From Leptolyngbya sp. FACHB-261 (GTDB lineage: Bacteria > Cyanobacteriota > Cyanobacteriia > FACHB-261): 64,000 bases of DNA. A program made the translations under genes and the position numbers. The notes under the pieces are model-generated. The model did no database searches and was not told the origin of the DNA. It worked only from the letters and a program-made list of their open reading frames with translations. The DNA lies in contig NZ_JACJPL010000024.1 in NCBI RefSeq assembly GCF_014696065.1, positions 186,001 through 250,000 on the forward strand, read 5' to 3'. Of this stretch, positions 1 through 64,000 are shown one piece after another; position 1 is the stretch's first letter; every line of letters starts with the position of its first letter.

Positions 1-252
1 GCGGATCGACATTTCAACCACGGGCAGGTCACAACCCGCTGCGACCAGTTCCTCAAAGCCGATCCCCACCGATCGCAGACATTCCACACGAGCGGCTTCC
101 ATCCAAGCGACGTAGGTGCCGTGCCAAGCAGAACCTGAGTAGTCGGTGTCTTGAGGCTGAACTCGTACTGGGTACTCAAACCAGCTTGATTGAACGGTGA
201 GTTCATTTTGGGGCAGTGCTTTAGGGTTGGGTTCAGGGGTTAGAGACTTCAT
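1..252 (-). CDS. acyl-CoA thioesterase, 4HBT hotdog family (N-terminal part, runs off the window)
   Basis: The gene reads leftwards and is cut by the window start, so only the first 84 codons are visible. The visible part carries the 4-hydroxybenzoyl-CoA thioesterase signature: VRVQPQDTDYSGSAWHGTY followed by W-M-E-A-A-R-V-E. Asp37 lines up with the catalytic Asp17 of the Pseudomonas enzyme. Family members hydrolyse acyl-CoA thioesters as soluble multimers. In cyanobacteria a close relative makes 1,4-dihydroxy-2-naphthoate for phylloquinone, but from this fragment that role is only a possibility. The start is uncertain: ATG at 252 is used, and an in-frame ATG at 264 would add four residues. 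Neither has a good ribosome binding site. Confidence 0.8.
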   Translation of the reverse strand, partial: MKSLTPEPNPKALPQNELTVQSSWFEYPVRVQPQDTDYSGSAWHGTYVAWMEAARVECLRSVGIGFEELVAAGCDLPVVEMSIR

Positions 253-307
253 CGTTACAGCCATGCTTAGGGCGATCGTCACATCACCTTCAATTTTGGC
301 CTCTAGC

Positions 308-631
308 TCAATGGCTTCTAGCACCCAGATTCAAGCCCAGCACGCCCAGGATGATCAACCCCACAGAGGCAACTTTCAGAGAGGTCAACGGTTCCCTGAA
401 CCACAAAACCCCGATCGCTGCAATTAAAGCAGTTCCCAAACCAGACCAGACAGCATAAGCAACACTGACATCAATGCGCTTCAGCGCCAGAGTGAGACAG
501 CTAAAACACAACCCGTAAAAAACAAAAATCAACACTGAGGGCCAAAAGCGGGTGAACCCTTGTGACAGTTTCATACAGGTTGTGCCCGACACCTCTAAAA
601 CGATTGCCAGAACTAAATATAACCAGCTCAT
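308..631 (-). CDS. small multidrug resistance (SMR/EmrE-like) efflux protein
   Basis: The 107-residue product has four hydrophobic helices and the length usual for the SMR family. A glutamate lies in the first helix (AIVLEVSGTTCMKLS, about residue 13), equivalent to the essential Glu14 of EmrE. The segment RIDVSVAYAVWSGLG is the typical third-helix motif of the QacE/EmrE branch. Such proteins are inner-membrane dimers that exchange protons for cationic compounds or guanidinium-type substrates. No second SMR gene lies next to it, so a homodimer is more likely than a paired heterodimer. The substrate cannot be read from the sequence. Its start codon (629-631) is well supported by family length. 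Confidence 0.9.
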   Translation of the reverse strand: MSWLYLVLAIVLEVSGTTCMKLSQGFTRFWPSVLIFVFYGLCFSCLTLALKRIDVSVAYAVWSGLGTALIAAIGVLWFREPLTSLKVASVGLIILGVLGLNLGARSH

Positions 632-946
632 AATCTCAGATTCCTAGGTAAAGTGTGGCGCAGTTTTTGTATCAATTGCTGTTGCAGCTTCTCTGTTCTT
701 ACCACGTTAATTTCTAAGAAAGTAACAAACCCAGAAAATAATAAACCCAGTTTTTTGGAGACAGCAACAAAAAACTGGTATATGTTTAGCTCGGATAGCA
801 GGTGCAAAATCATACTAAAATTGAACCTTTAAAACAAGCTTTAAAGCTGAGTTTGCTGGAGATCAGCCGCAGGAGGCACGTTGCCGTTTCTCCAGGATTT
901 CTATAATTGAGGACTTGAATTTGTTCCTCTCACATGAGAGCAGGTA
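632..946. other. intergenic region between divergent SMR and histidine kinase genes
   Basis: This AT-rich gap should hold the divergent promoters of the SMR gene and the kinase. A 61-codon open frame on the minus strand shares an ATGA overlap with the SMR start, but it resembles nothing known and is not called. A short palindrome (CTCTCA CA TGAGAG, 927-940) overlaps the likely ribosome binding site of the kinase, so it could fold over it. Confidence 0.5.
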
Positions 947-3055
947 ATGGGTAGCTCGCCGCACCGCCAAACTCCTAGGGGTCAGGAAAGAGATGTTGCC
1001 TTGCAGAAGCACGATCAAGAGCTTGAGCAGGGACTTCAGCCATCTGTAGCAATCAAACAGTGCCTGCAAACAGATTTATACAAGGCCCTTCTACAAGCGC
1101 AGAGCGACCTGGGCGAAGGCTCCTTGATTACTGATGGCTCACAGATCTTATGCGTTAATGAAGCGTTTCGTAAGATTAGCGGCTACAACGAGACTGAGCT
1201 ACTAGCCTTATCCTCTCTAAATGACTTAGTCATTGCAGGATACCATCCACTTCAGAATGGCTTTCGGCCCCCTGAGGGATTTCAAGTTTCCTCAGAGCTT
1301 CTGCCACAGAATGGTCAAAAGGACGTCACGCAAAATCATCTCCGAAACTGTTTTAAAACTGCCATCCGACACAAGAACGGACAGTTTGTAGAGCTAGAAG
1401 TTGCAGTCAAAGCTTTCGCTGTAGAAGAAAGCTCTCATCTATTAATAATTGCCCGTAAACTTAGTCGGTACGAGCAAATTGAGGCACTTCAAATTAGTGA
1501 CCAACGCTTTCGGGCAACCTTCGAGCAGGCTGCTGTTGGCATGGCGCATGTCGGACTTGAAGGACAATGGCTACTGGTGAATCAGAAGCTCTGCGACATT
1601 CTAGGCTATAGCCGTGAAGAATTGCTACTGCGAACATTCCAAGACATTACTTACCCTGACGACCTGGATACCGATCTGGGCTACGTTCGTCAAATGTTAG
1701 CGAATAATATTCAGACTTACTCGATTGAAAAGCGTTATCTTCACAAAAGTGGTTCAGTAGTCTGGGCAAACCTAACAGTGTCACTGGTTCGCAAGCCCTC
1801 AGGCGAGCCGGATTACTTCATTGCAGCGATTGAGAATATTGATGAGCGTAAGCAAGCCGAAGCTGAGTTGAACCAATCGCTCAAAGAGCTTGCAGATCTG
1901 ACTTCAGCCCTGGATGAATCTTCCATTGTGGATGTATCAGATCAGCATGGGATCATTCAGTATGTCAATGATAAGTTCTGCGAGATTTCCCAATATTCTC
2001 GGGAAGAGCTAATTGGCCAAGACCACCAGTTGCTCAATTCTAGCTATCACTCCAAACAGTTTATTCAAAGTCTTTGGGCCACGATTGGTCAGGGTAAAGT
2101 TTGGCAGGGCGAGATTAGAAACCGAGCCAAAGATGGTAGCTTCTATTGGGTTGATACGACAATTGTGCCGTTCCTGGAGCCGAATAAAACTCCTTATCAA
2201 TATGTCGCGATCCGCACAGATGTCACCAGTCGTAAAGAGGCCGAGGCGAAGCTTGCAGAGCTCAATGCTGACCTGGAACATCAAGTGCGGGAGCGAACAG
2301 CTCAATTAGAAAGGCAAATGGAGGAGCTAAAGCAGCTTAATGCACTGAAGGATGATTTTTTAAGTACTGTCTCCCATGAGCTACGCACGCCCATGGCAAA
2401 TATTAAAATGGCTTTGCGAATGCTACAGGTCGCTAGCACGCCCCAACAGCAAAGCCGCTATCTACAGATTTTGCACAATGAATGCGCTCGGGAAATTAAC
2501 CTAATCAACGACCTGCTAGATCTGCAACGGTTGGAGACTGGGCCTCAGCCATTGCTGCTGTCAGCACTACGGTTGCAAAGCTGGCTGCCTGAACTAATCG
2601 CGCCTTTTGAAGAGCGGGCAAAAGACCGGCAGCAAGTTCTCCAGCTTCAGATCTCAGCCGATTTGCCCCCCTTGCTATCCGACCCAGCAAGCTTGGAACG
2701 AACTCTGGCAGAACTGATCAACAATGCTTGTAAATACTCGCCTCCCGGTGCTGAGATTAAAGTAGTTGCTCGCCGTTCCGAACACACCCCTGGAGCCGCT
2801 CTGATCCAAGTGTGCAATTCTGGCGTTGTGATCCCAGCTCGAGAACAGAACCGGATCTTTGAAAAGTTCTATCGAATTCCGAGTGCAGACCCTTGGAAGC
2901 AGGGGGGTACTGGCTTGGGCTTAGCCTTAGTCCAAAAGTTAGTGCAGAGGTTAGGGGGCACTATTCAGGTTGAGAGTACTTCAGAGCTGACGACGTTTAG
3001 CATTGAACTGCCGAAACCCAACTCGCTGACAGGTTCGTCTTCCAATCACAATTGA
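947..3055 (+). CDS. PAS-domain sensor histidine kinase
   Basis: The 702-residue protein has no membrane segment and is probably cytosolic. In order it contains three PAS domains (about 40-165, 185-300 and 310-430; the second and third have PAC ends ENIDERKQAEAEL and RTDVTSRKEAEAKL) and a short coiled coil. A HisKA dimerisation domain follows with the phospho-acceptor His477 in STVSHELRTPMANIK. The HATPase domain has the N box (NNACKYSPPGAEI) and G2 box (GTGLGLALVQKL). It should autophosphorylate in response to a PAS-sensed cue such as light, redox or a ligand, and pass the phosphate to a response regulator. No regulator gene is adjacent, so it is an orphan kinase. It ends 45 bp from a convergent gene. 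Confidence 0.93.
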   Translation: MGSSPHRQTPRGQERDVALQKHDQELEQGLQPSVAIKQCLQTDLYKALLQAQSDLGEGSLITDGSQILCVNEAFRKISGYNETELLALSSLNDLVIAGYHPLQNGFRPPEGFQVSSELLPQNGQKDVTQNHLRNCFKTAIRHKNGQFVELEVAVKAFAVEESSHLLIIARKLSRYEQIEALQISDQRFRATFEQAAVGMAHVGLEGQWLLVNQKLCDILGYSREELLLRTFQDITYPDDLDTDLGYVRQMLANNIQTYSIEKRYLHKSGSVVWANLTVSLVRKPSGEPDYFIAAIENIDERKQAEAELNQSLKELADLTSALDESSIVDVSDQHGIIQYVNDKFCEISQYSREELIGQDHQLLNSSYHSKQFIQSLWATIGQGKVWQGEIRNRAKDGSFYWVDTTIVPFLEPNKTPYQYVAIRTDVTSRKEAEAKLAELNADLEHQVRERTAQLERQMEELKQLNALKDDFLSTVSHELRTPMANIKMALRMLQVASTPQQQSRYLQILHNECAREINLINDLLDLQRLETGPQPLLLSALRLQSWLPELIAPFEERAKDRQQVLQLQISADLPPLLSDPASLERTLAELINNACKYSPPGAEIKVVARRSEHTPGAALIQVCNSGVVIPAREQNRIFEKFYRIPSADPWKQGGTGLGLALVQKLVQRLGGTIQVESTSELTTFSIELPKPNSLTGSSSNHN

Positions 3056-3100
3056 GAGCAATCCTACCGCTACTCCAGAGCTGAAATCTAGAGCTGAACC

Positions 3101-3835
3101 TTAGGGTTCTTCAGCTGAGGTCATTGGGTTGGAGTTGCCATCAGCGATATTTGGAAGTGCAGCCGCATAATACTTTTGCAGGAAGCTTCTTCTGCAACCC
3201 ATCCGGCGCAAAACCTCAGGCAGGTCTCTACGTCTCACATCTTTTAAAACGGTAGCAATGATCATTTTGACTTGTTCCGTTCTAGAAGAGATATTATCAA
3301 TCATATCTAGTTGCTGCTGATAGCTTTCTTTGCGTTCCCGGGTGAGAGAAACATCACTGATCACAAAGTAGTTTTCTAGAAAATCTAAGCCATCATTGAG
3401 GTCAGAGCTAGCGTTAAGCTCATCCTCGACATCGGTCCAAAATTCCGCTGCTTTCCGAGTTTGGCTGGCGGCAATTAAATCGTACGCAATATTGACAATA
3501 TAATCGTAAAAGGGTTTAATATCAGTTCTAAGAGAACCGACTTTAGTGCGCGAGTTCAGCAACGCCACAAAACCAAAGCCAAAGAGAACCGCTTCAATAA
3601 TCAAATAAATGTCAATGGTCGGTTTGGACGAAAGCGAAAACGCAAACCAAAAAGGAAGGCAAGGCATCAGCAATTCAGCTACTAGCCAAAGCCAAAAGCC
3701 AAAACTCTTCTGAGGCTCAAAAAAAGCGAGTATTTTGCATTTTTCACTGAGTTCTCGATAGGCAACCAGAGTATTAAAAACCCCAGGCAGCAGCGCAACC
3801 CCAATCCAGGGCAACCAACTCAGCAAGTCATTCAC
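3101..3835 (-). CDS. conserved-looking membrane protein of unknown function, coupled to the wHTH gene
   Basis: The frame is open further upstream, but the best start is GTG at 3833-3835, which overlaps the TGA of the preceding gene as GTGA. This gives 244 residues. Three hydrophobic stretches are visible: LLSWLPWIGVALLPGVFNTL near the N-terminus, a Trp/Phe-rich segment around residues 45-70, and IDIYLIIEAVLFGFGFVALL. A charged cytoplasmic-looking tail of about 140 residues rich in helix-forming residues follows. No domain was recognised. The 4-base overlap implies translational coupling with the upstream winged-helix protein, so the two probably act together. The second half of its last codons touches a 13-bp imperfect tandem repeat at 3077-3102. 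Confidence 0.65.
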   Translation of the reverse strand: MNDLLSWLPWIGVALLPGVFNTLVAYRELSEKCKILAFFEPQKSFGFWLWLVAELLMPCLPFWFAFSLSSKPTIDIYLIIEAVLFGFGFVALLNSRTKVGSLRTDIKPFYDYIVNIAYDLIAASQTRKAAEFWTDVEDELNASSDLNDGLDFLENYFVISDVSLTRERKESYQQQLDMIDNISSRTEQVKMIIATVLKDVRRRDLPEVLRRMGCRRSFLQKYYAAALPNIADGNSNPMTSAEEP

Positions 3836-4596
3836 GGAGCAGTACCCTTTCGGCCAAACATGACGACAGGATGCAGGCGAAAATGCCCCTTTGCGGTAAG
3901 AGTGAAGTAAGTGTCTTGGTCTGAAAATCTTGGTTCGGTTTGAGTACGCCCAATAATGGGTAGTACTTTGTGCCAAAGGCTACTGGTTGTGGAGTCAACA
4001 TAGCCCTTACACCAGAGCTGCTTGACAACCCCACGTACCGCCTCTAACGGTTGATTTAGAATGTATGACAAATTCTCAACAGTCAATGGTCTTCGTTCTA
4101 AGGCTTGCAGTACATCCCACTCATGGGTTGTTCCTAAAAGCTCTGCTGGCACCGTCAGCAAATACTCTAAAAAGTTTTTGATCTCTCTTGAAATTGGACT
4201 GAATTGCTCCCGAGCTTTGGCTTTTCTAATCTGATGTCTGGCCTCAGCTCTAGGATTCACTGCCGTTAAAATCTCAATAACAGCTTTGCCTAGGTTTTTG
4301 TCTAGCTCGTTTTCACTAGATTCTAGTTTGCGAGCACTCAGCAGAGGCAAAGCTTTAGCCCGCGACTGAATCGTATACTGCTTTTCCAAGCTGGTATGGG
4401 CAGCTTGATAGAGTTGATCGAAACCTTCATGCCTCTCTATCAATTGCTTCAGTCTTGTGAGCCCAGCTTCCCAATCGTGATCTAAGGTTAAGCCTGCTCG
4501 ATGAATCTCCTGATGTAAGTCTTCTGGCAGCTCTGAGTTGATCTGAACCAGCGCGGTCAGGAAGGCTTGAAGCGTGATTGCGTCTTCGACTTTCAT
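3832..4596 (-). CDS. unknown protein with C-terminal winged-helix-like segment
   Basis: ATG at 4596 gives 254 residues; a TTG at 4638 would add 14. The N-terminal two thirds is charged and mostly helical. The C-terminal part, about 165-235, reads like a winged-helix fold: WDVLQALERRPLTVENLS, then AVRGVVKQLWCKGYVD, then a beta-wing-like YFTLTAKGHFRL ending. This suggests DNA binding or a protein-interaction winged helix, but the family was not recognised. It is followed by a membrane protein whose GTG start overlaps its stop codon. A membrane-tethered regulator pair is one reading of the two genes, and it is an inference only. Confidence 0.6.
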   Translation of the reverse strand: MKVEDAITLQAFLTALVQINSELPEDLHQEIHRAGLTLDHDWEAGLTRLKQLIERHEGFDQLYQAAHTSLEKQYTIQSRAKALPLLSARKLESSENELDKNLGKAVIEILTAVNPRAEARHQIRKAKAREQFSPISREIKNFLEYLLTVPAELLGTTHEWDVLQALERRPLTVENLSYILNQPLEAVRGVVKQLWCKGYVDSTTSSLWHKVLPIIGRTQTEPRFSDQDTYFTLTAKGHFRLHPVVMFGRKGTAP

Positions 4597-5048
4597 GACT
4601 GCAACTGCTGAGAATAGTGGATGCGACCCATCAGGCAACTGGTTCTTGCGCCTTAAGGATTTGCTTCAAGGACTTCCTCACAAGAGCTTCCTTGCAAGAA
4701 CTAGAGTGAACTCATTCTATTGACCACCAGTACTGCTGCAAATCTAACCCAGACCAGAGATTCCACAAGGCAAGTGCAAACCGACCGTTAGCCACGCTTG
4801 CAAAGCCACGGGTAGCCTGTAGATAGAAGTCCAACCACGATAAAAGGCTAAAAGCCACTGAGGGCGACTGGGGCTCACAGCAAATCCCTTAAACCCACTC
4901 AGAGCTGCTGTTTAGTCTACTTTTGTTAACAGCTCTACTAAACCCTGCTCTCGCCTAATCCAAGACACAGGCCAAGACTTGCTTAGCCCCCGTAGCGGAT
5001 CCTTTAAGATCGCTAGAGTGCCCCTTGCCCTCTGGTGTTCCGCCTTCT
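4597..5048. promoter_or_regulatory. upstream region of uvrA with interleaved inverted repeats
   Basis: No gene is seen in this gap. Two 7-bp inverted repeats are interleaved about 105-150 bp before the uvrA start. AGAGCTG (4901-4907) matches CAGCTCT (4930-4936), and GTTTAGT (4910-4916) matches ACTAAAC (4937-4943). The two hairpins exclude each other or form binding sites for a regulator. No convincing cyanobacterial LexA box was found, although uvrA is a DNA-repair gene. The exact promoter could not be placed. Confidence 0.4.
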
Positions 5049-7991
5049 ATGCCCGACCACACCCATATTCGTGTCCAGGGTGCCCGCCAGCATAACCTCA
5101 AAGATCTTGATCTGGAAGTCCCACGCGACCAGCTCATCGTGTTTACGGGTGTGTCAGGCTCCGGTAAGTCTTCGCTAGCCTTCGATACGATTTTCGCAGA
5201 GGGACAGCGACGCTATGTTGAGTCGCTGAGCGCCTACGCCCGTCAGTTTTTGGGCCAGCTCGACAAACCCGAGGTTGACTACATCGAGGGGCTATCGCCC
5301 GCTATTTCCATTGACCAAAAATCTACCTCCCACAACCCCCGCTCCACAGTCGGCACGGTCACTGAGATCTATGACTATCTACGCCTGCTGTTTGGACGGG
5401 CAGGAGAACCGCATTGTCCGCATTGTGACCGCTCGATTGCGCCGCAAACCATTGACCAGATGGTAGATCGGGTTATGGAGTTGCCAGATCGCAGCCGATT
5501 CCAGATTCTGGCTCCCGTGGTGCGAGGCAAAAAAGGTACTCACAAGAAGTTGCTCTCAGGCTTAGGGGCAGAAGGGTTTGTGCGCGTGCGCGTCGATGGT
5601 GAAGTCCGCGAACTGAGCGACAACATCGAGCTTGACAAAAACAAAGCCCACAATATCGAGATCGTCATTGACCGTCTGATTCGTCGGGATGGTCTCGAAG
5701 AGCGCTTGACCGACTCACTCACCACTTGCCTGCGCCGCAGCGAGGGCATTGCCATTATCGACCTACTGAACCGCGAGGACAATCAGCCAGCAACAGCCCA
5801 ACCCATGGCAGCTGAGGCTGGCGGGGGTTATGGCAAAGGCGAGCTGAGTTTGGTAGCGGATCCAGACACTACTCAAGAACTGGTTTTCTCTGAAAACTTT
5901 GCCTGTCCAGTCCACGGCGCTGTGATGGAAGAACTGTCGCCGCGCCTGTTCTCCTTTAATTCACCCTACGGCGCCTGTCCTGCTTGTCATGGGCTCGGTT
6001 TTCTGCGCACCTTTTCAGCAGAGCTGGTCATTCCTGACCCTAGTTTGCCGGTGTATGCGGCCATCGCGCCTTGGTCCGACAAAGACAACACCTACTATTT
6101 CTCACTGCTTTACAGCCTCGGTCAGACGCTTCACTTCGATCTCCAGACACCCTGGGAAAAATTAAGTGCGGAGCAACGGCATACGATTCTGCACGGCAGC
6201 GAAGAGAAGATCTTTGTGGATGTCGATTCGCGCTTCCGCGAAGGCAAGGGCTATTACAAGCGCTACGAGGGCGTTCTGCCCATGCTACAGCGCCAGTATG
6301 ACGACACCAGCTCCGAACTGCACAAAGCCAAACTAGAGCAGTACCTGGTTAATCAGGCTTGTGAGAGCTGCCAGGGTGCTCGCCTCAAGCCCGAGTCACT
6401 CTCGGTACGCGTGGGCCAGCACCGCATCACAGAGCTGACTGCGGTTAGCGTCGACGAATGCTTGCACCGACTCAATCATCTGGAGCTAGCGCCCCGAGCC
6501 CGGCAAATTGCCGACCAGGTGCTACGCGAAATCCGTGCCCGTCTGCAATTCTTGCTGGATGTGGGCCTGGACTATCTGACACTTGAGCGCTCGGCAATGA
6601 GCCTCTCAGGCGGAGAAGCCCAACGCATTCGCCTGGCGACCCAAATTGGCTCGGGACTGACGGGCGTGCTCTATGTCCTAGATGAACCCAGCATCGGTCT
6701 GCACCAACGGGACAACGCTCGGTTGCTGGCAACTTTATTCAAGCTCAAGTCGTTGGGCAATACCCTGATCGTGGTGGAGCACGATGAGGATACAATCCGC
6801 GCTGCCGATTATCTAGTTGATATCGGACCGGGAGCGGGGGTTCATGGGGGACGCATTGTTGCCCAGGGCAATGTCGACGCGATAGAGAACTGCCTGGAGT
6901 CGCTGACCGGTGCCTATCTTTCTGGCCGCTCCCGCATTGAAACTCCAGCAGAGCGACGACCTGGCAATGGGCGTTCGCTAGAAATCGTTGATGCTCACCG
7001 CAATAATCTCAAAAACATCACAGTTGAGATCCCGCTAGGCAAGCTGGTCTCGATCACGGGCGTCTCAGGCTCCGGTAAATCAACCCTGGTCAATGAGATT
7101 TTGCTGCCCTACCTAGACCATCATCTGGGGCGCAAGATTCCTAAACCGACCGAGGTCAAACAGATCAATGGCCTCAAGGCGCTGGACAAGGTGATCGTGA
7201 TTGACCAGTCACCGATTGGCCGCACACCCCGCTCCAATGCCGCCACCTACACTGGCGCTTTCGACGCCATCCGCGACACGCTCACCCTGACAACAGAGGC
7301 TAAGGCGCGCGGTTACAAGCCCGGCCAGTTCTCCTTCAACGTCAAAGGCGGACGCTGTGAGGCTTGTGGCGGACAGGGCGTAAACGTGATCGAGATGAAT
7401 TTCCTGCCCGATGTCTATGTGCAGTGCGAAGTCTGCAAAGGCAGCCGTTACAACCGCGAAACGCTCCAGGTTAAATACAAAGGCAAAAATATTGCTGACA
7501 TCCTGGACATGACCATCGAAGAAGCCTGTGACTTCTTCCAGAACATCCCCAAAGCCGCTAGCAAACTGGAAACCCTGGTCGATGTCGGCTTAGGCTACAT
7601 CCGGCTAGGACAATCAGCACCAACCCTCTCCGGAGGTGAGGCTCAACGGGTGAAATTGGCAACAGAGCTGTCACGCCGCGCCACCGGCAAGACCCTCTAC
7701 CTGATCGACGAACCGACAACGGGCTTGAGCTTCTATGACGTCCACAAGCTCCTAGACGTCCTGCAACGGCTGGTGGACCGGGGCAATACCGTGCTGGTGA
7801 TTGAGCACAACCTGGACGTGATTCGCTGCTGTGACTGGCTGATTGACCTGGGGCCAGAGGGCGGCAACCGGGGCGGCGAAGTCATTGCCGTCGGGACACC
7901 TGAGCAGGTGGCCGAAGTTCCCCAGTCCTATACGGGGCAGTATCTCAAGCAAGTTTTGAAGCGTTACCCACCGACTCAGTCGCCTCAGTAA
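5049..7991 (+). CDS. uvrA: excinuclease ABC subunit UvrA
   Basis: UvrA is the damage-recognition ATPase of nucleotide excision repair; it loads UvrB at DNA lesions. The frame opens at 5025, but ATG 5049 ([17 protein letters not shown]) matches the usual N-terminus and gives 980 residues, a normal length. Both ABC modules are complete: Walker [13 protein letters not shown] and [13 protein letters not shown], signature motifs [13 protein letters not shown] and [13 protein letters not shown], and Walker [11 protein letters not shown] and [10 protein letters not shown]. Two zinc fingers are present: one starts CPVH and closes ACPACHGLG, the other starts CEACGGQG and closes [10 protein letters not shown]. 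Its last 47 bp are overlapped by the convergent pentapeptide gene. Confidence 0.98.
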
Positions 7992-9354
7992 ATTGAGCTT
8001 GCTCCAGGTTTTGGGCTGCTGTCCAGTTGATCTCGGCTAAGGTTGCCTGCCTGAAATCAGTGTTGGGCAGGCAAGCAGCACTGAAATCAACCCCGGTTAA
8101 GTCAGCTCCTTGAAAACTGGTGCCTTTAGCCATCGCAACCATCAAAGCCCATCGCCGTAGCCAGCCCAGCTCAGCCTGTCCCGCCAGAGCTTGGCGGCTC
8201 AGCTCCACGCCAGCCAGCAAGACTAACCAACCGACCGTTGCCCAACCACCCGCTCTAGACCAGGCTTCAGAACCGATGCCAGCATTGCGGGCTAGGGCTC
8301 TGAGGCGGGCGGCAGCAGCCACACCGGCGACCGCTCCAGCCCCTGCCCCAGACAGAGTGAATACCTCAGCCCGGCTCACTACGCTGCCCAACGCAAACGC
8401 GCCTAGAGTCAGCAGAAGGGCCAGTGGACCGATGGTGCCCCCCGCTCCCAGACTGGCTTGGGCCACGGCTCCCACCCAAGCCCCTGCCCAAGCCCAAGCC
8501 ACTACTTCTCCGGCACTGCCTGACACTGCGACAGCTGCGGCTACTAGCATTGCCAGCACCACTGTGCCAATTGCTGCGACAATGCCACCAACAGCACCAG
8601 CCCAGGCACCGGCTAAGGCCCAGTCCAGAGCGCCTGCCCCAGAAAGCACCGCCTTGCCTGCGAACATCCAGCTCCGCAGCGCTCCCATACCTAAAGCCAG
8701 TGGCAGCATCAGCGCTAAGGCCCAGCCTAGCTTTCGTCCCGGCTTGCCCAGTCTTAACCTAGCTACAGTCACCGCCAAAACAGCCAGTCCCGCCCAAGTT
8801 GCTGACCCCAGCGTGGCTTCCTTTAGAGCCCAGGCACCGGTGCCAGCGCCTAGCCAGACAGCTGCCAATTCCCAGCTTCGTCCGGCAGCCAAGAGCCCAG
8901 CACCGATTGCCGCCCCCACTAGGGCATTGATGCCGAGCCCGGCCAAAGCGCCAGCCCCAGCCCCAGCACTACCACCTGCTAAACCAGCAGCCAGTAGCCA
9001 GCCCAAGCCAGAGCGCAGAGGCGGACGAAGCAGGCAGGCTAGGCCGTAAACCAGCAGCAACCCGACGATGACAGCACTTGCCGCCTGGACTGCGGCTTCG
9101 CTGCGTTGGGTGAGCAAAAACAGCTCGGCCCAGCCATATCCCCCTAGCGTACAGAGCCCTAACAAAACTCCCACCAGGCCAACTCGCCAGGAGTTAGGGA
9201 GACCAGCCTTGGCTTGCCTAAAATTGGCCTCCGCTAGGATTGCCCCGCTGAAATCTGTGCCTCGGAGATCAGCTCTCTCAAAGTTTGCACCGGTCAAATC
9301 CTGGCCTTTAAAGCAGCGACCCTGGAGATTCTGTCCCGAGAAATCTTGGGGCAT
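7945..9354 (-). CDS. pentapeptide-repeat protein with a central multi-helix membrane domain
   Basis: The 469-residue product has pentapeptide repeats at both ends and a long Ala/Gly/Trp/Leu-rich hydrophobic core between them. The N-terminal block runs from [20 protein letters not shown] to about residue 50. The C-terminal block starts at [19 protein letters not shown] and runs to the end. The core, about 60-400, holds roughly ten or more hydrophobic segments. Pentapeptide repeats fold into a right-handed quadrilateral beta helix, so both ends probably form small helices on one membrane side. The function is unknown. ATG 9354 is preferred to an upstream TTG at 9363. The gene overlaps the uvrA 3' end tail to tail by 47 bp. 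Its composition makes the opposite strand look open (8120-9049), which is an artefact. Confidence 0.8.
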
Positions 9355-9448
9355 GACAACCAAAAATGATCAAACAAGCGCGCCGCAACGGTAGCACACT
9401 TGTTTTTCCTGCTCTGGTCGCTTGAGTTCCGTACACTGATTCGTACAC

Positions 9449-10324
9449 CTAAGCAACCAGCTCACGAATTTGCTCAGCGACCAGAGCAGTTTGCTCCACC
9501 ATAACTAAGTGACCACAGTCAGGAATCTCGATCACATTGTCACCGCTGTCATTAAAGCTGGCATGGAAGCTGGCCAGGTGGCGGACATACTGGGGGTCCA
9601 TGATCGGGTCATTTTGACCAGCCAGGAAGTAGACCGGTTGCTTCAGCCGCGCCACAATTTGAGGCAGCAAATGCACTTCGGTTTCAGTGGTGGAATCGAG
9701 CAGCGTACCCAGGGCCGCAGCTGGGTGAGCCACAACAAAATCAGTCACTCGACAACGACCCCACGAGCGCTCCAGGGGCCGCGCCACGCTATCGCGAGCG
9801 AATTGCCGGTCGATAAATGGCACCCAGGGCAACCAGCGCGGACGGAAGCGCAACAGCATTTGCCCTACAAAACGAAAGCGGTCGAATTCCTCTTTGAGGT
9901 AAATGCCGCCGCCGGAGTTCATGCAAATGACGCCTGCGACCCGTTCACTAGCCAACTCAGCCGCCCACAGGGCAATACTGCCGCCCAAAGAATGCCCAAT
10001 CAACCAGGCGTTGTGTAGATTTAACTGAGTCAGCAGTTCTACTAAGTCTTCAGCGTAGCTGGCAGGTCCATAGGCTTCGCAGTCGCCCACATCAGACTCG
10101 CCGAAACCCCGCAAGTCGTAGGTCAGGCAACGATAGTAGGGAGACAGACACTCCACGAGCGGCTGCCAGTACCGTCGGCTCAGGAGCCAACCGTGGATGA
10201 AGACCAAGACTGGCCGGTCAGATGAGGTTGAGGTGAGCGCGACATCACCCCAAGCAGGCTGACTCTCAGGTGGGGGCGTGAGTTCATAAGCGTGCTCTGC
10301 CCCCCGAATGGTAATGGTTGCCAT
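9449..10324 (-). CDS. alpha/beta-fold hydrolase
   Basis: The 291-residue soluble protein has a complete alpha/beta hydrolase triad. Ser112 sits in the nucleophile elbow GHSLGG, Asp239 in GQNDPIMDPQ and His272 in PDCGHLVMVE. The oxyanion motif FIHGWLLSRRYW and the strand YRCLTYDLRGFGESD are typical of the haloperoxidase/esterase branch. The substrate cannot be deduced. The gene follows the ACT-domain gene on the same strand with a 51-bp gap, so the two may share a transcript. ATG 10324 is the only good start. Confidence 0.88.
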   Translation of the reverse strand: MATITIRGAEHAYELTPPPESQPAWGDVALTSTSSDRPVLVFIHGWLLSRRYWQPLVECLSPYYRCLTYDLRGFGESDVGDCEAYGPASYAEDLVELLTQLNLHNAWLIGHSLGGSIALWAAELASERVAGVICMNSGGGIYLKEEFDRFRFVGQMLLRFRPRWLPWVPFIDRQFARDSVARPLERSWGRCRVTDFVVAHPAAALGTLLDSTTETEVHLLPQIVARLKQPVYFLAGQNDPIMDPQYVRHLASFHASFNDSGDNVIEIPDCGHLVMVEQTALVAEQIRELVA

Positions 10325-10375
10325 ACTCTCATCTTACTGGCGGGAGCCCTCTCCCTGATTTGGGTCACGCTCTAT

Positions 10376-11823
<1,448 letters not shown>

Positions 11824-11870
11824 CCATTGGCCTAGCTCAGTTTCAGCGCAGCCACTATTTCCTTAGACCC

Positions 11871-13307
11871 TCAACTATCTCTCTCGGCATCAACGATGGG
11901 ACGGGAGAGGGTCTCTGGTTGCCAAAAGCTAACCACCAAACCAATGACTAACCACCAGAGCATTTGCACCTGAGGGCGGTACCAGACGGTATCAACCAGG
12001 CCGTGTCCCATTAAGCCAACGATGGCAGCCAGAGCCCCAATCAGCCAGAAGGCTTCTCGGTCGCGCTGTCGACTCAGCCGCTTAAGACTGCGGAAGGCCC
12101 CAAGCAGTACAGTGCTGACTAGCCAGGCATAGACGCCTAGCCCCACAACGCCTGTTTCTACTGCAATTTCCAGAGGCACACAGTAGGTGCCCAGAGCGGT
12201 ATAACCGGGCTGCTGGTAAAGAGGATAAACCTGGTTGAAGGCTTCGTTGCCCGGTCCAATCCCAATGACTAGGTGGTCTCGGACGATATTCAGCGAAGAC
12301 TGCCAAACATTCATGCGGAAGTTGTTGCTGCTGTCCCCTCGACCAACGAAGATGCTCAAGAAGCGGGAGCGCACCGTGGGAACCCCTAAAATCGCACCAG
12401 CGACAGTGACGCCCAGCGCTCCTAATAGCCCCGGCAGGGCTAGCTTCCGCCAAACGCCTGGAAACAAAGGGCTCCACCACTGCACCAGCAGAACGGCTAG
12501 CATGGTTCCCGACATTAGCAAGCCGATCCAGCCGCCCCGGCTAAAGGTAAGAACGACACAGGCCGCGCTCATACCTGCAATCATGAGGGCCAAGGCTCTG
12601 GCTGGCCAGCGCTGCCAGTTGAGGGCTGCCACCAGCCCCAAAGGCACAGCGGGAAGCAGGTAGCTAGCCAACAGATTAGGGTTTCTGAGATAGCTATAGA
12701 CCCGGGTGGTATTGGCCAGATCAGAATTGGCATCGGTCCAGGTGGCGAGGGGCTCAGCGCCAAAGAACCACTGCCGCAACCCATAGATCGACACAATCAA
12801 GGCCGTGAGCAGGTACACCGCTACCAACCAGGAGCGATAGCGGGGCTGACGCAATAGCCGCGCCAGCAGCACAAATAGCAGCAGGTAAAGCGTCAGCTTC
12901 GACCAGCCTGAAAAAGCCGCTGCTTTGACTGGCGAGAGGACTGTCGCCGCAGTGGCAACAAACCAGTAAGCCGACACGGCTCGGTGCGTCGGCGTCCACA
13001 ACCCCGACTCTGGGCTATCACTAAGCACCAGCAGAGCCCAGAAGCCAGCAACTCCAAATAGCAACAGTCCAATCAGCGTGGTTGAACTGTAGGGCGCGAT
13101 GCCAAATGACAGGCTTAGCAGAGCCACGGCGAGTGGCTCCCCCCACTGCAACAGCGCACTGCCTCTTCGCCAAGCTGCTAGCGACCCCGCTAGATGGCTG
13201 AAGAGATTTGTCAGCTTGCCCATCCAGCTGCCTGACCACAGTTGGTTCAGGGATACCCCGAAAAGGGTTAGCCGATCCAAGGGTTTTTTTTGCCAGTTGA
13301 GGGCCAT
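11871..13307 (-). CDS. ictB: IctB-like membrane protein, O-antigen ligase superfamily
   Basis: The 478-residue product has about eleven hydrophobic helices and the O-antigen ligase (Wzy_C) core. Diagnostic stretches include VYSYLRNPNLLASYLLPAVP, TFSRGGWIGLL, SIFVGRGDSSNNFRMNVW and GIGPGNEAFNQVYPLYQQ. The arrangement and wording agree with cyanobacterial IctB, first described as a bicarbonate-accumulation factor of Synechococcus. Later work questions a direct transport role, and the fold suggests glycan or lipid-linked substrates instead. ATG 13307 is the start. It lies back to back with the large adhesin gene across a 393-bp gap. Confidence 0.87.
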   Translation of the reverse strand: MALNWQKKPLDRLTLFGVSLNQLWSGSWMGKLTNLFSHLAGSLAAWRRGSALLQWGEPLAVALLSLSFGIAPYSSTTLIGLLLFGVAGFWALLVLSDSPESGLWTPTHRAVSAYWFVATAATVLSPVKAAAFSGWSKLTLYLLLFVLLARLLRQPRYRSWLVAVYLLTALIVSIYGLRQWFFGAEPLATWTDANSDLANTTRVYSYLRNPNLLASYLLPAVPLGLVAALNWQRWPARALALMIAGMSAACVVLTFSRGGWIGLLMSGTMLAVLLVQWWSPLFPGVWRKLALPGLLGALGVTVAGAILGVPTVRSRFLSIFVGRGDSSNNFRMNVWQSSLNIVRDHLVIGIGPGNEAFNQVYPLYQQPGYTALGTYCVPLEIAVETGVVGLGVYAWLVSTVLLGAFRSLKRLSRQRDREAFWLIGALAAIVGLMGHGLVDTVWYRPQVQMLWWLVIGLVVSFWQPETLSRPIVDAERDS

Positions 13308-13700
13308 GAGAAAACCAACTTAAAAGAGCCGCGTCCCATAGCCTACCGCTTTGTCTAGACCTCTGCCTCCCAAAGTCTCGGAGGAGGTTTTGGTTGTGAC
13401 TTGCCTAGTCAGCAGGCCAATGCCCCCGCAAATTCCAGCTTCCTCAAAAAACGCCTACGAGTATCCAGATCTCCAGATCTTAAGAATCCAGATTATTAAG
13501 AGATCAATAGGTGAATGGACTTAAGCGAGCAGCCATCAAACTTAAAGTGTTCAACCAGTCATAAAGCACTTTTGAGCTGTTTTTCAGCTAAAAAATCCTC
13601 ATATACTGATCTTCAACATTTTCAGGGTCGCCTGTGACTGGAGTTGGTGCTTGTGCTGAGCAAGGCATTAGGACGTTCCCTTCATTCAGGAGGCAAGGCT
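13308..13700. promoter_or_regulatory. divergent promoter region between ictB and the TpsA-like adhesin
   Basis: No gene is supported here. The gap becomes AT-rich towards the adhesin. It contains an 8-bp tandem repeat TCCAGATC at 13464-13471 and 13472-13479, a small AGCTG/CAGCT inverted pair near 13575-13590, and a possible -10 hexamer TATACT around 13604. No matching -35 is clear, so the promoter call is weak. The frame of the adhesin is open from 13644 but translation probably begins at 13701. Confidence 0.35.
13688..13693 (+). promoter_or_regulatory. Shine-Dalgarno sequence fixing a GTG start at 13701
   Basis: A perfect AGGAGG lies 7 bases before GTG 13701. The upstream alternatives in the same frame (TTG 13644, GTG 13647) have nothing similar. 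Starting at 13701 also gives a normal signal peptide length. Confidence 0.75.
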
Positions 13701-16700
13701 GTGACCAATCAGAAAGTCAAGCACAAGAGTTTGTTTCAGGGCCAGTGGCTCACCTTAGCAGGGTCAATCGTTCTAGCAGGACTGACTGCAGCAGTTGGCG
13801 CTAATGCCCAAGCGCAGGTTGAGTCTGATAACACTTTGGGTACTTCTGTCTCTGCTAGTGGCCGCAACTTCCAGATCACAGGCGGCACCAGAGTTGGCAA
13901 CAGGAATTTATTTCACAGTTTTCAGCGGTTTGATGTTCCAGCGCGGGGAACCGCTACATTTCTAAACGATGCGTCGGTTACTAATATCTTCTCGCGGGTT
14001 ACAGGTGGCACTCGCTCCGATATTCAAGGCATTATTCGGGCTCAGGGAACGGCCAATCTGTTTCTAATCAACCCTAGCGGTATTCTGTTTGGCCCCAATG
14101 CACAGCTTGATATTGGCGGTTCATTTATTGGCACAACAGCTAATGAGATTCAGTTTCCGAGTGGAGGTAGCTTCTCATTAACCTCACCGGTTAACCCGAC
14201 CGATACTTTGCTCACAGTTAATCCTTCGGCATTTCTCTTTGCTCCAGGGACTAGTCAGCCGAATAGCATTCAAGCTTCTAGAAATAGCCGGTTAGAAGTG
14301 GATCCTGGCCGCAGCATTGTTTTACTGGGTGGTGATGTGGAAGTAACGGGTGGGAGGTTACTAGCGCGAGGCGGGCGCATTGAATTAGGCGGATTAGCCA
14401 ATCAGGGCACTGTGGGCCTAGCTGTTGAAGGTCCAGTAGGGAATGAATTGCGCTTGCAGTTCCCACAAGGGACAGCCCGAGCCAATGTTTCCTTAGCAAA
14501 CAGTGCCAGCGCTGATGTCACTGCCGGGAGCGGCGGTAGTATTGCAGTCAATGCAGCTAACATTACCCTTTCACGTAGCAATCTCTTTGCTGGTATCCAG
14601 TCAGGCCAAGGCTCAGCAGCAGCTCAGGCAGGAGACATTACCCTCAATGCCACTGGCGCAACCCTTATTGAGCAAGGGAGTAGAGTCGAGAACAACATCA
14701 ATGGCACTGGTCGGGGTAATGGCGGGGACATCACCGTTCAAAGCAGTTCCCTAGACATTACCAATGGCGCAAAGTTAAGTGCCGACGTTATAGGACAAGG
14801 CAATGCAGGCGATATCCGCCTCACTATCGCTGGTCCCGTTCGAATAACGACCAGCTCCAACAATACTGAAATTTCTAGCCAAGTCGCTGGTAATGCTGTA
14901 GGCAGCGGCGGTGACATTACAATTAATGCCGAGTCGCTTTCGATTGTTAGTACTAGCAGCCGGGCAGGCGCGCGCATTAATATCGCCACCGGCGGAATTG
15001 GTAATGCGGGAACCATCAAGATTGAGGTTGATGGTGCAGTCCTGCTACAAACAGTGCCAGGGCAGACAGGCGATCAAACTGGCATCCGCAGTCAGGCCAG
15101 AGCGGGAGCCGTAGGCGGTGGCGGTGATGTCACGATTAATGCAGCCTCCCTCTCGATTCTCAACAGTGCTGAGATTACGGCTAACACTTCTAGTGAGCCT
15201 GGGACTGGCGATAGCAGTCAGAGAGACGCGGGAGATATTACAGTTCGCGTTAGTGGTCCAGTCACAATCACCAATAGCGGCAGGATACGTAGCAATGTGG
15301 GCCGGGAGGGCAAAGAGGGCAACGGTGGCGATATCGTCATTGAAGCAAGCTCCTTCTCAGCTACAGGGGGTGGCTATGTTGAAGCATCCACTAGTGGCGT
15401 GGGCAATGCGGGCAGCATTCGTATTACCGCACCCACAGGTCTAGTTGAGCTATCTGGGCGGGATGATGAACGGCGCATTACCAGCCGCCTCTCCACCGGT
15501 ACACAAGAAGGGGCCGGAGGGCAAGGTGGCGATATCACGGTCATTGCTAGAGAGTTGCGCCTGTCTGACGGAGCCGTGCTCAATGCCAGGAGCCAGAGTG
15601 CTCAACAGGGCGGTGACATTACGGTCGAGGCCCAAACGGTTAATCTCAGCGGCGGGGGACAGCTCGTTTCTACAGCCTTTAGCCAGGGAGCAGCAGGCAA
15701 CATCAACATCCGCAACACTGAGCAGCTTCGGCTTTCCGGGAACGACCCCAAATACCAAGACCGCAGGGCTGATGCCCAAACCCGAGTAGGGATACCCAAC
15801 GGTGTCACCTCGATCAACGAGATCATTTTTAGCGATGGCGCAGACAGTGGCCTGCTGGCCCGGTCAGAGGGGCAAGGTGCTGGCGGCGAAATCACAATCA
15901 ATGCGGGCCAAGTGCTTATCGAGGATGGCGCTGTGATCTCGACTGATACTGCTGGAGCTGGGAAGGGAGGTCCTATTCAGGTAAACGCCAATGCACTCAC
16001 CCTTAATCGTCGGGCTGAAATTACCAGTCTTAGCCGAGGCACTGGCGATGCAGGCAACATTGACCTTGATGTACGCAACCAGGTTTTGCCTCAAGCTTTA
16101 GAGGCTAACGCCGCTTCTTCTACCAGTAGTCGTTCAAATCTGCAACCTGGGCAATTGTTGATTCAAAACGGAGCCTCGATTTCTGCGGATACTGAGGCTA
16201 GAGGCAGGGGTGGCAGTGTTCGGATCAATACTGAATCTCTCAGGCTCAATAGCAATGCTCGGCTGTCCGCTGAGGCTGCCGGTGAAGGCAACGCAGGCAG
16301 TATTAATGCAAATGCCCAGGCGATTACCTTAAGCAGAAATAGCTCAATCTCGACAGCAGTTAGCAACCCTAATGCGGCTGGACAGGGAGGCAGTATTAAT
16401 CTGCGAACTCGCTCGCTCTTGCTCAATACTGGCTCTCAGTTGTCAGCAGAAACTTCAGGCCGAGGCCGCGCCGGTAATGTTTCTGTGCGCAACGCCAACT
16501 TAGTCAACCTCAACAACAGCAGAATTTCTACAGCTGTAAACCTGGGGGCAAATGTGACAGTCTCAGGCCCTAATCAAGGCGGTAGCATTGATCTGCAAAC
16601 CCGAAACCTTTCGTTGACTAGCAATGCTCGCTTGTCTGCTGAAACTGCAGGAAGAGGCGACGCGGGCAGTATAAATGTGCGTAATGCCCAAGCGATTACC

Positions 16701-17561
16701 TTAAGCAGAAATAGCTCAATCTCGACAGCAGTTAGTGGCACTAATGCCGTTGGACAGGGAGGAGATATTAGGCTCCAGACTGGCTCCATGACCCTGAATA
16801 GCGGCGCGGAAATCTCTGCTCGGAGTCAGGGCAATGGGAACGCCGGTCGGATTACGATCAACGCTAGTGGTCCCCTACAAGCTACTAATAGCAATATCAG
16901 CACAGCTGCGGATCAGGCCACTGGAGGGAGCATTACCATTCAGGCCCGCAACATTCGCTTACAAGGTAATAGTGACATCACCACTGATGTGACCAGTGGC
17001 AGTGGTAGTGGCGGCAATATCTTCTTGCAAGCCGATACAATTCTTGCCTTTGCTGACAGCGACATCATTGCTTCAGCAGCTGAAGGGGCAGGTGGCAATA
17101 TCACCCTGGCAACGCCCATCTTTTTTGGCTTCCGCTATCAACCCAATGACCCAAATTCGGCAATTAACTCAAACACCAAGTTAGATGGCAATGGCCGAGT
17201 TGATATTAATGCCAGCGGCACCTTAGCCTCTGGAACGATCAGCCTGCCCGACATCAGCTTTCTGCAAAATGGCCTGACGCAATTGCCTGCCAACCTGATT
17301 GATACCAGCACCCTAATTGCCAATAGCTGCATCGCTCGCAGCCAGCAACAGGCAGGTAACTTTTTGATCACAGGGGCAGGCAGCCTGCCGTTGCGTCCAG
17401 GGGATACCCTATCTCCCTATCCAACCGGTGGCGTGCGGTCTATCCCCGCACGCCACAACGCTGCCCGTTCCTGGCAACCTGGCGATCCGATTGTGGAGCC
17501 AGCAGGAGCCTACCGTTTGGCAAATGGACAGGTGATGCTGAGCCGGGAATGTACTCCCTAA
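13701..17561 (+). CDS. two-partner-secretion exoprotein (TpsA, filamentous hemagglutinin-type adhesin)
   Basis: With the GTG start at 13701 the protein has 1286 residues. A signal peptide (LTLAGSIVLAGLTAAVGANA, residues about 17-36) precedes the TPS domain. This domain carries the hallmarks GNRNLFHSFQRFDV, ANLFLINPSGILFGPNAQLD and GGSFIGTTA. The rest is a beta-helix-like series of Gly/Asn/Ser-rich coils with recurring AGDI, GGDIT and NAG motifs. The tail LIDTSTLIANSCIARS is typical of cyanobacterial members. Such proteins leave the cell through a TpsB/FhaC outer-membrane pore, but no TpsB gene is in this window. A 372-bp period inside the gene (16314-16735) marks a recent internal duplication. 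It ends 26 bp from the convergent M23 peptidase gene. Confidence 0.9.
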   Translation: MTNQKVKHKSLFQGQWLTLAGSIVLAGLTAAVGANAQAQVESDNTLGTSVSASGRNFQITGGTRVGNRNLFHSFQRFDVPARGTATFLNDASVTNIFSRVTGGTRSDIQGIIRAQGTANLFLINPSGILFGPNAQLDIGGSFIGTTANEIQFPSGGSFSLTSPVNPTDTLLTVNPSAFLFAPGTSQPNSIQASRNSRLEVDPGRSIVLLGGDVEVTGGRLLARGGRIELGGLANQGTVGLAVEGPVGNELRLQFPQGTARANVSLANSASADVTAGSGGSIAVNAANITLSRSNLFAGIQSGQGSAAAQAGDITLNATGATLIEQGSRVENNINGTGRGNGGDITVQSSSLDITNGAKLSADVIGQGNAGDIRLTIAGPVRITTSSNNTEISSQVAGNAVGSGGDITINAESLSIVSTSSRAGARINIATGGIGNAGTIKIEVDGAVLLQTVPGQTGDQTGIRSQARAGAVGGGGDVTINAASLSILNSAEITANTSSEPGTGDSSQRDAGDITVRVSGPVTITNSGRIRSNVGREGKEGNGGDIVIEASSFSATGGGYVEASTSGVGNAGSIRITAPTGLVELSGRDDERRITSRLSTGTQEGAGGQGGDITVIARELRLSDGAVLNARSQSAQQGGDITVEAQTVNLSGGGQLVSTAFSQGAAGNINIRNTEQLRLSGNDPKYQDRRADAQTRVGIPNGVTSINEIIFSDGADSGLLARSEGQGAGGEITINAGQVLIEDGAVISTDTAGAGKGGPIQVNANALTLNRRAEITSLSRGTGDAGNIDLDVRNQVLPQALEANAASSTSSRSNLQPGQLLIQNGASISADTEARGRGGSVRINTESLRLNSNARLSAEAAGEGNAGSINANAQAITLSRNSSISTAVSNPNAAGQGGSINLRTRSLLLNTGSQLSAETSGRGRAGNVSVRNANLVNLNNSRISTAVNLGANVTVSGPNQGGSIDLQTRNLSLTSNARLSAETAGRGDAGSINVRNAQAITLSRNSSISTAVSGTNAVGQGGDIRLQTGSMTLNSGAEISARSQGNGNAGRITINASGPLQATNSNISTAADQATGGSITIQARNIRLQGNSDITTDVTSGSGSGGNIFLQADTILAFADSDIIASAAEGAGGNITLATPIFFGFRYQPNDPNSAINSNTKLDGNGRVDINASGTLASGTISLPDISFLQNGLTQLPANLIDTSTLIANSCIARSQQQAGNFLITGAGSLPLRPGDTLSPYPTGGVRSIPARHNAARSWQPGDPIVEPAGAYRLANGQVMLSRECTP
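16314..16735 (+). repeat. intragenic direct repeat in the adhesin gene, 372-bp period
   Basis: A stretch identical over 43 bases, beginning CGATTACCTTAAGC, occurs at 16321-16363 and again at 16693-16735. The spacing of 372 bp equals 124 codons and keeps the frame. The preceding 60 bases are also similar but have diverged (Ala-Glu-X-Ala-Gly-X-Gly coils). This points to duplication of a beta-helix segment with the encoded NSSISTAVS motif kept. Confidence 0.85.
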
Positions 17562-17587
17562 GCCACACCTCCAAAGAGTCCGCCAAG

Positions 17588-18451
17588 CTACTGAATCGGC
17601 CCTCCATTGTCGTAACCATAGCGCCAGGGCACCGGATCGACAGCTACACCATTCACATAGAGTCCCCAATGCAAATGGGGGCCAGTGGAAGCGCCGGTGC
17701 TTCCCACAGCTCCAATGGTTTGCCCAGGCTGTACCATCTGACCTTCCTGCACATTCACGCGGCTGAGGTGCATGAAGATGCTGAGGACGCCTTGCCCATG
17801 GTCGAGACCAACACAGTTGCCGTGGATCCGGAAGCCCTGGCTTTCTCGCCCCACTAGGACTACTCGCCCTGCGGCTGGCGCCACTACGGGAGTGCCGGTT
17901 GCCGCTGCGTAATCTACGCCTCGATGGTAGTAATCCTGCGCAAATTGGCCGTTGTAGTAGCGCTGCACGCCATAGACGGTCGAAATCTCACCCTGACTGG
18001 GACGTTGAAATAAACCGCTCCAGAAACGCTCTGGGGAAACGGTCGCCTTAAACTGGGCCACACGGTCGCGCTCTATTTGACTCAGACCGGGACCATCGCT
18101 ACTGCTACTAAGCCAGATGCGTTGGGTGGGGAACTGCCGAGCCCGCAGATTAACCACCGTCTGCTGAGTTTCGCTGCCGTTACTGGCCTGTATTCGCAAA
18201 GCCCCTGGGCGGTCCAGCGGAGACGTTGGCAGCAAGGCCCGCCAGCGATTAGGGCCAATCACAAACGCCGGGTAATTCCGCCCGTTGAGGCTCACGGTTG
18301 GAGCCGTGGAATCGGTCACCTCAACCTGGACTGTATCCCCCAGCGCCGGAGATTGAGGTAGAACCTTGATCTGCAAGGCTTGAACCGGTAGTGTCACCAA
18401 CAGCGCCGCTAGAGCACCCCCAAAACCGCCAATTTGCCCGAGTTTTGTCAT
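17588..18451 (-). CDS. secreted M23-family peptidase (LytM domain)
   Basis: The 287-residue product (ATG 18451; a GTG at 18463 would add four residues) begins with a signal peptide, GGFGGALAALLVTLPVQALQ. A beta-rich N-terminal region follows, then a C-terminal M23 zinc peptidase domain, about 180-285. The metal ligands are visible as HRGVDYAA (H-x3-D) and PHLHWGLY (HxH). FMHLSRVNVQEGQ and the GSTGASTGPHLHWG ending are standard. M23 enzymes cut peptidoglycan peptide bridges and act in the periplasm in cell-wall remodelling or division. It faces the adhesin gene tail to tail and diverges from the antiporter gene across a gap that contains a perfect 10-bp inverted repeat. Confidence 0.92.
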   Translation of the reverse strand: MTKLGQIGGFGGALAALLVTLPVQALQIKVLPQSPALGDTVQVEVTDSTAPTVSLNGRNYPAFVIGPNRWRALLPTSPLDRPGALRIQASNGSETQQTVVNLRARQFPTQRIWLSSSSDGPGLSQIERDRVAQFKATVSPERFWSGLFQRPSQGEISTVYGVQRYYNGQFAQDYYHRGVDYAAATGTPVVAPAAGRVVLVGRESQGFRIHGNCVGLDHGQGVLSIFMHLSRVNVQEGQMVQPGQTIGAVGSTGASTGPHLHWGLYVNGVAVDPVPWRYGYDNGGPIQ

Positions 18452-18501
18452 ACCTGGTCGCACAATGAAATAGTCAGTCGTCCTGTCATCCAGGCTTCGG
18501 G

Positions 18502-18539
18502 TCAGAATACCCAGATTCCGGTAAAAATCGGTATTCTGA
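18502..18539. promoter_or_regulatory. 10-bp perfect inverted repeat, operator candidate
   Basis: TCAGAATACC (18502-18511) and GGTATTCTGA (18530-18539) are exact reverse complements separated by 18 bases. It sits between the divergent M23 peptidase (start 18451) and antiporter (start 18581) genes. This suits a dimeric repressor or activator site controlling one or both, or a hairpin in the antiporter leader. Confidence 0.55.
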
Positions 18540-18580
18540 GTTCAGGACAATAAAACTTAACCATCAGCCTCCAACCTACT

Positions 18581-20935
18581 GTGCAGGAAGATTTCAGACT
18601 GATTGTGGACCTGGTGACTGTGCTGGCTGCCGCCTCAGTGGGAGGCGTCATGGCTTCACTCCTGCGGTTGCCCGTGTTGCTGGGCTATCTCCTTGGCGGT
18701 ATCGTCGTTGGCCCAGCCGGACTGGCTTTGGTCAAAGAGCTAGTTCAGGTAGAAACGCTGGCTCAGTTAGGAGCGGCCTTCCTGCTATTCGCTCTAGGCG
18801 TCGAGTTCTCATTAGGAGAGCTGAAAAAAGTCCGGGTAATTGCCCTGGGCGGCGGTAGCTTGCAAATCTTGCTGACGATCAGCCTGACAGCCCTGCTCTC
18901 AGTCACGGTTGGTTGGGTCACCACCCCACCTCAAGGGGTATTCTTAGGCGCGATCCTATCGCTGTCTTCGACAGCCGTGGTGCTCAAGAGCTTGATGGAG
19001 CGGAACGAGACCGAAACTCCCCACGGTCAGGTGATGCTGGGGATTTTGATCGTGCAGGATCTAGCCCTTGGTTTGATGCTGGCCGTTTTGCCCGCCTTGG
19101 ATAAGCCTGCCGAGCAAATTGGCATGGCCATAGGGCAGGCGTTGCTGTTGACGGTAATGTTTGCAGCTGGGGCCCTGGCAATGGGCATCTGGGTTGTGCC
19201 CTCTCTACTCAAGCTCTTGGCCCGCACAGAGAGTAAAGAGCTGTTTCTCCTCGGGGTGATTGCCCTGTGTTTGGGCATTGCACTGCTCACTGAGCACCTG
19301 GGTCTCTCGATCGAGATGGGGGCGTTCGTAGCGGGCCTCATGATCTCCGAGGTGGAATACGCTGACCAGACTCTCTCGGTCGTTGAGCCGCTGCGCGATG
19401 TCTTTGCCACACTGTTCTTCGCCGCAATCGGCATGCTGATCGATCCGGTGTTCCTGTGGAACAACCTGGAGCTGATCCTGGGACTGGTGGCGCTGACCTT
19501 TGTGGGCAAGTTTGCCCTGATCACGCCGCTGGTGATGACCTTCCGCTACCCTCTGCGCACCGCGCTGATCGCCGGTTTGGGGCTGGCTCAGATTGGGGAA
19601 TTCTCCTTTGTGCTGGCTAGCGAAGGCCAACGACTAGGGCTGGTTTCGCGGCGGGTGTATCTGCTGATTCTGGGCACCACAGCGGTGACGCTGATGGTGA
19701 CACCCTTTGTACTGCGCCTGACACCTCAACTGTTCCGGCTACTAGAAAAAGTGCCGCCGTTTAAAGGCTGGCTAGAGGGGGAGGAAGAGCCGCGCGAGGT
19801 CTGCGAAACCACGGGAACTTGTCAAGGTCATGCTGTCGTCTGTGGATATGGGCACAAGGGCCGCAATGTTGTGCGCCTGCTCAAAAGCCGGGGCTATGCC
19901 GTGTTAGTCATCGACCAGTCAGAAAGCGCCATTCAGCAACTGCGGGAGGATGGGATTCCCTACGTCTATGGCAATGCTGCCAGCCCACTCGTATTAGCTA
20001 AGGCTCATGTGGACCGCGCGCGCACCATGGCGATTGCCCTCTCTGATTCGATGAGCACTCGCCTGTGTCTGAAGCGATCCCTTGAAGTAGCACCAGAGCT
20101 GAACATTGTTGTCTGTGCCAACCACGACAAGGATATCGAGCTGCTGTATCAGTTGGGTGCCAAAGAAGTTGTGCAGCCCGATTTTGAAGCCAGCCTGGAA
20201 CTGTGCTCCCGACTATTGCTGGATCTGGGAGAGCCAATCCCATCAGTGCTGCGAGAAGTTGGCCTGATCCGCGACAGCCATTATCTAGATTTGCGCCCAA
20301 CCCGTGCAGCCGCCGAGCTGGCCCGAGATGTACGTTCTGCCTCTAGGGATCTCAACGGCAAATGGTTTGACCTACCCGAGGGGTCACCGTTAATCGGTAT
20401 GAACCTGGCTGAGACCGATTTACGGCGTCTGACGGGCGTTACGTTGATGGCTATTCAGCGCGACGAGGGTGAGGAGTTGGACTATCCCGACGCTCAAACT
20501 CTGCTCATGGCTGGCGACCGCCTGTTGCTGGTGGGGGAAGACGACGAATTAGCAGCGTTTAAGGCACTGGCAGAAGGCGAGGCCGCTTTACCCGATGGCT
20601 ATTTGTTTAGTCAGTGGGTACAGATTAACCCCGACAGCAACTTGGCCGGCCATACTCTGTCGCACTTGGATCTGCGCCGTCGCTACGGTGTCCAAGTACA
20701 ACTGATCCGTCGCGAAGGTCAACTGATCCGCTTGCCCGATGGCGCAACTGGTCTTGAGTCTGGAGATTGGGTGCTGATTGTAGGCGAAGCCCCTCAAGTG
20801 AATCAGGTGCGCTACCTGACAGCGCCACCGGTTCTGCTGCCTCTGGTTAAGCCAGCAGCAGCCGCTATTGCGCACGAGGAGGAAAGTGAGGGAATACCAA
20901 CCCCCGTGGCCGTTGCCCTAGATCACCTGGAATAG
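18581..20935 (+). CDS. monovalent cation:proton antiporter (CPA2/KefB type) with RCK domains
   Basis: The 784-residue protein starts at GTG 18581. The N-terminal half (about 1-390) has some twelve transmembrane helices of the Na+/H+ exchanger fold, including LGYLLGGIVVGPAGL, LSLSSTAVVLKSL and EMGAFVAGLMISE. An RCK/TrkA_N domain follows at about 415-540 with the nucleotide-binding motif VVCGYGHKGRNVVRLL. Two TrkA_C domains close the protein (about 600-660 and 685-750). The plan is that of KefB/KefC-like K+ efflux systems gated by nucleotide or small ligands. In cyanobacteria some relatives sit in thylakoid or plasma membrane for K+/pH balance. It ends 15 bp from a convergent regulator gene. 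Confidence 0.92.
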   Translation: MQEDFRLIVDLVTVLAAASVGGVMASLLRLPVLLGYLLGGIVVGPAGLALVKELVQVETLAQLGAAFLLFALGVEFSLGELKKVRVIALGGGSLQILLTISLTALLSVTVGWVTTPPQGVFLGAILSLSSTAVVLKSLMERNETETPHGQVMLGILIVQDLALGLMLAVLPALDKPAEQIGMAIGQALLLTVMFAAGALAMGIWVVPSLLKLLARTESKELFLLGVIALCLGIALLTEHLGLSIEMGAFVAGLMISEVEYADQTLSVVEPLRDVFATLFFAAIGMLIDPVFLWNNLELILGLVALTFVGKFALITPLVMTFRYPLRTALIAGLGLAQIGEFSFVLASEGQRLGLVSRRVYLLILGTTAVTLMVTPFVLRLTPQLFRLLEKVPPFKGWLEGEEEPREVCETTGTCQGHAVVCGYGHKGRNVVRLLKSRGYAVLVIDQSESAIQQLREDGIPYVYGNAASPLVLAKAHVDRARTMAIALSDSMSTRLCLKRSLEVAPELNIVVCANHDKDIELLYQLGAKEVVQPDFEASLELCSRLLLDLGEPIPSVLREVGLIRDSHYLDLRPTRAAAELARDVRSASRDLNGKWFDLPEGSPLIGMNLAETDLRRLTGVTLMAIQRDEGEELDYPDAQTLLMAGDRLLLVGEDDELAAFKALAEGEAALPDGYLFSQWVQINPDSNLAGHTLSHLDLRRRYGVQVQLIRREGQLIRLPDGATGLESGDWVLIVGEAPQVNQVRYLTAPPVLLPLVKPAAAAIAHEEESEGIPTPVAVALDHLE

Positions 20936-20950
20936 AGCTGCCCTCTTCGT

Positions 20951-21631
20951 CTAGGCGGCTCGCCTAAGCAACAGGCGTTGGTTCTCCATCTGGCACACGA
21001 CTCCCTGATCTTTAAGTTCGCCTAGCATGCGGGTAATCGTGACCCGCGTGGAGCCAATCAGCGTTGCTAGTTGCTGGTGGGTTAGGCGCACGTCGATCAA
21101 CACACCCTGCGGCGTAGTCCGGCCCAAGTGATTGCCCAAGACCTCTAGCAAGCTGCAAAAGCGTCGCATGACTGGGCGCTGATTAGCAACTTCTAGCAGA
21201 GTGTGGGTATGCCGCAGGCGAGCGATCAGAGCGTCATTGAGCAAGTTCAAGTCAGCAATGGTTTGAGTGCTGGCTAAAGCTCTCAGCTGAGTTGTGACCA
21301 ATGCCACAGCCTGGCAGCCTTCATCGGCGATTGTTCGACCAAATACCATACCGGGTCCCAAGATACCCACGCTGTAATCCCCCTCCTCTGGGGTGTTGGC
21401 GCAGAGCATCACCAAGCCAGAGTCGATGTAGAAGATTACGGGTTCAACCAAGTCGATGGAGCTTCCTTCACTGTAGGTGTAATAGTGAAGCGCGTCGCTA
21501 ACTGAAACGGGTCCGGTACTAGTCATCATCACGGTTTGCCAACTAACGCCTACTCGTTTGCCACAAGCTACAGAGGCCACTGCGTTGAAAAACGGCTTGC
21601 CACGAAGCGATTCCGATAAGAAGCGCTTCAT
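20951..21631 (-). CDS. Crp/Fnr-family transcription regulator, NtcA-like DNA-binding helix
   Basis: The 226-residue protein has an N-terminal cyclic-nucleotide-type effector domain (about 40-130) and a C-terminal winged helix (about 160-220). The recognition region IGSTRVTITRMLGELKDQG is almost that of NtcA, the global nitrogen regulator of cyanobacteria. The N-terminal half is less like NtcA, and residues 1-35 look atypical, so a start at Met35 (MMTSTGPVSV) is possible. It may therefore recognise GTA-N8-TAC-type sites while sensing a different signal. Whether it is NtcA itself or a paralogue cannot be settled here; a paralogue seems more likely. Confidence 0.78.
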   Translation of the reverse strand: MKRFLSESLRGKPFFNAVASVACGKRVGVSWQTVMMTSTGPVSVSDALHYYTYSEGSSIDLVEPVIFYIDSGLVMLCANTPEEGDYSVGILGPGMVFGRTIADEGCQAVALVTTQLRALASTQTIADLNLLNDALIARLRHTHTLLEVANQRPVMRRFCSLLEVLGNHLGRTTPQGVLIDVRLTHQQLATLIGSTRVTITRMLGELKDQGVVCQMENQRLLLRRAA

Positions 21632-21860
21632 TGCACCCCGGTTGTGCCACTTAGGGAACTGTTTACCGCGCTGGACAGTAGCAGATCCGGATCAAAATCA
21701 CAGATCTGGTTGCTCACCATCACCCGTTCTGTTTCTGAAGATCACAAAAGACAGGGAGACCCGCTCTGTGAAGGCCTTCTAGAGCGGGCAAAAATCGTTG
21801 CTTGTCTGATGTTAAGTTTCACCGCTAGTCCACTAGCGGCAGCCTATTACAGGCAACCCA

Positions 21861-23294
21861 CTATAGACAGCCCACAGATCCTGTCCGACGCGGGTCAGCT
21901 ACTGCCTGAACTGTACCAGCCCGATTTAAGAGCGCCACCTGTGCCGAGCCGAAGTACATATCCAGCGTTTCGAAAGGACGTAGGCGAAATTCTGCGGCCA
22001 GAGTTTGTGCCGCAACGCCGGGTTCGTACAGAAAGGTCCAACCTTCAGGACGCGCCTCCACATGCCAGCGAGGCGAAGCTACGGCCTGAATCAAGTCAGC
22101 CTCAGATTCGGCACCACTGCTTAGGTTCAACCAGGTTAGCCAGATTGCTGTAGGAATGCGCTCTGCCCCTGGTGAGCCCAAAGCAATCACTCGTCCATCA
22201 GCATGAACGGCAATCGTGGGGCTCATATTACTCTCCAATCGCTCTCCAGGTGGGTAGTGCAGGCCCTCGGGGTGCAACTCCAGCTCACCCAAACTGTTGT
22301 TGAGGGCAATGCCAGTTCCAGGCACGACAACGCCTGAGCCGTAACCGTTGCTCATCGTGAGCGAGGCAGCGTAGCCTTGTTGGTCGACTGCTGAGGTGTG
22401 GGTTGTGCCAGATTGAAATAGCCCTCGCCCCTGCTCAATAGCACGGCGCAGCAGTTTGGCCTGCTCCGGTAAACCCAATCCCTGGCTGTTGGCTAACAGA
22501 AAGGCAAGCCGTTCGCCGCCCCGAGAAGGCGCAGGGTTGGTAAAGATCTGCCAATCTCCCCAGCTAATTTGCAGGGGTTGCCGCACAACAGCCTGGTAAG
22601 CCCTCAAATCCTCAGCCGTGATTACACCCTCATGGGCGGCCATGTCTGAGACCAGCTTTGTGCTTAAACTGCCGGTGTAAAGCGCTTCTGCCCCCTCAGT
22701 AGCAACGACCTGTAAGCTCTGAGCTAGGTCAGCCTGGACAAATAGCTCACCCGCCGCACGAGGCGTAATGCCATCGTCTTGGAAAAATACTTGGCGCGAG
22801 GCGGGACTAAAACCTTGAATGCTGGCCGCAGAGAGGGCCAGGAAGTAAGCAACGTTACGGTGTAGCCGATGCCCGACACTAGCGTGGTGGATTGCAGGTT
22901 GCAGCAGCTCGGCCCAAGGCAAACAGCCCCCTAGATCCCAGGCTTTAGCCAGTGCTCGCAGCACCCCCGGTACAGCACAGGCAGCATGGCCAATCCCAGT
23001 CTTGATACCGTCCCCATAGGGTAGGGGAACCGCCAAGCCTCCGGCTCGGGGAGGCGGTTGCTGGCTCGGTAAACCGGGCATGGCCCCATAGCCGTCAATC
23101 GCCTCAACCTTGCCATCAGGAGAGCGCAGCAAGATAAAGCCGCCGCCGCCCAAGCCGCAGAAGAGCGGCTCTGTAACCAAGAGCGTAAAGGCAGCAGCAA
23201 CTAAACCGTCAATGGCTGTGCCACCCCGCTCCACAATTGCCACAGCAGCTTCAGCAGCTTCGGGGGTACCGGTAGCAATTGCAAAGCGGGTCAT
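21861..23294 (-). CDS. ggt: gamma-glutamyltransferase-family protein
   Basis: The 477-residue product is a member of the gamma-glutamyltranspeptidase family, which hydrolyses or transfers the gamma-glutamyl group of glutathione. The precursor is autocleaved before a catalytic threonine. That residue should be Thr297 in GTTHTSAVD, matching TTHYSVVD of the E. coli enzyme. The N-terminal EAAVAIVERGGTAIDGLVAA, the GLGGGGFIL loop and LNNSLGELEL after the lid position also fit. It is shorter than the usual 530-580 residues and lacks an obvious signal peptide, so it may be cytoplasmic. It begins 12 bp after petM on the same strand, and a shared transcript is likely. Confidence 0.9.
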   Translation of the reverse strand: MTRFAIATGTPEAAEAAVAIVERGGTAIDGLVAAAFTLLVTEPLFCGLGGGGFILLRSPDGKVEAIDGYGAMPGLPSQQPPPRAGGLAVPLPYGDGIKTGIGHAACAVPGVLRALAKAWDLGGCLPWAELLQPAIHHASVGHRLHRNVAYFLALSAASIQGFSPASRQVFFQDDGITPRAAGELFVQADLAQSLQVVATEGAEALYTGSLSTKLVSDMAAHEGVITAEDLRAYQAVVRQPLQISWGDWQIFTNPAPSRGGERLAFLLANSQGLGLPEQAKLLRRAIEQGRGLFQSGTTHTSAVDQQGYAASLTMSNGYGSGVVVPGTGIALNNSLGELELHPEGLHYPPGERLESNMSPTIAVHADGRVIALGSPGAERIPTAIWLTWLNLSSGAESEADLIQAVASPRWHVEARPEGWTFLYEPGVAAQTLAAEFRLRPFETLDMYFGSAQVALLNRAGTVQAVADPRRTGSVGCL

Positions 23295-23306
23295 GAATTT
23301 AGCTGC

Positions 23307-23408
23307 CTACTCTTTGCTGCCCTGAAGTTTCAGAAGCGCAAATCCCAATCCCATGCCGACTAGAATCAGCGTGAAAGACAGGACTGCAGCCGTTAGCATT
23401 TCACCCAT
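23307..23408 (-). CDS. petM: cytochrome b6f complex subunit PetM
   Basis: A 33-codon gene on the minus strand encodes MGEMLTAAVLSFTLILVGMG followed by LGFALLKLQGSKE. A single hydrophobic helix followed by LKLQG and an acidic/basic tip is the hallmark of PetM (subunit VII), which stabilises the dimeric cytochrome b6f complex in the thylakoid membrane. A GGGAGA stretch about ten bases before ATG 23408 can serve as ribosome binding site. The gene is easily missed because of its size. The downstream gamma-glutamyltransferase gene starts 12 bp after its stop. Confidence 0.9.
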   Translation of the reverse strand: MGEMLTAAVLSFTLILVGMGLGFALLKLQGSKE

Positions 23409-23528
23409 AGCCTTAGAGTCTCCCTTACAACAACAGCAATCGCCTTCCCAGCATACGATCAGACCGGACTGGGTTCGTTTAGTCGGGCCATTGACAAGCT
23501 AGATTGACAGGCCAAATGACTGTCACAA

Positions 23529-25838
23529 CTATTCAAACTCACGCTTCCAGCGTTGATAATCGTTGCGTGCGTGGCGCTGCCAAACTGTTGTGTTGTTAGG
23601 AATGAGCCGCAGGATATCCACAGCCTTACGGCGATTGCCTGCCCGATACTCTTGGTGGGCGAGGCGCCACATATTAAGCGACCACTGAGAAATCAAGGCC
23701 TGTGCTTCTCGACGGTAGGGCCCGTTACTGACTTTGCTCGCTTTCTCTACAGCAGCGCGCAGGGCATAGGGGTCATCCTGTTTAGCCAGTGAGCGGGCTT
23801 GGTTCATGGAGACTTGGTCCTCGTTCAGGTTGGGTAGCAGGGCCAAAACTGGATCTTGGTTCTGGTCAAGCGGCAACGGCTGAGGGGGACGGGATGGAGT
23901 CTGATTGGGCTGAGCCTTAGAGCGGGCTAGACGACGTTCCGGGCTGCGCTCAGGCTGAGGGGGTGGGCTGAATGAGGGAGTGGCAGCAGTCAACAGCTGC
24001 TGCCATTGAATCTGTGTATTCTGAGCAACGGTACGGGCAGCAGTATCCAGGGGAATTTGCTTCGCTAAACGAATCGCATCAGCAACCTTGCCTTGGTCTT
24101 GCAAACCTTGGGATATGAACCAGAGTTGCTGCGCGATGCGCTCAATCAATTGACGAGCAACAGGGTAGTGAGGACGGCCCTCAGGCACAGTTCGATTCAG
24201 GTAGGCTGCCACTGCGAGTAGCGTGTTTGGGTCGCTGGGGTTTGCAGCCAGACGAGCTTGAGCGGTTTGGATGTGTCGGTAATCGATCTGGCGTTGCTGA
24301 AGCGCAGAACGCCAAGTCCGCAGCAACGTCTGAGCCTCTACATAGCGAGGCGAGTTGGGCGGCAACTGTTGCAGGGTAGTGATGGCCTTGCCGAGGTCAT
24401 CCCGTTTCACACTGGTATCCGCCCGCTGCCAGAGCCGATTTGACCACTCAGCCGTCAGTTTTTCGGCGTCGCGATACAACCCATCCCGGTCTGGCACCTG
24501 TTGAACACAGCTAGCCTTCTCAATGGCTTGTTTTAATGCGGTGGGAGTGTCCACCGCAGCTAGCCTTTGGGCCTGCTCGAGAATCGCTCGACGCTCTTGG
24601 CTAACTTCTGGCCGCAGCGAGGACAGGTCCAACTCTCCAACAGTGCAACCTTGGTTAGCAACCGCTAATGAGACTAAGGGTGGACTGGGCTGAGCACTGG
24701 AGCCAGGGGGCGTGGCTGAGGGAGCTGGGACTGATGGCTTTCGGGTTAATAGCAGCAGACTAGCACCGACCAGCACCGATACACCCGCTAAGGCCAAGCC
24801 GATATAACGTGGCGGCAGGCGCAATCGTTCTTCACGCAAGCCAGGCTCTAGGAGCGGACGGATTGGGCTAACCTCAGGCCTGAGTAATGTTTCAGAGGGA
24901 GACCGTTGAGATACCTTGTCTGAACCTGGCTCGTCTGAGTCCGGTTCTACGAGGTCTTTCGCTACTGCCCCTTCTGCTCGCTGATTCCTATCTGAAGGGG
25001 CTTCTAGCTTTTCTTGAGCCTGTTGCAGCACCCTTAACACTTCAGGTTGGCCAGGAAAGAGGGCCAGGAGCGCATTGGCTTCGATAATCGCCGCCTTCCA
25101 CTGTCCCCGCGCGGCTAGGGTCCTGAGACGGGGGAGTAAAGCCAGTGCTTGCTCATCTTGCTGTTGCTGAGTGGTAGCTTTGTCCAACAGAGCCCGAGCG
25201 CGGGCCTGCCAACTGACCTCATGTAACAGCAGCAAAACCCGTTCGCGCACCTTGTCAAAGGCACGCTGTTCGAAAGCCTCACAGGCTAGACCGTATTCTC
25301 GTTTTAGAACCTGAGCTTGCTCAATTGCTGTTTGTAGCGCGATGGCTCGTGCGGAGCATTCCAACCCTTCAGGCACTTTCTGGACCTGGGCAAGAGCACC
25401 TTCTAGATCCTCGTTGCCAAATAGCCGCTCAGCCTCCTGTAGAGCTTGCTGGGCTTGCTCTTTTTGCAGCTGAGCCGCCAAGGACTTCTGAGCCCGTTGC
25501 CTGAGGACTTCAGCCTTGCTGGACCAGGGCTCCAAATGAGGAACTGTATCGGCTACTTGTAACGCTGCCTGCCACTGTCCCCGAATCAGCAAGGTTTGAA
25601 CCTGGTCAAGAGCCTGCTGAGCTTGCTGCTGAGCTTGACGCTCACCCTGCTGAACTTGCTGCTCGTACTGGCATCTCCTCACTTGCTGGAGTAGAGCTAG
25701 CGCCTCCGAATGGTCAGCACGTTCATTAAGAATCGCTTGGCCAGCGGCAATGGCGCGGTCGTACTCCTGCTGCTGTAGAGCCATCTTGACTTGGTCCAAC
25801 AACCTTTGGATCCGGTCCTCGTTTTCATTAAGGTCCAT
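23529..25838 (-). CDS. large unknown protein with coiled-coil N-terminus, one membrane helix and repeated C-terminal module
   Basis: The 769-residue protein has a Gln/Ala-rich helical N-terminal half (about 1-300) with TPR-like or coiled-coil character. A charged linker and a single transmembrane helix follow (YIGLALAGVSVLVGASLLLL, about 355-375). The C-terminal half contains two copies of one module, at about 415-510 and 665-765. Each starts with a Q-x-x-L/S-A segment and a TALKQAIEKAS / YALRAAVEKAS helix. Each continues with W-S-N-R/M-L-W, and then with GKAITTLQQLPPNS / RKAVDILRLIPNNT. The C-terminal half is probably periplasmic or luminal. No enzymatic motif is seen. Similar large proteins occur in cyanobacteria without an assigned role. 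Confidence 0.75.
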   Translation of the reverse strand: MDLNENEDRIQRLLDQVKMALQQQEYDRAIAAGQAILNERADHSEALALLQQVRRCQYEQQVQQGERQAQQQAQQALDQVQTLLIRGQWQAALQVADTVPHLEPWSSKAEVLRQRAQKSLAAQLQKEQAQQALQEAERLFGNEDLEGALAQVQKVPEGLECSARAIALQTAIEQAQVLKREYGLACEAFEQRAFDKVRERVLLLLHEVSWQARARALLDKATTQQQQDEQALALLPRLRTLAARGQWKAAIIEANALLALFPGQPEVLRVLQQAQEKLEAPSDRNQRAEGAVAKDLVEPDSDEPGSDKVSQRSPSETLLRPEVSPIRPLLEPGLREERLRLPPRYIGLALAGVSVLVGASLLLLTRKPSVPAPSATPPGSSAQPSPPLVSLAVANQGCTVGELDLSSLRPEVSQERRAILEQAQRLAAVDTPTALKQAIEKASCVQQVPDRDGLYRDAEKLTAEWSNRLWQRADTSVKRDDLGKAITTLQQLPPNSPRYVEAQTLLRTWRSALQQRQIDYRHIQTAQARLAANPSDPNTLLAVAAYLNRTVPEGRPHYPVARQLIERIAQQLWFISQGLQDQGKVADAIRLAKQIPLDTAARTVAQNTQIQWQQLLTAATPSFSPPPQPERSPERRLARSKAQPNQTPSRPPQPLPLDQNQDPVLALLPNLNEDQVSMNQARSLAKQDDPYALRAAVEKASKVSNGPYRREAQALISQWSLNMWRLAHQEYRAGNRRKAVDILRLIPNNTTVWQRHARNDYQRWKREFE

Positions 25839-26040
25839 GCTCGTTCAGTTGTGATCTCCAGCCAGCAATACTGTGCCATCTCCCTAAACATATCCAACCT
25901 GCACACCGGTTGTCCGGATCAGCAAGTTCAGACGATTAGAGACTTGGCACCAGGTACGATCACCCAAGCCCTGTTGATAACTTGAATGGCACTACAACGA
26001 CTAGTAGAAATCCTGACACAGTCAGCCTTAGCAAGCAAGG

Positions 26041-26075
26041 CTACCTCAGCAAAACCAGCAATTTTGCTGAGGTGG
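26041..26075 (-). terminator. hairpin terminator candidate after the processing-protease gene
   Basis: ACCTCAGCAAAA (26043-26054) pairs perfectly with TTTTGCTGAGGT (26062-26073) around a 7-base loop, and two more outer pairs extend the stem to 14. It lies 18-50 bases beyond the stop of the minus-strand protease gene. The T-tract is weak, which is common in cyanobacteria. Confidence 0.7.
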
Positions 26076-26092
26076 TCGAGCAAATGGACTGG

Positions 26093-27406
26093 TTATAGAC
26101 CGGCAGTAGGACGTGAAGCCCCAGCCGTCCGACTCAGGTGGGCAATTGCCTGCTTGTACTGAGGATCGATGTTAGTGCCGATGGTGTCAGGATGGGAGGC
26201 TAACTCTTGGCGCTGCTCATCAGTCAGACTGATCGCAACATCGGGGGTGATGCCCCGCTGGCTAATATCAGTGCCAGCAGGCGTGTAGTAGTGGGCAATG
26301 GTAACGGCCAGCCCTGAACCATCCGACAACGAGTGCACGGACTGGACTAGAGCCTTACCAAAGGTTGGGGTACCAACTACAACAGCGCGGTTGTTGTCTT
26401 TGAGAGCACCGGTGACAATTTCGCTGGCACTGGCAGAACCAGCATCGACGAGAACCGCCAAAGGCAGATTGGTCAGGGCAGTGCCATTGGCCCGTGCTTG
26501 GTCTGCCTTGCCATTGCGGTCTACGGTGCGCACAATGCCGCCATCATCAATCCACATGCGAGCAACTTCAATGCCACTGCTCAAGAGCCCCCCTGGGTTA
26601 CCCCGTAGGTCTAGAACAAAGGCATCCACCTTCTGTGCATTCAGGCTTTGAATCGCGGCGCGCATCTGCTCAGCAGCGTGGGCGCTGAACTCATTGAGGC
26701 GGATATAACCAACTTTGCGGTCTCCCTCAGTACGCACAGCAGAGCGTACGGCTGGTAAATCGATGCGAGCCCGGGCCAGAGTCAGCTCAAAGGAGGGGCG
26801 ACCCTGACGCTCTAGCATCAGACGCACCTGAGTATTGGCGCGACCTCGGATTAAGTTAGAGGCGGCCTCTAGAGACATGCCCTCAGTCGTGCGCCCGTCG
26901 ATTTTGAGAATGCGGTCACCGGCCTGCACCCCTGCACGCAGGGCGGGTGAATTCTCAATCGGCTCCACTACGGTTAGCGCCTTTGTCTTCTCGTTCAGCT
27001 CCAAGCGAATTCCAACACCCGTTAGCTCTCCGGAAGTCTGGGTTGTCAGGGCCTGGAACTGCTGAGGATCTAGAAAACGGGTGTAGGGGTCGTCCAGGCG
27101 CTTCAGCGCATCCCGCAGGGCCGTATAAGCGTCTGCCCGACTGCTGTAGCGACGTGAGATCAGATCGCGCCGCACCTGCTGCCAGTCCACCCGATTGAAC
27201 TGGGGATCGACATACTCGCGGTTGACAATCTGCCAGGCTTCATCAACGACGGTTTTAGGGCTATCTTGCAGAGCAGCCTCAACTGTACCGGTCAGGGTCG
27301 GACTTACCACCAAGGCAACAGCCGTGGTAAGCGCCAGCGCGCCCCCAGACAAGGCAGCAGACAGTAGACCAAGATGCAGGGAGCGGCGGCAATTCGGTTG
27401 TGTCAT
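26093..27406 (-). CDS. ctp: C-terminal processing peptidase (S41 family, PDZ domain)
   Basis: The 437-residue protein has an N-terminal signal/anchor segment (GGALALTTAVALVVSPTLTG), a helical region, a PDZ domain at about 125-200 and the S41 peptidase core. The catalytic dyad is Ser316 in DAGSASASEI and Lys341 in TFGKALVQ, with the usual 25-residue spacing. In cyanobacteria one paralogue (CtpA) removes the C-terminal extension of the photosystem II D1 precursor in the thylakoid lumen. Others (CtpB, CtpC) have housekeeping roles. Which paralogue this is cannot be decided without a tree, since the neighbours are not informative. A strong hairpin follows the stop codon. Confidence 0.93.
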   Translation of the reverse strand: MTQPNCRRSLHLGLLSAALSGGALALTTAVALVVSPTLTGTVEAALQDSPKTVVDEAWQIVNREYVDPQFNRVDWQQVRRDLISRRYSSRADAYTALRDALKRLDDPYTRFLDPQQFQALTTQTSGELTGVGIRLELNEKTKALTVVEPIENSPALRAGVQAGDRILKIDGRTTEGMSLEAASNLIRGRANTQVRLMLERQGRPSFELTLARARIDLPAVRSAVRTEGDRKVGYIRLNEFSAHAAEQMRAAIQSLNAQKVDAFVLDLRGNPGGLLSSGIEVARMWIDDGGIVRTVDRNGKADQARANGTALTNLPLAVLVDAGSASASEIVTGALKDNNRAVVVGTPTFGKALVQSVHSLSDGSGLAVTIAHYYTPAGTDISQRGITPDVAISLTDEQRQELASHPDTIGTNIDPQYKQAIAHLSRTAGASRPTAGL

Positions 27407-27565
27407 GGAGCTCAGGAGAAAGTTACGAGGAGAACTAGAAACGCAACGATGTGAAAGCGAATTTTGCTAAGAACCCATCTCTTCGCATTGACAGAGTGCT
27501 GCTCAGGATCCTGCCTCAAGCAGGCGGCCAGCAGGAGAACCCTTCACGCAATTTTTACAATCATA

Positions 27566-27646
27566 ATGAGTCTGCTGGGCGGTGCTGTGATTTCCTTGTG
27601 CCAGCTCTATGGAGAAGTGGTGACTTTCACAACTCCAGGAGGGTAG
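27566..27646 (+). CDS. possible 26-codon leader ORF coupled to the AEC transporter gene
   Basis: ATG 27566 opens a 26-codon frame (MSLLGGAVISLCQLYGE and so on) that ends with Pro-Gly-Gly and TAG at 27644-27646. Its last two glycine codons form the AGGAGGG Shine-Dalgarno sequence of the next gene. Its stop is three bases before the TTG start at 27650. This geometry favours translational coupling. No similarity to a known small protein was recognised, and it could be chance. Confidence 0.35.
   Translation: MSLLGGAVISLCQLYGEVVTFTTPGG
27637..27643 (+). promoter_or_regulatory. Shine-Dalgarno sequence for TTG start 27650
   Basis: AGGAGGG ends 6 bases before the TTG at 27650-27652. This makes the rare TTG start credible and places the ribosome site inside the end of a short upstream frame. 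Confidence 0.7.
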
Positions 27647-27649
27647 GGC

Positions 27650-28624
27650 TTGCGCACATTATCGGCAGAGGCCGCCGTATCTTTGCTGACCCTCTACGGC
27701 CAACTCATCGGTTGGACCTTATTGGGCGTGGTCTTAGGCAAGCGGGTTCCTAAGTGGTTGCCGCTCAACATGGGGCGTTTTTTGTATTGGGTCGGTGTGC
27801 CATTTGGGGTATTTGGCTGGCTGCGGCAGGCCGACTTGAGCGGTCCCGTCTGGCTTGCCGCCCTGATGGCCTGGGGTGGCGTCGGCATCGGCGCAGCTCT
27901 AGCCAAGCTTTGGCTAAATCGTAGTCAGGACCAGCCGCACCAGCAGTTGCAGCAGCCTGCAGCTCAGGGCAGTTTTTTCCTGGCGTCAATGTTTGGCAAC
28001 ACAGGCTACATTGGCTTCCCCGTAGTCTTAGCCCTCTGTGGCCTTGATGCATTTGGCTGGGCAGTGTTCTACGACCTGCTTGGGACAACAGTGGGAGCCT
28101 ATGGTCTGGGGGTCGGGTTAGCGGCCCATTTTCGGAGGGCTCACCAACAGCAAATGAGCGAGAAGCAGACTATCGCTCTACAAACCCTACTAGAACCTAT
28201 CCTTTACAACCCTACGCCTTGGTGTTTCACGCTGGCTCTGGTCTCACGCCCCTTGGCACTGCCCAGTTGGTTGGAGACGGGATTGCAACAGTTTGCCTGG
28301 GGCATGATTCCACTGTCTCTGATTCTGCTAGGAATGCGGTTGGTCCAGGTTTCCTCCTGGCACAGTCTAGACTCGGCTCTGCCTGCCATTGGCATCAAGC
28401 TGCTGCTGGTACCCCTGCTGGTAGGAGCGGTGAGTACGCTCGTGGGACTGACTGGTCTCCCTAGGCTGACTGTAGTGCTACAGGCTGCCATGCCCCCTGC
28501 CTTCGCCACCCTGGTCCTCGCTGAGACCTATGATCTTGATCGGACTCTAACGGTCACAGCTCTATCTGTAGGCTCGATGGGAGTGCTTTTGACGCTGCCC
28601 TTGTGGCTGATGCTGTTTGGTTAG
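27650..28624 (+). CDS. AEC-family (auxin efflux carrier-like) transporter
   Basis: The 324-residue protein has about ten hydrophobic helices and the AEC/Mem_trans core, including FLASMFGNTGYIGFPVVLAL and the closing LAETYDLDRTLTVTALS. Bacterial members export organic anions such as malate or malonate; this one's substrate is unknown. TTG 27650 follows a perfect Shine-Dalgarno sequence. The stop codon TAG (28622-28624) overlaps the stop of the convergent queA gene by three bases. Confidence 0.88.
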   Translation: MRTLSAEAAVSLLTLYGQLIGWTLLGVVLGKRVPKWLPLNMGRFLYWVGVPFGVFGWLRQADLSGPVWLAALMAWGGVGIGAALAKLWLNRSQDQPHQQLQQPAAQGSFFLASMFGNTGYIGFPVVLALCGLDAFGWAVFYDLLGTTVGAYGLGVGLAAHFRRAHQQQMSEKQTIALQTLLEPILYNPTPWCFTLALVSRPLALPSWLETGLQQFAWGMIPLSLILLGMRLVQVSSWHSLDSALPAIGIKLLLVPLLVGAVSTLVGLTGLPRLTVVLQAAMPPAFATLVLAETYDLDRTLTVTALSVGSMGVLLTLPLWLMLFG

Positions 28625-29727
28625 AGGATCAGCATGGCATCGCCAAAGGAATAGAAGCGATAGCGCTGCTGAATGGCTTCGGTGTAGAGCTGTAGTAGGC
28701 GCTCCCTGCTAATGAGGGCACTGACCAGCATTAGCAGGCTAGAGCGGGGCAAATGGAAGTTGGTGATTAAGCCGTCGAGAACTTGCCAGCGATAGCCGGG
28801 GTAGATAAACAGGTTGGTCTTGCCCTGGTAAGGCTGTAGGGAACCCGCTTGCGCAGCACTTTCCAAGGCACGGGCAACAGTGGTGCCTACGGCGATGACC
28901 CGGCCCCCGGCCCGACGAGTTTGCGCAATCAGATCGACAGTGGGTTGCCCGACTTCGATCCACTCGCTGTGCATCTTGTGACTGCGCACATCATCCACTT
29001 CTACAGGTCGAAAGGTACCGACCCCAACATGTAGCGTTATGAAGCCGTGCTGAATGCCCTTCAAACGCAAGCTCTCCAGCAGCTCGGGCGTGAAGTGGAG
29101 CCCTGCAGTTGGTGCGGCCACTGCACCCAGGCGTTCTGCATAGACCGTCTGATACTGCTCGGGAGTGGCCTGAGACTGGGTTACGTAGGGGGGTAATGGC
29201 ACTTGCCCCAGTTGATCCAAGCGTGACCAGAGGGATTCACCGGGGGGCAGGTCAAACTCGATCAGCCGTCCTCCAATTTCTGGTAGCGTGGCCAGCACTT
29301 TAGCCCCAACTACCGGGCCAGGAGCGCTGCCACAAACCAACCGGCTTCCCACGCCCAGTCGTCGCCCTGGCTTCACCAGAGCATGCCACTGGTTGGCTGC
29401 CACTTCTTCTAGGAGTAGTAGCTCCACAGGCGCTCCCGGCTGACCGCTGACCGGATGGCACTTGTGTCCATAGAGGCGAGCTGGAATGACCCGCGTGTTG
29501 TTCAGAACTAGACAATCCCCGGGACGCAGCAGCCCTGGTAAATCTCTGAAGCTGCGGTGCTCATGACAGTCTGGATGAACCACCAACAGCCGCGAGCTAT
29601 CGCGAGGCACCACTGGATTTTGGGCAATAAGTTCCTCAGGCAGTAAGTAGTCATAGCTACTCAGATGCTGATCACAGGCTGACTCAGATTGCAGGGGCAG
29701 CGCACTCTCATTTTGAAGATCAGACAT
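28621..29727 (-). CDS. queA: S-adenosylmethionine:tRNA ribosyltransferase-isomerase QueA
   Basis: QueA transfers and isomerises the ribosyl part of S-adenosylmethionine onto preQ1-tRNA to form epoxyqueuosine in the anticodon wobble position. The 368-residue length is normal. Family stretches visible are LPEELIAQNP, CLVLNNTRVIPARLYG, PLPPYVTQSQATPEQYQTVYA, GAVAAPTAGLHFTPELL, HVGVGTFRPVEVDDVRSHKMHSEW and TNFHLPRSSLLMLVSAL. ATG 29727 gives about 15 extra residues before the core; an internal start is possible but not needed. It is single in its strand block and converges on the AEC transporter. Confidence 0.97.
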   Translation of the reverse strand: MSDLQNESALPLQSESACDQHLSSYDYLLPEELIAQNPVVPRDSSRLLVVHPDCHEHRSFRDLPGLLRPGDCLVLNNTRVIPARLYGHKCHPVSGQPGAPVELLLLEEVAANQWHALVKPGRRLGVGSRLVCGSAPGPVVGAKVLATLPEIGGRLIEFDLPPGESLWSRLDQLGQVPLPPYVTQSQATPEQYQTVYAERLGAVAAPTAGLHFTPELLESLRLKGIQHGFITLHVGVGTFRPVEVDDVRSHKMHSEWIEVGQPTVDLIAQTRRAGGRVIAVGTTVARALESAAQAGSLQPYQGKTNLFIYPGYRWQVLDGLITNFHLPRSSLLMLVSALISRERLLQLYTEAIQQRYRFYSFGDAMLIL

Positions 29728-29798
29728 GGGCGGTCAGAGAGCTGAACATCAGAAATTCAGAGCTATTTGGGCTCAATACTAAAGAGAATCTATAAAGA

Positions 29799-29814
29799 TG
29801 GGGAGATATCCCCA
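29799..29814. other. short hairpin in the queA upstream region
   Basis: TGGGGA (29799-29804) and TCCCCA (29809-29814) form a 6-bp stem with a 4-base loop, 72 bases upstream of the queA start and 89 before the next plus-strand gene. It may be a 5' leader structure or a regulatory site. No riboswitch fold was recognised. Confidence 0.3.
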
Positions 29815-29902
29815 GCAACTGTCGTGCTTCTCCCCTACTAGTGCACAGCGAACTCCGTGAAAATAACGATACAGAGCGAACCAGCTCGGGGGAATAGCAG
29901 AG

Positions 29903-30292
29903 ATGAGTTACCTGTATCACCTAGCCAACGCAAGCCTTGTGCTTCGCTTAGTTGAGTATCTGCACCAGAACGCCCGTTTGAGTGTCCGCTTCATGAGCGT
30001 GATTCATCAGGTTGATGGCTGGGTCGTCCACATCCGCTTCAATCAAGATCTCACAGTGCAGAGGGACGGAGACTTCCGGGCCCTACTTAACGAACTAGGA
30101 ATTCCCTGTCAACCCAGCCCCCGGCTGCAAATGGCTCTCTGGGCTCTGGAAGTTGGGCAGTCCCCGGTGAATGTGATGCGCCAGTACCAGATCGCTGTAG
30201 TTTCCCACGGTCAGGTAGACCGGCAGGAAATCGAAGAGTTCCGCAAGCAGTTTGTTCAGGGCTTAGGCTACTGTCCCGAGACGTTAGCCTAG
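29903..30292 (+). CDS. conserved-looking protein of unknown function (129 aa)
   Basis: A small soluble protein with no recognised domain. It has an N-terminal helix-strand pattern (SVRFMSVIHQVDGWVVHIRF), a central LNELGIPCQPSPRLQMALWALE and a charged C-terminal helix EIEEFRKQFVQGL. Codon use and a plausible AGAG ribosome site before ATG 29903 support a real gene. It precedes the rre1-like gene on the same strand, but a hairpin (30341-30364) separates them, so separate transcription is likely. Confidence 0.65.
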   Translation: MSYLYHLANASLVLRLVEYLHQNARLSVRFMSVIHQVDGWVVHIRFNQDLTVQRDGDFRALLNELGIPCQPSPRLQMALWALEVGQSPVNVMRQYQIAVVSHGQVDRQEIEEFRKQFVQGLGYCPETLA

Positions 30293-30340
30293 CATCCGCG
30301 AGAGCGGTCAAGAATCGACGCAGCATTAAAGATAGTTATA

Positions 30341-30364
30341 GGATGTGGGGTGTGTCCCGCATCC
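30341..30364 (+). terminator. hairpin just upstream of the response regulator gene
   Basis: GGATGTGGG (30341-30349) pairs with CCCGCATCC (30356-30364) around GTGTGT, with one G-T wobble, and is followed by TTTGT. It ends 16 bases before ATG 30381. It can be the terminator of the 129-residue gene or a leader structure that limits access to the rre1 ribosome site. Confidence 0.55.
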
Positions 30365-30380
30365 TTTGTCACGATAGGCC

Positions 30381-31061
30381 ATGCCTCTGACCATCCTTGT
30401 CGTCGATGATGAGCCAGGAATTCGTCTCTCCATCAGCGACTATTTAGAGCTGTGCGGCTACAGCACACTCACCGCCACCAACGGTGAGGAGGGGTTGGCA
30501 ATGGCAGAAAAGGCTAGCCCGAATTTGATTGTGACCGACATTGTGATGCCTCGGCTAGATGGCTACGAATTCGTTCGACGGGTTCGCCGACTGCCAGCGT
30601 TTCGTTTAATTCCGGTGGTCTTTCTGACCGCTAAAACCCAAACTCACGAGCGGATTAAAGGCTATCAACTAGGTTGTGATGCCTATTTGCCTAAACCGTT
30701 CGAGTTGGAAGAGGTTGCTGCCGTTGTGCGTAACCTACTAGACCGGACGCAGTTGTTCCAGACAGAATTGCTCACCCGCACTACTACGCCGGGCACCAAT
30801 CACTCCGGTTCAACGGATGTTAAAACCGAGGAGAATGCCGACCGTAAACCCGTGTCGGTCCTGAGTTTTACCTTGACTAACCGTGAGCAGGAAGTCCTGC
30901 GGCTGCTGGCGGAAGGGCAATCTAACGCTCAAATTGGGGAGCGCTTGCACCTCAGCCCCCGCACCATTGAGAAATATGTCAGCAGCCTGCTGAGTAAAAG
31001 CAACACCAGCAATCGAGCCGAACTGGTACGCTTTGCGCTGGAGCATCATCTGGCGAGTTAG
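30381..31061 (+). CDS. rre1: NarL-type response regulator, Rre1/Ycf29-like
   Basis: The 226-residue protein has a receiver domain (1-120) with acidic pocket VVDDEPG, phospho-acceptor Asp53 in VTDIVMP and Lys in YLPKPFELEE. A linker and a LuxR-type helix-turn-helix (about 165-220: LTNREQEVLRLLAEGQSNAQIG, then LSPRTIEKYVSSLL) follow. The receiver matches the cyanobacterial/plastid Ycf29 group, called Rre1 in Synechocystis and paired there with the kinase Hik2 (the relative of chloroplast sensor kinase) in stress and photosynthesis control. The family assignment is strong; the symbol rests on recognition and not on a tree. No kinase lies adjacent. Confidence 0.87.
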   Translation: MPLTILVVDDEPGIRLSISDYLELCGYSTLTATNGEEGLAMAEKASPNLIVTDIVMPRLDGYEFVRRVRRLPAFRLIPVVFLTAKTQTHERIKGYQLGCDAYLPKPFELEEVAAVVRNLLDRTQLFQTELLTRTTTPGTNHSGSTDVKTEENADRKPVSVLSFTLTNREQEVLRLLAEGQSNAQIGERLHLSPRTIEKYVSSLLSKSNTSNRAELVRFALEHHLAS

Positions 31062-31131
31062 CAGCCCCTTAGGTTTACCCGTTAATGCTAGCTGATCGGA
31101 TCCCGCCAGCCAGCGCTTGTCAGTGAGCCTA

Positions 31132-31173
31132 CCAACTGGCCTTTACCAATCAGCCTTTGCCAATCAGCCTTTG
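31132..31173 (+). repeat. 14-bp tandem repeat, three copies, upstream of purU
   Basis: CCAATCAGCCTTTG occurs twice in perfect tandem (31146-31159, 31160-31173), preceded by a degenerate copy CCAACTGGCCTTTA (31132-31145). The array ends 22 bases before the purU start and lies in its promoter or leader. Confidence 0.85.
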
Positions 31174-31195
31174 AAATAGATTCCAAGCCCTGAAT

Positions 31196-32062
31196 ATGAC
31201 TCGTGTAATTGATGGCCCAACGGCTATCCTTTTGATTTCTTGCCCTGATCAACGCGGCTTAGTCGCTAAGATTGCTGACTTTATCTATTCGCACAGCGGC
31301 AATGTCGTCCATGCCGACCAGCACACAGATTTCTCTGCCGGTTTGTTCCTCATGCGGATTGAGTGGCAACTCACCGGCTTTGAATTGGCCCGAGAGGAAA
31401 TCGCCGCTGCTTTTGCGCCATTGGCTGAAGCAATTCAAGCGACTTGGCAACTGCATTTTTCGGATACGGTTCGCCGCATTGCTATCTGGGTAACCAAGCA
31501 GGACCACTGTCTTTACGACTTGATTTTGCGCCAACGCTCTGGGGAGTTTCAAGCTGAGATTCCAGTGATTCTCAGTAACCATCCTCACCTATCAACCGTT
31601 GCCCACAATTTTGGCATTAATTACCATCACATTCCGATTAACCCCGAGAACAAAGAAGCTCAAGAACAAGCTCAATTGGCACTCCTAAAGCAGTACCAGA
31701 TTGACCTGGTGGTGTTGGCAAAGTACATGCAAGTACTCAGCTCTGAGTTCATCGGACAATTTTCCAATATCATCAACATTCATCACTCATTTTTGCCTGC
31801 TTTTGCTGGCGCAAACCCCTATCAGCGAGCCTATGATCGCGGCGTGAAGATCATTGGTGCTACAGGTCATTACGTCACAGCTGAACTCGACGCTGGCCCC
31901 ATTATCGAACAAGATGTCGTCCGAGTTAGTCACCGCGATTCGGTGCAAGATCTGATCCGTAAGGGCAAGGATCTAGAACGCGTTGTGCTGGCCCGTGCTG
32001 TGCGCTTGCATCTACAAAATCGGGTGCTGGTATATGGCAACCGCACGGTGGTTTTTGACTAA
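31196..32062 (+). CDS. purU: formyltetrahydrofolate deformylase PurU
   Basis: PurU hydrolyses 10-formyl-tetrahydrofolate to formate and tetrahydrofolate, balancing one-carbon pools. The 288-residue protein has an N-terminal ACT domain (residues about 10-90, LLISCPDQRGLVAKIADFIY) and a C-terminal formyltransferase domain. The catalytic set is seen in INIHHSFLPAFAGANPY and GATGHYVTAELDAGPII. Length and start (ATG 31196) are normal. The glycine cleavage genes gcvP, gcvH and gcvT elsewhere in the window feed the same folate pool. Its stop is followed at once by a 12-bp imperfect tandem repeat (32063-32086). Confidence 0.96.
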   Translation: MTRVIDGPTAILLISCPDQRGLVAKIADFIYSHSGNVVHADQHTDFSAGLFLMRIEWQLTGFELAREEIAAAFAPLAEAIQATWQLHFSDTVRRIAIWVTKQDHCLYDLILRQRSGEFQAEIPVILSNHPHLSTVAHNFGINYHHIPINPENKEAQEQAQLALLKQYQIDLVVLAKYMQVLSSEFIGQFSNIINIHHSFLPAFAGANPYQRAYDRGVKIIGATGHYVTAELDAGPIIEQDVVRVSHRDSVQDLIRKGKDLERVVLARAVRLHLQNRVLVYGNRTVVFD

Positions 32063-32086
32063 ATCACTTGAATGATCGCTTGAATT
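32063..32086 (+). repeat. 12-bp imperfect tandem repeat after purU
   Basis: ATCACTTGAATG and ATCGCTTGAATT follow directly on the purU stop codon. They match at 10 of 12 positions. Confidence 0.6.
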
Positions 32087-32178
32087 AATATCTAAGTTCC
32101 AAAATCGAATGAAGCTATTCCTGATCGGGCTCGATTGGAACGAACTAGGTTAATGGTAGGGGCATCAGGGCAAGAAGT

Positions 32179-32745
32179 TTGCGCAAAGACGCATTCGGCC
32201 CAGGCTTCGCTCTCGCTACAATGCTGGCAACTAGTTTGACTTTTAACCAACCAGCCATGAGTGCCTCTTCAGAACCCCCCAAAGGCTTTAAGATCACCAT
32301 CGTGCAAGGCATCATTGGTGCCTGCTCTTTGGCTGGTACAACCGCAATCCCTTTATTGGTTCAGCGCTACCTGCCACCGGCCCCGGCTCCAGTCGTGAGC
32401 CCTGCCCAGATGGCTCCCACTCAGGCCCAACCACCAGCACCAACCCAAGCGCAATCGACAGTTGCCCCCACCCAAGACCAACCAGCTCTAGGTCAAGTCG
32501 CAACGCCTCAACTTGACCCTAACAATTCGGGCATGATTCAAGGCCAAGTCGAGATGACAACAACTCAGCTTGACCCCAATAGCCCTAATATGCCTAGTAA
32601 TCCAAATGTGCAAGGCCAGATCGAGGTTATTCAACTCGACCCTAGCAGCCAGGAGGCTCTGAGGCTGGAGGGTGAGGCGGAAGAAAACCGTCAGGGCAAG
32701 AAAGGCAGGAAGAGAGACCGCAGAGAAGATGACAACGATGACTAA
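32179..32745 (+). CDS. secreted or anchored Pro/Gln-rich protein of unknown function
   Basis: The 188-residue frame begins at TTG 32179 (an ATG at 32221 is the alternative). It starts with a signal-peptide-like segment ending AMSASS, then a hydrophobic stretch IIGACSLAGTTAIPLLVQ. The remainder is low in complexity. A Pro/Ala/Gln-rich region has repeated TQAQ/TQDQP blocks. An acidic region has a recurring TPQLDPNNSG, TTQLDPNSPN and VIQLDPSSQ motif. A strongly charged tail (KKGRKRDRRE then DDNDD) ends it. It looks disordered and exported or membrane-tethered. No family was recognised. Confidence 0.6.
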   Translation: MRKDAFGPGFALATMLATSLTFNQPAMSASSEPPKGFKITIVQGIIGACSLAGTTAIPLLVQRYLPPAPAPVVSPAQMAPTQAQPPAPTQAQSTVAPTQDQPALGQVATPQLDPNNSGMIQGQVEMTTTQLDPNSPNMPSNPNVQGQIEVIQLDPSSQEALRLEGEAEENRQGKKGRKRDRREDDNDD

Positions 32746-32801
32746 GCGTAGCGCCAGCCTAAAATAACCTCTGTCTCAGAACCATTGGCTTCAAGGTGGG
32801 A

Positions 32802-33482
32802 TCAAGACGGACTAATTTCAGCCAACGCAGCTCTCAGGTTTTGCTCCAACACCGCTGTTAGTTTTGAACCGGTCGATTTCTCGTCTCCAGCTGAGTAGTC
32901 GCTGCTGTAGAGCGGTGGGCAGATTCTCATGCGAACTTTTGCCCTGAAGACCGAATTGGGCTCATAGCTCAAGGCGATAGGCACAATGGGGATGCTCAAA
33001 TCAGGTTTATCTGCTTCCACTTGCAGCACCAGCCTTGCCAGACCTGTCTTAAGAGGGCGTAGCAGCTGATCACGGACGACGCCCCCTTCTGGAAAAATCA
33101 CTAGCTTCTGACCCTCGCGTAACAGTTCCACAGCATATTTGAGGCTGGAAACCTGAGGGCGGTTAACGTTAACAGGAAATGCCCCCACCCGACTAATTAC
33201 CCAACCCTGTACGCCTTTAAACTGCGAGAGCATGGTCATATAGTGCAGGGGCTCTCGGTATAAAGTGCTAACCAAAAGCGGATCCCAGCGACTGAAATGT
33301 TTAGGAGCTAGCACCACCGCACCCTTCTGCGGCAAATACTCCTGCCCAGTGACTTTGATCTCACTAAAGTACAGAGGCATCCCTACCCGGAGACTCGAAG
33401 CCAACGGCCAGTACAACCAGGGCACGATTTCAGAATGAACAGGCTGGGACTTCGCTAAGGCAGACATGAATTGACGGTGCAA
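32802..33482 (-). CDS. plsC: 1-acyl-sn-glycerol-3-phosphate acyltransferase (PlsC family)
   Basis: The 226-residue protein has the PlsC/LPLAT acyltransferase motifs in order: block I HFSRWD (His62 to Asp67), block III VIFPEGG (about 128-134), and a proline block SIPIVPIALSYEP. Such enzymes add the second acyl chain to lysophosphatidate at the membrane, following PlsX/PlsY. PlsY is also encoded in this window, at 58823. The N-terminus is slightly long; ATG 33467 (MSALAKS) is an alternative start. Distant paralogues with other acyl acceptors cannot be excluded. Confidence 0.88.
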   Translation of the reverse strand: MHRQFMSALAKSQPVHSEIVPWLYWPLASSLRVGMPLYFSEIKVTGQEYLPQKGAVVLAPKHFSRWDPLLVSTLYREPLHYMTMLSQFKGVQGWVISRVGAFPVNVNRPQVSSLKYAVELLREGQKLVIFPEGGVVRDQLLRPLKTGLARLVLQVEADKPDLSIPIVPIALSYEPNSVFRAKVRMRICPPLYSSDYSAGDEKSTGSKLTAVLEQNLRAALAEISPS

Positions 33483-33532
33483 GCACGCAAGTATCCACGT
33501 ATTATGGCTAACTTGCGTGCTCAGAACCTCTG

Positions 33533-36517
33533 CTAGTGGATAGCGTAAGCTTCCATGGGTGGGCAGGTACAGACCAAGTTACGGTCGCCGTAGGCATTGT
33601 CAATTCGGCTCACCGTAGGCCAGAACTTGTGCTCCCGCGTCCAGGGGGCTGGATAGGCAGCTTGCTCACGACTGTATGAGTGATTCCAGGTATCAGACAG
33701 TAGAGTCTCGGCCGTATGGGGCGCGTTTTTGAGCGGATTGTCCTGACGGTCGGCTTGCCCCAACTCAATGGCTTCGATCTCGCGGCGGATTGCAATCATG
33801 GCGTCGCAGAAGCGGTCTAGTTCGGCTTTGGATTCGCTCTCCGTCGGCTCGACCATGATTGTGCCAGCCACGGGCCAGGAAACCGTGGGCGCGTGGAAGC
33901 CGTAATCTATCAAGCGTTTAGCGATATCGTCTACCTCAATCCCAGCCGTGGTTTTAAAGCGGCGCAGATCTAGAATGCACTCGTGGGCAACCCACCCGTT
34001 CTTACCCTTGTAGAGCACAGGGTAGTAAGGCTCTAGGCGACGGGCGATGTAGTTGGCATTGAGGATTGCCATTTGGCTGGCCTGCGTCAGACCCTGGGCT
34101 CCCATTAACACAATGTAAACCCAAGAAATCGGCAGGATGCTGGCGCTACCCCAGGGTGCAGCAGCAATGGCACCAATGCCTTGTTCGCCCCCTGTATGCA
34201 CCAGAGGATGACGGGGCAAGAAGGGCACCAGATGGGAAGCCACGCCAATTGGTCCCATACCGGGACCGCCACCGCCGTGGGGAATGCAGAAGGTCTTGTG
34301 CAGGTTTAAGTGGCAGACATCAGCCCCGAAATCACCAGGCCGGCAGAGACCCACTTGCGCATTGAGATTGGCTCCATCCATGTAGACCTGGCCACCGGCA
34401 GCATGGACGATCTCACAGATTTCAGTGATGCCCTCTTCAAACACGCCGTGGGTAGAGGGGTAGGTGACCATCAAGGCGGCCAGTTCGTTACGATGAGCAT
34501 CGGCCTTGGCCTTGAGGTCAGCAATGTCAACGTTGCCATTAGCGTCACAGGCAACCGGCACAACTTTCATGCCTGCCATCACCGCACTGGCAGGATTAGT
34601 GCCATGCGCAGACTGGGGAATCAGGCAGACTTGGCGATGAGCCTCACCCCGGCTCTGGTGATATTGGCGAATCACGAGCAGACCGGAATACTCACCCTGA
34701 GAACCTGCGTTCGGTTGGAGCGAAATCGCCGCAAAGCCAGTAATTTCTGCCAGCATCGCCTGGAGTTCGCGGAACAGAGTTTGATAGCCCTGAGTTTGCG
34801 CTAGCGGCACAAAGGGATGGATTTGCCCGAACTCTGGCCAGGTCACCGGCAGCATCTCAGCCGTGGCGTTGAGCTTCATCGTGCAGGAGCCAAGCGGAAT
34901 CATCGACGTGGTCAGCGAGAGATCCTGGGCTTGCAGGCGATTGATGTAGCGCAGCAGCTCGGTTTCTGAGTGGTAGAGATTGAAGACTGGGTGGGTGAGG
35001 TAGGGGCTGGTCCGTTGGCTAGGGAGGCTGGAGGCTAGGAATTGGGGGTCAGCGAGTAGCGATTCGAGGCTGAAGGGGAGGGGCTGATCGCCTGCAAAGA
35101 TCTCAAACAGGTCGATCAAATCTTGACGGGAGGTCGTTTCATCCAGGGCGATGCCAAGAGTGCCTGGATCGAGCAAACGTAGATTGATCTTGCGAGCTGC
35201 TGCCCGGTTCAGGATCTCAGCTGCCTGGTCTGCCCCCACCTCAATGCGGAGCGTGTCAAAAAAAGGCTCTGAACCCAAGCTGTAATTCAGCTGGCGTAAT
35301 CCTATGGCTAAGAGTGTAGTCAGGCGATGCACGCGCTCAGCGATCCGCCGAATGCCTTGAGGGCCGTGGTAAACGGCGTACATACTTGCCATGACTGCTA
35401 GCAAAACCTGGGCTGTGCAGATGTTGCTGGTGGCTTTGTCGCGGCGGATATGCTGTTCGCGAGTTTGCAGCGCCAAACGCAAGGCCGGTTTGCCCTGAGC
35501 GTCATTAGAGAGACCAACAATGCGCCCAGGAATCTGCCGTTTATAAGCTTCACGAGTGGCGAAGTAGGCAGCATGAGGACCACCGTAGCCCAGGGGCACA
35601 CCAAAGCGTTGGGTATTGCCGACGGCAATATCAGCGTCCCATTCACCAGGGGGTTGGAGTAGGGCCAGACTCAGCAAGTCAGCCGCTACAGTAACCAGAG
35701 CATCTGCCTGGTGGGCCGCCTGCACAAATTCGCGGTAGTCGTAAATGGCGCCATCGCTGGCAGGATATTGAAGCAGCACACCAAATACGGGTTGGGCAGC
35801 AAAATCAAAGCGGCGATGGTCACCGACAATCACCTCAAGACCCAGGGGCAACGCTCGGGTTTGCACAATCTCAATCGTTTGTGGATGGCAGGCCGCGGAG
35901 ACGAAAAAGGCTTTGCTGCCTGACTTGGCCTTGATGCCGTAGCTCATGCTCATGGCTTCAGCTGCGGCAGTGCCCTCATCGAGCAGTGAGGCATTGGCAA
36001 TTTCTAGCCCGGTCAGGTCGGTAATCAGGGTCTGGAAGTTGAGCAGAGCTTCCAGGCGACCTTGGGCAATTTCGGCTTGGTAGGGCGTGTACTGGGTGTA
36101 CCAGCCAGGATTTTCCAGAATGTTGCGCTGGATAACCGCAGGGGTGATGCAGTTGGCGTAGCCCAAACCAATAAACGAGCGAAATACCTGGTTGTGCGAG
36201 GCAATGCCTTTTAGCTTGGCCAGGGCTTCAGGTTCACTCAAGCCCTCAGGCAACTCCAATGAGCGTGCCATGCGAATATGGGCAGGAACGACCTGATCGA
36301 TCAAGGCGTTCAGGCTTGGCAGGCCCAACACCTCCAACATCGGTTGAATCTCCTCAGAGCTGGGACCAATGTGACGCTGCACAAAGGCATCGGTGTAAGC
36401 CAGTGGGTCAGTCGAAGGTTCAGTCAAGCCACTAGCGCTGAGGTCAACCGCACCGACTGCGGCTGGGGCTTCAGACTGATTCAACTTCAAGACATTATCG
36501 AGGGCAGGCTGAGTCAT
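33533..36517 (-). CDS. gcvP: glycine dehydrogenase (decarboxylating), P-protein
   Basis: GcvP is the pyridoxal-phosphate subunit of the glycine cleavage system; it decarboxylates glycine and passes the aminomethyl group to lipoyl-GcvH. The 994-residue fused form is normal for cyanobacteria. The cofactor lysine is about Lys741 in [17 protein letters not shown]. The N-terminal domain shows [13 protein letters not shown] and [25 protein letters not shown] split over the usual region. In phototrophs the system also handles photorespiratory glycine. gcvH and gcvT lie about 13-15 kb away, so the set is not one operon here. It diverges from the cupin gene. Confidence 0.97.
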
Positions 36518-36638
36518 GGGCGAGGCGGCGAGGGGTGGAAAGCAGTTGGGAGGCCCTTCTCATATTGTTACATTGGCTTTCGGGTAGCGTGTGTAGTGAC
36601 GTGAGCAGTGTAAATTGACAATCGTTTGGAGGTAGATT

Positions 36639-36983
36639 GTGGCGAACAAAGTGATTCATCTGGCTGAAGTTGCGCCAGTGCCGGTGACCCACGACCCCCA
36701 GTTATTGAAGCGGGTCTTGCTTAAGGACAGCGACACACAGTCCAATCTCAAGATGTTGAATCACACTGCTATGGCAGTAGGGGAATCGTTTCGTTCTCAC
36801 AGTCACCCAACGATGGAGGAAGTGTTTTACTTCCTAGAAGGTCAAGGCCACTTCAGTCTTGCCGATCAAACACTTAAGGTGGGGCCGGGAGACTGTGTCT
36901 ATGTTCCCTGCGCAACTAGCCATGCCTGCATTAACGTTGGTGATCAGCCGTTGGTGTTTCTGTCTTTTGGCGTTGCCTTGTAG
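36639..36983 (+). CDS. small single-domain cupin protein
   Basis: The 114-residue protein is one cupin barrel. Motif 1 is SHSHPTMEEVFYFLEGQG (two histidines and a glutamate as likely metal ligands) and motif 2 is GDCVYVPCATSHACIN. Members bind a metal and serve as isomerases, dioxygenases or sugar-binding proteins; no substrate can be given. GTG 36639 is preceded by GGAGG about 7 bases upstream, which settles the start. It diverges from gcvP with a 121-bp gap. Confidence 0.88.
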   Translation: MANKVIHLAEVAPVPVTHDPQLLKRVLLKDSDTQSNLKMLNHTAMAVGESFRSHSHPTMEEVFYFLEGQGHFSLADQTLKVGPGDCVYVPCATSHACINVGDQPLVFLSFGVAL

Positions 36984-36993
36984 AGATTGGCCG

Positions 36994-37015
36994 GATATTA
37001 GCTAGATATTAGCTA
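36994..37015 (+). repeat. 11-bp perfect tandem repeat
   Basis: GATATTAGCTA is present twice without a gap, 11 bases after the cupin stop codon. Each copy contains the palindrome TAGCTA. Confidence 0.8.
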
Positions 37016-37209
37016 ACATCGGACACAAAACGTAAGCGCCATGAGTATAAGCACTAACAAACAGTGAAGTAGCAGCAACAAATTGGCAATAAATGACCTG
37101 GGCGACTTATAACCAAGAGTTGCTCAGATTTCGTGCATTTCCAGACTCTTCTAAAGCATCAGGATAGAAGTAAACAAAGTTTAAAAATCTTCCTGCTCTG
37201 GCAGGCTAC

Positions 37210-37225
37210 TTTCCAGATCTGGAAA
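37210..37225. promoter_or_regulatory. perfect 16-bp palindrome TTTCCAGATCTGGAAA
   Basis: The site is a gapless palindrome, about 190 bases upstream of the VOC-like gene. Its size and symmetry suit a dimeric regulator site. A short hairpin CCTG-CTCTGG-CAGG lies just before it. Confidence 0.45.
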
Positions 37226-37413
37226 CTTCTAATCAAGCAATCTTTTGGTCTTACGGTTCATGCAACTGGATCAATCTGTCGGGTGAAGTGACTTGCTAAG
37301 TCGCGGCATAAAACTAGAAACACAACACTATATTTTGAATTACAAGTGAGCCCTTCGAGCGCTCAAAGGCTCAATCTTCTAACCGCTGTAAGCATAGCAA
37401 CGAGAACAAACTT

Positions 37414-37944
37414 ATGATTCATCACCTTTCTATTTCTGCTGGCAATCCCCTTCAAGTCGCTCAAGTTCTAGCTGAAATTCTGCAGGGCCAAGTTGCTCCG
37501 TTTCCTCCACATCCAGGCAGCTATCTTGTTGCAGCTTGCGATGAATACGGCACCATGATTGAGATTTATCCTATGGGGACTGAGATGAAGCCAGGCCAGG
37601 TTGAGGATGAGCAAGCCACATTCACCCAAAATCTTCTTCCCTCATCGTTTACAGCAACTCATGTCGCCTTGTCTGTGCCCGCTAGCCGAGAACAAATCGA
37701 GCAGATTGCTGAGCGTGAAGGCTGGCGCGCCCTATATTGCAGCCGCGAGGGCTTCTTTGAGGTTGTTGAACTTTGGATTGAGAACCGGCTGTTGATCGAA
37801 CTGCTGCCGCCCAGTATTGCACCCTTGTATCTCTCGTTTATGCAACCGCAAAATTTGCAGAAGTTTTTTGCGGCAGACTCGCCGTGGCAGTCTAACTTGC
37901 CCAGTAACTCTTACACGGCTAACTCTTGCTTAGTTAACTTTTAA
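37414..37944 (+). CDS. VOC/glyoxalase-like protein of unknown function
   Basis: The 176-residue protein begins IHHLSISAGNPLQVAQVLAE and later has TATHVALSVPASREQIEQIA and VVELWIENRLLIELLPP. This spacing recalls the two beta-alpha-beta-beta-beta modules of the vicinal oxygen chelate superfamily. Candidate metal ligands are His residues near each module start and a Glu in the last strand. A substrate cannot be given. The last codons contain a 15-bp imperfect tandem (NSYTA / NSCLV), and a good terminator hairpin follows. Confidence 0.65.
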   Translation: MIHHLSISAGNPLQVAQVLAEILQGQVAPFPPHPGSYLVAACDEYGTMIEIYPMGTEMKPGQVEDEQATFTQNLLPSSFTATHVALSVPASREQIEQIAEREGWRALYCSREGFFEVVELWIENRLLIELLPPSIAPLYLSFMQPQNLQKFFAADSPWQSNLPSNSYTANSCLVNF

Positions 37945-37960
37945 AACTAAGTAGACAATT

Positions 37961-37995
37961 GAGTAGAGCAGAGTAATAGTTATCCTGCTCTACTC
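37961..37995 (+). terminator. hairpin terminator after the VOC-like gene
   Basis: GAGTAGAGCAG (37961-37971) and CTGCTCTACTC (37985-37995) form a perfect 11-bp stem with a 13-base loop, 17 bases after the stop codon. Confidence 0.65.
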
Positions 37996-38018
37996 TTGCA
38001 AAAACTTCTTGTGAACCC

Positions 38019-38050
38019 CTGTAGGGGTGCAATGTTTTGTGCCCCTACAG
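38019..38050. repeat. REP-like palindromic element
   Basis: CTGTAGGGGTGCA (38019-38031) pairs with TGTGCCCCTACAG (38038-38050) over 13 bp, with two G-T wobbles and a 6-base loop. GTAGGGG...CCCCTAC palindromes of this kind are dispersed in many cyanobacterial genomes. Between the VOC-like gene and the convergent fasciclin gene it may also stop transcription. Confidence 0.65.
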
Positions 38051-38129
38051 AAAGTCGTCAGATTATCGAGGTGAACTGATCTTAGAAATTGTCATTCAAC
38101 CTCAACTGTAGAAGATTAGTTATTCAACC

Positions 38130-38534
38130 TTAGCCTTCCGGAATTAAGACCGCATCAATGATATGAATAACGCCATTTTCTGCCTCGACATCTGGAGTCA
38201 CAACTTTAGCATCGTTGACCTTGACTCCATCCGAAGCATCAATTTTGAGTGGAATTCCGGCGGCTGTATCCGCTGAGGTGAGTTTGACGACATCAGCAGA
38301 TGTCACTTTGCCGGAAACAACATGGTACTCCAAAACTTTTCTGAGTTTGGGGATATCTTCTAGCAGTGCTTCTACTGCACCTGACGGTAATTTGGAGAAC
38401 GCTTCATCGGTTGGGGCGAAAACGGTAAATGGGCCTGGGCCTTTCAGCGCAGTATCAAGCCCTGCGGCTGTGATAGCTGTGACTAAGGTTGCAAAGGAGC
38501 CAGCATTGATAGCGGTATCGACGATATCAGGCAT
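38130..38534 (-). CDS. fasciclin (FAS1) domain protein
   Basis: The 134-residue protein is one FAS1 domain. It begins [20 protein letters not shown], has the H1 motif [17 protein letters not shown], the [13 protein letters not shown] segment and the closing [22 protein letters not shown]1 domains usually mediate adhesion or bind small ligands. No signal peptide is present, as in several cyanobacterial stand-alone copies, so the location is unclear. It converges with the VOC-like gene. Confidence 0.93.
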
Positions 38535-39013
38535 TGAAATAATATCTATCCAAAGGTTTGCCTAAAAATATTAAGACGGCTTTGTATTTTTCGATGTCGT
38601 CATGCATACAAATAGCGCCACAGCAATAGTCATCAAGCTGGAAAGTCACTACTTTTGGGGGAAGAAAGGCGCTGAAAGACTAGTCAAACATTCGACTCAC
38701 TTTAGCAGTCCTATTTGGCCTTGCATTGGCTGCCTCCTAATAGCCAAAGAAAACAGCCAAAAAGAGAAGCCTAACCTCTACACATAATTGACTTGAGGCT
38801 TATCTAGCATCAAGCAAGTTGACTGCAAGCATTCGATTAGTGACAGAGAGTAGTGCCAAAGAGTTCACAGCGGCCTGAAGTACGGGGGTTGACCCGGCAA
38901 TTCACTCCTGAAAAATTAGCCTGCAATGAGGGGAGGGAGAGCTCGCCTTGCAGAGTAAGATGACCTCGTGGTAACCCCTCGCTTAGTGGCACTCGCACTA
39001 AATCTTGACGCAG
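38535..39013. other. intergenic region between the fasciclin and Rieske oxygenase genes
   Basis: About 480 bp without a convincing gene. A 61-codon frame (38602-38787) resembles nothing and is not called. A TTGACC hexamer near 38891 could be the -35 box of the oxygenase promoter, but no clear -10 is spaced correctly. The last part, GC-richer, probably carries the leader. Confidence 0.4.
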
Positions 39014-40099
39014 ATGACCACCCTTGACAGGTCTTTTAGCAACCGGGCAGCGGCAACAGGCGACCAGGCTGTCTTATTGCGCAACCTCTGGTACTATGCC
39101 CTCCCCGCTCACCAGCTCAAACCTGGGACGATGCTGGCAAAATCTTTGCTAGGGGAACCAGTGCTCCTAGCTCGTAGCCGGACGGGGAAAGTGTTTGCCT
39201 TGCGCGACATCTGCCCTCATCGCGCGGTACCACTCAGTTGCGGCAGGTTCGACGGGCAAGAAGTTGAGTGCTGCTATCACGGCTGGCGTTTCGATTCGAC
39301 TGGTCGCTGTACGGCCATTCCGTCTCTGACCGACGATCAAGACCTGGATCTAAGCCGCTTTCGGGTCCAGCAATATCCTCTGCGCGAAGTCCAAGGCAAC
39401 CTTTGGATCTACATGGGAGACGGGACCAAAGACCAGTCACCCGATGAGGCTGAGATTCCTGTCGTTCCCAGCTTCGGCAACCAGCCTCACCAATTGGTTA
39501 TAACTGCCCACTTCCCCTGCTCTATTGACCATGCGGTAGTGGGGTTGATGGACCCTGCTCACTCACCATTTGTGCATCGGGCTTGGTGGTGGCGCTCAGG
39601 CAAAACTCAGGAAGAAGTCAAAACCTTCGATCCCTCGCCCTATGGGTTTACGATGCGGCGGCACAAGATCGAGAACATGGGGCATGGTTATCGGCTGCTG
39701 GGTGGTATCCCCGAAACCGAGATTGCCTTTCGTCTACCGGGGGTTCGCATCGAACATATCAGCACAGGCCAGCATACGGTCTGCAACTTGACGACGGTAA
39801 CGCCGCTTTCAGAAACAGAAACGGAAGTCACCACTAGCTTTTATTGGACGACTCCCTGGTTAACAGCGCTGAAGCCAGTATTGAAGCCTTTAGTGCAGGC
39901 ATTTCTCAACCAAGATCGAGATGTCGTGGCTAAGCAGCAGGTGGGCTTGAAACACAATCCCGGCTTAATGCTGATCCGCGATGCTGATACGCAGGCGCGT
40001 TGGTATTACCAATTGAAGGCAGAGTTTCTCCGAGCAACGGCTGAGGGACGCCCCTTTGTTAACCCAGTCAAGGAACAAGTGCTGCGTTGGCGCGGTTGA
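39014..40099 (+). CDS. Rieske non-heme iron oxygenase, alpha-subunit type
   Basis: The 361-residue protein (ATG 39014; a TTG at 39005 would add three residues) has an N-terminal Rieske [2Fe-2S] domain. Its ligands are in CPHRAVPLSCG and CCYHGW (C-x-H then C-x2-H). The C-terminal catalytic domain has the mononuclear iron site in DHAVVGLMDPAHSPFVH. The layout resembles VanA and the chlorophyll-catabolic PaO relatives of cyanobacteria and plants. It oxidises an aromatic or related ring with electrons from a separate reductase, and none is adjacent. The true substrate is unknown. Confidence 0.88.
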   Translation: MTTLDRSFSNRAAATGDQAVLLRNLWYYALPAHQLKPGTMLAKSLLGEPVLLARSRTGKVFALRDICPHRAVPLSCGRFDGQEVECCYHGWRFDSTGRCTAIPSLTDDQDLDLSRFRVQQYPLREVQGNLWIYMGDGTKDQSPDEAEIPVVPSFGNQPHQLVITAHFPCSIDHAVVGLMDPAHSPFVHRAWWWRSGKTQEEVKTFDPSPYGFTMRRHKIENMGHGYRLLGGIPETEIAFRLPGVRIEHISTGQHTVCNLTTVTPLSETETEVTTSFYWTTPWLTALKPVLKPLVQAFLNQDRDVVAKQQVGLKHNPGLMLIRDADTQARWYYQLKAEFLRATAEGRPFVNPVKEQVLRWRG

Positions 40100-40196
40100 A
40101 CCTTAGAGAAGCTAGAGCCTGGGCTTGCACTGCAAAAACTTTCTCACCTGTCATTCCAGCTCTGTATACCAGTTCTCAGACGAGTAACTGCTATCG

Positions 40197-40224
40197 TTGC
40201 TCTCTAAAAATTGCTTTCTAAAAA
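40197..40224 (-). repeat. 14-bp tandem repeat spanning the stop codon of the SDR gene
   Basis: On the plus strand TTGCTCTCTAAAAA (40197-40210) is followed by TTGCTTTCTAAAAA (40211-40224), 13 of 14 matching. The TAG stop of the minus-strand SDR gene (40218-40220) lies in the second copy, so the stop is duplicated 14 bases downstream. Confidence 0.85.
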
Positions 40225-40913
40225 TTCTCGACCCAGGGTCGCAGTTCGATTTCCCAAGTCCAGGCACTTCGGGGCTGGCGCAGAATATTGAGATAAGTCT
40301 GAGCGATTGCATCAGGATCGAGCATGCTGTCGGGTCGGTTGGTTGGCTCTTGGCGTTCTGAGGAGCGAATTGTGCCATCAATGATGAAATGAGCAACATG
40401 AATATTCTTGGGGGCTAGTTCGCGAGCAATACTTTGAGCCAGCCCACGCAGCGCAAATTTTCCCATTGCAAAGGGAGCAGACTTGGCATACCCCTTGACG
40501 CTGGCTGAAGCACCCGTAAAGAAAATAGCGCCACCTCCGTGATTCAACATTCGTTTTGCCGCTGCTTGTGCAACCAGAAAGCCACCATAGGCGGTGACGT
40601 TTAGAGCTTTTTCAACATCAGATGGATCCAGCTCAATGAGGGGAGCGCTGACCCGAAAGCTTGGGTTATAAACGACAACTGTCGGCAGTCCCAAACGGCT
40701 TTCGACATCGGTAAATAACTGCTCTACTTGCGTTGGAACAGAGGCATCACAAGCGAAACTGACCGCTCCAATCTCCTGGCAAAGGGTGCTGAGTTTCTCA
40801 ATTTGACGAGCAGCCAAAGCAACAGTCATGCCCTCAGCCTTAAACAGACGGGCTAAAGAGGCACTCAGTCCACTCCCGGCTCCGACAATCAACGCTGTTG
40901 TTGGCATTTTCAA
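40218..40913 (-). CDS. SDR-family oxidoreductase with FxxxK in place of YxxxK
   Basis: The 231-residue Rossmann protein has the dinucleotide motif VGAGSGLSASLARLF and an overall SDR pattern (FACDAS, VVYNPSF in place of NNAG, TGASAS). The catalytic region reads PFAMGKFALRGLAQSIARELAPKNIHVAH, here cited in parts: the usual Tyr of YxxxK is Phe, followed by the conserved Lys. A subgroup of SDRs shares this FAxxKFALR pattern. Loss of the tyrosine suggests an altered reaction or a binding role. It lies 18 bp downstream of the F420-type reductase gene on the same strand, so they are probably co-transcribed. Confidence 0.85.
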   Translation of the reverse strand: MKMPTTALIVGAGSGLSASLARLFKAEGMTVALAARQIEKLSTLCQEIGAVSFACDASVPTQVEQLFTDVESRLGLPTVVVYNPSFRVSAPLIELDPSDVEKALNVTAYGGFLVAQAAAKRMLNHGGGAIFFTGASASVKGYAKSAPFAMGKFALRGLAQSIARELAPKNIHVAHFIIDGTIRSSERQEPTNRPDSMLDPDAIAQTYLNILRQPRSAWTWEIELRPWVENF

Positions 40914-40931
40914 TTCCTTGTTATCTCAGGA

Positions 40932-41612
40932 TTACTTCAAGCTAGAAGGTTGCCGACCCCCAAGCCGTTGGCCCTGAGCTGCGGGCAGTTGGTTCACCGA
41001 AATTGTGGCGTAGGGTCCTAGCTTCATCCCGCCCATCATGAAGCGGATAAAGTCGGCTAACCCTTCAATCAAGCGCGCAGTTTGTAAGGGTCCACAGTCA
41101 ACTGGCGTCAAGCCAATATCCTCAGCGAGTGCCATTACAGTTTGCCTAGCTTGCTCATCGTCACCACAGATAAAACAAGAGACTTGATGATCCTTGAGGG
41201 GTGTAGGCGAGAGTTCGTAGAGTTCTTGGGCTTGAGTATTAAAAGCTTTGATCACATGAACGTTGGGGACATCTGCTGCAACCTTTTCAGCCAAAGATTC
41301 CACAATCGGCTCGTAGGCGTAACCCTCTGGGATGTCCCAATTATTGCAATCTATCAAGATCTTTCCTGCTAAAACCTGGGTTGAAGCAAGCACAGCGGAG
41401 GGCAGAATTCCACGCACGGTGTATAGGATGACATCGCCAAAAGCGGCGGCTTGATCGTTAGTACCCCCTTGAATACTGTGTCCTGCTGACTCAGCAATCG
41501 CTTTCCCTTTTTGCTCATCGCGGGAACCGAAAAATACTTCATGTCCTTGCTCAGCCCAGACAATGCCCAGCGAGCGACCCATATTCCCGGTTCCGATAAT
41601 GCCAATTTTCAT
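40932..41612 (-). CDS. NADPH-dependent F420 reductase-like oxidoreductase
   Basis: The 226-residue protein begins with a classic Rossmann motif KIGIIGTGNMGRSLGIVWAEQGHEV, with SRDEQKG next to the second strand suggesting NADP(H) preference. It continues with LIDCNNW and VIKAFNT, typical of the F420-dependent NADP reductase superfamily (FNO-like). Whether this cyanobacterium uses F420 is not shown; many members reduce other substrates. ATG 41612 is the start. The upstream 230 bp hold two kinds of short repeats. An SDR gene follows 18 bp downstream. Confidence 0.87.
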   Translation of the reverse strand: MKIGIIGTGNMGRSLGIVWAEQGHEVFFGSRDEQKGKAIAESAGHSIQGGTNDQAAAFGDVILYTVRGILPSAVLASTQVLAGKILIDCNNWDIPEGYAYEPIVESLAEKVAADVPNVHVIKAFNTQAQELYELSPTPLKDHQVSCFICGDDEQARQTVMALAEDIGLTPVDCGPLQTARLIEGLADFIRFMMGGMKLGPYATISVNQLPAAQGQRLGGRQPSSLK

Positions 41613-41700
41613 TGTGGTTACACTTTGCTGTTTACTAATAGATTCTTGACTTTGATCTGGCTCAGAGAAGCTAAGGACACGTTTGCAAGGTTCTCTTCAG

Positions 41701-41836
41701 TTGTGGATCAGTGTGGGTCAGCGCAAATCAGCCGTGGCTCACTCGTGACTCAGTTGTGAGATCAGTTTTGAATCGGTGAGTAGCGATAACGAACTCCAAG
41801 CTATTAAATTCAAACCATTAACTTCAAACCATTAAC
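41701..41836. repeat. degenerate 10-12 bp repeat block and a 14-bp tandem repeat
   Basis: From 41701 to 41770 variants of TGTGGxTCAG recur about every 10-12 bases (TTGTGGATCAG, TGTGGGTCAG, CGCAAATCAG, TTGTGAGATCAG). At 41809-41836 TTCAAACCATTAAC occurs twice in perfect tandem. The region lies upstream of the F420-type reductase gene and just after the SDR gene that ends at 41843. Confidence 0.7.
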
Positions 41837-41842
41837 TAGGTG

Positions 41843-42553
41843 CTACCAATCAATAGGACGGCGGTCGCGGAAAAAGCCGCCACTGGGTGAACCATCTGGT
41901 AGGGTTGCTAGCCAGACGATTGTGTCCGCGCCTTGCTCAGGGGTTCGAGGCGCACCCGCACCACCCATGTCCGTTTGCACCCAACCTGGACAGACGGAAT
42001 TGACCAAAATATTGGTGCCCTTCAGCTCAGCTGCCAAGATGCGAGTCAAAGCGTTCAAGGCTGTTTTAGAAAGGCGATAGGCTAGGGAACCACCGCCCAT
42101 ATCGGTCAGTTGCCCCATACCTGATGAAACATTGACGATACGGCCATAGTTCTGCGCCTGCATCAGGGGAACCAAAGCCTGAGCCAGTTGTAAAGGCCCA
42201 TAGACATTGGTTTCCATCGTCTGCCGCAGAGTATCAATTGGGGCATTAAACACGCTGGCATCACCAGCATCGAGGAACACGCCTGCATTGTTCACGAGAA
42301 TGTCCAGATTCCCAAACTGCTGTTTGAGCCATTGCCCCAGCTCCTGAACGCTGTCTGAACGGGTGACCTCTAAAGCGTAGGGGGTAACGTCTAAACCTTC
42401 AGCCTTTAACTGCTCGGCGATTTTCTGGCCTTTTGCAGCATCACGGCTAGCTAGAACTACGTGAATCCCTTGTTTAGCTAGTTGTCGGCTGGTTTCCAAA
42501 CCGAGGCCTCGGTTTGCCCCGGTCACCACTGCCACTTTTGTAGAATTGCTCAT
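41843..42553 (-). CDS. short-chain dehydrogenase/reductase, carbonyl-reductase-like
   Basis: The 236-residue protein is a classical SDR. It has TGANRGLGLETSRQL for the cofactor, SRD after strand 2 (NADP preference likely), NNAGVFLDAG, the Ser of VSSGMGQ and the catalytic YRLSK. The long loop between NNAG and the Ser, together with the C-terminal PGWVQTDMGG, resembles plant and animal carbonyl or menthone reductases. The substrate is unknown. It is separated by 230 bp of repeat-rich DNA from the two downstream oxidoreductase genes on the same strand. Confidence 0.92.
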   Translation of the reverse strand: MSNSTKVAVVTGANRGLGLETSRQLAKQGIHVVLASRDAAKGQKIAEQLKAEGLDVTPYALEVTRSDSVQELGQWLKQQFGNLDILVNNAGVFLDAGDASVFNAPIDTLRQTMETNVYGPLQLAQALVPLMQAQNYGRIVNVSSGMGQLTDMGGGSLAYRLSKTALNALTRILAAELKGTNILVNSVCPGWVQTDMGGAGAPRTPEQGADTIVWLATLPDGSPSGGFFRDRRPIDW

Positions 42554-42978
42554 TGAGTCGCTGCCCCTCGGGTCTTTTTAACAGGCAAAAGATCGCTTGT
42601 TGCTTAACTTCTTTTGGCCTTTTGACCAGCCCTTGAAATTGGTATTTGACTAAACATTAAGCAATGATTTATTCGTTGAACTCTTGCAGAATTTCAATCT
42701 GGAAAGCAGGTTAGCAAGAGTCCCCAAAAGCCGTAATACCAGCTCACCCCTCCCAACCTCTTCTTGGCAAGGGGAGGTGCTGTAGGCAGTGGGGTTTTGA
42801 TTGCTAACCTCATTTAGAGAATTGGTATAACAGCTTGTGTCCTGGATCAAGATAGCGCCTCACGCCAAGTTTTGGCGTTGATTGCTGACAAGTGGACGGC
42901 AATGGAGATTTAACAGTAATCTAAGTGCGCTTAGGCAAAACCAAGCACGATGGGGGTTAGAAACTAGCAGTAGGATGC
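42554..42978. other. 425-bp gap holding a nested palindromic (MITE-like) element
   Basis: No gene is seen. AGGTTAGCAA (42708-42717) and TTGCTAACCT (42801-42810) are perfect inverted repeats. Within the same region ATACCA (42736-42741) faces TGGTAT (42823-42828), and a CACCCCTCCC...GGGGAGGTG hairpin lies at about 42745-42779. ATTGGTAT also occurs near 42637. The structure resembles small non-autonomous palindromic elements common in cyanobacterial intergenic DNA. The remaining part, towards 42978, shows nothing clear. Confidence 0.45.
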
Positions 42979-43989
42979 TTAGCCAGCAGGCAGTAAAGTC
43001 TCCAGTGGCAATTGCGCTAGGACAACTCGGTCCCGTCCTGCGGCTTTTGCCTGATAAAGAGCTTTGTCCGCATCAGTAATTAGGCCTGCCACTGTCAAAT
43101 CATAGTGGGGAATGATACTGGCAACCCCTAGGCTGAGGGTGACGAACTGATTATGGTCAGCGCTGGTATGGGGAATCGCCAACGCTTTGACACAGGCTCG
43201 TAGGGTCTCGGCCACTTGCACTGCTCCCTCAGCTATTGTGTTGGGTAAGATGATCGCAAACTCTTCGCCGCCATAGCGAGCTGCCAAGTCGCTGGATCGC
43301 TTTGCACAACGGCTGATGGCGCCAGCAACCTGCTGCAAGCAAGTATCTCCAGCGGGATGGCCGTAGGTGTCGTTGTAGCGTTTGAAGAAGTCAACATCAC
43401 CCAGAATTAGAGACAGGGGCGTAGACTCGCGGGCCATCCGCCGCCACTCTTGGTCCAGGTATTCATCAAAGCGACGGCGATTGGCGAGCCCCGTCAAGCT
43501 ATCTGAACTGGCCAAACACTGCAACTGTTGGTTGAGTGCCGCTAATTGTTGGTTCGATTGCTTTAACTGTCGTTGGAGCTGGGCTTGATGAATCAGACGG
43601 CGCACTCGCTGACGCAGCACTGGCCAGTGGATCGGTTTGGTTACGAAATCAGCAGCACCGGCAGCAAAGGCTAAGTCCACCGATTCTGAATCCTCCAAGC
43701 CTGTAATCATCAACACAGGAGTTTGCTGGCCCTGAGCTAGGCTTTGGAGTTGGTGGCAACAGGCAAAGCCATCCACGACGGGCATCATGGCATCGAGCAG
43801 CACAATATCGGGATGCAGGTTGGCGTAAACCGCTAGACACTGCTTACCGTCATCGGCCTCTACAACCCGGTACCCTTCTTGCTCCATCACCTGGCATAAC
43901 TGCAGGCGCATGAAGCGGTCGTCATCCACGATCAGGATGAGTGGGGAATAGGGCTTAGGGGAATAGGGATCAACGGTGGCGATGCTCAT
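42979..43989 (-). CDS. response regulator with GGDEF (diguanylate cyclase) output
   Basis: The 336-residue protein has a receiver domain with Asp66 in DIVLLDAMMP and Lys in FVTKPIHW. A coiled-coil linker and a GGDEF domain follow. The active-site motif is YGGEEF, preceded by an RSSD inhibitory site at the normal spacing, so c-di-GMP synthesis with product inhibition is expected. SDSLTGLANRRRFDEYLD and DVDFFKRYNDTYGHPAGD are standard. It lies 39 bp downstream of the large hybrid kinase on the same strand. Phosphotransfer from that kinase's HPt domain to this receiver is the obvious hypothesis. Confidence 0.95.
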   Translation of the reverse strand: MSIATVDPYSPKPYSPLILIVDDDRFMRLQLCQVMEQEGYRVVEADDGKQCLAVYANLHPDIVLLDAMMPVVDGFACCHQLQSLAQGQQTPVLMITGLEDSESVDLAFAAGAADFVTKPIHWPVLRQRVRRLIHQAQLQRQLKQSNQQLAALNQQLQCLASSDSLTGLANRRRFDEYLDQEWRRMARESTPLSLILGDVDFFKRYNDTYGHPAGDTCLQQVAGAISRCAKRSSDLAARYGGEEFAIILPNTIAEGAVQVAETLRACVKALAIPHTSADHNQFVTLSLGVASIIPHYDLTVAGLITDADKALYQAKAAGRDRVVLAQLPLETLLPAG

Positions 43990-44018
43990 ACCTGAATCTC
44001 ACTGGCCTCGGTAACACT

Positions 44019-44036
44019 CTTATTGCACTTATTGCA
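44019..44036 (-). repeat. 9-bp tandem repeat spanning the stop codon of the hybrid kinase
   Basis: CTTATTGCA occurs twice without gap (44019-44027, 44028-44036). The kinase stop TAA (minus strand, 44029-44031) lies in one copy and is repeated 9 bases further in the same frame. Confidence 0.8.
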
Positions 44037-47000
44037 AGGCGGTTTTGACTCGCTCGTACTCAGCTTGCAACTGCGCGACGTAGGCCAGTGCCTTGGCCAT
44101 GCTGCCTGCTTGTCCCATGTCTTCCAGCTCTTTGCACAGACGGGCAAGCTCGGTTGCGCCCAGCGTGGCACTGCTGGACTTCAGCATGTGGGCCTGCCGT
44201 CTAAGAGCGGCAGCATCTTCTTGAGCAACGGCATCTTGCAGTGCTTGTAACTGCTTGGGTGACTCTTCCAAGTAGCACTCCAGGATGACCGCAAATTTGT
44301 CGCCTACCATGTCTCGAAAGTTTTGCAGGACTCTAGCATCCAGGCTGGTGCTGGCATTAAGGCTAGCGCTTGGCGCAGGACTCACACTCGAGGTTGGCGA
44401 TGGGGGACTCGGGAATGGGGAAGTTGGCGATGGGGCTGCTGCGTTAACCCCCTGTGTCTTCTGAAGCGCTCGGACCAGATCTTCAACCTGGATCGGCTTG
44501 CTGACATAGTCGTCCATGCCTGCTTCGAAGCAGGCCTCCCGGTCTTCACGCATGGCGTTGGCAGTCATGGCAATGATTCGGGGACGCGAACCGGATGGCC
44601 AGCCTTTGGCAATGGTGCGGGTAGTCTCTAAGCCATCCATTTGAGGCATTTGCACGTCCATCAGCACCACGTCATACGGTTGCCGTTGCAAAGCAGCTAG
44701 CACTTCTAAGCCATTACCCGCCACGTCTGCCCGGTAGCCCAGGCGCTCCAGGATCAGCAGCGCCATCTTTTGATTCACCAGATGGTCCTCCGCCAGCAGA
44801 ATCCGAAGTGGCACCTGCTGCGCTAAGTGGGAATTCATTGCTAAGGGCAGCGTTTGGGCAGACCTGAGCTTGGTCGGTTGGCCGCTCAAGATCTCATTCA
44901 AGATCTTGTAGAGCTGGGCTTGTTTAATTGGCTTGCTCAAGAAGGCAGCAAAGTCTACCAGCTTCGACTGCTCGCTTGGGGACTGAGTACTGAGCGAACT
45001 GAGCATCACCAATGGCAGTTGCTGACCAGCAGGGGACAAACGAATAGCAGCACCCAGGCTCAGCCCATCCATCTCTGACATGTTCATGTCCAAAATGGCA
45101 ATGTCGAAGATTGCACCTTGCGCCAGCCAACTGAGCGCCTGAAGAGCAGATGGAGCAGCCCGAACTGCCATGCCCCAGGACTGGGCTTGCAGGGTTAGGA
45201 TTTGCCGATTGGTGGCGTTGTTATCAACAACCAACAGCCGCTTGCTAGTCAAATGGCTGCCGGTTGCCCCCGTTTCGGCTTGGTAGTTGAGCGCAGCCGG
45301 CAAGAAACTCTCGGCTACGGAGCGAGCCTGGATCGTGAAATAGAAGGTAGAGCCCTCGCCAACTTGACTTTCGACCCACATCCGGCCCCCCATCAGTTCA
45401 CTCAACCGATGGCTGATGGCTAAACCCAAGCCTGTGCCCCCATATTGGCGACTGGTAGAAGAATCGACCTGGCTGAAGGACTTAAACAGGCGGTCCATGC
45501 GGTTTTGGGGAATGCCAATGCCAGTGTCGCGGACGGCAAAGGTGATCTCATACAGCTGACCGACTTCAGGCAGTCGGCAGGCTGGAGCCGTGTCCTCATG
45601 GGTCTCAGGTTCCACAGGTTGAGCACTGACAACCACGACGACTTCGCCAACTTCAGTGAATTTGATCGCATTGCTGAGCAGGTTCACCAAAACCTGACGC
45701 AGCCGGGTGACGTCGCCCATAAAGCCAGCAGGCGTTTTAGGATCGATTAGATAAGCCAGTTCCAGTTCCTGATAGGCAGCTTTAGACGCCAGCAGATCCA
45801 GCGCACTTTCGACGCAAGCTCGTAGGTCAAAGGGTTGTTCTTCTAAATCCAGCTTGCCGGACTCGATTTTTGAGAAGTCTAGAATGTCGTTGATCACGGC
45901 TAGCAAGGCATCGCCGCTGTTGCGAATGGTCTCGGCAAAGTCGCGTTGTTTGGGGGTCAGATCTGTATCGAGCAACAGGCCTGTCATGCCAATCACGGCA
46001 TTCATCGGCGTGCGGATTTCGTGGCTCATAGTTGCCAGAAATTCACTCTTGGCTCGGGTGGCAGCCTCCGCTACTCTTTTGGCTTTCTCTAGGGCAAAGT
46101 TTTGCACGGTTAATTTCTCCCGTTGCTGAGTTTCGCGGCTTAGCAGTTCAGCCTGGGTTAGCGCAATGCCCACCTGAGCGGCTACCGCCTCTAGAAGTTC
46201 GATTTCTGGTTGGCTCCAATCCCGCAGTTGATCGCACTGATGCAGGCTAATTAAACCGCTGGGCTGCCCTTGATAGGATGTGCGCACTGCCAGCAAAGAC
46301 CTCAGGCCAAGGGAGCGTAGCAGTGGTTCAGCTTGCTCAAGATGGGGGTCGTCATAAACATTGTTAGAGGCTACGGCTTGGTCAGTTGCAATTAGCCGCT
46401 CCAAATAGGGGTTTCCCGCAATGGAAAGCTTCAGATTATTGACCCGTTTAACCCCAGGTTCTACAGACTCAGCGACTAGAGAAATATGGCAGTTGGGTGT
46501 GTCAATGCAGGTGTAGATTAAACAGCGATTGGCTCGAAAGGCTCGACCAATTTGTAGGGCGGCAGTCTGAAGAATTTGCTGGCTGTCTAAGCTTTGACGA
46601 ATGTCCTGGGTGAGGCGCTTGAGGATTAAAGTGCGATGGAGTTGCTGTTGCAGGGCGATTCTACTTTGATGCAGTTCTCTTTCAACTTGCTTGCGCTCAG
46701 TGACATCTTTCACAAAGCAGTAATGCCCGTTGAATTGCTGCTGGTCATAGCGACCAGTCATGATCACCTGCTTATAGAAGGACGAACCATCCTTGCGCAA
46801 GCCCCGCACTTCGGCTTCAATTCGCCCTCCGCGCTCCAGTTGTTGGTAAGCAGCCATGATTACCTCGTGATCATGGGCATGAACGGTGATCGGCCATTGC
46901 CGGCCAATCAACTCCTCGGGCTCATAGCCCAGCATGTCGGCGTAAGCTTTGTTGACGCTCAAGTAGCGTCCCTCTGTGTCTAGCTGAGAGATGCCCTCGA

Positions 47001-48492
47001 CCGTGTTTTCTAGGGCGAGGCTCATGTCGCGAAGTTCTTGTTCAGCCCGTTTCCGCTCGCTGATCACCTCGTTAAATACGGTGATACCGCCGATCTCCCT
47101 GACTCCATTCCACCAGGGATGGATCTCCCACTTCACCCAATCAAAGCTGCCATCAGCATGAATAAAGCGGTCCTCATCACACTTTTCAACGGTGCCAGCT
47201 AAGCAGCATTGATGGGCCTGTTTCCAGGACTCAGGAGTTTGCGGAAACAGATCGTAGTGACAACGGCCAATAATCTCCTGCCCTAGCAAACGGTGGTTGC
47301 TCAACCATTGCTGACTGACCATCACATAGCAGAGGTCGCGGTCCAGTAAGGCGATGGCTGCTGGCGTATGTTCTAAAAACAGACGCAGTTGGGCCTCGCT
47401 GGCAGCCAATGCTTGCTCTGTCAGTTTGCGTTGAGTGATGTCCCGCGCGATGGTCAGGACTTCGTCCTCGCCAGAGGCGACAATGCGCACCTCTTCATGC
47501 TGAATGTTGTCCTCCGCACACAGCTGGAGCTCATAGGTTTGAGTCTCACCCGTGGCCAAAGCTGCTTCCAGCAACTGCCTCTGCTGGCGAGCTGCATCTG
47601 CTGGCATAACCTCCTGTAATTTCCGACCGATGATCTCGCTAGACATCACCGTCTTGAAGTTTTTTGCAGGTCTGAAGTCCAGGTAGGTCCCGTCTCGTGA
47701 CATCCGAATCATCAAGTCTGGAATTGCTGCTAGCAGCGCCCGATTTCTGGCCTCACTTTGGCGCAGGGCTACTTCGGTTCGTCTGCGTTCAGTCACCTCG
47801 CGGTAGATCAGCCAATAAACACCAGACAAGATGGCTAGGCTAAGTCCGTTACCCATCAAGGTGTTGGAGACGCCTCGTTGAGTGCTTGCCTTTGCTGCTT
47901 GCAACTCCTGTTGCAGTAACTGATCCTGCTGCCTATCCAGCCGGTTGAGAATGACGCGGCTCTTATCCATGAGCTGTTTGCCCCTGCCCGTCCGAACCAC
48001 CTTGCTCGCTGCTTCAAAGCCTTGAGTTCGGCGCAGGTCAATGGTTTCTTTAAGATTCGCAAGTTTAGCCGCCACTAACGGTTCAAGGGCAGCCAGGCTC
48101 TGCTGTTGATTGGGGTTATCCGCTGTCAGTTGCCGCAGCTTTTGCAGCCTTAGATCAATGTTTTGAATGGCAGCGTTGTACGGTTCCAGATAAGGGTCTT
48201 TCCCCGTAATGATGTAACCCCGCTGTCCCGTTTCAGCATCTCTCAAGTCAGAGAATAAGTTCTCTAATTGCTTATCAACCTCACGGTTGCGTACGACCAC
48301 AGTCATCAACTCGGTCAGCTGAGTCACGCTGTTGTACGAGACCATACCAACCATGACTAGAAGACTGGCTGCTATCCCAAAGCCCCCGACTACTTGGCCG
48401 AAAAAGTAGTTGCGACTAAGGGTGCCCTGCCTCTGCGGTTGAGGAATGGCAGCTGAGTCAGATGAGTGATGCCCCTGGGGTTGTCTGAACAC
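44029..48492 (-). CDS. hybrid sensor histidine kinase: CHASE3-PAS-PAS-PAS-GAF-HisKA-HATPase-REC-REC-HPt
   Basis: The 1487-residue protein begins (GTG 48492) with a membrane helix (about 30-55) and a CHASE3 sensor region containing [22 protein letters not shown] second helix (about 210-230) follows. Three PAS domains come next (about 250-370, 375-490, 500-615) and a GAF domain (about 640-790). The kinase core has His824 in [13 protein letters not shown] and G box [12 protein letters not shown]. Two receiver domains have Asp1135 (ILDMNMS) and Asp1279 ([11 protein letters not shown]). The C-terminal HPt domain carries His1435 in [12 protein letters not shown]. It is a complete internal phosphorelay with a periplasmic input. 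The downstream GGDEF regulator is the likely output, linking the signal to c-di-GMP. Confidence 0.95.
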
Positions 48493-48623
48493 TGACTACT
48501 GTGCAAGGCTCAACAATCCTCACAAAGTGCCTCACTCGACTAAGAATCTAACGTTCGGCTTCAGGAAGTGTTAACAATATGACCTTAGAGGACCCTTACC
48601 TGGCCTTAAGCGAAGATCAATAC

Positions 48624-48644
48624 AACCCGCTCATGGAGCGGGTT
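48624..48644 (-). terminator. hairpin after the 156-residue unknown gene
   Basis: AACCCGCTC (48624-48632) and GAGCGGGTT (48636-48644) form a perfect 9-bp stem with a 3-base loop. It is 34 bases downstream of the stop of the minus-strand gene at 48678. Confidence 0.6.
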
Positions 48645-48677
48645 CTCAAGCGAAGTAACCAGGTCACAGAGGCGCTT

Positions 48678-49148
48678 CTAATCAGCTTCCACTTCAGCCT
48701 GCGCCTTAGTGGACTTGCGGAACCGCTGTCCCATTTTGTTCACTGCACTATCTAGACCCAGCCGCTTGCCAGTTGCCTTTGCCGAGTTATAAGTTAACCG
48801 TGCCGCTGCATAAGCTTCACTGCCGACTAACATTTGCGTTCCTTCTACCAGTTCTTGCAACTGATTGAGTGACATCAAAATAGTGCTTAGTGCCTCAAAT
48901 AATTCCAAATCTCGACGCATTTCTGCCACATCAATACAACCGGGAATCAAGCTAGGATTTTGGGCAGCCAGAGCTACAGCATCATGCACAAAAGCCCGGG
49001 ACTTTTGCCCTAGCTTGGACAGTTGGCGGCGTTCCTCTCGGGTCAAACCCACCAGAAATGGCATCTTTTCGCGGATTATTTCAACTTCTGCAATCACAGC
49101 CTGTAGCTGTTCGTCGGAAAGATGAGCACTAATACTACCAAGTGTCAT
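48678..49148 (-). CDS. small helical protein of unknown function next to the 21-bp array
   Basis: ATG 49148 (MTLGSISAHLSDEQLQ) gives 156 residues and has a purine-rich AAGGGGCAG before it. ATG 49193 in the same frame is the alternative. The protein is predicted nearly all helical, with LSDEQLQAVIAEVEIIREKM, a REERRQLSKLGQKSRAF basic helix, and a basic C-terminal region RFRKSTKAQ. No signal peptide, membrane helix or known domain was recognised. Its upstream region holds a possible promoter and, from 180 bases before the start, the eleven-unit 21-bp array. Confidence 0.7.
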   Translation of the reverse strand: MTLGSISAHLSDEQLQAVIAEVEIIREKMPFLVGLTREERRQLSKLGQKSRAFVHDAVALAAQNPSLIPGCIDVAEMRRDLELFEALSTILMSLNQLQELVEGTQMLVGSEAYAAARLTYNSAKATGKRLGLDSAVNKMGQRFRKSTKAQAEVEAD

Positions 49149-49237
49149 GCTGACTGCCCCTTGAAGGCTTATTAAGTAAATCGCTAAGCCCATAGAGGCC
49201 GCTTCTTTAGCAGTTCCCCTTTAACAGCCTGCGCAAA

Positions 49238-49267
49238 CCTGTATTCACACTGAAAAAATCAAGTCAA
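49238..49267 (-). promoter_or_regulatory. possible sigma-70-type promoter of the unknown gene at 48678-49148
   Basis: Reading the minus strand, TTGACT (49262-49267) is followed after 18 bases by TACAGG (49238-49243). The -35 box is good and the -10 box is moderate. It lies between the array and the gene start. Confidence 0.35.
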
Positions 49268-49331
49268 CTTACGACGCGACTAGGTGAATTTTCAGAGCTT
49301 AATTCGCTCACGGCCCTCAAATCGACATCAA

Positions 49332-49562
49332 TGTCATTTTGAGCCGCAACAATGTCACTTCAGATCCCGCTGGTCTCACTTCGGACCGCGCCAGTCTCAC
49401 TTTGACCCACAAAGATGTCACTTAAAGTGACGTTGGTCTCACTCTGGACGCCGCCAGTCTCACTTTGAGCCGCAACGATGTCACTTCAAGCGACGCTGGT
49501 CTCACTTTGGACTGCATCAGTCTCACTTTGACCCACGAAGCTGTCACTTTGAGTGACATTCA
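49332..49562. repeat. tandem array of eleven 21-bp units with a 63-bp higher-order period
   Basis: Eleven units of exactly 21 bp follow each other without gaps (unit starts 49332, 49353, 49374 and so on to 49542). Each unit begins TGTCACTT or TCTCACTT with little variation, while its second half varies. The second base of the units reads G G C, C G C, C G C, C G. The unit ends fall into three classes (-CAACAA-like, -CGCTGG-like, -CGCCAG-like), so three units form a 63-bp repeat present 3.7 times. Unit 5 contains a GTCACTT/AAGTGAC palindrome and unit 11 a TGTCACT/AGTGACA palindrome. All six frames are broken by stops or are very short. The period equals two helical turns. Confidence 0.95.
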
Positions 49563-49608
49563 TCTAAATTCAAGGTCAGAGCGTTGCACTTTTAACAGCT
49601 TGCTAAGG

Positions 49609-49998
49609 TTATTGACCTTCCACTAAGGCTTTGTAGGCCTCAGCTGTGAGTGTTTCAGCCAGCTCGCTGCTGTTGCTAAGACTAATTTTGAGCAGCCAAC
49701 CCTCACCGTAGGGGTCTTCGCCAATCTTTTCGGGCGCATCAACTACAGCAGCATTGACTTCCACTACACTGCCACTCACCGGCGCATAGAGATCGCCCAC
49801 TGCTTTGACCGATTCCACACTGCCGAAGCTTTGGCCCTGCTCTAGAACAGTTCCGACCTCTGGCAACTCGACAAACACCACATCTCCCAACTGATCCAAG
49901 GCAAAGGCTGAGATGCCAATTGTTGCCACCTCACCCTCCAAGCGCACGTACTCATGGGAGTCGCGGTATTTCAGATCGGCAGGATAGGTGAGAGTCAT
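49609..49998 (-). CDS. gcvH: glycine cleavage system H protein
   Basis: GcvH carries the aminomethyl group of glycine on a lipoyl arm between GcvP and GcvT. The 129-residue protein has the lipoylation site Lys65 in GSVESVKAVGDLYAP. The conserved YPADLKYRDSHEYVR start and DPYGEGWLLKI end complete the fold. Start ATG 49998 and length are normal. It follows gcvT on the same strand, with 100 bp between them that carry two tandem 12-bp palindromes. The 21-bp array begins 46 bases after its stop codon. Confidence 0.97.
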   Translation of the reverse strand: MTLTYPADLKYRDSHEYVRLEGEVATIGISAFALDQLGDVVFVELPEVGTVLEQGQSFGSVESVKAVGDLYAPVSGSVVEVNAAVVDAPEKIGEDPYGEGWLLKISLSNSSELAETLTAEAYKALVEGQ

Positions 49999-50034
49999 AG
50001 ACCAAAGATGCTGTGTAGATTGGGTTCTAATTAG

Positions 50035-50067
50035 CTTAGATCTAAGCAGCCTTAGATCTAAGACAGC
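50035..50067. repeat. two tandem 16/17-bp units, each with a 12-bp palindrome, between gcvT and gcvH
   Basis: CTTAGATCTAAG, a perfect palindrome, occurs at 50035-50046 and 50051-50062. With the following CAGC / ACAGC they form a 16- and a 17-bp unit. They could be two operator sites, or transcript hairpins that set the gcvT:gcvH ratio. Confidence 0.75.
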
Positions 50068-50098
50068 TTGAATCGAAGGTTGAAGCTTAACGCAGCTC

Positions 50099-51202
50099 TC
50101 AGCGAACCGCCGCTTTATAAAAGGGCCGTTTCACCACCCGAGCGGGCTGAACTCGCCCCCGAATTTCCACGCCCAGCTCCTGACCGACGCTCGCTAGTTC
50201 AGCACTGACATAGCCCATAGCGATTGGCTTGCCCAGCGTCGGCGAAAGCGTTCCACTAGTCACTTCGCCAACTATTTGCCCGTTGTGCACCAGCGGATAG
50301 CCATGACGCGCAATCGCCCGCTCGGTCATTTCCAGCCCCACCAGTCGACGGAGAACCCCCTGGCTCTTTTGGGTCTCCAACGCTGTTCTGCCAATAAACT
50401 CAGGTTTTTGGTCCCAATGCACCAGCCAACCCAGGCTGGCTTCTAACGGCGTCGTCAATTCGGACATGTCCTGTCCATATAAATGCATGGCTGCTTCCAA
50501 GCGCAGCGTGTCCCGTGCTCCCAGTCCACAGGGTACTGCCCCGGCAGCTAATAGGCGCTGCCAAAAAGCTACGCCGGTCGCCACATCAAGCATGATCTCG
50601 AAGCCATCTTCGCCGGTATAGCCAGTGCGGGCCAGAAAGGCCGGAGCCCCTAAGATCTGGCTTTGCAAATGGCCAAAGCGAGGCAGACTGCTGAGGTCAG
50701 TGGGCACAAAGGACTGCACCAACGCCACTGCTTCCGGGCCTTGTACTGCCAGCAATACTTGCTCAGCAGAGCGATCCTCGAAGGCAACTCCACTCAGATC
50801 TAGATGTTGTAGTAGCCAGGTTCGATCCTTCTCACTCGTCGAGGCATTGACAATTGTTAACCAGCGGTCACCACCCTGGTTATAGAAAATCAGATCGTCA
50901 ATAATGCCGCCCTGAGGATTGAGCAGAACCGTATATTGCGCTTGACCCGGTTGCAAACGGGCGAGATTCGAGGGCACAAGTTGCTGCAATTGGGCCACCA
51001 AGCCTGAACCTTGCAACGCAAACTTGCCCATGTGCGAGATATCAAAGACGCCAACACCCTGCCGCACTGCTTGGTGTTCGGCCTGAATGCCCACATACTG
51101 CACTGGCATTTCCCAACCCCCAAAGGCGACCATGCGCGCACCGGCTTGCTGTTGCAAGTCAAATAAAGGAGTGCGCCTGAGTAAGCCGCCAACTTCAGCC
51201 AT
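50099..51202 (-). CDS. gcvT: aminomethyltransferase (glycine cleavage T protein)
   Basis: GcvT transfers the methylene carbon from aminomethyl-lipoyl GcvH to tetrahydrofolate and releases ammonia. The 367-residue length is normal. Family stretches are [78 protein letters not shown] and [20 protein letters not shown]. Start ATG 51202 fits. It is the first gene of a gcvT-gcvH unit. The divergent gene at 51287 begins 84 bp away, so a shared promoter region is likely. Confidence 0.97.
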
Positions 51203-51286
51203 TGCAGCCTCGAGGGGAGAATAGACCGTCTTTCATTATGTGTTCAAATGAAATGGAGAAACGCGCAGAAAGTCGCAGGTTGAGTC

Positions 51287-51922
51287 ATGGCAGAGCGTCC
51301 CATTAAGAAATCCGAGTTGGCAGCCCGCAAAGCAGCCGAAGGCCAAACCGCCGGTCCCGAAACCGAAACCCCTGCACCTCAGGAGCAAGGCAGCCGAGAG
51401 CGTTCTAAACCCCAACTGAAGAGCAGCGCTGAACGCAGCGAGCGCAGCAGCGGCGGTGAACGCAGCGGCAGCGGTGAACGCAGTCAACGCGGTGGCGGTG
51501 GCGGCGGTGAGCGTGGCGACCGTCGCGGTGGTCGGGGCAAACGCGGTGAACAGGCGGCGCCATCTGGCGTAAACCCAGCTCTAGCCAGAGGTCCTAGACC
51601 CAGCAAGGCCAAGCCAGCTGAGCCCGAAGCCCCTGAACTTGAGGCTACTGAACTTGAAGCCACCGAAGCAGAAACGACTGGGTCTGAAAATACTGAGCTT
51701 GAGACCAGCGAAGTCGCAACCGAAAGCGAAGTCGCAACCGAAGCAGTAGCTGCGCCGACAACTAGCGAAGTCGCAACCGAAGCAGTGAGTGAGCCTGCGG
51801 CTGCGCCGACAACTAGCGAAGCTCCAGCTGAACCGGCAACCAGTGAAGCTCCAACTGAAGCAGCAGCTGAGGGCGAAACGACTGAGGGTGAAACACCTGA
51901 AAAGCTAGTCGCAGCAGAATAA
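51287..51922 (+). CDS. intrinsically disordered protein, basic RGG-rich front and acidic repeat tail
   Basis: The 211-residue frame is low in complexity throughout. Residues 1-30 (RPIKKSELAARKAAEG) are charged. Residues 50-100 are Arg/Gly/Ser-rich (GGERSGSGERS, RRGGRGKRG). Residues 110-211 are Glu/Thr/Ala/Pro-rich with recurring SEVATEAV and AAPTTSEAPAE blocks; a 22-base stretch of the coding DNA is repeated at about 51749 and 51798. RGG segments often bind RNA, and an opposite-charge tail suggests phase-separating or scaffold behaviour, but this is inference. Strong codon periodicity and a clean ATG after gcvT's divergent start support a real gene. No family was recognised. Confidence 0.6.
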   Translation: MAERPIKKSELAARKAAEGQTAGPETETPAPQEQGSRERSKPQLKSSAERSERSSGGERSGSGERSQRGGGGGGERGDRRGGRGKRGEQAAPSGVNPALARGPRPSKAKPAEPEAPELEATELEATEAETTGSENTELETSEVATESEVATEAVAAPTTSEVATEAVSEPAAAPTTSEAPAEPATSEAPTEAAAEGETTEGETPEKLVAAE

Positions 51923-52163
51923 GCAACCGAAACTCCTCTCCCGGCCCAATCCGAAGCGGTGAGGGGAGCTAGGTCACTCCCCCTGCCTTCGTCGGAAAGG
52001 GACTAGAGGTTAGGTCTCTTGGCAGCCAATTCTTAAGGATCCAGAACTCCGCTTTGGTGAACCAGTTGCGTTGGGAACCGGGGATATACTGACTCCAGAG
52101 GGGGGGAGCAAGATTTCTTAATGCGAGGGAGACTGCCAGTTCTATGGGTAAGGTGGACCGCAA

Positions 52164-53279
52164 ATGAACGGAATTGATCTGCAAGGCAGTTTTATTGAAG
52201 CGCTAACCCAGTTGGGGCTACCCTACGGTGCGGCGCGGGCAGTCTGGATGCCACTGCCCATGCTGACCGTGGTGATTGGAGCCAGCTTGGGACTGCTGGT
52301 AACGGTTTGGTTGGAGCGGAAGATTTCGGCTGCAGCTCAACAGCGCATTGGTCCTGAGTATGTGGGTCCGTTAGGCGTTTTAGCGCCTGTCGCTGATGGT
52401 CTGAAATTAATTCTCAAAGAAGACGTTATTCCTGCCAAGGCTGACGCGATTCTGTTCAGCGTCGGACCGATCCTGGTGCTGCTGCCAGTGTTTGTGTCCT
52501 ACTTGGTAGTGCCCTTCGGACAAAACCTGGTCATTACCAATATCGGTAATGGCGTGTTTCTCTGGATCGCACTCAGCAGCATTCAGCCAATTGGTTTGCT
52601 GATGTCTGGCTATGCCTCCAACAACAAGTACTCCTTATTAGGAGGCTTACGGGCGGCAGCTCAATCGATCAGCTACGAAATTCCCTTGGCGCTTTCGGTG
52701 CTGGCGATTGTGATGATGTCCAATAGCCTGAGCACCATTGACATCGTCAACCAGCAACAGGGCTATGGCATTTTGTCCTGGAACGCTTGGCGACAGCCAG
52801 TAGGCTTTCTGATCTTCTTAATCTCGGCTCTGGCTGAGTGTGAGCGCTTGCCCTTCGACTTGCCTGAAGCGGAAGAAGAATTGGTTGCAGGTTACCAAAC
52901 CGAATATGCAGGCATGCGCTTTGGCCTGTTCTACATTGCCTCCTACGTCAACCTGATCTTATCGTCGCTGCTGGCCTCCATCCTGTTCTTGGGTGGTTGG
53001 AGCTTCCCTGTTCCTGTGGAGCAAATTGCAGGCTGGTTGGGTGTCAGCGAAGGGAGCGGTGTTTGGCAGTTTATTGCGGCTACCATCGGCATCGGTATGG
53101 TGTTGCTCAAGACCTACCTCTTTATCTTCCTGGCAATCTTGATGCGCTGGACTCTGCCACGTGTCCGCATCGACCAACTGCTAGACCTGGGTTGGAAGTT
53201 TTTGCTGCCCATTGGGCTCGTAAATTTGTTGCTGACAGCTGCCTTAAAACTGGCGTTTCCAGTTGCGTTCGGCGGTTGA
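52164..53279 (+). CDS. ndhA: NAD(P)H-quinone oxidoreductase subunit 1 (NdhA)
   Basis: NdhA is the membrane subunit at the quinone site of the NDH-1 photosynthetic/respiratory complex. The 371-residue protein has eight or nine hydrophobic helices and the family stretches [77 protein letters not shown] and [15 protein letters not shown]. It opens the conserved ndhA-I-G-E cluster. The 241-bp upstream region contains a TATACT hexamer (52085-52090) that may be a -10 box, without a clear -35. Confidence 0.98.
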
Positions 53280-53338
53280 CCCCCTTGCCTTCCTGAGAGC
53301 ACCCTTCGAGAACACAACCTCTTTTAGCCTTTTGACAT

Positions 53339-53926
53339 ATGTTGAAGTTTCTGGAGAAAGTGGGCAGTTACGCCCGTGAGACAGTCCAGGCCGCCAGGTA
53401 CATTGGTCAAGGGCTTTCGGTCACCTTCGACCATTTGCGCCGACGTCCTGTCTCAGTGCAGTACCCTTACGAAAAGCTCATTCCCTCTGAGCGTTTCCGG
53501 GGCCGCATTCACTTTGAATTTGACAAGTGCATTTCTTGCGAAGTCTGCGTGCGCGTATGTCCGATCAACCTGCCGGTTGTGGATTGGGAATACAACAAAG
53601 ACACCAAGAAAAAGCAACTCAAGCACTACAGCATTGACTTCGGTGTATGCATTTTCTGCGGCAACTGTGTGGAGTACTGCCCCACCAATTGCCTGTCCAT
53701 GACCGAAGAATACGAACTCTCGGTTTACGACCGCCACGAACTAAACTTCGACAACGTGGCAATGGGACGCCTGCCCTACAAGGTGACGGAAGACCCAATG
53801 GTGACTCCGATCCGAGAGTTTGCTTATCTGCCCAAGGGAGTGGTAGACGGCCACGAAGTGCCTTACACAGCCCGCCGCGCTGGTCTGCGCCCCGAGGAAA
53901 TTCTGGAGCAGGAGAACAAGAGTTAA
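53339..53926 (+). CDS. ndhI: NAD(P)H-quinone oxidoreductase subunit I (NdhI), two [4Fe-4S] clusters
   Basis: The 195-residue protein carries two ferredoxin-type cluster motifs: [12 protein letters not shown] with its following residues, and [12 protein letters not shown]. These pass electrons through the peripheral arm of NDH-1 to plastoquinone. The N-terminus [19 protein letters not shown] and the [20 protein letters not shown] stretch are typical of cyanobacteria and plastids. It lies 59 bp after ndhA and is followed immediately by a perfect 13-bp-stem hairpin. Confidence 0.98.
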
Positions 53927-53927
53927 A

Positions 53928-53971
53928 CCTTTGCCGTTAACCCCTTTGGTTTAAGCCCTTAACGGCAAAGG
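53928..53971 (+). terminator. strong hairpin between ndhI and ndhG
   Basis: CCTTTGCCGTTAA (53928-53940) and TTAACGGCAAAGG (53959-53971) are perfect complements, with an 18-base loop. It begins one base after the ndhI stop codon and is not followed by a U-tract. Inside an operon it is more likely a processing, stability or attenuation element than a full terminator. Confidence 0.7.
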
Positions 53972-53982
53972 CCTTTGTAGCG

Positions 53983-54009
53983 GATTGCCTACTCCGATTG
54001 CCCTACTCC
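53983..54009 (+). repeat. 13/14-bp tandem repeat in the ndhI-ndhG spacer
   Basis: GATTGCCTACTCC (53983-53995) is followed by GATTGCCCTACTCC (53996-54009), identical apart from one inserted C. A partial third start, AATTG, follows. Confidence 0.75.
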
Positions 54010-54041
54010 AATTGACTTTCATTGAAGGAAGCTGAACTCCC

Positions 54042-54665
54042 GTGAATCTTGCTGAAGGTGTCCAGAACGTTTCATTTGCCATCCTGGCAGTCATGATGCT
54101 TGGAGCAGCGCTGGGCGTTGTGCTGCTCCCTAACATCGTCCACTCGGCGTTTCTGCTGGGTGGTGTGTTCATCAGCCTGGCCGGCTTGTATCTCCTGCTC
54201 AATGCTGACTTTGTTGCTGCCGCTCAGGTGTTGATTTACGTTGGGGCAGTCAACGTCTTGATCTTGTTTGCGATCATGCTGGTTAATCGCCGCGAGCCCT
54301 ACACTGTTGTGCGCTGGGGCTGGCTGAGAAGTGGGGCCACAGTCTCGGTTTGTATCGGTTTATTTGCCTTCCTGGGCTCGATGATTTTCTCGACTCATTG
54401 GGCACTTAAGCCAATTGTGGCGTTACCCTCGACAGTTTCAGTCATTGGCATTCACTTCTTCACCGACTTTCTGCTGCCTTTTGAAGTAGCTTCGATTTTG
54501 CTACTGATTGCTTTAGTGGGTGCAATTGTGCTGGCGCGTCGCGAGTACTTGCCTGATGAAGCGACTGGCGAGGAGTTTGAGCTGGTCGAGCGGCCTCGCG
54601 ATCCTGTAGCTGCCCTTGCCGAAGCAATCGAAAGTCCACTAGAGCGCCCAATCGGCAGAATTTAG
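54042..54665 (+). CDS. ndhG: NAD(P)H-quinone oxidoreductase subunit 6 (NdhG)
   Basis: The 207-residue membrane subunit of NDH-1 starts at GTG 54042, with GAAGGAAG about 12 bases upstream. It has five hydrophobic helices and the conserved helix [20 protein letters not shown] plus [10 protein letters not shown] and [24 protein letters not shown]. Together with NdhA and NdhE it forms the proton-translocating membrane arm near the quinone site. A 115-bp spacer with a hairpin and a tandem repeat separates it from ndhI. Confidence 0.97.
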
Positions 54666-54690
54666 ACCTGGAATACGAGAGCCGCAAATT

Positions 54691-54996
54691 ATGCAACTCC
54701 AATACTTTTTGCTTCTGGCCTCTGCCCTGTTCTGCATTGGCATCTATGGTCTAGTCACCAGCCGCAATGCAGTGCGCGTGTTGATGTCTATTGAGCTGTT
54801 ATTCAATGCAGTCAACCTGAACTTGCTGTCCTTCTCTAACTATCTGGACTCCACTGATATCCGTGGCCAGATCTTTGCGGTCTTTGTGATTACGGTGGCG
54901 GCCGCAGAGGCAGCAGTAGGGCTGGCGATTATCCTGTCCATCTACCGAAATCGGGAAACCGTGGACATGGAGCAGTTCAACCTTCTGAAATGGTAG
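54691..54996 (+). CDS. ndhE: NAD(P)H-quinone oxidoreductase subunit 4L (NdhE)
   Basis: The 101-residue protein with three helices is a NuoK/NdhE subunit. [21 protein letters not shown] carries the conserved glutamate of the second helix, and [18 protein letters not shown] the third-helix glutamate; both take part in proton transfer. It begins 25 bp after ndhG and closes the ndhAIGE cluster. Confidence 0.97.
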
Positions 54997-55078
54997 AGCC
55001 AGGTTGGGGGCGAAGCATGACTGGTTTTGTGACCAGTGCAGAGCGTCAATGCTTCGCCCTTGGGCGTGCTGGGTCCCG

Positions 55079-55624
55079 ATGTTAGGTTGGCAGGTCTCAG
55101 ATTGGGTGACACTGCTGCCGCTCTTATTTTTTGGGCTGTTGGCGCTGATCGTGGTGATTCAAGATAGCCGCAGCCTGTCTAGGATCTATACAGAAGGCAA
55201 TCGTTCGCTGCCTCGCCTGTCGCGAGAATTGGTACGGGGCAACCGGGCTGAGGCGCTAGAGATCGTGGGTGCCTTGGGCGGTGTTGTGGGGGCCCTGCTA
55301 GAGGAAGGAATTCAGTTGGTAGATCGCACTTCCTCAACCGAGGCGTTTAAAGGCGCGTTTGCCTGCACTCGACGTTTGAGCTCTACCCAGTTTGAGGGTG
55401 GATTGTATCTGCTGCGGGTCTCAGCGCTTGGAACGGTGGCAGTGACGCTGCTGGGACAAGCCTTGGGTTCAAATCACTTTTGGTGGGGCGGCCTTGCCTT
55501 GACGGCATTGATTCTGCTGAGCGAGCAAGTGTTACGCCTGCAACTGCTGAGGCTAGACGAGACCCTAGAGCGTCTGCAGCTGTTGCTGTTGGACTACTGG
55601 CAGAAGATTCACTCAGCACTCTGA
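55079..55624 (+). CDS. MotA/TolQ/ExbB-like membrane protein (divergent)
   Basis: ATG 55079 (MLGWQVSDWVTLLPLLFF) gives 181 residues; the frame is open back to a TTG at 55004. There is an N-terminal helix (LLPLLFFGLLALIVVIQ), a cytoplasmic-like region SRELVRGNRAEALEIVGALGGVVGALLEEG, and two later helices. The order and the RGNRAEAL-type segment recall ExbB/TolQ proton-channel subunits, but the conserved channel residues are poorly kept. No ExbD or TonB gene is near. A separate cyanobacterial family is equally possible. It follows ndhE by 82 bp and overlaps the convergent small membrane gene by 16 bp. Confidence 0.6.
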   Translation: MLGWQVSDWVTLLPLLFFGLLALIVVIQDSRSLSRIYTEGNRSLPRLSRELVRGNRAEALEIVGALGGVVGALLEEGIQLVDRTSSTEAFKGAFACTRRLSSTQFEGGLYLLRVSALGTVAVTLLGQALGSNHFWWGGLALTALILLSEQVLRLQLLRLDETLERLQLLLLDYWQKIHSAL

Positions 55625-55929
55625 CGGGAGTTGCGCCAGGGGGTGTTGGTCTGTTGGTAGAAGAAGACATACCCTTCAAACAGACAGCCTACCAGGGCAC
55701 AAGTTAAGCTGATCACCAACGTGCCGGTAATGGTATCTCCACTGCCAAAGGTGGCCAAGAAATTGGCAAACTGCTGCGCGCCTGCTTGCAAAAGGGGTAG
55801 ATGGGTTTGACTGAATAAGAATAGGCCAGCCGTGGCAAAGCTCAACAGTGCGGCGGGGACAGCGAAACAGAGTAGGCCAGCTACCAGGACGGATCGAGTC
55901 AGGGTGAGCATCAACATGATGGTTAACAT
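55609..55929 (-). CDS. small membrane protein of unknown function (106 aa)
   Basis: The 106-residue product has two hydrophobic helices, VLVAGLLCFAVPAALLSFAT and TLVISLTCALVGCLFEGYVF, and a short polar tail. No family was recognised. ATG 55929 lies 52 bases upstream of the end of the intergenic gap before the MlaE gene. The tail-to-tail overlap of 16 bp with the ExbB-like gene argues that at least one of the two ends was set recently. It is open, hydrophobic and without a better frame opposite, so it is called with moderate trust. Confidence 0.5.
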   Translation of the reverse strand: MLTIMLMLTLTRSVLVAGLLCFAVPAALLSFATAGLFLFSQTHLPLLQAGAQQFANFLATFGSGDTITGTLVISLTCALVGCLFEGYVFFYQQTNTPWRNSRQSAE

Positions 55930-56130
55930 ACGTAGGCCAAGGACAAGGGGGGGAAGGAGTCAGCCTCAAGCATAGGATTGTTACATCGGAGCAGCCGAAA
56001 TGCTGCGCAATCTTAAATCTTGCTTAAAAAGCTTGTTGAAGTAATGTAAAGTCCAATAACTCAGCTTCTCGATGCATTGCAGACCAGAGCGGGACGGTTG
56101 GCCTGTTAAGCTGCAAACATCTGCCGGCAG

Positions 56131-56136
56131 AAGGAG
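56131..56136 (+). promoter_or_regulatory. Shine-Dalgarno sequence for TTG start 56144
   Basis: AAGGAG lies 7 bases before TTG 56144, in the frame of the MlaE-like permease. The ATG at 56072 has no such site and would add 24 atypical, Arg-rich residues. Confidence 0.6.
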
Positions 56137-56143
56137 ATGCAGG

Positions 56144-56929
56144 TTGCTCGACAGCAATGCGTTTGGTCCATTGGGCCTCTGGTTACAACGTCTGGGATTA
56201 GCCATCCTCCTGGGAGGCCAAGTTCTCATCCACTTGCTTAAAGGCAAGCTCCACCGACGTAACACATTAGAACAAATGAGTCTGGTAGGAACTGACTCAG
56301 TAGGCATCGCTCTGATTACGGCTGCGGCGATTGGGGCAGTGTTTACAATTCAGGTGGCACGTGAGTTTATTCGCTTTGGCGCAACTAGCACAATTGGTGG
56401 GGTTCTAGCGATTGCGCTCACCCGTGAGCTAGCACCCCTGCTGACCGCAATCATTTTGGCGGGGCGGGTTGGCTCTGCGTTTGCTGCTGAGATTGGCACC
56501 ATGCAAGTCACTGAGCAGATTGATGCTCTTCAAATTCTGCGGAGTGACCCGATTGACTATTTAGTCGTACCGCGAGTTGTAGCCTGCAGTTTGATGTTGC
56601 CGGTACTCACAATGTTCGCGTTGGTCACCGGGCTATTGGGCGGCATGTTCCTGGCCTATAGCCTTTACGACATCTCACAAACGCTGTTTCTCGACTCTGT
56701 ACGCAGCTTCCTGCGTCCCTGGGACTTATTTGCAGCCATTCTCAAAGCCATCGTATTCGGCGCCCTAATTTCCGTGATTGGTACAGGCTGGGGGTTGACC
56801 ACCACGGGCGGCGCGAAAGGTGTTGGCCAGTCTACGACGACAGCTGTCGTGACCTCACTCCTGGCAATTTTTATCTCTAATTTTTTTCTAACCTGGTTAC
56901 TGTTTCAGGGTTTCGAGGGTGTGGATTAA
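56144..56929 (+). CDS. MlaE-family ABC transporter permease (Ycf63-like)
   Basis: With TTG 56144 the protein has 261 residues, the usual length. It has five or six helices and the MlaE/DUF140 stretches AIGAVFTIQVAREFIRFGA, LTRELAPLLTAIILAGRVGS, GTMQVTEQIDALQILRSDP and GGAKGVGQSTTTAVVTSLL. Relatives are plastid Ycf63/TGD1 and proteobacterial MlaE, permeases of lipid-transport ABC systems that move phospholipid or phosphatidate between membranes. The ATPase and substrate-binding subunits are not next to it, so they must be encoded elsewhere. Confidence 0.92.
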   Translation: MLDSNAFGPLGLWLQRLGLAILLGGQVLIHLLKGKLHRRNTLEQMSLVGTDSVGIALITAAAIGAVFTIQVAREFIRFGATSTIGGVLAIALTRELAPLLTAIILAGRVGSAFAAEIGTMQVTEQIDALQILRSDPIDYLVVPRVVACSLMLPVLTMFALVTGLLGGMFLAYSLYDISQTLFLDSVRSFLRPWDLFAAILKAIVFGALISVIGTGWGLTTTGGAKGVGQSTTTAVVTSLLAIFISNFFLTWLLFQGFEGVD

Positions 56930-57279
56930 GTTGCTGAGGTGATGACTTAGGTATTGCATAGACATTTCCCCCTTACAGTGCCTTTGCCCGTGGTACCTTT
57001 GCTCGTATTTTTTCCATCGTTCGCCCAGACTTGCACAAATTGATCAACGTCAATTCGAGATTTAGATCAATGATTTCATCATCTTCTCGTCATCTATTTA
57101 GGCCGCGCTTGTGAGCCATCACTTAAGCCTGTATTTTGCGCTTTGATTAAAGAAGCTTGGCACAGGCCCAAACACCATCCAAACTCCCCCTACTAAGCTG
57201 AGGCAAGGCCCAGGCTAGCAGAGCGGGCGCGAACAGCCTCTAGAATAGGGATAATCCAGGCATTTGGAGCGTTTGAGCG
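56930..57279. other. 350-bp intergenic region before DUF3119
   Basis: No gene is seen. ATTGATC (57039-57045) and GATCAAT (57065-57071) form a 7-bp inverted repeat with a 19-base spacer, a possible regulator site. The promoter of the DUF3119 gene could not be placed with confidence. Confidence 0.4.
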
Positions 57280-57678
57280 GTGGCAGTTTCTTCCAATTCC
57301 CCCCCCAATACAGAAACGGCAGTTGAGTTACGGCCCAGCTATAACCTCCCCTTAGCGATCTGCTTGTTAGCTTTACCTGCGCTGCTTGTAGCCTGGTGGC
57401 TAGCCCTAGTCGTATCCTTTTTTGGGCTGTTTCTGCTTTACCAAGCCTCGGTGATTCGGTTGGTCTTTACCGCAACCGCTCTGGACGTCTACCGAGGGCA
57501 GGAGCGCATCCGGCAGTTTCCCTATGCAGAGTGGCAGAGCTGGCGAATCTTCTGGCCTTCGGTGCCGATTTTGTTCTACTTTCGCGAAGTAAACAGCATC
57601 CACTTTCTACCGGTGCTGTTCTCTCCTGGAGAGCTTCAGCGTTGCTTACAAGAGCGCGTCGCTGGCCTGGACGCCTGA
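57280..57678 (+). CDS. DUF3119 family membrane protein
   Basis: The 132-residue protein (GTG 57280) matches the cyanobacterial and plastid DUF3119 family. It has two close hydrophobic helices (LPLAICLLALPALLVAWWLA, LVVSFFGLFLLYQASVIRLVF) and a conserved soluble end, RQFPYAEWQSWRIFWPSVPILFYFREVNSIHFLP read in parts. The function is unknown. It begins a block DUF3119-DUF3086-plsY that recurs in cyanobacteria, so a link to membrane lipid synthesis or thylakoid biogenesis is an inference from context. Confidence 0.85.
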   Translation: MAVSSNSPPNTETAVELRPSYNLPLAICLLALPALLVAWWLALVVSFFGLFLLYQASVIRLVFTATALDVYRGQERIRQFPYAEWQSWRIFWPSVPILFYFREVNSIHFLPVLFSPGELQRCLQERVAGLDA

Positions 57679-57746
57679 ACCGCAATCTTCTTGTCTCTAA
57701 CTTCGTCTTTAGTTAATTCACTTTCAGCCTTTAGAAGCCCGGCACT

Positions 57747-58739
57747 ATGGAAGATCAGCAAAACCAAGAACAGGCAGTCGCCAGTTTAGAGCAGCGTCTC
57801 GCCGCGCTTCAACAACAGGAGCAGGAATTGCAGCAAGCGATTGAAGACTTGCGCAACTCTCAGAGCCGTGTCTTTCAAGAACAAATCACGGAGCTGCAAA
57901 ACACGTTGGGCCGCTTGATGCAAGAGAGTCTCTCGGAGCTGGAACATCGCAAGCAGGCACTTCAAGAATCTGTTAGTCAGCTGGAGCGCCGCCAAGAACG
58001 CATTCAAGCTGAGATGCGCAAAAATTTCGCAGGGGCCTCTCAGGATCTCGCAATTCGGGTTCAGGGATTCAAAGACTATATGGTCGGCAGCTTGCAAGAC
58101 TTAGTTCTGGCTGCTGAACAACTTGAGCTAGTGCCCCCTGCCGCTACCCAAAAGCAGCCCGAGCCAGAAGAAGCTCCGGCTAAGCGCTCTAGCGTCCCTG
58201 AGCAGGGTTTCCCTGATCAAGCCAAAAAGATCCGCCAACTGCTGGAGCAGTACCGTGCCCTCCCAGACTATTACGGCCCGAGTTGGCAGTTGCGCCGCAC
58301 CTTTGAGAAAGTACACGAAGAGCGCGTCACCAATTGGTTCTTCACCCTAGCGGGTCGGGGCGCAGTCAAGAGTATGGGCAGCCGCTTGCAGAATATCCTG
58401 GTGGCCTCCGCGGTCATTTCTGTGTTGCGGGTTATGCACGGGAATCGGCTGCGAGTGCTGATTCTGGCAACTCTGCCTGAGCGCTTGGGCGAATGGCGAC
58501 GCGGCTTGCAAGATTGCCTGGGCATTGCTCGGGCGGACTTTGGGCCGGATGGCGGTGTGGTGCTGTTTGAAGACCCAGATCCAATGGTGCAAAAGGCCGA
58601 CCGGCTACTGGCTGATGGCGATTTACCCATGCTGATTTTCGACGAGGCCGAAGAGCAGGTGTCACTGAATACGCTGCGCTTCCCGTTATGGCTGGCCTTT
58701 GGTCTGGATGCCCAGCAAATGACCCGAATGATGTACTAA
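57747..58739 (+). CDS. DUF3086 family protein with long coiled coil
   Basis: The 330-residue protein has a long N-terminal coiled coil (about 1-110, rich in Gln/Glu/Leu heptads). A Pro/Glu-rich hinge follows (about 130-155). The conserved C-terminal domain holds QLRRTFEKVHEERVTNWFF, GSRLQNILVASAVISVLR and DLPMLIFDEAEEQVSLNTLRFPLW. This is the cyanobacteria-specific DUF3086 family of unknown function. No membrane helix is present. It lies 68 bp after DUF3119 and 83 bp before plsY, with two overlapping tandem repeats in the second gap. Confidence 0.88.
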   Translation: MEDQQNQEQAVASLEQRLAALQQQEQELQQAIEDLRNSQSRVFQEQITELQNTLGRLMQESLSELEHRKQALQESVSQLERRQERIQAEMRKNFAGASQDLAIRVQGFKDYMVGSLQDLVLAAEQLELVPPAATQKQPEPEEAPAKRSSVPEQGFPDQAKKIRQLLEQYRALPDYYGPSWQLRRTFEKVHEERVTNWFFTLAGRGAVKSMGSRLQNILVASAVISVLRVMHGNRLRVLILATLPERLGEWRRGLQDCLGIARADFGPDGGVVLFEDPDPMVQKADRLLADGDLPMLIFDEAEEQVSLNTLRFPLWLAFGLDAQQMTRMMY

Positions 58740-58765
58740 TCGCTTCGGCTCGCTCTGAATTAAGG

Positions 58766-58811
58766 AACAGGCAGTCATTAAACAGGCAGTAATCAGCGTG
58801 TAATCAGCGTA
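58766..58811 (+). repeat. two overlapping tandem duplications upstream of plsY
   Basis: AACAGGCAGT recurs with a 15-bp period (58766 and 58781). TAATCAGCGTG (58790-58800) is followed by TAATCAGCGTA (58801-58811). The last base joins the AAGGAG ribosome site of plsY at 58811-58816. Confidence 0.75.
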
Positions 58812-58822
58812 AGGAGTGGCGG

Positions 58823-59482
58823 GTGAACAGCATGGAGATTGGGTTCAGTGCCGGATTAGTAGTGCTCGCATACCTATTAGGGTCCATTCCCACGGGTTAC
58901 CTCATAGGTCGCTGGCTGGGGGGACTGGATATTCGAGAGCACGGCTCTGGCTCAACTGGTGCGACCAACGTGCTGCGGGTCCTCGGCAAAGGGCCAGCAC
59001 TGTTCGTCTTCAGTGTGGATTTGCTCAAGGGAGTTCTAGCCGTTTTTCTAGCCCGCTTTTACGGCTCGGAGCTGCTGCCGCCTGACTGGGTTGCCTGGTT
59101 GGTTCTGCTAGCTGCCCTAGCGGCTCTGCTGGGCCACAGCCGCTCAATTTGGATTCAGTTTACAGGTGGTAAGTCAGTGGCAACGGGTCTAGGGGTGCTG
59201 CTGGCAATGGCTTGGCCAGTGGGCTTGGGCGCTCTAGTGAGCTTCTTACTGGTGCTGGCACTGTTTCGGATTGTCTCGCTGGGTTCAATTATGGCGGCAG
59301 GTGTGGTTGTCGTACTGATGGTGGTCACGCAGCAACCACTGCCCTACGTTCTCTTCGGCATCCTGGGCGGATTGTATGTGCTGTTGCGGCATCGACAAAA
59401 CATTCAACGGCTAGTGCAGGGCACCGAGCCCCGGATTGGGCAGAAAGTTCAGGCTTCTGAACCTCTCTCGGTTTCGGAGTGA
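58823..59482 (+). CDS. plsY: acyl-phosphate:glycerol-3-phosphate acyltransferase PlsY
   Basis: PlsY makes lysophosphatidate from acyl phosphate and glycerol-3-phosphate in the plasma membrane, the first acylation of phospholipid synthesis. The 219-residue protein has the family motifs YLLGSIPTGYLIGRWLGG, REHGSGSTGATNVLRVLGK, LKGVLAVFLAR and FTGGKSVATGLGVLLA. GTG 58823 is preferred because AAGGAG lies 6 bases upstream; ATG 58832 is the alternative. The next gene starts with GTG inside its stop codon region (GTGA), so the two are translationally coupled. Confidence 0.96.
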   Translation: MNSMEIGFSAGLVVLAYLLGSIPTGYLIGRWLGGLDIREHGSGSTGATNVLRVLGKGPALFVFSVDLLKGVLAVFLARFYGSELLPPDWVAWLVLLAALAALLGHSRSIWIQFTGGKSVATGLGVLLAMAWPVGLGALVSFLLVLALFRIVSLGSIMAAGVVVVLMVVTQQPLPYVLFGILGGLYVLLRHRQNIQRLVQGTEPRIGQKVQASEPLSVSE

Positions 59483-61179
59483 AGAGACACTTTGGTCTGG
59501 GGCGACCCCAGTTAAGGCTAACGCTGCTCCTGAGCACCTGTTTGGGCAGCTTTGGCTGGGGCACTGCGGCGCAAGCTGCGGAGCAGGTAGTGTTTGCCTA
59601 TGGTCCCCTATCGCGGGCTGTACCTGTACGAGCCATCGCAGCTTATGCCCGTGAGGGCCGCATCACTCCTGAGCTGGAGCCCTATGCTGACTTGCTGGCC
59701 TCGGAGCAACTGGCTCAGATTCGCGTTGCTCTGACCTCTGCGGCACCGTCCAATTTGGCTGGGGTAGTAGCAGTCTCTCAGTTTCTCTACACGCCGGAAG
59801 GCGAGGCCTTTTTGGAGCAGGTGGGCTCGGTGGTGCGCACCAGTCCTCAGTTGCCGGGGGCCCTGGCGATTCGAGGCGCATTGATTCGCTCAGCCGCCGA
59901 TCCCTCCGGTATTAATCTGGTCAATTTTTTGCGCTACTATCCTACGCCCACCGTCTACATCGACTTGCGCCAGGGCGTGCAGTTTGCTCGACGCATTCAA
60001 CGGTTAGTCCGGCGTACCCAGCAGGTTGCGGCCCAAGCTGGCTCTGGCATGGGCGATGGGGTAGGCATAGATTTCAGCCAGCTTCCTGACCTGCGGGAGA
60101 CAGGCGCCTTCACGGTTGAGGAATACAGACTCGACTTGCGCAATCCGCAGGGCGACCGTCCCTTGCCGACCGATCTCTACCTACCTCGGGTCGTACCTCT
60201 GGTCCCGCGTTCACCGACGGCAGTGCCGGTGGTTCGGCCAAACCCGATCGTGGTAATTTCCCATGGCTTGGGCGAAGACCGGGCCTCTTTTCGCTACATT
60301 GCCTTGCAACTAGCCTCCTATGGCTATGTTGTCGCCGTGCCGGAGCACTCCGGCAGTAGCGACCAGCGTTTACGCAACGTTCTGGCAGGCCTAGAAAATG
60401 CAGTCGTCGACCCACAGGAGTTCGTGGATCGTCCCCGCGACATCAGCTTCCTGCTCGATGAACTCACGCGTCTTAACCAAACAGACCCCAGGCTGCGTGG
60501 CCGCTTGGATCCTGAGCACGTAGGTGTCTTTGGCCACTCCTTCGGTGGCTACACGGCACTCGCTTTGGCAGGAGCAGACTTAGATTTGGCAGGCCTACGT
60601 CAGAGTTGCGCTAACCAACCCACTTTGCTGGCAAATCCGTCGATTGTGTTGCAGTGCAGAGCGGTGGAGCTGCCAGGACAACGCTTGAGTTTTCGCGACC
60701 CACGCGTGCGAGCTGCAGTGGCCGTGAGCCCCCTGACCAGTTTGATTTTTGGTGCCAGTGGTCTGCGAGCGGTGAAGGCGCCGGTCACAATTGTGACCGG
60801 CACCAATGATGCGGCCACCCCAGCCCTAGCAGAGCACCTGCGCCCGTTTGCCTTTCTGCCTCAACCCAAGTATTTAGTTACCCTGACGGGTGCCACTCAC
60901 TTCAGCTTCAATGACCCTGGCAGCAGTGGCGTGTTTACATTGCCCGCGGCTGTAGTAGGCCCTGCGCCTAACCTAGCGCGACAGTATTTGCAGGCGTTGG
61001 TCGTTGCTTTCTTCAATACCACCGTGTCCCAGGAACTGGACTTTGGCCCCTACTTGAGCCCGGAATATACTCGTTTCCTTAGCCAACAAGCTTTACCTGT
61101 GCAACTTAGCCAGCAGGCACCAGCGGAGGTCTCGTCTTTGCATAAGCCAAGCCCAAGCTCAGTAGGTCTGAATCAGTAA
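59479..61179 (+). CDS. secreted alpha/beta hydrolase with N-terminal DUF1400 domain
   Basis: The 566-residue product starts with a signal peptide (LRLTLLLSTCLGSFGWGTAAQA). A DUF1400 domain (about 35-170, FAYGPLSRAVPVRAIAAYA) comes next. A hydrolase domain related to PAF-acetylhydrolase and dienelactone hydrolase follows, with VVISHGLGEDRASFRYIA and the nucleophile elbow GVFGHSFGGYTALAL. The C-terminal His is probably in GATHFSFNDP. It should act in the periplasm on an ester. GTG 59479 overlaps the plsY stop as GTGA, which ties its expression to phospholipid synthesis. A 14-bp tandem repeat runs across its stop codon. Confidence 0.88.
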   Translation: MKRHFGLGRPQLRLTLLLSTCLGSFGWGTAAQAAEQVVFAYGPLSRAVPVRAIAAYAREGRITPELEPYADLLASEQLAQIRVALTSAAPSNLAGVVAVSQFLYTPEGEAFLEQVGSVVRTSPQLPGALAIRGALIRSAADPSGINLVNFLRYYPTPTVYIDLRQGVQFARRIQRLVRRTQQVAAQAGSGMGDGVGIDFSQLPDLRETGAFTVEEYRLDLRNPQGDRPLPTDLYLPRVVPLVPRSPTAVPVVRPNPIVVISHGLGEDRASFRYIALQLASYGYVVAVPEHSGSSDQRLRNVLAGLENAVVDPQEFVDRPRDISFLLDELTRLNQTDPRLRGRLDPEHVGVFGHSFGGYTALALAGADLDLAGLRQSCANQPTLLANPSIVLQCRAVELPGQRLSFRDPRVRAAVAVSPLTSLIFGASGLRAVKAPVTIVTGTNDAATPALAEHLRPFAFLPQPKYLVTLTGATHFSFNDPGSSGVFTLPAAVVGPAPNLARQYLQALVVAFFNTTVSQELDFGPYLSPEYTRFLSQQALPVQLSQQAPAEVSSLHKPSPSSVGLNQ

Positions 61180-61237
61180 GCCTGAAATAGTAAGTCTGAA
61201 ATAGTGATATTCAATGACATTGCGGGGACATTGCGGG
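61163..61237 (+). repeat. 14-bp triple repeat across a stop codon, then an 11-bp tandem repeat
   Basis: TAGGTCTGAATCAG (61163-61176), TAAGCCTGAAATAG (61177-61190) and TAAGTCTGAAATAG (61191-61204) are tandem. The hydrolase stop TAA is 61177-61179, at the joint of the first and second copies. GACATTGCGGG then occurs twice in perfect tandem (61216-61226, 61227-61237). Confidence 0.85.
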
Positions 61238-61278
61238 TGACATCCCAAGCCTTCATTGATGCAGCCTAGCTTCCTACA

Positions 61279-61306
61279 AACCCAAGGAAACCTTAGTTTT
61301 TGGGTT
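61279..61306 (+). terminator. hairpin after the DUF1400 hydrolase gene
   Basis: AACCCAA (61279-61285) pairs with TTGGGTT (61300-61306). Four further inner pairs, two of them G-T, extend the stem to 11. It lies 100 bases after the stop codon and before the penicillin-binding protein gene. Confidence 0.45.
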
Positions 61307-61451
61307 GCCCGATGCCTAAGCAAATCAGAAGCTAGAGACAGAAGCAATGCGGTAAACTGCGGTGAATCCCGAGGAATTGATTGACTAAGGCAGTAGCCGG
61401 GTGCGGTCCGGATGTCCCCTGCCCGTATAGTGAAGCTACTCTATTGCTGCC

Positions 61452-63752
61452 ATGCCCTCCAGGCGTTCTCAACCGTCCCGCTCCTCGCGTCGCCCTGCTT
61501 CTGGCAGTGAGCGTCAGAATGCCCGGAATGCCGGCCCGCCGCAGGACGGCCAGTCTCCGGAGCGCCGTCAAGCCCGGCGTAAGTCATTGCGCAACCGACG
61601 TAAGCTAGGACCCAGCAAGCGGCCCGGCCCTCGGCACTGGCTGTTGCTGGGCGCAACCGGTTTAATGACTCTGACCACTGGCGTGGCCGCCTTTGTCTGG
61701 TGGCAGGTGAACCAGAATCTCCCTGACTTCTCCAACGTCCGCTCCTTCACACGTGGTGGCACATTGGTAATTCAGGCGGCAGACGGCCTACCCATTCTGC
61801 AACTGGGACCCACAGCTCGGCGCAAAGCCGAGATCAACCAAATTCCCAAACCCCTGATCGACGCGTTCATCGCCACTGAGGACGAGCGTTTCTACCAACA
61901 TGGGGGCATCGACTATTGGGGCATTGTGCGTGCAGCCTTTGTCAACACCTTGTCTGGAGACCTGGTGCAAGGTGGCAGCACAATCAGTCAGCAACTCGCC
62001 CGCATGATCTTTCTGGATCAGGAGCGGAGCCTCTGGCGCAAGCTGCGCGAGGCTGCTCTGGCCCAAGCGTTAGAGCGCAAACTCGACAAGCAGGAAGTTC
62101 TAGAGCTGTATCTCAACCAGGTTTATTTGGGTTCGGGGGCCTATGGCGTCAGTGATGCTGCCTGGATCTACTTCAGCAAGAACCTCAAGGATTTGAGTCT
62201 GGCAGAGGCCGCAACCCTAGCCGGATTGGCGGCAGCTCCTAGCGATTATTCGCCACTGGTCAATCCAGCCCTGGCCGAGCGCCGTCGCAATATTGTCTTG
62301 GGGCGTATGTCTGACGTCGGCTACATCAGTGAGGATGAAGCCAAAAGCGCGCAAGCCCTGCCCTTAGATCCCAAAGCGGGTAGTATTGCTGACGCTTACA
62401 GCACAGCTCCCTACTTTGCCAGCTACATCCAGCAGGAATTGCCCAAGTACCTGACTGCTGACCAGATCGAAGCCGGCGGTCTAATTGTCGAAACCAGCCT
62501 CAACCCCAAGTGGCAACGGGCAGCAGAAAAAGCCGTATACAACGCCATTGACTACGATGGACCCCGCTTTAACTTCGAGCAGGGAGCGCTGGTCGCCATT
62601 GACCCTAAAAACGGCGAGATCCGAGCCTTAGTTGGCGGCGGAGACTTTAGCCAAAGCCAATTCAACCGGGTCACTCAAGCCCAACGCCAGCCGGGGTCAA
62701 CCTTTAAGATGTTCGTCTACGCGGCAGCCATGTCTAAGGACTGGACGCCGTTCGATATCTACCGCGACGCCCCCTACTCGATCTACGACTATGAACCCAA
62801 AAACTTCGGTGGTGGCTATCGCGGCGATGTCAGTCTAGTCAAAGCCATTGCCAACTCGATCAACATCGTGGCTGTGAAGCTGATGGTCGATGTCGGCATT
62901 GACCCGGTGATCAACTTGGCGCGAAAGATGGGCATTGAGTCTCCGCTTGGACGCGATTACTCCGTGGCTCTGGGCAGCTCCGAGGTCAATCTGATGGAAA
63001 TTACCGGAGCTTATGCCACCCTAGCCAACCGGGGCATGCATGTGGCGCCCCACGGCATCCGGCGCATCATCCGGGCCAGAACCGGCGAGGTCCTCTACGA
63101 CTCCTTTCCCGAAGCACACCGTGCCCTGGACGAGCGCACTACCAACATCATCACTTGGATGCTGCAACAGGTTGTGCAAGCTGGCACTGGGCGCCCTGCC
63201 CAACTGACAGATCGCCCAGCTGCTGGTAAAACCGGCACCTCAGAGGAGGGAAGGGACTTGTGGTTTATTGGCTTTGTGCCGCAGCTAGCTGCAGGGGTGT
63301 GGCTGGGCAATGATGACAGCGCCCCGACCTGGGGCACCAGCCGGGCTGCTGCGGTCACTTGGCAGGAGTTTATGGCAGATATTACTGAGGGCATTCCTGT
63401 CCAAGAATTCCCCGAACCGCCTCAACTCAAGGGCCGGGGACTGCGCCCCAGTGAGGTGGACGATGAGCGTGCCACATCCTCCGGGAGCAGTGGCGGCGGC
63501 AGTAATCGCAGTAACGACGAGGATCACAGTAGTAGCGACTCAGACCAGGATAAAGCAGCCTCCGAGGATGGCGACGCCCCGTCTGAGCCCCCAGCATCAG
63601 AAGCTCCTGCCACCGACAGCAGCGCGCCAGCAGATGGCGCTACCGGCGAACCTGCTCCTCTACCGCCAGCCAACGAAGCACCTCCAGAGAACTCGCCGAT
63701 TCAAGATTTTGTGCCTGCGCCTGCACCTGATGCCGCTCCTGCTAATCCTTAA
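61452..63752 (+). CDS. class A penicillin-binding protein (PBP1A family)
   Basis: The 766-residue bifunctional peptidoglycan synthase has a basic cytoplasmic N-terminus and one membrane anchor (about 62-84). A GT51 glycosyltransferase domain follows with the catalytic Glu143 in ATEDERFYQHGG and GGSTISQQLARM. The transpeptidase domain has Ser416 in PGSTFKMF (SxxK), the ANSINIVAV region and Lys593-Thr-Gly in AGKTGTSEEG. The last 110 residues are disordered, first Ser/Gly/Asp-rich and then Pro/Ala/Glu-rich, facing the periplasm. Such a tail is longer than in E. coli PBP1a. ATG 61452 is the first start after the upstream hairpin. Confidence 0.95.
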   Translation: MPSRRSQPSRSSRRPASGSERQNARNAGPPQDGQSPERRQARRKSLRNRRKLGPSKRPGPRHWLLLGATGLMTLTTGVAAFVWWQVNQNLPDFSNVRSFTRGGTLVIQAADGLPILQLGPTARRKAEINQIPKPLIDAFIATEDERFYQHGGIDYWGIVRAAFVNTLSGDLVQGGSTISQQLARMIFLDQERSLWRKLREAALAQALERKLDKQEVLELYLNQVYLGSGAYGVSDAAWIYFSKNLKDLSLAEAATLAGLAAAPSDYSPLVNPALAERRRNIVLGRMSDVGYISEDEAKSAQALPLDPKAGSIADAYSTAPYFASYIQQELPKYLTADQIEAGGLIVETSLNPKWQRAAEKAVYNAIDYDGPRFNFEQGALVAIDPKNGEIRALVGGGDFSQSQFNRVTQAQRQPGSTFKMFVYAAAMSKDWTPFDIYRDAPYSIYDYEPKNFGGGYRGDVSLVKAIANSINIVAVKLMVDVGIDPVINLARKMGIESPLGRDYSVALGSSEVNLMEITGAYATLANRGMHVAPHGIRRIIRARTGEVLYDSFPEAHRALDERTTNIITWMLQQVVQAGTGRPAQLTDRPAAGKTGTSEEGRDLWFIGFVPQLAAGVWLGNDDSAPTWGTSRAAAVTWQEFMADITEGIPVQEFPEPPQLKGRGLRPSEVDDERATSSGSSGGGSNRSNDEDHSSSDSDQDKAASEDGDAPSEPPASEAPATDSSAPADGATGEPAPLPPANEAPPENSPIQDFVPAPAPDAAPANP

Positions 63753-63815
63753 GCTTGCCAGCAGTCGCTGGATGCGCTAGAGAGGTGTTAGGAACAGAGT
63801 TCAGCCTTGGTATCC

Positions 63816-63834
63816 CCGTCTGGTTTGCAGACGG
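63816..63834 (+). terminator. hairpin between the penicillin-binding protein gene and ruvC
   Basis: CCGTCTG (63816-63822) and CAGACGG (63828-63834) form a 7-bp stem with a 5-base loop. It may end the upstream transcript or structure the ruvC leader. Confidence 0.5.
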
Positions 63835-63860
63835 CCCCAGGGAACGGAGGTTCATCCATA

Positions 63861-64000
63861 GTGCCTATCAATGCGCCTTTGCCCAGTGGCGGGCTTACTC
63901 CTTCTGGAGTTGTGCTGCCAGAGCCGCCTGTTACAGCTCCCAAAGTCCGCCGCATTCTGGGGTTGGATCCAGGGTTGGCAACTTTAGGCTTTGGGGTCGT
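63861..64000 (+). CDS. ruvC: Holliday junction resolvase RuvC (5' part, cut by window end)
   Basis: Only 46 codons are visible. After about 28 residues rich in Pro, Gly and Val comes RRILGLDPGLATLGFGV, the N-terminal strand of RuvC, in which the Asp of GLDPG is a catalytic metal ligand. RuvC cleaves Holliday junctions during recombination. GTG 63861 has GGAGG 10 bases upstream. The roughly 28-residue leader before the usual start is odd; a shorter start at an in-frame GTG further along (about 63912) is the alternative and has no good ribosome site. Confidence 0.85.
   Translation, partial: MPINAPLPSGGLTPSGVVLPEPPVTAPKVRRILGLDPGLATLGFGV

Follow-up and report, generated by a model that had tools for sequence, protein, structure and literature searches.

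Arrays of short DNA repeats that lie beside the gene for a small protein and support cooperative binding are familiar from ParR/parC and from the omega protein on its heptad repeats. Multicellular prokaryotes, for their part, carry NTP-dependent conflict systems involving TIR, NACHT, NB-ARC and TPR genes (Kaur et al. 2020, 2021, eLife 52696, 70394); the main texts of these two papers make no mention of tandem, direct or DNA repeats. Here we describe a non-coding array of 21-bp units in a window (i.e. the whole stretch of DNA analysed) of 64,000 nucleotides from the 6.95 Mb genome of Leptolyngbya sp. FACHB-261, and its pairing with a gene for a 171-residue protein, orf171. From sequence comparison this pairing is widespread and seemingly undescribed: a search of the open-access literature returned no description of such 21-bp arrays.

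Structure of the window array

The core array (49332–49562, assigned to neither strand) consists of eleven gapless 21-bp units, 231 bp in total, with a period of exactly 21 throughout and zero indels. Self-identity is 0.55 at a lag of 21, 0.77 at 63 and 0.82 at 126; none of 20,000 shuffles attained the lag-21 value, and the 63-bp (ABC) higher-order pattern stands against permutation of the unit order (p = 2e-4), so that the gapless array and three-unit superstructure of the original prediction are upheld and its proposed growth by copying of 63-bp blocks is plausible. The array very likely runs on as two weaker units in the same register (49563–49604), which bring the total to 13 and end 4 bp from the gcvH stop codon. 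The motif TCACTT, thought to begin every unit in the form T-G/C-TCACTT, is present in nine of the eleven but missing from unit 1 (TGTCATTT) and unit 6 (TCTCACTC), and whilst the 63-bp pattern is real, unit 1 also departs from the G/C pattern at position 2 that was taken to follow it. Of two full palindromes anticipated, one was found: unit 5, a class A unit, holds the sole full 15-bp palindrome among the eleven (GTCACTTAAAGTGAC, 49417–49431), units 8 (GTCACTTCAAGCGAC) and 11 (GTCACTTTGAGTGAC) being merely near-palindromes. No terminator-like match other than the unit 5 palindrome was found in the region, and a scan of 49150–49650 for sigma-70-like promoters gave zero matches.

As predicted, the array lies between gcvH (49609–49998, minus strand) and a gene then unknown, orf171 (48678–49193, minus strand), upstream of the latter and separated from its start by a 138-bp spacer (49194–49331). 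The neighbours in the window are gcvH and a hybrid histidine kinase, with no defence gene adjoining this copy. Two other repeats were seen nearby: two TTAGATCTAA palindromes in tandem in the gcvH–gcvT interval (50035–50067), and in-frame 18- and 27-bp repeats (51443–51859) within a 211-aa Ser/Glu-rich ORF (51287–51922).

Like a CRISPR array, the window array is an intergenic repeat array in defence-rich genomes; unlike one, it is gapless, with neighbouring units 55% identical, and has neither spacers nor Cas proteins, as the original prediction had held. It also recalls the STRR heptamers, since intergenic tandem repeats are common in cyanobacteria and (TCACTTC)n matches the search pattern, but it has no 7-bp substructure (lag-7 identity 0.22) and is paired with a gene family. 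A genome-wide scan for TSTCACTT x3 was set aside as returning mostly (TCACTTC)n heptamer repeats, across phyla, and the matches of a loose TCACTT pattern on viral contigs were all unspecific.

A coding repeat of seven residues, decayed or active, would give a 21-bp period (seven codons), and could draw on the substitutions between the 63-bp blocks of the window array, which peak at one codon phase (21/12/6), and on the one frame often open in fresh arrays. However, stops in all six frames of 17 arrays occur at the column-shuffled expectation, two fall within the best window frame, the DNA design is symmetric, and periods of 41 and 43 are found at some loci of the orf171 type or of the second family described below. 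The coding-like phase bias thus failed the stop and period tests; because 41 and 43 are not multiples of three, a coding heptapeptide repeat is refuted for the family, and what governs the period is a spacing of two helical turns, not a run of seven codons. We accordingly retain the non-coding assignment and find the coding reading scarcely credible.

Pairing with the orf171 family

Genes recurred at the flanks of arrays, and the pairing with orf171 was therefore examined, giving the key result of this study. Of 59 genomes, 10 contain homologues of the 171-aa ORF, the FACHB-261 genome itself giving 11 matches, and in a first set of loci an array lay beside the homologue in 26 of 28 cases. An independent set of 48 loci with high-scoring homologues was drawn by profile; among 390 cyanobacterial genomes the profile search found the family in 80, and outside the cyanobacteria it recovered members from Bacteroidota (Hymenobacter and others) and Acidobacteriota, loci of which are in the set. 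By a fixed rule, a 21- or 42-bp array lay within 800 bp at 38 of the 48 (79%), against 75 of 1940 random control genes (3.9%; Fisher p = 2.6e-41), a statistic that takes loci without phylogenetic correction, in which some cases near contig ends are blurred, and in which loci from nine genomes fetched for TCACTT-type repeats are not fully blind, those of the class-wide search being so. At four more loci of this set the rule assigned a period of 14, but unit-level analysis revealed 21-bp dyad arrays; a Thiodictyon homologue is without a clear array. If the module is defined as an orf171-family gene with an array of 20.5–21.5-bp period within 800 bp, it is present in the window and at most homologous loci. 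The suspected link to the gene now called orf171 is thus general, most homologues carrying a 21-bp array, whereas a tie to gcvH found no support, the window array being instead one example of a recurrent pair.

The family, which nearly always adjoins a 21-bp array, is unclassified and all-alpha, with proteins of ~160 aa, and the AlphaFold model of orf171 is likewise all-alpha with one 57-residue helix. No relatives were found in Pfam, NCBIfam, PADLOC or PHROG, structural searches gave nothing significant in PDB or viral libraries, and the predicted fold contains no recognisable DNA-binding domain. A tblastn search of phages with an orf171 homologue as query gave no match.

Shared architecture of the arrays

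The arrays (median 13 units) lie downstream of the orf171-family gene in 56 cases, at a median of 28 bp past the stop, and upstream in 12. Unit sequences vary by locus; common to them is a design of one 15-bp and one 6-bp dyad, whose axes self-reverse-complement tests place 10.5 bp from one another in each unit. Averaging 50 arrays, aligned on the axis only, gave the consensus AANNTT-SRAGYTYNRARCTYS, and dyad symmetry reached z > 2 in 49 of 68 arrays (mean z 2.9). Taken over its full length, the window array lacks significant symmetry (z ~0.3), which only its A units show; at this z it matches the family in the position of the dyad axis and in its core, CTTTGAGC/GCTCAAAG, which agrees with the family dyad core GYTYNRAR.

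Matches in the flanks of 20 arrays are in register in 39 cases, against ~2 expected, whilst the 50 off-register matches are close to the chance number; these in-register units and the periods of 41 and 43 support the helical phasing proposed at the outset. Could the arrays simply be neutral local tandem duplications, tolerated beside these genes? Their units vary widely in sequence and have diverged inside arrays, on average ~14 of 21 positions matching the consensus, as such hitchhiking would allow. It is nevertheless disfavoured by the excess of pairing over control genes, by a register that is held although 857 units bear 5639 mismatches, and by a dyad consensus common to arrays across phyla, and we judge it quite improbable.

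Positions near both dyad axes are AT-rich, which together with the two-turn phasing would suit a structural DNA element (a bend, a nucleoid anchor or a decoy for invader proteins) acting through a general nucleoid protein, not orf171. The 10.5-bp AT component is, however, just weakly above the null, and the similarity of two arrays rises with the identity of their proteins (Mantel r = 0.62, p < 0.0005), so that private units which follow the relatedness of the orf171 homologues speak for a dedicated partner; a purely structural role accordingly seems distinctly unlikely, and the nucleoid anchor suggested at the outset gained no specific support. Co-divergence of array and protein could arise from linked inheritance alone.

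No asymmetry between G-U and A-C was seen and within-unit compensation is almost nil, which points to a symmetry that matters at the level of DNA more than in a folded RNA. This bears directly on the idea that the array is a non-coding RNA repeat, i.e. an RNA antitoxin of the type III toxin-antitoxin kind acting on the orf171 product, which the linkage to a ~170-aa protein gene amid defence neighbourhoods and the small hairpins possible in a minus-strand transcript might suggest. RNA fold z-scores (−2.6, −1.5) are no better than expected of a palindromic array, Rfam gave no convincing family and none above threshold, the array is mostly downstream of the gene, and the all-alpha protein matches no known toxin family in Pfam, NCBIfam, PADLOC or PHROG. 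We therefore give an RNA antitoxin little chance.

Other arrays and a second protein family

The exact window-array sequence is single-copy in its genome, where a three-unit ABC remnant also lies at C27:242675, and BLASTN against 59 genomes (its own and the nearest relatives in the collection searched, which share only the class) gave no match outside that genome. A search for the core with 21-bp spacing thus yielded no second full TCACTT array, but the period and dyad design recurs: stretches of the same genome contain at least seven further non-coding 21-bp arrays with different units, and it is therefore this design, not the TCACTT letters, that is common. Such non-coding 21-bp arrays, their units mostly unrelated, emerged from an unbiased lag scan covering 864 kb of the genome; the 80 kb sampled from each of ten other cyanobacteria contained no 21-bp arrays. 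The unit CTCACTTGAAACAGGAACGTT forms arrays in several further families of cyanobacteria, and also in the named Nostocales genomes Nostoc linckia, Pelatocladus and Fischerella. BLASTN of plasmids with the arrays matched nothing.

Several arrays of the FACHB-261 genome, at least three, have no known orf171-family neighbour. Two of these (C27:171397–171642 and C27:317839–318033) have similar units (CCAAC-TGAG...), and each lies beside an alpha/beta-hydrolase-like gene, not orf171; the third (C31:389968–390224) adjoins a TIR-like gene, both likenesses being judged by eye. A further array (C31:229317–229569) adjoins the gene for a 236-aa helical-looking protein, and the genes beside the two C31 arrays possibly represent further partner families. 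Mixed 21/22-bp arrays at C27:59444–59623 and 137681–137837, rich in CCCTTCC/GGAAGGG and with indels, are unlike the strict arrays. In another phylum, Geomonas limicola (L375) carries, near a TSTCACTT match, an array with the 21-bp palindromic unit TGTCACTTAGCTTAAGTGAGC; no orf171 homologue was found in its genome.

A second small helical family (~135 aa, containing EYEMAGGVRKSER) adjoins 21-, 41- or 42-bp arrays at L212:10364–10744 (C27 of the FACHB-261 genome), L196:2312–2749, L208:2460–2909 and L211:2353–2805, and further at L516 (around 4001–4315) and C31:238499–238858 of the FACHB-261 genome. Multiple copies of it occur in 62 of 291 cyanobacterial genomes, and it has no detectable homology to orf171; its model contains a 54-residue helix, and a structural search with it was without match.

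Genes downstream of the pair

The gene downstream of the pair has the same sense at 20 of 22 mechanically chosen loci; among the kinds assigned are type I and IIG restriction, ThsB/TIR, SMEK-NACHT, NNH1-NACHT, NB-ARC and STAND-type ATPases. Counting as defence-type a PADLOC match at 1e-8 or a NACHT/NB-ARC/STAND assignment, a rule fixed after the matches had been seen, such a gene is present at 13 of 22 loci against 3 of 20 random controls (p = 0.004), the control proteins having been scanned by PADLOC alone and two test proteins left out of that scan. Two of the three control matches resemble broad ABC-ATPase matches. In view of the breadth of these matches, the uneven scanning and the post-hoc rule, we regard the enrichment as modest, with a direction that suggests that antiphage defence genes often follow the orf171-array pair.

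This arrangement, a constant orf171 and array followed by very different genes according to locus, with arrays that abut the start of the next gene, might mark a recombination border, i.e. a recombinogenic or site-specific exchange platform that swaps defence genes behind orf171; the 63- and 42-bp higher-order copying likewise speaks for recombination inside arrays. On the other side, orf171 matches no recombinase or transposase family, arrays within one genome are unlike one another and so offer little homology for exchange, and pure recombination needs neither strict register nor dyads. We consider a recombination border unlikely.

Proposed function and relation to known systems

Comparison of sequences yields the pairing of gene and array, their co-divergence, a period of two turns, a dyad design common to the arrays and the frequent placement ahead of defence genes; it is from these that we infer that the array is bound, by which protein, and that it regulates. 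We see an even chance that orf171-type genes and their arrays form a two-part module, in which a private phased dyad array would serve as a cooperative operator-like platform. The array, with its ~13 dyad-symmetric 21-bp units, would be the DNA half of this module; its phased dyads would be bound cooperatively on one DNA face by a protein that dimerises or polymerises. The orf171 product, with its long helix and basic tail, is the likeliest such protein, a partner being the alternative. Binding may control transcription both of the module's own gene and of the defence operon next to it, which is often costly, and a separate array sequence for each paralogue would avoid cross-talk. Counting against the module, the array is upstream of orf171 in the window and downstream at most loci; the predicted fold without a recognisable DNA-binding domain or PDB match, the weak symmetry of the window array, the Thiodictyon homologue, the window copy with no adjoining defence gene and the FACHB-261 arrays that have no known family neighbour weigh in the same direction.

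More tentatively, and with the balance somewhat against it, the pair may belong to an unrecognised defence-associated regulatory or sensing system, in which small helical proteins, multi-copy and specific to each paralogue, would gather on phased dyad arrays of their own and so hold adjoining antiphage operons silent or poised, orf171 and the unrelated ~135-aa family having converged on the same 21-bp design. If such proposals are true, many uncharacterised multi-copy genes of cyanobacteria and other phyla would acquire a specified partner in DNA and a role open to testing, whilst junk-like non-coding tandem arrays would become predictable from the adjoining gene. The two-turn dyad geometry provides a clean experimental handle, i.e. 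half-turn insertions, and a general means of controlling dangerous defence genes is suggested by the restriction, TIR and NACHT genes that the pair precedes.

The orf171-array pair resembles partition centromere arrays in that a small protein gene adjoins a short-repeat array, but orf171 occurs in up to 11 copies per genome, differs in sequence and predicted fold, and is linked to 21-bp units with two dyads; no ParA/ParM-type motor gene lies beside the array in the window, the recurrent neighbours at other loci being defence genes. With type III toxin-antitoxin systems (ToxIN-like) it shares a repeat array and a ~170-aa protein gene in a defence context, whereas its arrays are DNA-level dyads, mostly downstream, and its protein is unrelated and all-alpha. 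The genes downstream of the pair are of the same kinds as those of the NTP-dependent conflict systems (eLife 52696, 70394).
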